Positions 1 to 33,661 of a stretch of DNA of 33,661 nt are shown piece by piece. The translations under genes were made by a program, and so were the position numbers. Below the pieces are notes generated by a model. That model searched no databases and was not told the origin of the DNA. It was given only the letters and a program-made list of their open reading frames with translations. Source of the stretch: a virus; the IMG/VR virus record IMGVR_UViG_3300032323_000477, positions 1 through 33,661 of that record; one strand, written 5' to 3'. Numbering within the stretch: position 1 is the first letter of the stretch; each line of letters begins with the position of its first letter.

Positions 1-31
1 AATTATGTCAACAGGGCAAGGAATTTAATTA
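1..31 (+). other. Left-edge remnant, probably the end of an upstream gene
   Basis: These 31 bases precede the gp15-like gene. All three forward frames reach a stop close to the next ATG: one ends at 26-28, one overlaps the ATG as TAATG at 30-34, and one runs to 46-48. In T4 the neck gene 14 lies directly upstream of gene 15, so a gp14-like C-terminus is plausible. The frame cannot be decided from so few bases. The AAGGA at 18-22 is a good ribosome binding site for the ATG at 32. Confidence 0.3.
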
Positions 32-1537
32 ATGGATTATTTTTATGACGGGCAGATAAGACGCTATGTCACGCAGTTCATGCGTATATTCATAGGTTTT
101 AAATACAAGACCGGTGGTGACACGCCTGAAGAGCGTCACGTTCCTGTGATGTACGGTGACCTAACACGTCAAGTAGCCAGCATCATCAAAGACAATTCTG
201 AAAATAAAATGAGCACGGTGCCTCGTGTGGCCTGCTATATCTCTGGCTTAGAAATGGACACTGATCGATTAAGTGATGCAACATTTGTCAGCAAGGTTAA
301 TATACGAGAAAGACGCTATACAGATCTTGACAATGACGGATTAGTTGAATATCAAAATGTTCAAGGCGGCAATTACACTGTAGAAAGACTGATGCCTACG
401 CCATTTAAGTTGACTATGAAAGCAGATATCTGGACATCAAACACAGATCAAAAATTACAGTTACTAGAACAGATACTGGTATTGTTTAATCCTAGTCTTG
501 AAATACAAACCACAGACAATTACATTGATTGGACCAGCCTCAGTGTTATCAATTTAAATTCCACAAACTTTAGTTCTAGAACGATTCCTCAAGGTGCAGA
601 CACAGATATTGATATCTGCAGTTTAGAATTTATGATGCCTATATATATTTCACCACCTGCCAAAGTCAAACGATTGGGTGTGGTTAAAAGTATTATCAGT
701 AACGTGTTTACGGAAGCTGGTGACATTGTTGGCTTGGAAGATTTAATTTACAATAGACGCAAAGGTTCATTTGAAGCTATTGCAAATAGATATCGTGTGC
801 TGTTGTTTAAATCCAATAATGGTCAACCTTATGACTATGATCTTACATTGGTAAATGCCGGTGCCGCAGTATTAGCATTAGGGCTGGATCAGAAAGATTA
901 TCAAAATGGTGAACCTGTAGAATGGTCCACTATACTTGATGTACAAGGTGGCTATACCGCAGACAGCCAAGTGTTCTTCAAACAGGCCACTGGTTACGAC
1001 CTAGTGGGTACGTTTGCTGTGAATGCAGTAGATCCTAGTATACTTGTTGTGACCTTAGATCAAGACACAGTGCCACAGAATCTGCCTGTAATACCCAGCA
1101 CGATCTCAGGCATTGCTGCTAGAGGTACCATCGATGCTATTATTGATCCTCTCAAATATAATCCTATCACAGTTTATGGCAGTCGTGCTAATATTCCGTT
1201 AGGCTTGAGATTCTTAATGCTAGAAGATGTAAACAACAGTTCTAATGTTGGTCTCAGTTACAATCGCCAGGGCGATAGCTCTGCCACTCTATATGATGGG
1301 CCAGATGCTTGGAAAAATTCAGATGGCAACGATGCAGTTATTAATGCCAACAGCATCATAGAATGGAATGGATCAAGATGGATCAGTGTTTGGGAACCCA
1401 CTACTGGCACAACACCTACATATATTCAAAATCTCAAAACAGGTATTAAGTATCGCTGGGATGGAGAGCAATGGCTCAAAGCATTTGAAGGCGAATATGC
1501 ACCAGGATATTGGGGCTTCGTACTAGATCCACAATAA
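32..1537 (+). CDS. 15: gp15-like tail sheath stabiliser/terminator
   Basis: Likely homologue of T4 gp15, the protein that caps the contractile tail and joins it to the neck. The N-terminus (YFYDGQIRRYVTQFMRIF) aligns by eye with T4 gp15 (YFYNSSFRRYATLMGDLF). A later stretch around residues 130-210 (DIWTSNTDQKLQLLEQIL, then EFMMPIYISPPAKV) matches the T4 region with FTRYEDDMFQIVEQILPYFQP and the conserved beta strand before the domain end. T4 gp15 is about 270 aa; this protein is 501 aa, so roughly 230 extra C-terminal residues are present. They include Trp-rich beta-like segments (IIEWNGSRWISVWEP, YRWDGEQWLKAF). The ATG at 32 follows AAGGA by nine bases. It heads a three-gene plus-strand group. 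Homology is recognised by motif only; the function of the extension is unknown. Confidence 0.75.
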   Translation: MDYFYDGQIRRYVTQFMRIFIGFKYKTGGDTPEERHVPVMYGDLTRQVASIIKDNSENKMSTVPRVACYISGLEMDTDRLSDATFVSKVNIRERRYTDLDNDGLVEYQNVQGGNYTVERLMPTPFKLTMKADIWTSNTDQKLQLLEQILVLFNPSLEIQTTDNYIDWTSLSVINLNSTNFSSRTIPQGADTDIDICSLEFMMPIYISPPAKVKRLGVVKSIISNVFTEAGDIVGLEDLIYNRRKGSFEAIANRYRVLLFKSNNGQPYDYDLTLVNAGAAVLALGLDQKDYQNGEPVEWSTILDVQGGYTADSQVFFKQATGYDLVGTFAVNAVDPSILVVTLDQDTVPQNLPVIPSTISGIAARGTIDAIIDPLKYNPITVYGSRANIPLGLRFLMLEDVNNSSNVGLSYNRQGDSSATLYDGPDAWKNSDGNDAVINANSIIEWNGSRWISVWEPTTGTTPTYIQNLKTGIKYRWDGEQWLKAFEGEYAPGYWGFVLDPQ

Positions 1538-1544
1538 GTAAGTG

Positions 1545-1943
1545 ATGCAGCAACGTGCCGGATTACTATTCTTAGCAAAAAACACTAGCAGGATATTATT
1601 GATTCTTGAAGATTCAAAATGGACTGTGCCTACCTTTGCCAGAAAATCTACTCTGTTAGAAGATGCCGAAGAATTGTTAAACAGCTATTCCAAGGGTCGA
1701 ATAGTTCCTATTGAACTGTACCTTTCAGAAGATCGTGGTTTTGAATATGGCACTTATGTATGTTTAGTGGAACAAGAGTTTTTAACCACAGCCGCAGAAA
1801 CCGTTGCGTGGAGTGGATTAGATTATCTCCCCAAACAATTACACAACGGTCTTAAGGCCACGTTAAATAACACATTAATTAGAACAAAAATAGAAACAGT
1901 ATTGGAGTTAGAAAATGTCAAACCTATTAGAAAAATCCAGTAG
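1545..1943 (+). CDS. Nudix-fold-like protein lacking a recognisable Nudix box
   Basis: Small protein of about 132 aa. Its layout resembles a Nudix hydrolase: an opening beta strand (AGLLFLAKNTSRILLILED), a W-x-x-P turn (SKWTVPTFARK), an acidic helix (LLEDAEELL), then a late segment AWSGLDYLPKQLHNGL that looks like the usual end of the fold (W-x-x-x-x-x-LP-x-x-LH). The catalytic signature Gx5Ex7REUxEExGU is absent: only isolated Glu residues remain, so hydrolase activity is doubtful. The start is GTG 1542 or ATG 1545; neither has a clear Shine-Dalgarno and ATG is preferred here. It lies 7 bases after the gp15-like stop and overlaps the next gene by 29 bases, suggesting translational coupling. 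It may be a structural or regulatory relic of a Nudix enzyme; the assignment is tentative. Confidence 0.55.
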   Translation: MQQRAGLLFLAKNTSRILLILEDSKWTVPTFARKSTLLEDAEELLNSYSKGRIVPIELYLSEDRGFEYGTYVCLVEQEFLTTAAETVAWSGLDYLPKQLHNGLKATLNNTLIRTKIETVLELENVKPIRKIQ

Positions 1944-2190
1944 ATTCCAAGAAGACTACGCTAGATATCAATCTGCTATCGCAGCGATGCCTGAGGGTGA
2001 TTTCAAACAAGATGTCAACCAACTGTTAAAAAAATTAGTTGGTGAAATTAAAAAATTAGACAGTATGCATATGGAAATGGTGTATACTCGTCAATTGCCC
2101 TCGATGGGCACGGATATGAAACAAGAAATTACTATTATTCGAAGACAATTAGAAACTAAAATTAAAGATTGGAACGACTCTAAAAAATAA
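1915..2190 (+). CDS. Small predicted helical/coiled-coil phage protein, unknown function
   Basis: A 91-aa charged protein without Cys or Trp-rich motifs apart from one Trp near the end. Heptad-like spacing of Leu, Ile and Val with Lys and Glu runs (LLKKLVGEIKKLDSMHMEMV and ITIIRRQLETKIKDW) suggests two amphipathic helices, possibly a coiled-coil dimer. The ATG at 1915 has a strong GGAG seven bases upstream, inside the end of the preceding gene, and the reading frames overlap by 29 bases. It ends 3 bases from the convergent stop of the minus-strand fibre gene, with no terminator between. I do not recognise the family. Its position after gp15-like and Nudix-like genes suggests a late assembly function, but that is inference only. 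Confidence 0.75.
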   Translation: MSNLLEKSSRFQEDYARYQSAIAAMPEGDFKQDVNQLLKKLVGEIKKLDSMHMEMVYTRQLPSMGTDMKQEITIIRRQLETKIKDWNDSKK

Positions 2191-2193
2191 AGT

Positions 2194-4239
2194 TTAGATA
2201 CTGCCGAAATTCTTAATGGTAATAGTTCCTACCATAGCAGCATGAGCACCACACTGGTATCTATAGTTGCCAGAGATACTATCCGGAATCTTCCAATATA
2301 ATGTACCTGATGTTTTACCCTGTGCATCTCCCCCAGTAGACACCAACCCTGATGTGCTCACGTGTACCAATCCTGTATTATAATTTGCCCCAGTGCCGTC
2401 TTGAATTAAAAAAGGATGGCCGCTGGCTCCGATCAAACTAAATGCTATGGTAGTAGCATTGATGGCAAATATCGTAGGATCGTCTGTGGTGCCATATTGA
2501 TCAAATCTGTATGCAGTGGCTCCGTTAGCAGTTACATTTAATCTCGTGATTGCCGGTAGATAGAACTGATCTACAGTTAGACCAGCGTAGTCCGTCAAGT
2601 CAGTAAATGCTGAGGCACCTGCTGAAGCTGTATTAGTGATTGTAACAGTGTCAGTGGTTGCATTGGTGGTGATTGAGATGCCTGTGCCTGCGGCTATATT
2701 AAGAGTATCAGTCGCCGACTCAGCAACAACTGAACTTTGGCCAGCTACTGCTATGGTAGTAAAGCTGTCTGATGCTGTGCCGCCTTCCGAGCCTGTAATA
2801 GTTATAGTGTCGGTAGTCGCATTAGTTGTAATAGTAATACCGCCTGCACCCACTAATGTCAAGGTGTCTGTAGCTGAATCTGCCACTACTGAACTTTGAC
2901 CAGTTACCGCTATGGTAGCAAAACTATCAGAAGCTGTGCCTCCACTAGAAACTGTGGCCCAAGTGTTGTCCCCTCTGAGATATGTGGTATTATCTCTAGT
3001 TCCAGATGCGCCTAATCTCAACACAGGTACAGTGCCGCTGGTAAGTTCAGTAGCGTTTAACGCGGTGAGATTAGCACCACTGGCCGCGGGCAATGTTGCA
3101 GGTAGTGCTGTAAGATTCACTCCGCTTACTGCGGGCAAGGTGGCTGGAAATCTAGCATCTGGTATAGTGCCTGATGTCAATTGAGTAGCATTCAATGCGG
3201 TGAGTGATGCGCCTCCACCACTAAAGTTTGTAGCTGTAAGTAGTCCAGCATCCGATATGGTTGCTGAGCTATTTTGTATAATAGTTCCTGTAGTACCGTC
3301 GTAGCGTATAATAGCATTATCGACATATCCACCACCTGCACTTAGTACATCTCCCGATCCAGATCCCGAAGCTCCTTGAGGACCTTGAGGACCTTGGGGT
3401 CCAGGTACACCTACAGCAGAAGTAGCCTGCTTTGACCCGTCTGCAAACACTATTTCATTGCCTACTACAATATCACTATCAAAAGCTACTATGGGGGTGA
3501 ATGTGATGGTGGAACTGTCTGCTGAATCTATGGTAGTTCCTACAAAGGTAATACTACCCGTGCTAGTGGTTGAATTAATTGTTATGGTGTCAGCGTTGGC
3601 ATTTGTGGTAATAGTAATATTAGAGCCAGCAGCTAGTGTTAATGTGTCGGCAGTGGAATCAGCTATTACAGAGCTCTGTCCTGCTACTACAACAGTACTA
3701 AACGAGTTAGGCAAACTAGATTCGCTGGCTACGGGTACCCAAGCACCTGCATGTGCATAATATAATTTTCCTGTATCATGTACATGTGCCACCATACCAT
3801 GATAGTCTATCGGTGATACTTCTGCGTTAAGATCCGCTAAAGTGTCCCAGTGAAATCTAATGCGATTTTTCTGACCTGTAACATCTAGCACTCCAGATAA
3901 TATTAGAGTATTTGTGCTGTCATCTAACCAAGTCAACGCAGCGAGATCGTTAACCTGCGAACCGTTGGAGGGATAGTAGGCTATTTTGCCAGCTACGCCT
4001 GGTTGAACACCACCGCTAAAGCCTGCCGAATTAGCCTTGGCAAGAAAATCTGAGTTGGAAACGTTGGCTAGATCGCTTTTTGCCAGTGAACTACCGCCCG
4101 GGGCAATTCCGTTATATAGGCGAAGAGTGTTGGTATCTCTATCGTAGAAAATTTCTCCTCTAGATCCAACTTTTCTATTAAGAAATTCGGATTCTCTAGG
4201 AATCAATCTGATATTATCTAAGATAGGTGCTTTGCTCAC
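2194..4239 (-). CDS. Tail-fibre-like protein with collagen-like stretch and C-terminal cupredoxin domain
   Basis: 681-aa fibre-type protein starting at GTG 4239 (AAAGGA nine bases upstream). The N-terminal 50 residues resemble a fibre base segment (RGEIFYDRDTNTLRLYNG). At about 276-288 there is a collagen-like run (GPQGPQGPQG) followed by a Gly/Ser linker. Three copies of a ~45-aa beta repeat (AGQSSVIADSTADTLTLAAG and relatives, ending ITTNATTDTITI) and several 'DARFPATLPAVSGVNLTAL' type repeats form the shaft. The last ~105 residues read as a cupredoxin: His608 (in GHPF) plus Cys663-x2-His666-x2-Met669 in YRYQCGAHAAMVGTI, the same Cys-x2-His-x2-Met spacing as amicyanin. That domain would bind a type-1 copper, or be a copper-free fold relative. 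It follows the enzyme cassette by 38 bases and has its own late promoter. Confidence 0.82.
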   Translation of the reverse strand: MSKAPILDNIRLIPRESEFLNRKVGSRGEIFYDRDTNTLRLYNGIAPGGSSLAKSDLANVSNSDFLAKANSAGFSGGVQPGVAGKIAYYPSNGSQVNDLAALTWLDDSTNTLILSGVLDVTGQKNRIRFHWDTLADLNAEVSPIDYHGMVAHVHDTGKLYYAHAGAWVPVASESSLPNSFSTVVVAGQSSVIADSTADTLTLAAGSNITITTNANADTITINSTTSTGSITFVGTTIDSADSSTITFTPIVAFDSDIVVGNEIVFADGSKQATSAVGVPGPQGPQGPQGASGSGSGDVLSAGGGYVDNAIIRYDGTTGTIIQNSSATISDAGLLTATNFSGGGASLTALNATQLTSGTIPDARFPATLPAVSGVNLTALPATLPAASGANLTALNATELTSGTVPVLRLGASGTRDNTTYLRGDNTWATVSSGGTASDSFATIAVTGQSSVVADSATDTLTLVGAGGITITTNATTDTITITGSEGGTASDSFTTIAVAGQSSVVAESATDTLNIAAGTGISITTNATTDTVTITNTASAGASAFTDLTDYAGLTVDQFYLPAITRLNVTANGATAYRFDQYGTTDDPTIFAINATTIAFSLIGASGHPFLIQDGTGANYNTGLVHVSTSGLVSTGGDAQGKTSGTLYWKIPDSISGNYRYQCGAHAAMVGTITIKNFGSI

Positions 4240-4258
4240 GTAGTTTGGTCCTTTGATG

Positions 4259-4266
4259 TATTTATT
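4259..4266 (-). promoter_or_regulatory. T4-like late promoter (AATAAATA) for the cupredoxin-fibre gene
   Basis: On the minus strand the octamer AATAAATA matches the late promoter pattern of T4-like phages (T4 TATAAATA; NATAAATA in marine relatives). It lies 20 bases upstream of the GTG start at 4239, in the only gap between the enzyme cassette and the fibre gene. Transcription would begin near 4253, giving a leader of about 14 bases that barely keeps the AAGGA site. Confidence 0.6.
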
Positions 4267-4277
4267 AAAATACCGTA

Positions 4278-4889
4278 CTAAAACAAGTTACCTTGTCTTT
4301 TTACTACTATATTTGATGCAAACACAACTCTTGATTCATTTGTTTGGTTATAGAATACATAATGTTCAAGGCAAGATGGGAATATTATCAATATTCCTTC
4401 TTCCATTGGTGGCTTAAATATATTTGGATAGTGATCTTGCGGGTCTAATTCTAGATACTTTAAATGATTTGATAAATTAGGAGTCCTAAACACCAGCTGG
4501 CCCGAATTTGCATTGGGCTGTTTTAGTATAACTACACATGAAAATGCCGGTACGTTTGTTGTTATGTGATTGTGTAACTGTTGATGGTCATATTGATTAT
4601 GCACATTATACCATGTATCTATTTCAACTTTATAAGGAAATTGAAACATAAAAGAATCTATGTAAGATTGGATGTAGGGTGCAGGCAGTAATGTATCATT
4701 CCATTTTTTAAAAAAGTCAGCACCACTCCAGCGTTGAGATGCATTTTTAGAAATCCTACTTTCTTCGCCTTTGAATTCATCTTCTTTGCCATTTAATATC
4801 AATGGAAGATAGTGATCCTGTAGCATTTTTAAATCTTCAGGATTCAAACGAGAAATGCTTACTGGGTATCCTTCAAGTTGTATTTTCAT
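4278..4889 (-). CDS. 2OG-Fe(II) oxygenase-like protein (phage type), cassette gene 6
   Basis: 203-aa protein resembling the phage and bacterial 2-oxoglutarate/Fe(II) oxygenase group represented by Pfam 2OG-FeII_Oxy_5. A conserved core can be read: a first metal motif H106-N-H108 (QQLHNHITT), a beta strand (FSCVVILKQP), then SGQLVFRTP, a buried strand ILIIFPSCLEHYV with distal His176, and SRVVFASN with Arg187 as candidate 2OG-carboxylate anchor. The first motif is HxH rather than the classical HxD, so iron binding is expected but not certain. The start at 4889 overlaps the previous stop as TAATG, implying translational coupling. It is the last cassette gene. Its substrate is unknown: a hydroxylated amino acid, sugar or lipid are all possible. 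Confidence 0.7.
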   Translation of the reverse strand: MKIQLEGYPVSISRLNPEDLKMLQDHYLPLILNGKEDEFKGEESRISKNASQRWSGADFFKKWNDTLLPAPYIQSYIDSFMFQFPYKVEIDTWYNVHNQYDHQQLHNHITTNVPAFSCVVILKQPNANSGQLVFRTPNLSNHLKYLELDPQDHYPNIFKPPMEEGILIIFPSCLEHYVFYNQTNESRVVFASNIVVKRQGNLF

Positions 4890-5614
4890 TAGATATTATC
4901 TTTGGTATACATACCAGTTTTAAAATCACTTGTGAGATCTACAGTCTTACCAGTGTTAAAGAATTCAATTACTTTATCTGCTAAAATTTTATGGTTAACT
5001 TCTGAAAAGTGATTATAACGCAGATCGCTAGTTTCAGCACGATATATCGCAGCCGTTTCCTCTGAGTCAAACTCAGAGCTTGAGGTTTTAAACATAGTGC
5101 CTTCTACTCCTGCGACGTTGTGAAACCCTGGCAGGATCAAACATCGAATACCTTGTTGTCCATATAGTGCAGTTCTAAAAGTTATCGAATCGAGAATTGC
5201 ATCATAATGTAGCAAAAGCCGGTGATCGGAATACAAATGTCGTCTATACATTTCTAATGCATTGGCTTGTTCTTTTGTAACATGAACTCCCGGCACCCAT
5301 TTTGCATTTATGAAATTCGCCATGCCTGGTTTATCTTCAAAGAACCATTCTCTGTAATAAGAAGTAAGTTGTATTATAACACAGTCACCGCTTTTAAATG
5401 ACGATTCACGAGTTCTTAGGGTATGCAAAATATACTCATTGGAGCAGCCAAGCACAGAGTCATTTACATGATTATCATCCCCGATTATACTTTCACTAAC
5501 AATCCTAGTCCAATTCTTTTCTAAAGGCATGAACGTTACCAATCCTTTGGGCCCAATGACTTCATTCTTGTGTGCATCAGGTACACTAAAACTATCGCCG
5601 AAAATATATAACAT
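4889..5614 (-). CDS. SGNH/GDSL-hydrolase-like protein, cassette gene 5
   Basis: 241-aa protein with the start of an SGNH hydrolase: MLYIFGDSFS places the nucleophile-type motif at Gly6-Asp7-Ser8. A second block is seen at Gly56-x-x-Asn59 (GCSNEYI), and VIIQLTSYYREWFF fits the strand and loop before block III. Near the C-terminus, DLRYNHFSEVNHKILADKVI supplies His202 in the usual 'H-x-x-x-x-x-H...LA' context; Asp197 is five residues before it instead of the usual three, so the catalytic triad is atypical. Such enzymes are esterases or sugar O-acyl-transferases/deacetylases. Start and stop both overlap neighbours as TAATG. In this context it may add or remove an acyl group on the glycan handled by the upstream genes (inference). 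Confidence 0.7.
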   Translation of the reverse strand: MLYIFGDSFSVPDAHKNEVIGPKGLVTFMPLEKNWTRIVSESIIGDDNHVNDSVLGCSNEYILHTLRTRESSFKSGDCVIIQLTSYYREWFFEDKPGMANFINAKWVPGVHVTKEQANALEMYRRHLYSDHRLLLHYDAILDSITFRTALYGQQGIRCLILPGFHNVAGVEGTMFKTSSSEFDSEETAAIYRAETSDLRYNHFSEVNHKILADKVIEFFNTGKTVDLTSDFKTGMYTKDNI

Positions 5615-6243
5615 TAATTGGTTGCTCCGGTTTCTAACAAAATATTAAAAGACAAGCTAATACGATCCTCATTGGTTGTATTTTCATTAACACTGTGATC
5701 TAAATAGCCGGGCCACATACTTATTCTGCCTTGCTCTGGAGCGAATGCGTTTTCATGAGCATATGAACTACCGATTGGATTGCATTTTAATGCTTTAAGG
5801 GCATTTCTAAAAACTATATCACCGTCTTGCCCGTTCGTTTTAAACCAATATACTCCGCTGACGTGGCTGGTGCCGTGATCATGAACGTGAGCATACTGAC
5901 CGGGCCTGGTCAGTGTTAGCCATGAAGTTTCTATTGCTGGTTTGTACAGCGGTTTGACATTCATCATTCGCATATAATTGAGACAATGATGCATAATACA
6001 CGAGGTCATCGCTCTCATTGATTCGTCTTTTAAAATATTCTCTATAAAATTGCCTTGATTAGATAGGTACATAGTGTGAGAATTCCAAAGGTAATTTTGT
6101 CCCCAACCATCTTCTAGATACAGTTTATCAACCACAGTCTGCATCTCGGCTTGTATTTCATTATATTCTTTGCTTTCTGTTTTATATGTGTATAAAGGCG
6201 TGGGAAATAATGAGTAAATTCGACCCTCGGTTTGATTGTTCAT
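5614..6243 (-). CDS. 2OG-Fe(II) oxygenase, phage 2OG-FeII_Oxy_5 type, cassette gene 4
   Basis: About 209 aa. It opens with the family-typical 'IYSLFPTPLYTYK' strand. The metal region is Y-A-H119-V-H121-D122-H123 followed by SGVYWF, the usual sequence just after the first ligands in this family. Then come GDIVFRN, ISMWPGYLDHSV with distal His183, and DRISLSFN with Arg194 for 2OG binding. The set is complete for a non-haem iron dioxygenase. The start was placed at ATG 6243, since GGAG lies six bases upstream of it; ATG 6255 is in frame but has no good site. The stop overlaps the next ATG (TAATG). Relatives in cyanophages are often annotated as prolyl-4-hydroxylase-like; the substrate here is unknown. 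Confidence 0.8.
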   Translation of the reverse strand: MNNQTEGRIYSLFPTPLYTYKTESKEYNEIQAEMQTVVDKLYLEDGWGQNYLWNSHTMYLSNQGNFIENILKDESMRAMTSCIMHHCLNYMRMMNVKPLYKPAIETSWLTLTRPGQYAHVHDHGTSHVSGVYWFKTNGQDGDIVFRNALKALKCNPIGSSYAHENAFAPEQGRISMWPGYLDHSVNENTTNEDRISLSFNILLETGATN

Positions 6244-6257
6244 GTTTTTCTCCATCT

Positions 6258-6848
6258 TTAAATAAACATCATCTGATTAATTCTGTAAGTATCTCCAACG
6301 AACCAATCAGGTTGCATTACTGCGGTGTGAACGTCAGTTTGCCTGTATAATACCAATCTATTAAACGCCATTTCTGCATATCCTAGGTGTTGTCCGGTTT
6401 CAGAATAAAAAGCTGTACCGCCATGAGATTCGTCATTGTAATTTAAATATACCGATGCTGCAAATCTACCCGGATCTGCACTATCTCTATGGGGAGTTGG
6501 CTGGTCTTGACCTTGCATTACATTTACCATAAATGTTATAAACTTAAATGTTTCACGTATGTCTTTATCGATCTTGCGAGGACCGTCATTGAAATTTTCA
6601 CTGATTAGTTTAACAAATGTATCGGCTAAACTTGTTAGATCGATACCAAGACTAATTGACAAGCCAGGGTATGTATTTCTAATCATGCTCTTAGACGCAG
6701 GAATGGAAAGAGCTAATTCTCTAACTTTTTCAGGATTAAGATAAAAGTTATCAACAATAACACATTTGGTATCACCTAACTGATGTACATGTACTTCAAA
6801 ATTAGTATTAACTGCAAATATGTCTTGTTCATTTATTTTTTTAATCAT
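6258..6848 (-). CDS. DUF6445-like 2OG-Fe(II) oxygenase superfamily protein, cassette gene 3
   Basis: 196-aa protein with a clean double-stranded beta-helix oxygenase signature: His120-x-Asp122 (PHRDSADPGRFAASVYLNY), distal His174 (TDVHTAVM) and Arg189 (YRINQMMFI). These supply the 2-His-1-carboxylate iron site and the 2OG anchor. The N-terminal VIVDNFYLNPEKVRELAL strand-helix and the GGTAFY turn are typical of DUF6445-type proteins, and the name is given on that resemblance. Its ATG overlaps the upstream stop as ATGA, so it is probably translationally coupled to the carbamoyltransferase. It probably hydroxylates or otherwise oxidises a product of the same cassette. Which product is not visible from sequence. 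Confidence 0.78.
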   Translation of the reverse strand: MIKKINEQDIFAVNTNFEVHVHQLGDTKCVIVDNFYLNPEKVRELALSIPASKSMIRNTYPGLSISLGIDLTSLADTFVKLISENFNDGPRKIDKDIRETFKFITFMVNVMQGQDQPTPHRDSADPGRFAASVYLNYNDESHGGTAFYSETGQHLGYAEMAFNRLVLYRQTDVHTAVMQPDWFVGDTYRINQMMFI

Positions 6849-8668
6849 GCTCTGTCATTGTGTTCAATCTCTACCATCATTTTAACAGCTGGAAAATAAA
6901 TGTAATTAATTCCTGAGTTGTAAAGAGTACGCATGGCATCGTCGATGGTTTCAACCAATGGCTCTCCGCCTAGATTAAAGCTGGTATTAAACAATGCAGG
7001 CACACCTGTTTGATTTTTAAATTCTTTAATTAGATTATACCAATGAAAGTTTTGTTCTTCAGTCACTGTTTGAATTCTGCAGGTACCATCAACATGTATA
7101 ACTGCTGGAATCTTTTCTTTCACGCCCGGCTGACAATTTACAGCATACATCATAGACGGAGAATCTTCCATGCCACGCAGATCAAACCAATCATGTACAT
7201 CGTCTTGTAATACTGATGCAGCAAATGGTCTAAAATATTCTCGTTTTTTAATTAAATTAACAAAATCTTTACCGTCGGCAAATGTTGGATCAAACATCAG
7301 TGATCTATTGCCTAGTGCTCTAGGACCGTTTTCGCATCGTTCTTGAAACAATGCTACAATGTTTTTAGATCTAATAGTTTTGATAACATCTTTGTAATCA
7401 ACATTTATTGTTACGCTGCCGCCGTATTTGGCCGCAGTTTCTATAACTGCATCTTCAGTAATATGTTGTACCGGACCTAAAAATAAATTTTCATCTTTTG
7501 ATCTTACTTTTGTATCTTGAGATGTTTTATAGTAATGATAAAATGCTGCACCCATAGCTGTACCTGCATCGTTCGAAACAGGTTCAACATATATCTTTAC
7601 GTCTTTTGGTAAATGCTGTAAGTAGAAATAATTAGCAACACAATTTAAACCATACCCACCGCTGATAACAATATTTTTATTACCAGTACGTTCAATTGAT
7701 TTTAAAATTAAATCAAGCACCAATTGCTGCGATTCAGTTTGGACATTGTAGGCCATGTTTCTTCTGGAGGCCAATTGTGTTAGATCTTCTGCATCAGCTT
7801 CTAGCATTTGTTGCTCGTAACGCTGCATTTGTTGTTTATCGTTGGGGTCAGTAACTGACCTATGAATAGTTTTCGGATCGTACACCCTGTCATTTAGCTC
7901 AGCATGGCCTTCTTCATTGACCAGTGCGCCATTAGGATATGTACTAGTAAATAGATCTTTATTACCGCCAAAATTACCATAAATCTTAGGTGCTTTGTTC
8001 GGTTCTCCATACGGAAACAGCCCCATGGTTTTACCCGCTTCTATCGAGTCAAATCCACAAAATCTAGTTACTGCTTCATATGCTTTAACAATACCTGTTT
8101 TATCATTAATTATAACTTCTGTACCGTTCCCATCACTATTGTAGTGTTCAGGCTTCCAAGGTCCGTTGCCCCCAAAATGCTTGTACACTTCCTTAAAGTT
8201 TGCAGGGTATGAACAATCATATATACTTTCAACTTCAAACATGGTTTGACCGTCTGGGCGTTCAATAAATGTACCTGCACCATCTACAATGATAGCACTT
8301 GCTTTATCAAACCCAGATCTATAAAATGCCAACGCGGCGTGATTTCTATGGTGTTGATCGTGATATTTAAATACTTGGGTATTAATATCGTCGATTAATC
8401 TCAACTTCCTAGCAAGTGCAGAATACACATCTTGCCTTACATAATCGTTTATTGGTTCGTCATGACCTTGTGTGTGAGATATTGCCAAATAATCGATCTT
8501 GTCAGTATAGTCAAGAATTTTAATCATACTCGCAAGCGGGCCGCCGTCATATTTGTAGCGAGATAGTCTTTCTTCTTCAATAGAAAATACAATTTGTCCA
8601 TCTTTTAAAAGACAAACTCCTGCATTATGCCCTCGAGCAATACCTGCAATGTATCCTGTTTTTTTCAT
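6845..8668 (-). CDS. Carbamoyltransferase, NodU/CmcH/TobZ family, cassette gene 2
   Basis: About 607 aa, full length for O-carbamoyltransferases, which transfer a carbamoyl group from carbamoyl phosphate (via carbamoyl-adenylate) to a hydroxyl, usually on a sugar. The N-terminal Kae1-like domain shows GIARGHNAGVCLLKDG, EEERLSRYKYDG and a His cluster with His110 in HHRNHAALAFY, then IVDGAG and ISGGYGLNCVAN. The C-terminal YrdC-like half shows ENGPRALGNRSLM, REYFRPFAASV, HVDGTCRIQTV and NTSFNLGGEPLVET. All major motifs appear intact. ATG 8668 is chosen because AAGGA lies seven bases upstream; ATG 8686 is in frame but lacks a site. It starts 24 bases after the glycosyltransferase stop and overlaps the next gene by four bases. 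The acceptor is likely a glycan made or bound by the neighbours (inference). Confidence 0.92.
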   Translation of the reverse strand: MKKTGYIAGIARGHNAGVCLLKDGQIVFSIEEERLSRYKYDGGPLASMIKILDYTDKIDYLAISHTQGHDEPINDYVRQDVYSALARKLRLIDDINTQVFKYHDQHHRNHAALAFYRSGFDKASAIIVDGAGTFIERPDGQTMFEVESIYDCSYPANFKEVYKHFGGNGPWKPEHYNSDGNGTEVIINDKTGIVKAYEAVTRFCGFDSIEAGKTMGLFPYGEPNKAPKIYGNFGGNKDLFTSTYPNGALVNEEGHAELNDRVYDPKTIHRSVTDPNDKQQMQRYEQQMLEADAEDLTQLASRRNMAYNVQTESQQLVLDLILKSIERTGNKNIVISGGYGLNCVANYFYLQHLPKDVKIYVEPVSNDAGTAMGAAFYHYYKTSQDTKVRSKDENLFLGPVQHITEDAVIETAAKYGGSVTINVDYKDVIKTIRSKNIVALFQERCENGPRALGNRSLMFDPTFADGKDFVNLIKKREYFRPFAASVLQDDVHDWFDLRGMEDSPSMMYAVNCQPGVKEKIPAVIHVDGTCRIQTVTEEQNFHWYNLIKEFKNQTGVPALFNTSFNLGGEPLVETIDDAMRTLYNSGINYIYFPAVKMMVEIEHNDRA

Positions 8669-8691
8669 TATTTTTCCTTGTGACATTTATT

Positions 8692-9678
8692 TTAAGCGCA
8701 ATCAGGTGCAGAACAACCAGCAGGTTGTTTAGGTTCGACGTATGGTCTAGCAGTTTTACTCAAAGTAGTTTTAATTCCTTTAACAATCGTCTTGATAGTT
8801 TCGTCAGCGAGTACCATTAGATTTTCATTATGTCTATCAATTCTAATGTCTACTGCAACTCTTATTGGGGAATACCTTCTTTCGTCTTTGCCGTTATCAA
8901 TTATAGTAAGTGTGCTGCTGCCAGGATACGAAATATTTTCAGGGAATGTACCGCCTATAACTACTGTGCCTGGTTTCTTTAGGGCATGTGCAATATGCTG
9001 TCCTACCGAGTCACACCCCAAGAAATAATCAGCGTCATTGATAATTGCAGTCCATTGTAATAAACTAACACTCTCTGGTACCATTACTCCTAGTGCTCTA
9101 TTTCCAGGAATTTTTAACTCGCTCATCATTATAACAGCATAATCTTTATTCAGTTCTTCAAGTATTTTTATAATATCATCAACCTCAAATGATCTACCAC
9201 TTTCGTCAATGATAGTATTGCCTTGTATTCCAGCTGTTTTTCCAAATGGTTGGAAGATTATTACTTGTTGCTTTTTAAAATGCTTTCTAGCTTCATTGAC
9301 TAGCTCGTTTGCTTGTGCTATATCCTTTTTGCCAATAAAGATATCGTATTCTTTTGTTTCTGGAATGATTTCGGGCGGAACATCGTAGTTGATCAACATG
9401 TCAAACGCCTGCACAAGATTGCATCTTTGAGTAAAGTATGCGTTTAGTTTATACGGTTCGGGAGTTATGATTTCTCTATCTTTTAATTTTTCAAAAAGAT
9501 TTGGGTCGGTAGCATGATGCACGTTACTTGCTAAAATTTTGCTGGTTAAATATAGATCTATCCAACCTTCAACAACAATGACTGCTGTTGGATCAGTATT
9601 TTTAACATAGTGCTCTAATGCAGGAATGGCACATAGTACTCGGCCTGCACCGCCGTTTATAAAAAATGCTTTTTTCAT
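8692..9678 (-). CDS. GT9-like glycosyltransferase (ADP-heptose:LPS heptosyltransferase fold), cassette gene 1
   Basis: 328-aa GT-B-type glycosyltransferase resembling family GT9. The N-terminal GGAGRVLCAIPALEHYV corresponds to the 'G-x-GD-x-L-x-x-P-x-L' acceptor-domain start. The C-terminal nucleotide-sugar domain shows IIFQPFGKT and the hallmark YFLGCDSVGQHIAHALKKPG followed by VIGGTFPENISYPG, matching 'D-x-x-h-x-x-D-[ST]-G-x-x-H-x-A-x-A'. Donor and acceptor cannot be predicted. The C-terminus ends in an unusual short tail (PAGCSAPDCA) with a Cys-x4-Cys pair outside the fold. The ATG at 9678 has AAAGG eleven bases upstream and a late promoter 31 bases upstream. It heads the cassette and probably sets the sugar that later enzymes modify. 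Confidence 0.82.
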   Translation of the reverse strand: MKKAFFINGGAGRVLCAIPALEHYVKNTDPTAVIVVEGWIDLYLTSKILASNVHHATDPNLFEKLKDREIITPEPYKLNAYFTQRCNLVQAFDMLINYDVPPEIIPETKEYDIFIGKKDIAQANELVNEARKHFKKQQVIIFQPFGKTAGIQGNTIIDESGRSFEVDDIIKILEELNKDYAVIMMSELKIPGNRALGVMVPESVSLLQWTAIINDADYFLGCDSVGQHIAHALKKPGTVVIGGTFPENISYPGSSTLTIIDNGKDERRYSPIRVAVDIRIDRHNENLMVLADETIKTIVKGIKTTLSKTARPYVEPKQPAGCSAPDCA

Positions 9679-9708
9679 TGATATCGTGACCTTTGTTATC
9701 TAGTACGA

Positions 9709-9716
9709 TATTTATT
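9709..9716 (-). promoter_or_regulatory. T4-like late promoter (AATAAATA) for the enzyme cassette
   Basis: Minus-strand octamer AATAAATA, 31 bases upstream of the glycosyltransferase ATG and downstream of a strong hairpin. A transcript would begin near 9703, leaving about 25 leader bases including the AAAGG site. No other matching octamer was seen inside the cassette, so all six genes could be one late transcript. Confidence 0.6.
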
Positions 9717-9751
9717 TTGAGGGCTGCGCCTCTAAGAATAATGTGAGCGAG

Positions 9752-9789
9752 CGAGTAGTATTGTGCTGTTGCCAGCACAATACTATTCG
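9752..9789 (-). terminator. 17-bp hairpin with GCAA loop after the chaperone gene
   Basis: Arms 9752-9768 and 9773-9789 pair over 17 positions with one G-T pair; on the minus-strand transcript the loop is GCAA, a stable GNRA tetraloop. It begins four bases after the stop of the tail-assembly chaperone and precedes the cassette promoter. There is no U-run after it, so it is either an imperfect terminator or an RNA-end protecting or processing structure. Confidence 0.55.
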
Positions 9790-9792
9790 AAA

Positions 9793-10509
9793 TTAGTAAA
9801 CGCCTGGGGGTAGATTTTGTAAAGCATCAGCATCGGAGGCATCTCTGTCTGCGATTCTAATAACCTGAACATTCTCATCTTCAAACTCCATATTGGGCCC
9901 GTCTTCAGGACTGCGAGGAAATCTCACAAGATAATTAGGAACATCTGCCCAATCTACAGGAAGGTCTCTGAGTTTTTGTCTATAATCCAACCATTGCTGT
10001 TTTAGAGCTTCTGGCATGTCTGGAGCAATTTTGCCATCACTCAGAGCTAGTTTTGAATCTCTTACACTTCTAATAAAGTCATCACTTCTATCTCTTTTGT
10101 TCTCAAAGAATTGAAGCGGTGCTGTGTAATCTCTAGTTACACTGTCTTTGTCATAAACAATTCTAATATCTGAAGGATCTACAACTGTGGCATTTGGTTG
10201 ATCAACTGGGCCAACAGAAACTTCGTAGATCTTTGGTTTTTCTAACCCGCCGTAGATCAATCCAATTTTGCAGCAGTTTATGTCAGTGTCTGCTTTTAAT
10301 ATTTCTCTTTTCAGATCCAATGGAAGCGGACGATCTGGTTCGTCTTCTGGTGCAAACGCCTGCATCAAATACCCAGTTTCTTTATCGAGCCACATGACTA
10401 TTTCTTCTGGGCCTTCGTATAACTGTGTACTGGTTTTACCTAACGTATTTTCCAACGAATACAAATGATCCGGTATACTATATGTCAGCATTTTGGTTAT
10501 TTTTGCCAT
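9793..10509 (-). CDS. Tail fibre assembly chaperone-like protein
   Basis: 238-aa acidic protein. Residues about 165-200 contain ALKQQWLDYRQKLRDLPVDW followed by NYLVRFPRSP, closely matching the 'W-x-x-YR-x-x-LR-D-L-P ... v-x-W-P-x-x-P' signature of phage tail assembly chaperones (Phage_tail_APC type). Such proteins help fold or trimerise fibre or adhesin subunits and are typically encoded just after them, as here: the gene follows the two Cys-rich adhesins. The start ATG at 10509 has AAGGAG that begins right after the previous stop (TAAGGAG), so expression is coupled. The long N-terminal part (residues 1-150) is not recognised and may give partner specificity. Confidence 0.75.
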   Translation of the reverse strand: MAKITKMLTYSIPDHLYSLENTLGKTSTQLYEGPEEIVMWLDKETGYLMQAFAPEDEPDRPLPLDLKREILKADTDINCCKIGLIYGGLEKPKIYEVSVGPVDQPNATVVDPSDIRIVYDKDSVTRDYTAPLQFFENKRDRSDDFIRSVRDSKLALSDGKIAPDMPEALKQQWLDYRQKLRDLPVDWADVPNYLVRFPRSPEDGPNMEFEDENVQVIRIADRDASDADALQNLPPGVY

Positions 10510-10519
10510 TTATTTCTCC

Positions 10520-11347
10520 TTAACTATACGTTATTTTAACAAGGCCGCCGGCGCCAAAGCTGCCCCAACATGCGTTTACAGAGTCAGTTGCGTGGCTTGC
10601 GCCACCGCCACCTGGGAAAGCTGCGTGTGCTGAACAGCAGGCCAAGTTACCTACGCAGCGATGTTTACCACCAATTCCATGAGGTGCGGCCCATGGGCCG
10701 CTTGGGCCGCCTGCTACTGAGAACGCATCAGCACAACAGTTGTATTGATGATTGTATGATCCAGCTGTACCTCTAAAACACATATCAGAACCGTATACTG
10801 GCGTATCGCAAGCGTTACTGCCCCAACCAGCATTATAGTTACCTACGTTACACTGAACATTACCAATGTGGCAGTTATAACAGTTTGAGATCATGTCCCA
10901 GTTAGTAAAGCCACCCATGCCACCAATGGCACAGAAATTGCTCAAGCCAGTGCCGTTAACAAAACTGGTGCATCCATGGCGACAATTTTGGTTACATGAA
11001 CAGCAGCAGCTACAATCTGATGAGCCTGCGGCACACACTGTGTATACTGCGCCATCTGCAAATCCATGCACTGATTTTTGCAGTGTTCTTACGCCGTAAT
11101 TGCCACCTTGCCCGCCGATACCGTGATCACTGTCACCACCTGATGAGCCACCTGGGCCACCACCTGATAGTATTTCAAACTTAATTGTTGTGGTGCCTGT
11201 AGGAACTGTAAAAGCGCAACAGCGACCACCATTTTGAGGGCTCCAATTGTTGGTATTCCATACCCATATTTCATAAACTTCTGGAATTTTACACTGATGT
11301 TGACTATTAGCGTAAACGATACCACAATTTGATAATTGTACTGGCAT
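10520..11347 (-). CDS. Cys-rich, Gly-rich adhesin-like protein, copy A
   Basis: 275 aa with 24 cysteines (8.7 percent), very unusual for a phage protein made in a reducing cytoplasm. The N-terminus (CGIVYANSQHQC) is a fibre-base motif like the 'IVFADGS' seen in other fibre genes here. Residues 45-70 (FTVPTGTTTIKFEILSGGGP) match the start of the Gly-rich domain common at phage fibre tips, and the end (GSFGAGGLVKITYS) is its last strand. Between are Gly-rich loops and a cluster of seven Cys within residues 112-126 (DCSCCCSC, NC, GC). Paralogue of the adjacent gene; AAGGAG precedes the ATG. The next gene is a fibre assembly chaperone. Probably a distal host-recognition protein, with Cys used for disulfides or metal binding after release. 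That role is inferred. Confidence 0.8.
   Translation of the reverse strand: MPVQLSNCGIVYANSQHQCKIPEVYEIWVWNTNNWSPQNGGRCCAFTVPTGTTTIKFEILSGGGPGGSSGGDSDHGIGGQGGNYGVRTLQKSVHGFADGAVYTVCAAGSSDCSCCCSCNQNCRHGCTSFVNGTGLSNFCAIGGMGGFTNWDMISNCYNCHIGNVQCNVGNYNAGWGSNACDTPVYGSDMCFRGTAGSYNHQYNCCADAFSVAGGPSGPWAAPHGIGGKHRCVGNLACCSAHAAFPGGGGASHATDSVNACWGSFGAGGLVKITYS
10911..11095 (-). repeat. Near-identical core shared by the two Cys-rich genes (copy A)
   Basis: This 185-base block differs from 11753-11937 at only five positions by eye, at a constant offset of 842 bases, while flanking parts of the two genes are more diverged. It encodes the Cys cluster and the surrounding Gly-rich core. Confidence 0.85.
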
Positions 11348-11361
11348 TTTCTAATTTCTCC

Positions 11362-12189
11362 TTAACTGTACGTTATTCTAACAAGGCCGCCGGCGCCAAA
11401 ACTACCCCAGCATGCACTAACTGATGCAGTTGCGTGGCCTGCGCCACCGCCACCTGGGAAAGCTGCGTGTGCTGAACAGCAGGCCAAGTTACCTACGCAC
11501 ATGTGTTTACCGCCAATTCCGTGGGCTGTACTAATTGGTCCAGAAGGTGCTCCTGCAACAGAAAAGTGATCAGCACAACAGTCATATTGAGCATTATATG
11601 ATCCAGATGTTCCTCTGAAACACATATCAGATCCATATACTGGCGTATCACAAACGTTGGTAATCCAACCGGCATTATAGTTACCTACATTACACTGAAC
11701 ATTACCAATGTGGCAGTTATAACATTGTGAGATCATGTCCCACGAGGTTGACCCACCCATGCCACCAATGGCACAGAAGTTGCTCAAGCCAGTGCCGTTA
11801 ACAAAACTGGTGCATCCATGGCGACAATTTTGGTTACATGAACAGCAGCAGCTACAGTCCGATGTGCCTGCGGCACACACTGTGTATACTGCGCCATCTG
11901 CAAATCCATGCACTGATTTTTGCAGGGTTCTTACGCCATAATTACCACCTTGGCCTCCACACCCGTGATCAAAGTCACCGCCTGATGAGCCGCCTGGGCC
12001 GCCGCCTGATAATATTTCAAACTTAATTGATGTAGTTCCATTAGGTACTACCCAAGCGCAACATTGCCCGCCGTTCAGTGGGCTCCAATTGTTGACATTC
12101 CAGACATAGATTTGTTTTTCTTCTTCAATCACGCATTTGTGTGAACCGTCAGCAAAAACTATTCCGCAACTTGATAACTGTACTGGCAT
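11362..12189 (-). CDS. Cys-rich, Gly-rich adhesin-like protein, copy B
   Basis: 275 aa, exactly the same length as copy A, with 25 cysteines. Architecture is identical: SCGIVFADGSHKC base motif, WVVPNGTTSIKFEILSGGG opening of the Gly-rich domain, the Cys cluster CSCCCSCNQNC, several Gly-rich loops and a closing AGGLVRITYS strand. Differences from copy A are concentrated at residues 10-45, 145-180 and 200-230 and include an extra Cys near residue 77. This pattern suggests a conserved scaffold with variable receptor-facing segments. It begins two bases after the stop of the S74-domain fibre. No strong Shine-Dalgarno is seen (AGAGAG only), so coupling to that gene is likely. It may be an alternative or heteromeric partner of copy A on the same fibre. 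Confidence 0.8.
   Translation of the reverse strand: MPVQLSSCGIVFADGSHKCVIEEEKQIYVWNVNNWSPLNGGQCCAWVVPNGTTSIKFEILSGGGPGGSSGGDFDHGCGGQGGNYGVRTLQKSVHGFADGAVYTVCAAGTSDCSCCCSCNQNCRHGCTSFVNGTGLSNFCAIGGMGGSTSWDMISQCYNCHIGNVQCNVGNYNAGWITNVCDTPVYGSDMCFRGTSGSYNAQYDCCADHFSVAGAPSGPISTAHGIGGKHMCVGNLACCSAHAAFPGGGGAGHATASVSACWGSFGAGGLVRITYS
11753..11937 (-). repeat. Near-identical core shared by the two Cys-rich genes (copy B)
   Basis: Partner of the block at 10911-11095, five mismatches over 185 bases by eye. The strong local identity against more diverged flanks points to a recent duplication or to gene conversion within the core. Confidence 0.85.
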
Positions 12190-12191
12190 TC

Positions 12192-13067
12192 TTAATTCTC
12201 TCTTTTCATAATTTCAATTTCTTCTTTTAGAGATTTAACAGCCTCTATCAGCAAGGGAATTAGTTTGTCATATCTTACAGCAAGATACCCGTCATCTCTT
12301 TCAACTACAGCTGATGGTATTACTTCTTTTACTTCTTGAGCAATAACTCCCACGTCCTGCATGGTGCGTTCTGGGTACATTTCTTGCGCAATTTTATTCC
12401 AGTGATATTGATATCCTGATAATTTTAACAATTTTTCTAGGCTGTTATCAATCTTTGAAAGATTTTCTTTTAGTCTGCTATCTGAAGATGCATATGAATA
12501 TATATCTGCACCTACATACAAAGCACCACTGATACCAACACCGCCAGTAACTACTAAGGTTCCAGTGGTAGTGCTCGAAGCAGCAGAGGCACCTGCTAAA
12601 CTCAACCTACCAGTGCTTGGCTGATACGTCATTTTAGTAGTTGACACATTTGAACTAGTGATAGCTCCTGAGGTAGCTGTAGTGAACAACGGATAATGTG
12701 TAGTAGCAGACGCTGTTTGATCAGAAACTGTTACAGATTTACTAGTCCACGATAGTGTGCCTGACGCATTAGTAGTTAGTACTTGATCTGATGAGCCATC
12801 TGCAGCTGGCAGTGTCCAAGTTACGTTTGAACTAATTGTTGCCGGTGCTTGGAATCCTACCCAATTTGAGCTATCGCTATCTGCGAATCGCAAATCAGTC
12901 TGTGCATTTAATTGAACATTTGCAGTAGAAACAACCTGGCCAGTTCCGCCTGGACTAAGAGTAATGTTTTGGTCCGCCGCTGTGGACAAGGCCGAGTCGG
13001 GCGAAATTTGAACAGTTCCTAATAGTGTTGAACTACCTACAAGTCCGCCTGTTATTCTTCTTGCCAT
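12192..13067 (-). CDS. Tail fibre protein with C-terminal S74 intramolecular chaperone
   Basis: 291 aa. The first ~190 residues are low-complexity beta-rich fibre sequence (SPGGTGQVVSTANVQLNAQT, FADSDSSNWVGFQAP, GTLVVTGGVGISGALYVGAD). Residues 193 to the end form a Peptidase_S74 domain: ASSDSRLKENLSKI supplies the Ser195/Lys200 dyad that cuts the chain just before Ser195 after trimerisation. It is followed by GYQYHWN, DVGVIAQEV, VRYDKLIPLLIEAVKSL and a C-terminal coiled coil. Such domains fold trimeric fibres or spikes and are then released. The mature fibre would therefore be about 194 residues. ATG 13067 is preceded by AAGGAT. Translation probably continues into the Cys-rich genes. Family identification is firm; receptor role is inferred. 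Confidence 0.9.
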   Translation of the reverse strand: MARRITGGLVGSSTLLGTVQISPDSALSTAADQNITLSPGGTGQVVSTANVQLNAQTDLRFADSDSSNWVGFQAPATISSNVTWTLPAADGSSDQVLTTNASGTLSWTSKSVTVSDQTASATTHYPLFTTATSGAITSSNVSTTKMTYQPSTGRLSLAGASAASSTTTGTLVVTGGVGISGALYVGADIYSYASSDSRLKENLSKIDNSLEKLLKLSGYQYHWNKIAQEMYPERTMQDVGVIAQEVKEVIPSAVVERDDGYLAVRYDKLIPLLIEAVKSLKEEIEIMKREN

Positions 13068-13082
13068 GATCTTATCCTTTTA

Positions 13083-13403
13083 TTAAGCTGTTGATGTTTC
13101 AATACCGTAGACCACAGCATTTACACTAGCAGCACTAGATCTTACCACTAGTAATTTTCCTGCATCTATTACAAGGCCTGTACGCTCCAGTACACCCTTA
13201 GCACTTAAACTGGTATCATATTCAAGATATTCAGAATCTGCTGGTGTTGCTGACGATGACATCGCTATTCTGACAGTCACTGCTGATGCACTCCTGTTTA
13301 CTACACTTAAAGTAACCACTGAAAATGTGTTTGCGGGTACTGTATACAGAGTAGTATTGGTCGCTGCTGATAGATCTGCTACTCCTAGTCTTCCTGTTGC
13401 CAT
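13083..13403 (-). CDS. Small beta-rich virion/decoration-type protein
   Basis: 106 aa, rich in Ala, Ser, Thr and Val, with predicted beta strands (TTLYTVPANTFSVVTLSVVN, AVTVRIAMSS, LLVVRSSAASVNAVVYGIE). The pattern 'strand - VPAN - strand - NRS - strand ... end strand' is shared with two other small proteins in this window (at 27314 and 30931), pointing to a common beta-sandwich type seen in marine phage virions. GGAG lies eight bases before the ATG. A weak late-promoter variant (ACTAAATA) sits 20 bases upstream, overlapping the stop of the giant fibre gene. Specific function unknown; a capsid, tail or fibre accessory component is plausible. Confidence 0.75.
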   Translation of the reverse strand: MATGRLGVADLSAATNTTLYTVPANTFSVVTLSVVNRSASAVTVRIAMSSSATPADSEYLEYDTSLSAKGVLERTGLVIDAGKLLVVRSSAASVNAVVYGIETSTA

Positions 13404-13422
13404 AATTTATTCTCCATGTATG

Positions 13423-13430
13423 TATTTAGT
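13423..13430 (-). promoter_or_regulatory. Possible weak late promoter (ACTAAATA)
   Basis: Minus-strand octamer with one mismatch to NATAAATA, 20 bases upstream of the ATG at 13403 and overlapping the stop codon of the 2614-aa gene. A similar variant sits at almost the same distance before the 2614-aa gene itself. Confidence 0.3.
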
Positions 13431-16400
13431 TCAAAAAGTAATTGAGTGCTAACGGTAACCCGATAACTCCGCCTCTGAAATCAAAGGTAGCATTCATTTT
13501 AATTGGTCCTGTAGTTGTGGTAGTGATTATATTAGAGCTAATAAAAATACTACCTGCTGTCACTGAGTTAACGTTCAAGCTAGCACCACCACCACCAATC
13601 TGGCTGGCGATATAGGCTTTGATAGCTCTCTGTGTCGGTACGATATTATCTGAATCTGCCGTAAAGAACGGGTCTGTTGAGAATTCAGTAATCGTAGCCG
13701 ATCCGCCACCTAAGGTAACGTTACCTAGATTAAGTTCTTGTAATCCACTGATATTAAACGCATCAGCATTTAACGTAGCAACACCAGTGCTTTGTTCAAT
13801 AGCAAACAAGTCACCAACTCTAAAATTACCATCTTGGTCTGTGGCTGTAAAGAACACACGACCTCCACCGTTTTCAACAGTTTCATTGGCTGGAACTGGT
13901 ATTTGTGATGGTAGTCCTGGATAGTTGGTTTCTGTAAAATTGCCAGTACCTATATCTAAGAAATCGTGCCCGGTTAATCTAACCTGACTGTAACGCAGTC
14001 TAGTTGTCACAGTGACAGCGTCATCGGGTGCTTCTGCTATGGTTAGTGTTGGGCTTATTTGTAAGAATGCTGTGTAAGCGCCAGCGTTAACGCCTAAGAA
14101 TGTAATCACATTAACTAATTTGAATGTACGGTCTGGTAAGTGTCCAAACACCACGTTAGATCCAGGAGTTGGCTGGGCGGAAATCTGTCTCACTGCCACA
14201 AACGATCCTGGTTGGAATACATTTGCATAACCGTCGCCAATATCCACTTCACAGCTACTGGTCACATACTGAGAGCCTCTGTTGATGAATGATGGGTTAG
14301 CCAATACTCCTGATCCTTTTCTTACAGTCACTGGAGCTTCAAAAGTATTGTTAGGATCTGTAAATGTTATAGTTGGTTCGGTAGTATATCCTGATCCAGG
14401 CTCTGTGATATTAATTTGGAATATCTTGTTAGCTGCTACCCTTGCACGAGCTCTAGTAGTGGCTCCTGTTCTAATGTAAGTGGCCACTGTACCTGTACCA
14501 CCGCCAACTCCCACAAATTGACCATAACGGTTTCTATTACCAAATGTCACTGCTGAGAATCCGCTAGCTGCTGTGCTAGTAGTTCTTAGAGTCCAGGTAA
14601 TACCATCTGGTGATGTTGCTGCTGCTGTAGTTGTGCTTACAGCAAGGAACACTCCCTGACCGTATGTGATCTTAGTCCATGATGCTGTGGCTGGTAATGT
14701 ACTAGCTGTCCAAGTAATGCCATCTAAGCTGTAGGCAGCTACAGTACCGCTGGTGCTTGATACAGCAACAAATCTGTTATTACCATAGGCAATGCTGTTC
14801 CAGTTTGACGAACTAGGTAGTGCGCCTGCAGTCCATACACCTGTTCCTGTGGTAGAATAATTAGTAACAGACGTTCCGCTCTTGATTGCTACAAATCTGT
14901 TTTTGCCGTAAGCGACTGCTGTGAATCCAGTTGTAGTTAATGTACCAGTTTGATCCCAAACCTCACCGTCTCCACTAACTCTCACAGTGGTTACATCGCT
15001 GCTGATAGCTACGAAGTTTTGTGAACTAAATCCTCCAAAGGCCACATCGACCCAAGTCGCAGAAGTAACAATGTTAGCTGCGGACCATGTGATACCGTCC
15101 GCAGAATATGCGGCTGTGGTATTCGCTGAGGTTCCTGCTACTGCCACGAATCTACTTACTTTGCCTATCGTGGATCCATCATCAAACAACCCAGCAGTTA
15201 TGGCTGACCAATTAGCTGCACTTGGCATTAGACTTGTTCTTGTATCCCAAGCAATTCCGTCTTCAGATGTTGCACCTACTGTAGATCCTGTGCGTAGAGC
15301 CACATATCTACCGCCGATGCCGTATCCTGCGTGATCAAAGTTTAAGATAGCTCCAGTTGATGCATTAACTGCGGTGATAGTTATTACTAGATCATTGGCT
15401 GTACTTAACCCACCTAAGCTAGTACCTAGTATGGTAATAGTCTGTAATCTTACATAACCAGTACCTGCTGACTGTAGCGAAGGTGTATATTTCCATCCGT
15501 TTCTAATTACACTAAACGTAGCGCCAACACCTGCACCGCTATAAGTACCTGTAACTGATGTGTATACCGCAGCAGTTTCACCATATTTTACAGCTGACCA
15601 TGTGCCTGATGTTGGCAATGCGGCTGCTGTTGATGTGTAACCAGGTGCTGAGAACGTTACTCTAGGTTCAATGATGTATGTGCTAGAAGCATCTGGTGAC
15701 ACAATAGCTGTGCCTGCCACTAAATGATCAAATCCTGCAGTACCGTCTGATTCTTTAACTAATCCAGCTACCTTTGTTCCAGAATTATAAGTGGTTATGA
15801 TACCAAACTGGCCGACTCCTGCGCCACCTGTTAACACGATCTTCATACCAATGTATGCTGTGCTAGACTCGCCGTCTGTGGCAGCGATCGTTACAGAAGT
15901 TGAAGAACCACCTTGGGCAGTATTTGAATTAGTGATGTATCCAAATCCACCAAAATTTCCCTCAGCTTCTTCAGCGTCAGTGCTGTCTTCAAGCAGATCC
16001 AACATTCTTACTTCATATACAGCATCGTCACGGAATTCGTCTTGCTGAACTGAGCCGTTTAGCCCGCCACCTGTAATCACATAGGTGACTTCAGTATAAT
16101 CAATACCTGCATTGGTAAATTCAAATTGTGTTAGTGCCGATCCGTCAGTAACGATACGATCAATCACTGCTTCAAATTGCAATCTATTATCAACAACGGC
16201 TGTACCAGGAGTTTCCTCAGCGTCAAACCCTTCTGCTACTCCACCAAAATCTCCGTATGAGCAGTTACCGTTAGTACCACGGATCCTGCCGCCGTTTTCT
16301 GCCAGATATCCAACATGGCAGTAGTAGGTAAACACAGAAACAAGTTCTGCACGACCGTTATTAGTGATCCATGCACCAATACCATCACTTAGTACCTGTG

Positions 16401-19400
16401 TAAAGTCATTGCTAACTATAGAATCATTACCACCGTTGTGCAATGCGCCGTCAATCTTTTGACCAACGCAAGCAGTCCCCAATGTGGTTACACCTTGTAC
16501 ATATGGCGAACGAGTAATAATCCATACGCGATAATCTTCTGGGCCCCAACCTGGGTCTAGGGATGCATACGCACCAGCTGAAACTCTAGAAGTTCCAAAT
16601 TCATTAGGTGCTAGCAAGTCGCCAGTGAGCCCTTGTAATGTCATATCTCTAACACCAGTGCCGTCACGTAGATAGTACATGTCTTCTTCTAGGCTTCCTG
16701 TAACAGCATTAGCATAGTATCTTGCTGCGAATCTTGATTTGTAGTTACCTGGATATTTTAAATCATATTTCAATGCATCAATATATGTACCAACATCTCG
16801 TAGGCATAATGCGCTGTTATAAAACAAGCTCACTGTCATAGATCCTGCAGCATCAGATGCGATATCTAATGCTGTATTTGAATCTCTAGTTGTAGCGATC
16901 TTAAAGGTTGTTGAACTTACAACATTCTGTATGTAATATGTAGTACCTGTGCTGATGCCACCAAACACAGTACCTGTAAACCTTATTGCTGTGTTGCGTT
17001 GCATCCAAGCAGTGCTGGTACATGTAAACACATCTGTGGCCGCTGTGGCATTGGTTACTGTAGTTGTATAAGTTGAATCAATGTAAGCATCAATTTCTGC
17101 TACGATATAGTCTCTGTTGCGCTCTAATTGCAGCACAGCATAGTCAACCATTCTATTGCCTGAAGCACAACGACTTCCTTCATTAGTAGCACCGTAGACG
17201 ATATCATCTACCATAGTCATCAGCGTTTCAATACGAGCCTGTGCAGTTGCATTACCGCCTACATTAGCTAGTGCTTCTGTCTTGGCATTAGTTAATGCGT
17301 CTCTGGTAATGGTTTTTTGATTACCAACAAACACATCTGCTGCTGAAGACCTTAGGTAGGCGTATGCTGCTTCTCTAGATTTGAAGTTGCTGTTGAACAT
17401 AAAGTCAAACATCACAGCTTCTAATATTAATCGAGTATCTCTAATACATTTGGTTTGTAGATATCGAATTTTTGTAACACCATTACGTGTACCTGTTCCG
17501 CTTGGAAATACCGCGGTAAACGCAGTACCACCCGACGATAAGCAAGATACAACAATGGCTGTTATGTTAACAATATCGCCTGCTGCTAATCCATGGGTCG
17601 CAGTAGTTACTACCGCATATCCTGTAGAGTTATTATAGACAAAGTTAGTAATTGCTAATTCTATTCCAGTAGATTTAGTTACAATTCCACCGCTGACATA
17701 GGTATGTGCTAGATCAGTTTTCCCAACATAGATTCTAAAATCTGTCGAAGTCAATGAAGTTTCGTCCACTACAAAGTCAGTGTGCCATGCTACTGCATTT
17801 AGATCATCTACAACATTTTGAACAATGGTTTCTTGAGCAGCATCTAAAGTTACCGCGGCTGCGATTAGCGCAGTGGTTGATGTAACTGCATTAGTGGCTG
17901 TAGGGTAATCTATAACTTCCATGTCTATACCAAATCCAGTACCGTCGGTGAATGATGCTAACACTGAACCACCATATGTGGCTGCAAGTTGGAATGTGTT
18001 AGTGTTTACTGTGCCTACTACCCAGTATTTTACACCGTTAGTTAACCCGTTACTAGTTTCTCTAGGAATCACCGCATCACCTACACTTAATCCATGATTA
18101 TTGCTGGTAAGTGTGTTTGTACCAGATATAGTAGTGACTGTGATCTGTGGGACTGTAGCCTCAGTGGAATCGCCTTGTATGATATTAGTAATAATATCTA
18201 CCAATGCTCCTACTGTGGCATTGGCAGCTGAACCACCTGTTAAATTAGTACTGTCAGTCCACTGTGTTGCGGCATTACCTGTGGATTTTGTCACAGTGGT
18301 ATTAGCAATGATTTGTTGTACCACTGTCTTCAATCTTCCATAAGCGGCCACTGTGGCTGCGATTTCTGTGCTGTCAATCTGTAAAGTTGTGCTGTTATCA
18401 CCATCAAAATATGCTGTACCAGCTACTAGGGTAGCCCATGATCCTCCATAGGTTAAATCATAGCTCATAGCGTCAACAATAAATGCCACATCACGTTTGC
18501 ATTTAGTTCTGCTGTACTTAACTGCAGGGAAATTCACTGACAAAAACGCAGTAATTTCTTCTTTGATAAATTCTTTATTTTCAAGCAGTAGTTTTCTCGC
18601 ATCACCAAACCCAGATAGAAATGTAGTATTATATCCTGTAGGGGTTGCAGAACTCACCATAGCTGTAGAGCTGATCTTAAAATCAATCTGATGCTGCATC
18701 AATCTCACTAACTGCTTAACATCGGCTACTTCGTCTGTGCTGGCATATGGAAATACCGCACTTTGAACTGCTGTATTACCGGAGCTTTCAGTTACATCAG
18801 TACCTAGAACTATTTGCCCAACTACAGTTTCTAATCTTGTTAGTGCTCCTATAGAATATGCTGCATCTGATCTATTTGTTAGACTACCTGCAGGTCCTGC
18901 ATTAGTTGAACGTAGCTCATCGCCTTGTACACAGGTCTGTTCTGGAACAATGATTGGTAGTGTTTCTCTGTACTGCCCAGTTGCAATATTAATAAGATTG
19001 TTAGGACTTCTACGAGCAGGCACACTGGCCAATGCTGCTGCGATCTGCGGAGCGGTCACTGCTGCTGCACGGGCAGTGATTGCGTCTGTGATCACTTCAA
19101 CTAGGGCTGCTGCTGTAGTGTAGGCTCCAGGTTCTGCTGTGAGATCAGCATTAAAATACTGTGTTACTTTAGCAGTCGAATTATCGCCGTTTAGATTCTG
19201 ATAGTTTACTGCCGGTGCTGTCTGTGCTAGCACATCTTCAACTACAGTTACCAAATAGTTGTAGGCCGCAACTGATTCATCTGATTCTATAGCAAGTCCC
19301 GGATAAGCTTCTGTTTCTGTTTCGCTGAGTCCGCCTATAAGAGCATTAGCTGCTCCTCTAGTTTTAACGTTGCCGCCATGTCTTAAGTCGTAGATTAATG

Positions 19401-21270
19401 CGTCAACAACAAAGCCCGCATCTCTTTCGCATTTAAAATCATCGTAGACGAAAGCAGAGGTAAACGGTGCAATGTTATTTGTAATTTGATTCTGTATAAA
19501 TTCTGTAACTTCTCGTTGTATGAACACACGATTTAGTTCTAGTAGATATGTAGCATCAGGATTTCTAGGACCGCGTTCTACCTGTTCACATGCATAACGA
19601 ATAGTTTTCCAAGGTTTATCCCAAGTCTTGCCATGTATAGGGGAAGGAAGATCAACACCATGCGGTGCTACAAAATATGAATGATCGGTTTCGCCTAAGG
19701 TGACCCATTCTGGGTCTACACCGTCTGAACGCAATAGCTGACCTTCACGTCCTATAGGCAATCTTGTAGGACCAGATCCGCTATAATAAACCAAATCTCC
19801 TCTAACTGATAAAATATCAAGTTCAGAACCGATGTTTAATAAGCTCCAATAGGTACCTGTAGTATCTTGATCTGGCCTTGAGTTAGCCTGTCCACCGCCT
19901 TCTGCTCCTACTGTAGATCCATCGTCGGCTTCTGATCTATGTGCCAACACGCAGATATACGCATTTGCACCATATCTTACAGCATCACCTTGTAGATATT
20001 CTCTATCATCGGCCCAATTACCTTGCCAATCGATACCAGAATTTAATTTAGTCCAATATGAAGTGTTTGGTGGTTCTGCAGATACTGTGGCAGTCATTGT
20101 GCCGCTAGCATTTGCAGTTATATTAAATGTTGTACCGCCTGGGGTAGTGCTGATAGTGATATTGCCAGCCGCTACAGTTTTTACATAATATCTACCAGTG
20201 GTAAACACATTGCCAAATGTAGTTCCAGTAAATCTCACAGTCATTCCTACTACAATGCCTGTAGTTGAGGCTATAGTAAACTGATCATTTGATGCAGTTA
20301 CAGCGGTTACTGTATAAGTGTTTGAAGGAGAGTTTGCAGTAGCAAGATAAGTGTATCCACCTACTCTAACAACTTCTCCAATCTTGTATGTTGTTGTATT
20401 GGTCCAATCGGATTGGAATTTCAATCCTTCAGTAAACAAATCCCAATCTGTGGTTGTGATTACAGGGTTCGCTGCTGCAGATGCGGCAGTATGAACAGTT
20501 TTAGCTATGTATTGATTACCACCGTAAACAACTATGTCGCCTGGTTGATAGAGTGTAGCTGAATTCCATGTGCTTTCAAATTCTGCACCTTCTGCGAACT
20601 GTGCCCAACGACCTGCTGTGCTGTCTGTTAAGAATGCTGCATCAGCAGTGTGTTGTGTGGTACAGATCCAAAGGCCTGCACCGTATTTTACAACGTCATT
20701 AAGTTTGTATCTAGTTCCTGTAACCCAAGTGCTTTTATATTCTACGCCTTGGTTGAAACTATCCCATTTAGCTTGATCAGCTTCTAGCCCTGATGCTGTA
20801 GTAGCTGCAGATGTGTGATGAAGATTACACACATAGGTGTATCCACCGTATCTAACTAGGTCGTTTACTTTGTATCTTGTGCTGACTGTCCAAGCGTTTT
20901 TCCAATCAAATCCCTCGGCATATAATGTCCACTTGGCTTGATCAGCTTCTAATCCTAGAGTAGCAGTAGCGGCAGATGTGTGACTGTCGTTACAGATGTA
21001 TAATAATCCACCATATTTTACAACATCGTTGATTTTATAAAGTGTAGCAGTATTCCAGTCGCCGGTCCATGCTTGGCCGTCGCTCATCTGATTCCACTTT
21101 GTTGGATTATATTCTAGATCTGTATTAAAATCTGCAGCAGATGTGTGACCCACTGCACAAATATAAGTGCGTCCACCGTATCTTATTACATCATCTATGT
21201 AATAAGTTGTGGCGGCGGCCCAATTACCTTTCCATACAAATCTAATTCTACCTAATTTAAATTCTGCCAT
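13426..21270 (-). CDS. Giant fibre-like protein 2 (2614 aa): CBM-like repeats, beta-helix, seven-bladed propeller
   Basis: Very large virion fibre candidate. Residues 1-480 hold about seven repeats of the type 'W-x3-W-x3-T-x-Y-x3-D-x-V-x-YGG-x-x-Y-x-C-x3-HTS', resembling small CBM5/12-like carbohydrate-binding modules; repeat 6 carries a beta-rich insertion. A region near 530-850 resembles the start of a right-handed beta-helix (WDKPWKTIRYACEQV). Four copies of a C-x-RD-x5-DA-x-x-YDL module begin at Cys614, 924, 1275 and 1489. Residues about 1985-2265 contain seven 'RFVAV...S-DGITWT...W-x-x-IAYG' blades, as in a beta-propeller. The C-terminal 300 residues (GHDFLDIGTGNF, FFTATDQDGNFRVGDLF, DNIVPTQRAIKAYI) are shared with the neighbouring giant. 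MAEFKLGRIRF also matches its N-terminus, so the two are paralogues. It probably binds polysaccharide receptors. Confidence 0.88.
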   Translation of the reverse strand: MAEFKLGRIRFVWKGNWAAATTYYIDDVIRYGGRTYICAVGHTSAADFNTDLEYNPTKWNQMSDGQAWTGDWNTATLYKINDVVKYGGLLYICNDSHTSAATATLGLEADQAKWTLYAEGFDWKNAWTVSTRYKVNDLVRYGGYTYVCNLHHTSAATTASGLEADQAKWDSFNQGVEYKSTWVTGTRYKLNDVVKYGAGLWICTTQHTADAAFLTDSTAGRWAQFAEGAEFESTWNSATLYQPGDIVVYGGNQYIAKTVHTAASAAANPVITTTDWDLFTEGLKFQSDWTNTTTYKIGEVVRVGGYTYLATANSPSNTYTVTAVTASNDQFTIASTTGIVVGMTVRFTGTTFGNVFTTGRYYVKTVAAGNITISTTPGGTTFNITANASGTMTATVSAEPPNTSYWTKLNSGIDWQGNWADDREYLQGDAVRYGANAYICVLAHRSEADDGSTVGAEGGGQANSRPDQDTTGTYWSLLNIGSELDILSVRGDLVYYSGSGPTRLPIGREGQLLRSDGVDPEWVTLGETDHSYFVAPHGVDLPSPIHGKTWDKPWKTIRYACEQVERGPRNPDATYLLELNRVFIQREVTEFIQNQITNNIAPFTSAFVYDDFKCERDAGFVVDALIYDLRHGGNVKTRGAANALIGGLSETETEAYPGLAIESDESVAAYNYLVTVVEDVLAQTAPAVNYQNLNGDNSTAKVTQYFNADLTAEPGAYTTAAALVEVITDAITARAAAVTAPQIAAALASVPARRSPNNLINIATGQYRETLPIIVPEQTCVQGDELRSTNAGPAGSLTNRSDAAYSIGALTRLETVVGQIVLGTDVTESSGNTAVQSAVFPYASTDEVADVKQLVRLMQHQIDFKISSTAMVSSATPTGYNTTFLSGFGDARKLLLENKEFIKEEITAFLSVNFPAVKYSRTKCKRDVAFIVDAMSYDLTYGGSWATLVAGTAYFDGDNSTTLQIDSTEIAATVAAYGRLKTVVQQIIANTTVTKSTGNAATQWTDSTNLTGGSAANATVGALVDIITNIIQGDSTEATVPQITVTTISGTNTLTSNNHGLSVGDAVIPRETSNGLTNGVKYWVVGTVNTNTFQLAATYGGSVLASFTDGTGFGIDMEVIDYPTATNAVTSTTALIAAAVTLDAAQETIVQNVVDDLNAVAWHTDFVVDETSLTSTDFRIYVGKTDLAHTYVSGGIVTKSTGIELAITNFVYNNSTGYAVVTTATHGLAAGDIVNITAIVVSCLSSGGTAFTAVFPSGTGTRNGVTKIRYLQTKCIRDTRLILEAVMFDFMFNSNFKSREAAYAYLRSSAADVFVGNQKTITRDALTNAKTEALANVGGNATAQARIETLMTMVDDIVYGATNEGSRCASGNRMVDYAVLQLERNRDYIVAEIDAYIDSTYTTTVTNATAATDVFTCTSTAWMQRNTAIRFTGTVFGGISTGTTYYIQNVVSSTTFKIATTRDSNTALDIASDAAGSMTVSLFYNSALCLRDVGTYIDALKYDLKYPGNYKSRFAARYYANAVTGSLEEDMYYLRDGTGVRDMTLQGLTGDLLAPNEFGTSRVSAGAYASLDPGWGPEDYRVWIITRSPYVQGVTTLGTACVGQKIDGALHNGGNDSIVSNDFTQVLSDGIGAWITNNGRAELVSVFTYYCHVGYLAENGGRIRGTNGNCSYGDFGGVAEGFDAEETPGTAVVDNRLQFEAVIDRIVTDGSALTQFEFTNAGIDYTEVTYVITGGGLNGSVQQDEFRDDAVYEVRMLDLLEDSTDAEEAEGNFGGFGYITNSNTAQGGSSTSVTIAATDGESSTAYIGMKIVLTGGAGVGQFGIITTYNSGTKVAGLVKESDGTAGFDHLVAGTAIVSPDASSTYIIEPRVTFSAPGYTSTAAALPTSGTWSAVKYGETAAVYTSVTGTYSGAGVGATFSVIRNGWKYTPSLQSAGTGYVRLQTITILGTSLGGLSTANDLVITITAVNASTGAILNFDHAGYGIGGRYVALRTGSTVGATSEDGIAWDTRTSLMPSAANWSAITAGLFDDGSTIGKVSRFVAVAGTSANTTAAYSADGITWSAANIVTSATWVDVAFGGFSSQNFVAISSDVTTVRVSGDGEVWDQTGTLTTTGFTAVAYGKNRFVAIKSGTSVTNYSTTGTGVWTAGALPSSSNWNSIAYGNNRFVAVSSTSGTVAAYSLDGITWTASTLPATASWTKITYGQGVFLAVSTTTAAATSPDGITWTLRTTSTAASGFSAVTFGNRNRYGQFVGVGGGTGTVATYIRTGATTRARARVAANKIFQINITEPGSGYTTEPTITFTDPNNTFEAPVTVRKGSGVLANPSFINRGSQYVTSSCEVDIGDGYANVFQPGSFVAVRQISAQPTPGSNVVFGHLPDRTFKLVNVITFLGVNAGAYTAFLQISPTLTIAEAPDDAVTVTTRLRYSQVRLTGHDFLDIGTGNFTETNYPGLPSQIPVPANETVENGGGRVFFTATDQDGNFRVGDLFAIEQSTGVATLNADAFNISGLQELNLGNVTLGGGSATITEFSTDPFFTADSDNIVPTQRAIKAYIASQIGGGGASLNVNSVTAGSIFISSNIITTTTTGPIKMNATFDFRGGVIGLPLALNYFLN

Positions 21271-21288
21271 TTTCTACTCCGTATTCTA

Positions 21289-21296
21289 TATTTAGT
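21289..21296 (-). promoter_or_regulatory. Possible weak late promoter (ACTAAATA)
   Basis: Minus-strand octamer, one mismatch from NATAAATA, 19 bases upstream of the 2614-aa gene in the 44-base gap between the two giant genes. It matches the variant at 13423-13430 in sequence and in distance to the next ATG. Confidence 0.3.
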
Positions 21297-21314
21297 TAAC
21301 TGTACTACTACTGC

Positions 21315-24300
21315 TTAGAATGATTTATAAAACATAGTTTGCGCCAACATACTACCACTTATTCCTGAATTTGCTGCATCAAATTCTGCTCTTACCGGAA
21401 CAATAATACGTAGTCCGGCTGTATTATTAATTCTATCAGGACCTACTAATATAGTTCCTGCTATAAAACTACCCACTGCAATTTCTGAGCCGCCTACTGA
21501 CAATCTACCAGCTAGATATGCAGCAATCGCCCTTTGTGTAGGAACGATGTTGTTGCTGTCTGCAATGAATAGCGGATCAGTTGAAAATTCACGAACCACT
21601 GCCCCTGTGCCACCTACTCTGATGCCGCCGAGTCGTAATTCTGATAATCCTGCCAGATCAAAAAAGTCTGCGGAAATTGTAACAATTCCTGTAGACTGTT
21701 CAACTGCAAATAATTCACCGGTTCTAAAATTACCACTTTGGTCTGTAGATGTATAAAATACTCTACCACGATTTAGTTCAACTACTTCGTTTTCAGGAGC
21801 AGGTGTATAAAATCCGCTGTATAATTCCGGGTAATTAGTTTCTTCAAAATTACCTGTACCTATATCCAAGAAATCGTGGCCGGTGATACGACATTGGCTA
21901 AACTGTGTCCTGATTGTGATAGGTGTAAGATGCTGTAGATTATCTCTGACCTTGATCTCTGGGCTAACACGTATTCTTGCAGCCAGTCCTCTATCAGTTG
22001 GTCCTAGTTCCTCTATAGCTACTAGAGTATAAAAATCTGGCAAGTTGCCTATGGTCAAACTGGCTCCTGGTCCAGGATAATTAGCGAGATCATTCATAAC
22101 AAATGTTTTTCCTGACGGTGTTACGTCTGCATATCCGTTGCCGTTGATAGTTACAGTGGTACTAGATGTTCTGTAACCAAGACCTCTGTTCAACCAACTA
22201 GGCTGTGCCAACACACCATCTCCGGTTCTACATTCTATAACTGCATCTGTGTTGTTGTTAGGATCAACTAATGTGCATGACGGCCCTTCTGTGTAGCCAG
22301 ATCCTGGATCCCACATTTTTACGCTTCTGATAATACCGCTGCTCAAAGTTACACGACCTAGTGCTCTTGCTCCTGTTTGTATTTTGTTGAATGTGTCGGT
22401 ATTGTCTATGGCTATCCACATAGGCGTTCTTTTACCAGTAGTGGAGTCTCTAGAATCTACATAAGGATTACCAAATGCTATCGACACCCACTCTTTAGAG
22501 GATGCTAGTGTTCTTGGGGTCCACACAATACCGTCTGGCGAAGTAGCAGAATAATTTGTCGGTACTAGTGAAGGATCTTCTCCGATATCTCGACCTCCGG
22601 TATCTCCTACAGCAAAGAATACTCCTTGCGCATATTTGATTTTTTTCCAGTTATGAGCCGTGCTTCCATCTTGTGAAGGCATCGTGGCTGGCAGCCAAAA
22701 ACTACCATCAAAACTGTAACCAACATCACCGGTGCTAGTTATTGCCACAAATCTATCATTGCCGTATGCTATGCTGACCCAATCTTTTGCGGACGAATCT
22801 GCAATCACATCCAGTATCTGTCCGGCCCATGACCAGGTGTTTAGGGTGGAGTTATAAGTGCCTACTGCTACAGTGTTTCCGCTGTTTGCTAACGCCACAT
22901 AGGTGTTTTTTCCGTAGGCGATATCTACCCATTCGTTAAGGGTAGAGTCTCCAAATGTAGGCAACGCAACTGTAGTCCAGCTAGTTCCATTTAAACTATA
23001 AGCTGCAGAATTTGAATCTGTGGCAACTGCGATGAATAAGCCTCCGCCATATATAGCTGAATTCCATTGACGAGATGCTGGCATTGATCTTGTGGTCCAG
23101 TTTATGCCATCTAAAGAACTTGCTGCCACTGCACTACCTTTGCGGATGGCTACGAATATATGATTACCTAGTGTAGGATAAGTTACTCTACCTGCTGCTA
23201 AACATTTCCAATCGCCAGCAGTTGGCATATTAAAATCTGTCCAAGTTGTGCCGTCTTCACTATAAAGTGCAGCACTGCCTCCAGAAGCCACTACTACGAA
23301 TCTTCCGCTGGCTGCTTCGTTATCTTCGCCAGTTCCGTATGTTTTTTGTTCTGCTGCAAGTATAGAATTAGTACTGTCATCGCTGACATCTGTGACTAAT
23401 ATTATTAGATCATTTGTTGGTGTTGTTCCGCCTAATAATGTTCCAGGTATAGTTAATAATTGTCCAGCTTCGTAGCCTGCACCGCCGTTGTTAATGGTAA
23501 GAGTATAATCTCTTCCTTGTTTAGTAACGTTAAATCTAGCTAGTGCGGCGGTTACAGTTATATCAACTGTGCCAGTGCCTGCTTCAGTGACTGCTACATT
23601 AGTGTATGTTTCTGTGGTCTCACCATAAACAATTTCTGACCATGTGGTATTAACTGGCACAGTGATCTGCGTAGCAGAATATGCTGGAGCAGAAAATATC
23701 ACTCGAGGCTCTATTCTATATACCGTATTAGTTATCAACGGTACTGTAGGTAATTTTCCAGGTACTACATGGTCCCAGCCCGGCTGATCGTCTGATTCTC
23801 TGGACACACTGACCACTTTGCTAATATTGTCGTAGGCTGTGATATATCCGTACTGTCCTGTGCCTGCGCCGCTGGTGATCACAATTCTCATACCAAGATA
23901 TTGTGTAATTGAATTAGCATCATTAGTGGCTATGGTGATCGTTGTAGCATCACCTGATTGTGCATTGTTCTGCACCAACACAAATCCTCCACCGCCAATA
24001 GCTTGTGCTATTTGACTAGTTCCGGCATTAGCGTCTAATATTCTTGCTTCGAATACAGAATCGTCACGGAAATCTTCAAACACTACCGCAGCATTGATAC
24101 CTGCGCCTACAAATGATGCTGTAGCTGAACTATAATCGTTGCCGCAATTGACAAATTCTAAGATCTGTATTTCGTCTACGAAATCTCCTGCAAATGCTGC
24201 TGCTATGCTGGCCTGTTGTGCTCTGGTATAGGTCACCGCAGTGGCTGGAACTTCTGAAGCATCAACCCCGTCGGAAATTGCGCCGTAGGTTCCGTACGAG

Positions 24301-26924
24301 CAGTTACCATTGGTGGCTCGTATAACGCCGCCTTCCTCGGCTAGATATCCAATATGGCAGTAGTAGGTGAATACTGAAACTAGTTCAGCTCGTCCATTGT
24401 TTAGCACCCATGCGCCAATACCATCACTTAGTACTTGTGTAAAGTCGTTACTAACTATAGATTTATTACCGCCGTTATGCAATGCACCGTCAATCTTTTG
24501 ACCTACACAGCCAGTACCTATAGTGGTAACTCCTTGGATATAAGGAGAGCGGGTGGTGATCCATGTACGGTTATCAGCAGGACCCCAGCCCGGATCTAGA
24601 GATACGTATGCACCTCCTAACGGTTTCTGATATAAATCAAACGCCACCGGTGGATTCAATGTTGAGTCAAGACCTTTTAGTGTACAGTTTCTAATACCTG
24701 TAGCATCTCGTACATAAAACATGTCTTCAGTTTCGGCACATCCTAATACAGCATTTCTATAGTACCTGGCTGCTAATAATGATTTGTAATTCCCAGTATA
24801 AATTATGTCGTATTTGAAGGCATCTATATATCTGCGAACGTCTCTCTTACATAACTCGCTGTCAAAGTTATAGAGAGGATATGTTGCCTGCATGTAAGCC
24901 ACGGCTTCAGCAGCTAAAAATTCTTTGTTGGCTTCTAATTGCAGCACAGTGTTGGTGTATGTAACATCTGTCACTGCGGTATTAGTTCCAACTAGTGTAG
25001 GATTTGATCCTGTAGAATTTACATAAAAATTAATGTAAGCAGCAATGTTTGCAATTTTAGTCTGTATAGATATCGCAGCAATATTGCTAGTAGGTCGAGG
25101 TTGGTCCACTGTGTCAAAAATTTCTTGACCAAATTCATCGTACTGCGGTGGAACAAATGACACAGGTGTGGGCTCAGTTACGATTACAGGATTTAATATA
25201 TTACCTGCAGATTTGGGAGGACTTATCGTTGTCCCTGCAACAACAGCTTGTATAATTCCAGAAATTCTGTTTAATACCGCGATAGTATATGTGCTGTCGA
25301 GAGCAAGTGCTGATATCGGCCCGCTGGCTTTAATGGTTGTAGTTCGTAATTCTGCTCCGAGTACCACAGTACGTGCTGGTACAATAATCGGTGTGATTTC
25401 TACGTATTCACCAGCAGCAACTCTGACTGTTGTAGTACCTGCGAACCCGTCATCTACTTGTTCACAGGCGTATCTTACTGTTCTCCAAGGAAGGAATTGA
25501 TTTGTTCCCCTCTCTGGGTCTGTGTTATCGTCTACACCGTCTATACTGACATATCGTACTCTAGCAAGATCGCCCCAAACAGCGTAATCAACACTGCTTT
25601 CACCGTTAACAATAACTAATTGATTTTCTTCCCCAACTGGTACGCCGGTAGGACCAAAGGTACTTCCGTCATTCTGTAGAGGTCGGCTTAAATCGTAAGT
25701 AAGCAGATCTCCTCGTTGACTCATTCCAGTTACATTACCGGATTGAAGAACTAAATCCCAATAATTAAATCCTGATCCGTTATCTCCAGGGAAATCTTGA
25801 TCTGTAGCTAGATGTTCAAAATTACACTTATAGGTATTGCCTAGATATACTACTAGATCGTTAACACTGTATGTTTGACCTTCATCCCAGCTGCCTCTCC
25901 ATTCCTGTCCTGTGGAAACTAATTCCCATTGACCTGCATCTAGATAGTTAAGACTACTGCCATCGCTGGTGGTCTCTGCGGTGGCAACATATAAGTTTCC
26001 GCCTCTTCGAACAAGATCACCAATTTTATAATCGATTAATGCAGACCAAGTACCTGCAAAGTTAATAGATTTACTTAATAAATTCCATTGCGTTGTATCT
26101 TCGCCGGCAGGATTTCTTTGATAGTTATTTGTATTGGCTGTGTAAAGATATCCACCACTACGAACAATATCGCCAATGGCATAATACACAGAATTACTCC
26201 ATTCTTGATAGAAATTAAATCCTGGAAATTCTGTTACAAAATTTGCATTTGTTATAGACGATGCTGCAACATGCCCTACAGTACAACGAAGTATACTACC
26301 ACCGTATTTGACTAAATCGTTAACACGATATCTAGTAGTAGCAGTCCATACACCTACATATTCTATTCCTTCGTGAACTGCCTGCCATAATTCTCCGGTG
26401 CTGTCATCTTGAGTATCGTTGTTTCCAACTTCTAATCCGAGATCAGTGCCAGATGATGTGTGACCCACTATACAACGATATACAATACCGTTATATTTTA
26501 CTATATCTCCAATGCCGTATCTGGTGCTAGGAGCCCAATTGGTTCTCCAATTATCCGCAGAAAGATACACAGCCCAGTTTGAAATGCTTGCATCAAAAGT
26601 CGCTACTGATGTATGACTAGTCACACATAGATAGATGACCCCACCGTAAAGTGCGATATCGCCAGGATTATATAAAGTTAGTGTTGTCCAAGGTCCTCTC
26701 CAAGCATACCCGTCGGTCATTTTCAACCAGGCAGGAGATGGAGCGGAATCTCCAGGATTTGCAAGATAGGTTTGATCGGCGGCAAATGTTGAAGCGGTGT
26801 GCTGTCGTTGACAAATCCATGTGCTTCCGCCATATCTAATTACGTCATCTCGATTATACGTCGTAGTGGAGGCCCAGGTGTTGCGCCATGTATATCTAAT
26901 TCTACTGATCTTAAATTCTGCCAT
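21315..26924 (-). CDS. Giant fibre-like protein 1 (1869 aa), paralogue of the 2614-aa protein
   Basis: Same architecture as its downstream neighbour but more compact. Residues 1-395 contain about seven CBM5/12-like repeats (TTTYNRDDVIRYGGSTWICQ, TLYNPGDIALYGGVIYLC and so on). Around 440-540 a beta-helix-type start is visible (FLPWRTVRYACEQV, VRVAAGEYVEITPIIVPA). A single C-x-RD module begins at Cys692 (CKRDVRRYIDAFKYDI) and is followed by a conserved block with GQKIDGALHNGG and GRAELVSVFTYYCHIGYLAE. Residues about 1205-1515 hold seven propeller-type blades (SLDGINWTTR, YALANS-like strands, W-x-x-IAYG). The C-terminus repeats the shared fibre end (GHDFLDIGTGNF, FYTSTDQSGNFRTGELF). It starts at ATG 26924 with only a modest GGA site, 14 bases after the previous stop. 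Confidence 0.88.
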   Translation of the reverse strand: MAEFKISRIRYTWRNTWASTTTYNRDDVIRYGGSTWICQRQHTASTFAADQTYLANPGDSAPSPAWLKMTDGYAWRGPWTTLTLYNPGDIALYGGVIYLCVTSHTSVATFDASISNWAVYLSADNWRTNWAPSTRYGIGDIVKYNGIVYRCIVGHTSSGTDLGLEVGNNDTQDDSTGELWQAVHEGIEYVGVWTATTRYRVNDLVKYGGSILRCTVGHVAASSITNANFVTEFPGFNFYQEWSNSVYYAIGDIVRSGGYLYTANTNNYQRNPAGEDTTQWNLLSKSINFAGTWSALIDYKIGDLVRRGGNLYVATAETTSDGSSLNYLDAGQWELVSTGQEWRGSWDEGQTYSVNDLVVYLGNTYKCNFEHLATDQDFPGDNGSGFNYWDLVLQSGNVTGMSQRGDLLTYDLSRPLQNDGSTFGPTGVPVGEENQLVIVNGESSVDYAVWGDLARVRYVSIDGVDDNTDPERGTNQFLPWRTVRYACEQVDDGFAGTTTVRVAAGEYVEITPIIVPARTVVLGAELRTTTIKASGPISALALDSTYTIAVLNRISGIIQAVVAGTTISPPKSAGNILNPVIVTEPTPVSFVPPQYDEFGQEIFDTVDQPRPTSNIAAISIQTKIANIAAYINFYVNSTGSNPTLVGTNTAVTDVTYTNTVLQLEANKEFLAAEAVAYMQATYPLYNFDSELCKRDVRRYIDAFKYDIIYTGNYKSLLAARYYRNAVLGCAETEDMFYVRDATGIRNCTLKGLDSTLNPPVAFDLYQKPLGGAYVSLDPGWGPADNRTWITTRSPYIQGVTTIGTGCVGQKIDGALHNGGNKSIVSNDFTQVLSDGIGAWVLNNGRAELVSVFTYYCHIGYLAEEGGVIRATNGNCSYGTYGAISDGVDASEVPATAVTYTRAQQASIAAAFAGDFVDEIQILEFVNCGNDYSSATASFVGAGINAAVVFEDFRDDSVFEARILDANAGTSQIAQAIGGGGFVLVQNNAQSGDATTITIATNDANSITQYLGMRIVITSGAGTGQYGYITAYDNISKVVSVSRESDDQPGWDHVVPGKLPTVPLITNTVYRIEPRVIFSAPAYSATQITVPVNTTWSEIVYGETTETYTNVAVTEAGTGTVDITVTAALARFNVTKQGRDYTLTINNGGAGYEAGQLLTIPGTLLGGTTPTNDLIILVTDVSDDSTNSILAAEQKTYGTGEDNEAASGRFVVVASGGSAALYSEDGTTWTDFNMPTAGDWKCLAAGRVTYPTLGNHIFVAIRKGSAVAASSLDGINWTTRSMPASRQWNSAIYGGGLFIAVATDSNSAAYSLNGTSWTTVALPTFGDSTLNEWVDIAYGKNTYVALANSGNTVAVGTYNSTLNTWSWAGQILDVIADSSAKDWVSIAYGNDRFVAITSTGDVGYSFDGSFWLPATMPSQDGSTAHNWKKIKYAQGVFFAVGDTGGRDIGEDPSLVPTNYSATSPDGIVWTPRTLASSKEWVSIAFGNPYVDSRDSTTGKRTPMWIAIDNTDTFNKIQTGARALGRVTLSSGIIRSVKMWDPGSGYTEGPSCTLVDPNNNTDAVIECRTGDGVLAQPSWLNRGLGYRTSSTTVTINGNGYADVTPSGKTFVMNDLANYPGPGASLTIGNLPDFYTLVAIEELGPTDRGLAARIRVSPEIKVRDNLQHLTPITIRTQFSQCRITGHDFLDIGTGNFEETNYPELYSGFYTPAPENEVVELNRGRVFYTSTDQSGNFRTGELFAVEQSTGIVTISADFFDLAGLSELRLGGIRVGGTGAVVREFSTDPLFIADSNNIVPTQRAIAAYLAGRLSVGGSEIAVGSFIAGTILVGPDRINNTAGLRIIVPVRAEFDAANSGISGSMLAQTMFYKSF

Positions 26925-26937
26925 AATTTATTCCGTA

Positions 26938-27303
26938 TTAACTTGAATGTCCTGTAGGATATGTATATCCTTGATTGAGTCTTTGTGTTAATCTACCTTC
27001 ATTATCTATGTAGTAAAGAATGTTTCTATTATCCCAACGATATTGAGTCCACACTAGATTATCATATTCTATTTCGTGATCAGCAGTGATGCCTTCAAAA
27101 TAATCAACACCAGGCTCAAAATCTTCAAAAGTTTCTGCAGGATCCCCTGGAAGATTTAGTTCTATAGAATCCTTGTCTTTGAGCTGATCGCTGCGTAATA
27201 AAAATAACTCGCCGTCTTGGTTTCTTCTTAGCGCATACCAGTATCGTGGAGAATCTCCTAGTGCTTCGTCTGGACTTTGTCCTAAATAGTAGGTACTTGG
27301 CAT
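26938..27303 (-). CDS. Small acidic virion-associated protein, unknown function
   Basis: 121 aa, acidic and rich in Tyr, Trp and Asp (YFEGITADHEIEYDNLVWTQ, NILYYIDNEGRLTQRL). The N-terminal MPSTYYLGQSPDEALGDSPR and the middle RYWYALRRNQDGELFLLRS suggest a compact beta-rich protein. No enzymatic motif is seen. AAGGA lies seven bases before the ATG, and it is packed 10 bases after one virion gene and 14 before a giant fibre, so it is probably co-expressed. Its position just before the giant fibre suggests a connector or accessory subunit, but this is inference. Confidence 0.75.
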   Translation of the reverse strand: MPSTYYLGQSPDEALGDSPRYWYALRRNQDGELFLLRSDQLKDKDSIELNLPGDPAETFEDFEPGVDYFEGITADHEIEYDNLVWTQYRWDNRNILYYIDNEGRLTQRLNQGYTYPTGHSS

Positions 27304-27313
27304 GTGCTAATCC

Positions 27314-27646
27314 TTATGATATCTCAACATAACTTACTGTTACATCAATACTGTTTTCAGTATCGCTTTCTATTCTTATTCCAGATGTTGCTGGTAAAAT
27401 TAATTTTTCACCTTGTGTGATAACTTTTACTGTGCTGTTTGGCGGAATAATAATACCTCGAGCATACGTGGCCTGCGTGGAAAATTCGTCCACAACGTAC
27501 ATGTTTACTACTGCTGTGTCGTAGTCTGTTATGTTAGCAATATTACAGCCAATAACAGTAGCACGAACTCCTTCTTGAATCTGTAGAACATCTACCGGAG
27601 TAGTTCCTACTGATGTTGTTACTGCGTGTCTAAATAGGGTTGGCAT
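27314..27646 (-). CDS. Small beta-sandwich virion/decoration-type protein
   Basis: 110 aa with alternating beta strands and a pattern (TQATYARGIIIPPNSTVKVI, KLILPATSGIRIES, SIDVTVSYVEI) close to the small proteins at 13083 and 30931. The shared 'i-i-P-x-x-[ST]-x-v ... l-i-L-x-a-x-x-x-I-x-[VI]-x-S ... vSy' ending suggests a common fold. A TAAGAGA site precedes the ATG, with the upstream stop inside it. No catalytic motif. A decoration or tail-associated role is inferred from fold and context. Confidence 0.75.
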   Translation of the reverse strand: MPTLFRHAVTTSVGTTPVDVLQIQEGVRATVIGCNIANITDYDTAVVNMYVVDEFSTQATYARGIIIPPNSTVKVITQGEKLILPATSGIRIESDTENSIDVTVSYVEIS

Positions 27647-27653
27647 TTTTCTC

Positions 27654-28706
27654 TTATCCTAAAGCGATGGCAAAGCCCGCTGAAATATCGTTAGCTTGAA
27701 TTTCTGAAACAGCACCGCTGGCACCTGCCGGTGATGCCCAAGTAAACCCGTCCCAAATTTCTAGAGCTTTGGAATTAGTGTTATATCGTGTCATACCTAT
27801 CACAGCATAAGCTGTTGGCCGTTCTCCGTCGTTGCCTCTAGGCGGCACAAATCCGTTAGTGCCCTGTATCTTAAAATATCCAGTTCCAGTCTGTGCTATC
27901 TGTGTAATAGCATTTGAGGAAACGTTAGTGATAACATTGTCTACTACTCTAAAATTACCTAATCTTACACCACCTGCACCGTTTCCGTCAATGTAAAGAT
28001 CTAATCCAGTTGTAGTGGTAATCTCATTGTCGCGGAACATTAAGTTCCCAACATCTAGAGTTGGTACGTTTAATGTATCTGCATACACATTATTAGCGTA
28101 GACATTGTCCCAGCGGAATGTCGCAGATCCTAGGTCATAGGTATTGTCAGCTTGAGGAACTAAATCACTTTGAATGCTAGCATTGATAACAATATTATCT
28201 GTAAGTGCATCACCAATGGTAATATTGCCACCTATCGTAACATTTCCTGTGGCATTAATATTGCCGTCAACTTGTAAATTACCAGTGATTGTGGTGTTAC
28301 CTTCAATATCTACAATACCCGAACCATTAGGGTGGAATTCTAGATTTGAATTTGAAACGAATGTTGAAATCACATTGCCAGTGATCTGGATGTCATCAAC
28401 ACGTAAAATTGTATGGTAAACTGTAGGTTCACCTGCAGACGCTATGAAATTAATTATTGGTAAATCGCTTTCTATGGTGTTACCATAGATGTGCAAATTG
28501 CCGATATCTAGTTGTGCGTCTACTACGAGGTTGGTTGTGCGGGTAGTTCCGTTGACATCTAAAGCTGTGGTCGGAGTGGCTGTGTTCACGCCAATGCGGG
28601 AGTTCGTAACGTCTAGATAAAGAAGGTCAGTCTCAAAGGCCAGATCCACACCATCTCTGATGAGATTTGCCTTTAAGAGCGGACCGGAAATTCGACCAAT
28701 AGCCAT
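27654..28706 (-). CDS. Fibre-type structural protein B (GRISG family)
   Basis: 350 aa. The N-terminus GRISGPLLKANLIRDGVDLA and LYLDVTNSRIGVN, the central repeats (TGNLQVDGNINATGNVTIGG, 'I-x-G-N' type beta-helix rungs) and the end (GYFKIQGTNGFVPPRGNDGE, then MTRYNTNSKALEIWDGFTW) are all shared with the 404-aa protein upstream, so they are paralogues. The 'P-x-G...RP...G-x-x-RYNT...E-x-W-x-G-x-x-W' ending is a common marine-phage fibre or baseplate-fibre module. ATG 28706 is chosen because GGAG lies five bases upstream; a GTG at 28724 is in frame but sits in the leader stem-loop. It has its own late promoter and a ~100-base leader. Confidence 0.85.
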   Translation of the reverse strand: MAIGRISGPLLKANLIRDGVDLAFETDLLYLDVTNSRIGVNTATPTTALDVNGTTRTTNLVVDAQLDIGNLHIYGNTIESDLPIINFIASAGEPTVYHTILRVDDIQITGNVISTFVSNSNLEFHPNGSGIVDIEGNTTITGNLQVDGNINATGNVTIGGNITIGDALTDNIVINASIQSDLVPQADNTYDLGSATFRWDNVYANNVYADTLNVPTLDVGNLMFRDNEITTTTGLDLYIDGNGAGGVRLGNFRVVDNVITNVSSNAITQIAQTGTGYFKIQGTNGFVPPRGNDGERPTAYAVIGMTRYNTNSKALEIWDGFTWASPAGASGAVSEIQANDISAGFAIALG

Positions 28707-28723
28707 GTGCTCTCCATTAACCA

Positions 28724-28742
28724 CCGAATCTCACGGATACGG
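28724..28742 (-). promoter_or_regulatory. Leader stem-loop before the GRISG-family gene
   Basis: Arms 28724-28730 and 28736-28742 pair over seven positions with one T-T mismatch around a five-base loop. It lies nine bases upstream of the GGAG site of ATG 28706, within the leader that starts at the late promoter near 28808. It could affect translation or mRNA stability. Confidence 0.35.
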
Positions 28743-28807
28743 GCACCTTACATAGCGGCCCTCGCTGTTGAGTATCGTAGCACTTTGGTCAAGCACTACA
28801 GTAATAG

Positions 28808-28815
28808 TATTTATG
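28808..28815 (-). promoter_or_regulatory. T4-like late promoter (CATAAATA)
   Basis: Minus-strand CATAAATA, an exact NATAAATA match, in the 121-base gap between the two GRISG-family genes. Transcription would start near 28802, giving an untranslated leader of about 95 bases before ATG 28706. The rest of the gap holds a short stem-loop and no credible gene. Confidence 0.6.
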
Positions 28816-28827
28816 TCTTTTGGAAAT

Positions 28828-30042
28828 TTAGCCTAGAATGGCGCTGTAGATAAACCCAAGATCTTCCATCAAACGTGTGGTAACGATTTCACCACCGCCT
28901 GTGGATAGTTGCCAGACACTACCGTCCCAGCTTTCTAGATATTGATCTAACGGTACTGTGGTGTTCCAGCGTGTTTCGCCTAGTTCAGGGCTGGCTCTTC
29001 TTTCAGCTGTTGTTCCTGATGGGATTACAAAACCGTTATCTCCCATGAATCTCACATAACCTATGCCTGTACTGGCAAAAGTTATAGGAGTGTTCAGCAG
29101 ATTAGTAAGAGTATTATCCTGCCATTTAGTGTTTTCTATAAATGTTATACCAGTATTTGGTAACAGCTCTACATCTTCATTGGATTGTAGACCTGTGATC
29201 TTGTTTATAGTACCATCTAACCATAACTGATCGCTGACTTTTACAGCATTAGGTCTATTAGTGATCACAGTTGACAGATCATGCGACCATATTTCGCTCC
29301 AGCGCCGTGGGCTAGAATCATTGGCCTGCTGTCCTAGATTGTAGGTAAGATCGATTCCAGGAATAATGCTCTGGGTAAAATCTGTAGTTACTGTCACAGT
29401 ATCTAATGGAGTATCACCTACTATAATGTTGCTGGCAGATGATAGATTACCATCTACTGTGATATTGCCGTTGCCTACGCCCTGTACCTGCAGATTTCCA
29501 GTGATACGGGTGTTAGCTTCAAACCAAACACGACCTGTGCCGTTAGGGTCTAGTCTGATATTGTTGTTTGAGATACTGCTGATTACATTATTATCTAATA
29601 CCAAATAATCGCTGAGTATTCTATCATAAGGAATAATAGAATTAATATCAGTGGATTTGATTTCAATTGGACCGGTAGTGGATCCTATAGTTCCGTTGAC
29701 GTTGAATGTTAGATTGTCTAGATTAGCTTGATTTGTAACTGTAACAAATCTAGTTTTAATATTATCATTAACATCGAGATCATACACAGGTAAGCTAAGG
29801 CTGGGTCTAGCTAATGAAGTGGCAGGTGCACCTTCTATACCCACACGCATGTTTGTGACATCCAGGTATAATATAGGAGGATCAGATGCTCCGTCTTGGA
29901 ACGTTAGATCAGCTCCATTGCGTTCTAGATTTGCACTCAGTAGTTTACCGCTGATACGGCCAAGACTAGCTACATAATTAGGCTCGCTGCCTGCTTGATT
30001 AGAACCTAGTAGTCCGTCGTCTGATCCAGGAATGGCTGCCAT
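28828..30042 (-). CDS. Fibre-type structural protein A (GRISG family)
   Basis: 404 aa. N-terminal ~30 residues are unique, then LGRISGKLLSANLERNGADL and LYLDVTNMRVGIEG, the family signature also in the next gene. The middle has beta-helix-like rungs (NNIRLDPNGTGRVWFEANTR, TGNLQVQGVGNGNITVDGNL). The end (IGYVRFMGDNGFVIPSGTTA, RWNTTVPLDQYLESWDGSVW) is the recurring 'GTTAERR...TRWN...WDG-x-x-W' fibre module. The start is ATG 30042, one base after the previous stop (TAATATG) with no clear Shine-Dalgarno, so reinitiation is likely. Probably a short fibre or baseplate-attached spike; the exact location in the virion is unknown. Confidence 0.85.
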   Translation of the reverse strand: MAAIPGSDDGLLGSNQAGSEPNYVASLGRISGKLLSANLERNGADLTFQDGASDPPILYLDVTNMRVGIEGAPATSLARPSLSLPVYDLDVNDNIKTRFVTVTNQANLDNLTFNVNGTIGSTTGPIEIKSTDINSIIPYDRILSDYLVLDNNVISSISNNNIRLDPNGTGRVWFEANTRITGNLQVQGVGNGNITVDGNLSSASNIIVGDTPLDTVTVTTDFTQSIIPGIDLTYNLGQQANDSSPRRWSEIWSHDLSTVITNRPNAVKVSDQLWLDGTINKITGLQSNEDVELLPNTGITFIENTKWQDNTLTNLLNTPITFASTGIGYVRFMGDNGFVIPSGTTAERRASPELGETRWNTTVPLDQYLESWDGSVWQLSTGGGEIVTTRLMEDLGFIYSAILG

Positions 30043-30043
30043 A

Positions 30044-30385
30044 TTATGGGGTGTATCCTGTTAGTGTTATTAATTGTGCTAGAAAAGTCGCAGGCACTGT
30101 GGTTGAAATAGTTTTACCACCTTGAGGAAAATTTACCAATGCCCCAGCATTTGAGGATGAATAAACTGTGGTTCTAAAAAGAAACAATTGTGTGCTGTCA
30201 TTGTCGACAGTGCCGAGACCTACTTCCCAGTTGCCTGCATGATCTTCTATGGAGTAGAACGTGGTATTGTTGTCGCCTATGACTGAAAAAGATTGAAATC
30301 CTGGAACTGTGGAGGTCAACAACATTTCTGCTGTGCCTGCAGTCTGTGATCGCATCTTTACTCTATCTCTTAAAACAAGGGCCAT
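30044..30385 (-). CDS. Small phage virion protein of the 'MALVL-DRVK' type
   Basis: 113 aa. The N-terminus MALVLRDRVKMRSQTAGTAE is the start of a widespread phage protein or fibre-domain type that continues with a 'GF-x-[ST]-F', 'NTTFYSIED', 'WEVGLGT' and 'VNFPQGGKTI' pattern, all visible here. In many phages this domain is a small stand-alone virion protein beside fibre genes, and it is likely the same here. GGAG lies seven bases before the ATG, inside an 8-bp inverted repeat that could control access to it. It abuts the GRISG-family gene with a one-base gap. Confidence 0.75.
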   Translation of the reverse strand: MALVLRDRVKMRSQTAGTAEMLLTSTVPGFQSFSVIGDNNTTFYSIEDHAGNWEVGLGTVDNDSTQLFLFRTTVYSSSNAGALVNFPQGGKTISTTVPATFLAQLITLTGYTP

Positions 30386-30412
30386 TACGTATCTCCAATT
30401 CTCTGATACGTA
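30386..30412 (-). promoter_or_regulatory. 8-bp perfect inverted repeat enclosing the ribosome binding site
   Basis: Arms 30386-30393 and 30405-30412 are perfect complements (TACGTATC/GATACGTA) around an 11-base loop. On the minus-strand mRNA the 3' arm abuts the ATG at 30385 directly and contains the last G of the GGAG site, so folding could limit translation. It could also be a DNA operator. The weak late-like GGTAAATA lies just upstream at 30413-30420. Confidence 0.45.
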
Positions 30413-30431
30413 TATTTACCGTGAATTGATA

Positions 30432-30929
30432 TTAGTTGGCGAAGCCGAAATAGATAGTAACGTACTTGCCTAGGGGCACTGGGCTTGTAAATGTGATAAC
30501 CGTGTTGCTGCTGGTTAATGTATAATTTGTAGTAGAAATCTGCATGACATTTTCTACTAAAACTATAATATTGTCTGCTGAGCTAGGAGTTAGTGTTAAT
30601 GGGCCAAAATTAACATCAACATCATTACCTGGCCCTAGAGTTTGTTTTGTAATTGTAGTTGCACCCGGAGCACGAACAACTTCCCATACTCCAGCAATCA
30701 ATGCTTCTAAACTATTAGTGTCTAAGTTATAACGGATTGTGCCGTCGGCAAATTCTGATGCAGATCCTGGATATCTAACGCCAGAAGTCTGTGGTCGTTG
30801 TACTGTAGTGCCTTGCGGCAAGCGTAATCCGCCGCTGAGACCCATAACTGCACGACCGTAATGATTAGTAAACAGGGTTTGATCTGTTAGACTGTATTTG
30901 CTGATGTTTTTTTGTTTTAAAAATTTCAT
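30432..30929 (-). CDS. Small fibre-domain protein (GTT-x-x-RP module)
   Basis: 165 aa. Residues 30-85 hold the recurring fibre module: GLRLPQGTTVQRPQTSGVRY, then IRYNLDTNSLEALIAGVWEV. This matches the ends of the two GRISG-family proteins. The C-terminal half is beta-rich (VDVNFGPLTLTPSSADNIIV, YTLTSSNTVITFTSPVPLGK, YVTIYFGFAN), resembling the repeating 'DNI-[IL]-V-x-[VL]-[ED]-x-V-x-Q' strand domain found in marine phage fibres. ATG 30929 lies one base after the previous stop without a Shine-Dalgarno, so coupling is likely. Probably a virion component; specific role unknown. Confidence 0.75.
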   Translation of the reverse strand: MKFLKQKNISKYSLTDQTLFTNHYGRAVMGLSGGLRLPQGTTVQRPQTSGVRYPGSASEFADGTIRYNLDTNSLEALIAGVWEVVRAPGATTITKQTLGPGNDVDVNFGPLTLTPSSADNIIVLVENVMQISTTNYTLTSSNTVITFTSPVPLGKYVTIYFGFAN

Positions 30930-30930
30930 A

Positions 30931-31389
30931 TTATACCGGTAATGAGCTGATAGTAACTGCTAGTCTACCTGATGCAGATGTGCCTACCCATAATTCGTCA
31001 TTGGCATCTAAGACTAATCTTTCATCTGCAAAAAATACAGTTTCACCTGCTGGCACTGTAAGGTTACTAACAATTAGATTTCCAGTGCCTGGAGTAGTTA
31101 TACCAGTTACTGCAAATCCAACACTGGTCTTTTTAACAAGATATATGTTAACAGTTACCGCATTTGCAGTTTCATCTGTTAACGTTACCGCAGCGGTATT
31201 ACATAGTGCTATGGTAGTAATTGCATTGTTTTGTCCTGTACCACCTCCAGTTCTGGAGCTAGGTACACCAGTTGTAGTGCTGGCAAATACCAATACCGGA
31301 ACAGTGACGCTGGTTGAATCAATCAATGATAATGCGGCCCCTACTATGCTGGGTGCCGGATTTGGAAACGTTATATAGCTTGTGATCAT
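30931..31389 (-). CDS. Small beta-rich virion/decoration-type protein
   Basis: 152 aa. A beta-sandwich-like protein with the ending NLIVSNLTVPAGETVFFADE then RLVLDANDELWVGTS and LAVTISSLPV, the same layout as the small proteins at 13083 and 27314. The N-terminal part contains a Gly/Thr-rich loop (SSRTGGGTGQNNAITTIA). No enzymatic residues stand out. Only a weak AAGAGA site precedes the ATG; it is 11 bases after the preceding stop. A role as a decoration, tail-fibre connector or capsid accessory protein is possible. Confidence 0.72.
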   Translation of the reverse strand: MITSYITFPNPAPSIVGAALSLIDSTSVTVPVLVFASTTTGVPSSRTGGGTGQNNAITTIALCNTAAVTLTDETANAVTVNIYLVKKTSVGFAVTGITTPGTGNLIVSNLTVPAGETVFFADERLVLDANDELWVGTSASGRLAVTISSLPV

Positions 31390-31400
31390 TTTTTATCTCT

Positions 31401-32438
31401 TTAAAATATCATACTAAAAACTAGTGCTTTGTTTTTGTTTATCAATTCACCGCTCTGTAATCTTGCTTCTGCGCTAGGATTCACATACCATACCCCAGTA
31501 GTACCAACGCTGGGTGTAGCAGAATAAAGTACAGTAGCATCTGTCACAGGTGCAGGAGTTCCTACAATACTGTCTAATTGAACAGCATAGTTAGTTTGTA
31601 ATTTACCTGTACCTTGTGCTCTAATAAGAATGTTTTGGTTTGTAATACCACTCTTAGTTGTGATTTCTGACTCTGTGAATTCTAAATCAAACATCTCTGT
31701 TCTATTAGGATAGAACTGTGTGTTCAATGCTGCATCAACTATCACCGACACTGCACTTTCTCCGCCAGTACTAAATCCTGTGGTTGCTGTCAGATATGCT
31801 AGTGATCCTGGTTGTGCTGCTATATTTGGTAATCTGTCTTTGTCTGATACCGTAACCCTTGAATTATCCGACACCACCTGAAACGTTGGATTGTTCTGAA
31901 TAGTATCATCAACATATTTTTTATTAGGAACGTCATCGTCGTGTGTGACTTGATTTTCGTAATTATCTGTACCAATAACTTTGATAACCCCAGTGCCTTG
32001 ACCGATAACCAATAGGTCGCCACTGTCTGTTGTAGATTCTGTTATAATTTCTTTGAGTTTTAATCTGCTGTCACTAAAACTGTAAACACCGCCAGTGCCA
32101 CTGACTAACTGCCATCCGCCGGTATTAGTACTACTGCTACCTGCTGGTATTGTGATATTTTCATTCCAGATAAATGAAGTAGCACCTAGAGTACCACGGT
32201 CAATTTGTACTCCAGAATAGTCCAGTGTAACACCAGCCCCAGTTTCACCTTTGTTGAGGACGATAATATTATCTTCAATGTCTAGGTTAGTAGCAGCAAC
32301 GTAAACTGTTGCTCCTTCGACTAACAAGTCGCCTGTTACACGAACAGAACCGACATTAGGGCCGGTATCAAGAGTGATACGAGCCCCTTCTTCGGTTTTA
32401 ATATTATAGTCGCCGTTGACTCTTAGAAACTGTCCCAT
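31401..32438 (-). CDS. Fibre-type structural protein with trimer-shaft repeats
   Basis: 345 aa. The N-terminal MGQFLRVNGDYNIKTEEGAR followed by VRVTGDLLVEGATVYVAATN and LDIEDNIIVLNKGETGAGVT is characteristic of marine T4-like phage structural proteins; the 'V-x-GDL-x-V-x-G' rungs suggest a beta-helical or triple-beta shaft. The centre (YENQVTHDDDVPNKKYVDDT) is the frequent 'PNKKYVD' motif of fibre stalks. The C-terminus is a distinct domain with AVQLDSIVGTPAPVTDATVL and GVWYVNPSAEARLQSGELIN. AGGA is six bases before the ATG. Probably a short tail fibre or whisker-like protein; placement in the virion is inferred. Confidence 0.8.
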   Translation of the reverse strand: MGQFLRVNGDYNIKTEEGARITLDTGPNVGSVRVTGDLLVEGATVYVAATNLDIEDNIIVLNKGETGAGVTLDYSGVQIDRGTLGATSFIWNENITIPAGSSSTNTGGWQLVSGTGGVYSFSDSRLKLKEIITESTTDSGDLLVIGQGTGVIKVIGTDNYENQVTHDDDVPNKKYVDDTIQNNPTFQVVSDNSRVTVSDKDRLPNIAAQPGSLAYLTATTGFSTGGESAVSVIVDAALNTQFYPNRTEMFDLEFTESEITTKSGITNQNILIRAQGTGKLQTNYAVQLDSIVGTPAPVTDATVLYSATPSVGTTGVWYVNPSAEARLQSGELINKNKALVFSMIF

Positions 32439-32451
32439 TTACGGTCCTAGA

Positions 32452-32850
32452 TTACGGTGCTGTTAATGAAATCAAGCTAGTTGTTGAATCGTTAACTACA
32501 GACCATTTGTATCTATTGCCATTAAAATCTACTACGATTTTGTTGAACAGTTTAGCAATTCTTACGCCAGTTCCGTTAGCAGTATATCCTACAATGCTCA
32601 TCTCATTTGCATCTAACGCACCGTCTGCTTTATCTACTAATTGGCAAACTCCTACATTGCCTGTGCCTGCGCCGCCTGGTAATACTGCTGTACCGTCTTT
32701 GGCATCGTTGACTAAAAATCTCTTTGGTGAGCGTTGGCGTAAGATATATCCTTGTACAGATTCTGCATTTGATCCTACTTGACAGTTTACCGTGATGTTA
32801 GTACCATCATCTAATAAACCAAAAAATTTCTTGTTTAGTGGGCGTCCCAT
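32452..32850 (-). CDS. Small conserved virion-type protein ('MGRPLNKKFFG')
   Basis: 132 aa. The start is placed at ATG 32850, since AAGGAG lies seven bases upstream and MGRPLNKKFFG is a natural N-terminus; a longer frame to 32901 adds a Pro/Arg-rich stretch that overlaps the leader and looks spurious. The sequence is beta-rich (FGLLDDGTNITVNCQVGSNA, GYILRQRSPKRFLVNDAKDG, VVDFNGNRYKWSVVN) without catalytic motifs. This protein type, with the PLNKKFFG start, occurs next to structural genes in marine myoviruses; function unknown. A late promoter lies 69 bases upstream. It leads the run of fibre and decoration genes. Confidence 0.75.
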   Translation of the reverse strand: MGRPLNKKFFGLLDDGTNITVNCQVGSNAESVQGYILRQRSPKRFLVNDAKDGTAVLPGGAGTGNVGVCQLVDKADGALDANEMSIVGYTANGTGVRIAKLFNKIVVDFNGNRYKWSVVNDSTTSLISLTAP

Positions 32851-32918
32851 TTGTTTCTCCTTAATGATTGACGTTCTAGGTCTACGCGGCGGGTACCGCA
32901 TAATTCTTCTAGATACTT

Positions 32919-32926
32919 TATTTATC
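32919..32926 (-). promoter_or_regulatory. T4-like late promoter (GATAAATA)
   Basis: Minus-strand GATAAATA, exact NATAAATA match, overlapping the stop codon of the 89-aa gene (32922-32924). Transcription would start near 32913, giving a leader of about 63 bases before ATG 32850. It probably drives the long virion-gene run downstream. Confidence 0.6.
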
Positions 32927-33191
32927 CGCGGCTCAGCATAGCCATCAGTTCTATTTTTTCCACGGTTCCTATGACTCTGTTGATTTCGTCTAACTGATGC
33001 TGTGCCTGTGCTAGATAAGTCTTACCGTGGGTTTGTCTATGCATTATCAGGGCCATGCTGTAATTTTTAATATGGTTTTCTACTATGGCTTCTATTCTGT
33101 TTACATCATGCTTGAACATAGGAAATCGCTTGCGCCATGTATTAAATTGTCTGCGCAATTCCGGAAAATCCTTGTCGCTTTGTATCTGCAT
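32922..33191 (-). CDS. Small basic helical protein downstream of gp23, unknown function
   Basis: 89 aa, basic, predicted mostly helical: FPELRRQFNTWRKRFPMFKH, VNRIEAIVENHIKNYSMALI, HQLDEINRVIGTVEKIELMA. Rich in His, Arg and Gln, no Cys. It starts 18 bases after the gp23 terminator hairpin and has no convincing Shine-Dalgarno. Expression may depend on read-through or on the CTTAAATA octamer at 33196-33203, which seems too close to the ATG. I do not recognise the family. Its position next to gp23 suggests an assembly factor or capsid accessory, but that is inference. Confidence 0.65.
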   Translation of the reverse strand: MQIQSDKDFPELRRQFNTWRKRFPMFKHDVNRIEAIVENHIKNYSMALIMHRQTHGKTYLAQAQHQLDEINRVIGTVEKIELMAMLSRG

Positions 33192-33209
33192 CAGGTATTT
33201 AAGCCAAAC

Positions 33210-33233
33210 AAAAAGGACCCGGAGGTCCTTTTT
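33210..33233 (-). terminator. Rho-independent terminator after gp23
   Basis: Arms 33210-33219 and 33224-33233 form a perfect 10-bp stem whose minus-strand loop is UCCG closed by C-G, a stable UNCG tetraloop. The stem starts with five A and ends with five U on the transcript. It lies 25 bases beyond the gp23 stop, as often seen after highly expressed capsid genes. Confidence 0.85.
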
Positions 33234-33258
33234 GAGTTTGCAAAATACAGTTCGTTAA

Positions 33259-33661
33259 TTAAGCGAAACGTAAGTTTGCTGAAGTTACTGCAACAGTTGC
33301 CAAGTAGTCAGCCGCGTTACCTAGAGATGATGCTGTGTTTGTTAACTCAACATATCCGTAACGTGTCATGAATGAAACTACTGGTTCAAATGTTGATGGA
33401 TCTAACACAACACCACTGCTCATCAATGGAATGTATGGGCAATAGAATGCTGCTGCGTCAGATTCGCTAGAACCTTTATAACCTACTAGAACGTTGTCGT
33501 CTGTAGCGTATGTGTTAACATACACTTTCATTGCGCTATTCAATGTACCAACAAACTTAGTGTTTGTAGGAGCTTCGAATGTACCTTCTGTTGTACGAGC
33601 AAATGCGCTTGTAGTAGCAGATTGTAGTAGTGTCAATGTAGTTGGGGAAACAACAGCCCAA
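33259..33661 (-). CDS. 23: Major capsid protein gp23-like, C-terminal part (5' end beyond window)
   Basis: Only the last 133 codons are visible; the frame is open through the right edge (first full codon encodes Trp of WAVVSPTTL), so the TTG near 33636 is not the start. The segment VLVGYKGSSESDAAAFYCPY followed by IPLM, DPSTFEPVVSFMTRYGY closely follows the T4 gp23 C-terminal core (VGFKG-x-S-x-x-DAG-x-x-YAPY-x-PL ... F-x-P-x-x-x-F-x-TRYG). The protein forms the hexamers of the head shell after prohead protease cleavage at its N-terminus, which is not visible here. Divergence from T4 and cyanophage forms (SSGVVLDPSTFEP) suggests a distinct marine lineage. A strong terminator follows. Confidence 0.88.
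   Translation of the reverse strand, partial: WAVVSPTTLTLLQSATTSAFARTTEGTFEAPTNTKFVGTLNSAMKVYVNTYATDDNVLVGYKGSSESDAAAFYCPYIPLMSSGVVLDPSTFEPVVSFMTRYGYVELTNTASSLGNAADYLATVAVTSANLRFA

Follow-up and report, generated by a model that had tools for sequence, protein, structure and literature searches.

The closest described counterpart of the proteins considered here is gp24 of Pam3, a cyanobacterial phage fibre protein (7YPX) which occurs in virions, is assembled by the chaperone gp25 and combines glycine-rich loops and a conserved stem with a variable distal tip thought to touch the host (PMC9608196). Neither cysteine nor disulfides are ever mentioned in the text of the Pam3 paper (PMC9608196). 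The S16 gp38 adhesin (6F45) similarly combines a Gly-rich stem with variable loops at its distal end, which are responsible for host recognition, and in what is cited of it there no Cys framework is mentioned (PMC9608196). Disulfides in phage tails have been described for phage Milano, the virions of which contain an extensive disulfide network that includes the receptor-binding proteins, these being disulfide-linked to the baseplate (PMC10811340). The proteins involved are, however, different ones, the Milano structural proteins averaging 2.1% Cys and the bonds being those of the sheath, the baseplate and the attachment of the fibres, not of a Gly-rich tip (PMC10811340).

Two tandem genes with a predicted identity as Cys/Gly-rich tip proteins are encoded on the minus strand of the window, the whole 33.7-kb stretch of viral DNA (an IMG/VR record) analysed here, and are the only copies of their family within it. 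Copy 1 (11362..12189) and copy 2 (10520..11347) each code for 275 aa with 49 Gly and 10 His, and contain 25 and 24 Cys, respectively. The ORF calls and counts agree with the sequence-only reading of this DNA, which had described two equal-length tandem 275-aa ORFs with 24 and 25 Cys and whose range of 10520-12189 is exact. Between the copies 233 of 275 residues (85%) are the same, and each of the 24 Cys in copy 2 has its counterpart in copy 1, where Cys77 is the sole extra one. Both carry the motif CSCCCSC at residues 112-118, on the minus strand at 11836..11856 in copy 1 and at 10994..11014 in copy 2. The dN/dS values of 0.08-0.14 between the window copies and their close orthologues, and of 0.20 between copy 1 and copy 2, indicate that they are real genes, both under selection. 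Comparison of the codons of the two copies reveals a near-identical tract at codons 89-145 (minus strand; 11755-11925 in copy 1 and 10913-11083 in copy 2), where the copies differ at 4/57 codons versus 94/218 elsewhere and synonymous differences are almost absent too, and which was probably derived by gene conversion between the window copies.

Both proteins match the profile of phrog_4205 (function unknown) over most of their length (copy 1 E 5e-53; copy 2 E 8e-52). The Pfam family PF21722 (Gly_rich_2) is matched by copy 1 (E 2.8e-6; 27.9 bits versus a cut-off of 24.3) and, 0.9 bit under this cut-off, by copy 2 (E 6.8e-5; 23.4 bits). Members of phrog_4205 in S-SSM7 (SSSM7_114-116), S-CAM3 and P-SSM2 (PSSM2_304/PSSM2_306) are direct homologues which are equally Cys-rich and share the gene order with fibre, chaperone and carbamoyltransferase observed in the window, although their identity to the window proteins is no more than 26-33% and they are annotated as hypothetical. 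Among 313 distinct full-length homologues, obtained by scans of viral contigs and cultured phages, Cys accounts for 6.8-11.8% of the residues (median 10.2%), with 21-38 Cys per chain across the lineage, while for the remaining ORFs of these loci, counted from 150 aa upwards, the median is 1.2% and the 99th percentile 4.7%. The claim that about 9% Cys, including CSCCCSC, is above normal thus holds for the family at large: as all 313 homologues contain at least 6.8% Cys against a background median of 1.2%, the Cys content is not a matter of chance and, judged by these sequences, is a trait of the family, which is widespread among marine cyanophages. The alignment-based homologue scan required the peptide NFC, which itself contains a Cys and may have biased the sampling. 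When sampling was repeated by single-protein scans anchored on two neighbours, phrog_8954 and the chaperone, a Cys-rich gene was found upstream in 41 of 47 distinct loci, the upstream sequence in the remaining six being too short for one.

Cultured relatives comprise S-SSM7/S-SSM6a, Sf-FS3, S-CAM1, S-CAM3 and P-SSM2/P-SSM5, all of which infect Synechococcus or Prochlorococcus and in whose annotated records the homologues are only listed as "hypothetical". They were not matched by tblastn of a window protein against the cultured phages at 1e-5; weak matches at a threshold of 10 led to the homologues, which were then confirmed by profile search. These relatives point to picocyanobacteria as the host, not with certainty, the same virus family including the Pelagibacter phage HTVC008M. 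Only three MAG contigs among the bacterial genomes carry homologues, and there is therefore no evidence for a cellular reservoir. Sequence searches of the PDB yielded no relatives of the window proteins, and no account of such proteins was found in open-licence papers when cysteine-rich or glycine-rich was combined with cyanophage.

An AF2 model of copy 1, built from 139 sequences (pLDDT 74.6; pTM 0.76), has the Pam3 fibre 7ypx as its best Foldseek match in the PDB (E 2.8e-6, prob 1.00, TM 0.50/0.54, 257 columns). This match extends over most of the chain, despite an identity of 14% between gp24 and the window protein, and is followed by a second Pam3 fibre entry (7yfw) and the Bxb1 tail tip. 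Matches in the viral library are led by the homologues from S-CAM3 and P-SSM2, together with many tail proteins rich in Gly, and S16 gp38 is not among the Foldseek matches listed for the model. Weak likeness to the glycine-rich domain of the animal receptor ALK (7mzy, 7nx4; E 0.03-0.2) is not significant and represents an analogy only. A domain like that of Gly-rich phage fibre tips, which the sequence-only reading had recognised, is thus supported by both the PF21722 match and the fold. The lowest confidence in the model is seen at residues 1-3, 112-121 (containing CSCCCSC) and 164-175. That Cys-dense loops are among these stretches is as expected if they are ordered by cross-links or ligands absent from the model, although other causes are possible. 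Proteins of the same domain family by profile occur in the related phages S-SM1, HTVC008M, Syn9 and P-SSM2, but these contain 0-2.6% Cys and 22-41% Gly, compared to 6.8-11.8% Cys and ~15-20% Gly in the window family; the Cys counts are 0/350 in S-SM1, 0/297 in HTVC008M, 2/266 and 4/154 in Syn9 and 2/485 in a second, 485-aa P-SSM2 protein. The proposal that Cys replaced or reinforced polyglycine loops is in keeping with these figures, Cys having been added to the fold and Gly being less abundant than in the Cys-poor kin. The Gly-rich genes of Syn9 (L227) look duplicated, and a 392-aa ORF in this locus consists of two half-copies joined via an apparent out-of-frame stretch.

The tip genes are embedded in a tail fibre module, all genes of which are on the minus strand. 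Adjoining copy 2 is a gene (9793..10509) for a 238-aa protein with 2 Cys, the C-terminal part of which matches the tail-fibre assembly chaperone family PF16778 (E 9.6e-9) and which also matches phrog_9740 and phrog_4912 (tail fiber assembly), so that the assembly chaperone earlier suggested to lie next to the pair is indeed present. Its AF2 model (pLDDT 93.5) gave no match in Foldseek, including to Pam3 gp25 (7ypx), which at 162 aa is shorter than the window protein, and the chaperone assignment is based on the PF16778 profile and on a match of the chaperone's own profile to 2kz6, a solved structure to which no function has been assigned. On the other side of the pair are genes for a fibre protein with a C-terminal Peptidase_S74 intramolecular chaperone (12192..13067; PF13884 E 1e-15; tail fibre PHROGs), a 106-aa protein with similarity to a tail-fibre PHROG (13083..13403; phrog_11338 E 3e-11), kept upstream of the S74 gene, and a 2614-aa tail fibre protein (13426..21270; phrog_9851 tail fiber E 7e-169). 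Across the loci, a chaperone gene is located directly downstream of 113 of the 115 arrays of tip genes and fibre genes are located upstream. The chaperones contain 0-5 Cys, the fibre proteins have nearly none (0% in the orthologues of the S74 protein) and the other genes of the operon are Cys-poor. As the chaperones, the fibres and the Gly_rich_2 kin are all Cys-poor, Cys-richness is a property of this tip lineage.

Further downstream, also on the minus strand, are two conserved partners, a phrog_8954 protein (8692..9678; E 3e-128), with weak similarity to glycosyltransferase family 9 (PF01075 E 0.0016, under the cut-off), and a NolO-like carbamoyltransferase (6845..8686; PF16861 E 3e-55, PF02543; phrog_1601), as well as a DUF6445 protein (6258..6848; PF20043 E 1e-20). 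The former two, often with DUF6445, are mostly found downstream of the tip genes and chaperone (6258-9678 in the window; e.g. 8274-12006 in L034), and in the S-SSM7-type phages a DUF6445 homologue sits between the chaperone and phrog_8954. Together they possibly form a modification cassette for the tip, the virion or host glycans. Just beyond the carbamoyltransferase and DUF6445 genes, two 2OG-Fe(II) oxygenase genes (PF13759; 4278-4889 and 5614-6255) flank a 241-aa ORF of unknown kind, a trio that recurs in some relatives. At 2194-4239 a 681-aa protein is encoded, the C-terminal part of which matches the baseplate wedge/tail fibre connector phrog_677 and which has a long N-terminal extension. 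In L163, an ORF downstream of the Cys-rich array (7864-8322, starting MKITIVGGGTAGWMCAAAMAHK) presumably resembles the flavin-dependent tryptophan halogenases.

Within the window subfamily, comprising 30 representatives with >50% identity, 18 Cys are invariant in 30/30, including C112, C114, C115 and C118 of the CSCCCSC motif. Retention of Cys is 0.98, 0.95 and 0.91 at 80-90, 65-80 and 50-65% identity, respectively, the highest among all residues, while below 50% identity it is no better than that of Gly. Where Cys is lost in the subfamily, it is replaced by G, N, H, Y, R or L as often as by S or A. Free replacement of Cys by other small residues, which would have spoken against a role for them, is thus not observed above 50% identity, where they are the best-retained residues. 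Mean entropy is 0.44 at Cys as opposed to 1.11 at their non-Gly neighbours, and Cys positions have lower entropy than random positions (permutation, p 6.5e-4). In the window subfamily the Cys therefore form a conserved framework while the residues that separate them vary, as in disulfide-braced extracellular proteins. Family-wide, eight Cys (105, 115, 126, 139, 180, 204, 231 and 237 in copy 1 numbering) are found in at least 92% of sequences and the remainder form clade-specific sets, so that across subfamilies the number of Cys is more conserved than their position. The S-SSM7-type clade largely lacks Cys at 112, 114, 118 and 122 and has another motif, CSCNRC, in a different loop. Alignment of homologues had been proposed as a means of finding which Cys are invariant and which are paired; it delivers the former, while for pairing the covariation is thin. 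In one clade C44 and C116 are missing and C42 and C90 are present instead, and two lineages without C122 have new Cys at 38 or 120. These changes look coordinated and are suggestive, with few events, and Fitch parsimony of co-gain and co-loss of Cys columns on the tree likewise gives a weak signal from few events. A preference for even numbers of Cys was not seen (67 even and 84 odd at 90% clustering), so that a chain will often have one or more Cys that are free, bonded to another subunit or engaged with something else.

The 115 arrays contain three (75), two (26) or one (14) copies. In the three-copy clades each array position mostly forms its own clade across phages (69 and 15 arrays), indicating that the tandem copies are old and distinct. 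Both copy order and orthology are kept across phages in the three-copy arrays (L034, L036, L037 and relatives), a pattern compatible with heteromeric tips or with three distinct specificities.

On balance, the window genes appear to code for the tail-fibre tip, i.e. receptor-binding, proteins of a Kyanoviridae-type phage, with a chaperone-assembled Gly-rich fold braced by Cys, most likely through disulfides formed after release. The data directly establish the ORFs, the selection acting on both copies, the conservation of Cys, the similarity in fold, the conserved order of genes and the existence of Cys-poor kin; from these we infer, along with the identity, the location in the virion, receptor binding and the state and timing of the disulfides. 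Docking to the fibre would be the task of the N-terminal segment (approximately residues 1-45), where variability is highest, while the rest of the chain would adopt the Gly-rich fold seen in Pam3 gp24, its loops presenting a variable host-contacting tip. Assembly would be performed by the adjacent PF16778 chaperone in the reducing host cytoplasm, where the Cys most likely stay reduced. Release into oxygenated water would then most likely produce a dense disulfide network, stiffening otherwise flexible loops, with the constant Cys framework holding the loops and the residues between Cys free to vary.

Among disulfides, metal and thiol exchange, disulfides are only favoured. The main rival, which we consider unlikely, is that the Cys clusters bind Zn, Cu or Fe and so structure the tip loops in the manner of metallothioneins, possibly engaging host metal-uptake receptors. 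The dense CSCCCSC, CxC and CC motifs, the ten His per protein, the Cys counts without even preference, the low confidence of the CSCCCSC loop in a ligand-free model and assembly under the reducing conditions of the cytoplasm, which permit metal thiolates, would all suit such a role. The motif is, however, largely invariant in the window subfamily and absent from others, the S-SSM7-type proteins having CSCNRC in another loop, neither H124 nor the CxxC at 156/159 is conserved throughout the family, and Pfam gave no match to a metal-site family for the window proteins. Attachment driven by the exchange of thiols and disulfides with proteins of the host surface, or by a redox switch, seems very improbable: the sequence-only reading had raised thiol exchange as a general option and the Cys-rich loops are probably exposed, but it is the whole framework rather than a single CxxC that is conserved, and no redox-active enzyme-like or thioredoxin-like fold or family was matched in Pfam, PHROGs or Foldseek. 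Least credible is functionless drift or low-complexity expansion, for which only the different Cys positions of the subfamilies speak and which is already contradicted by Cys retention exceeding that of any other residue at >50% identity, dN/dS of ~0.1, 6.8-11.8% Cys in 313/313 members and the finding of a Cys-rich gene in each sufficiently long locus sampled through the neighbouring genes.

A mixed arrangement, which we regard as quite unlikely, would combine a conserved disulfide core with further Cys, free or inter-subunit, through which copies 1, 2 (and 3) are joined covalently as a heteromeric tip or the tip is attached to the fibre. It would accommodate the stable orthology of the tandem copies in those clades that have three of them (69 and 15 arrays), the common odd Cys counts and the variable N-terminal Cys at 4, 8, 19 and 38 in the presumed docking segment, and has a parallel in the baseplate-linked receptor-binding proteins of Milano (PMC10811340). 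Against it, the upstream fibre proteins offer almost no Cys for bonding and 14 arrays have a single copy. Taken further, and with comparable doubt, the one to three tandem paralogues could each supply a different subunit to a receptor-binding tip that is heteromeric and covalently cross-linked. Its cystine scaffold would present hypervariable loops, lysis into oxic water would switch the reduced, assembling form to an oxidised, infectious one, and the products of phrog_8954, the carbamoyltransferase and DUF6445 would perhaps decorate the tip.

Gly-rich tip adhesins are a known kind of protein, of which the Cys-rich version is a new variant. To our knowledge, recognition of Synechococcus and Prochlorococcus by T4-like cyanophages is largely undefined at the protein level, and for a sizeable group of these phages the Cys-rich genes provide good candidates for the tip that binds the receptor. 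A protein with ~10% Cys which folds in a reducing cytoplasm raises the question whether it is oxidation following lysis, or metal, that controls the infectivity of marine phages, and the cultured phages with homologues (S-SSM7, S-CAM1, S-CAM3 and P-SSM2) make this question directly testable.
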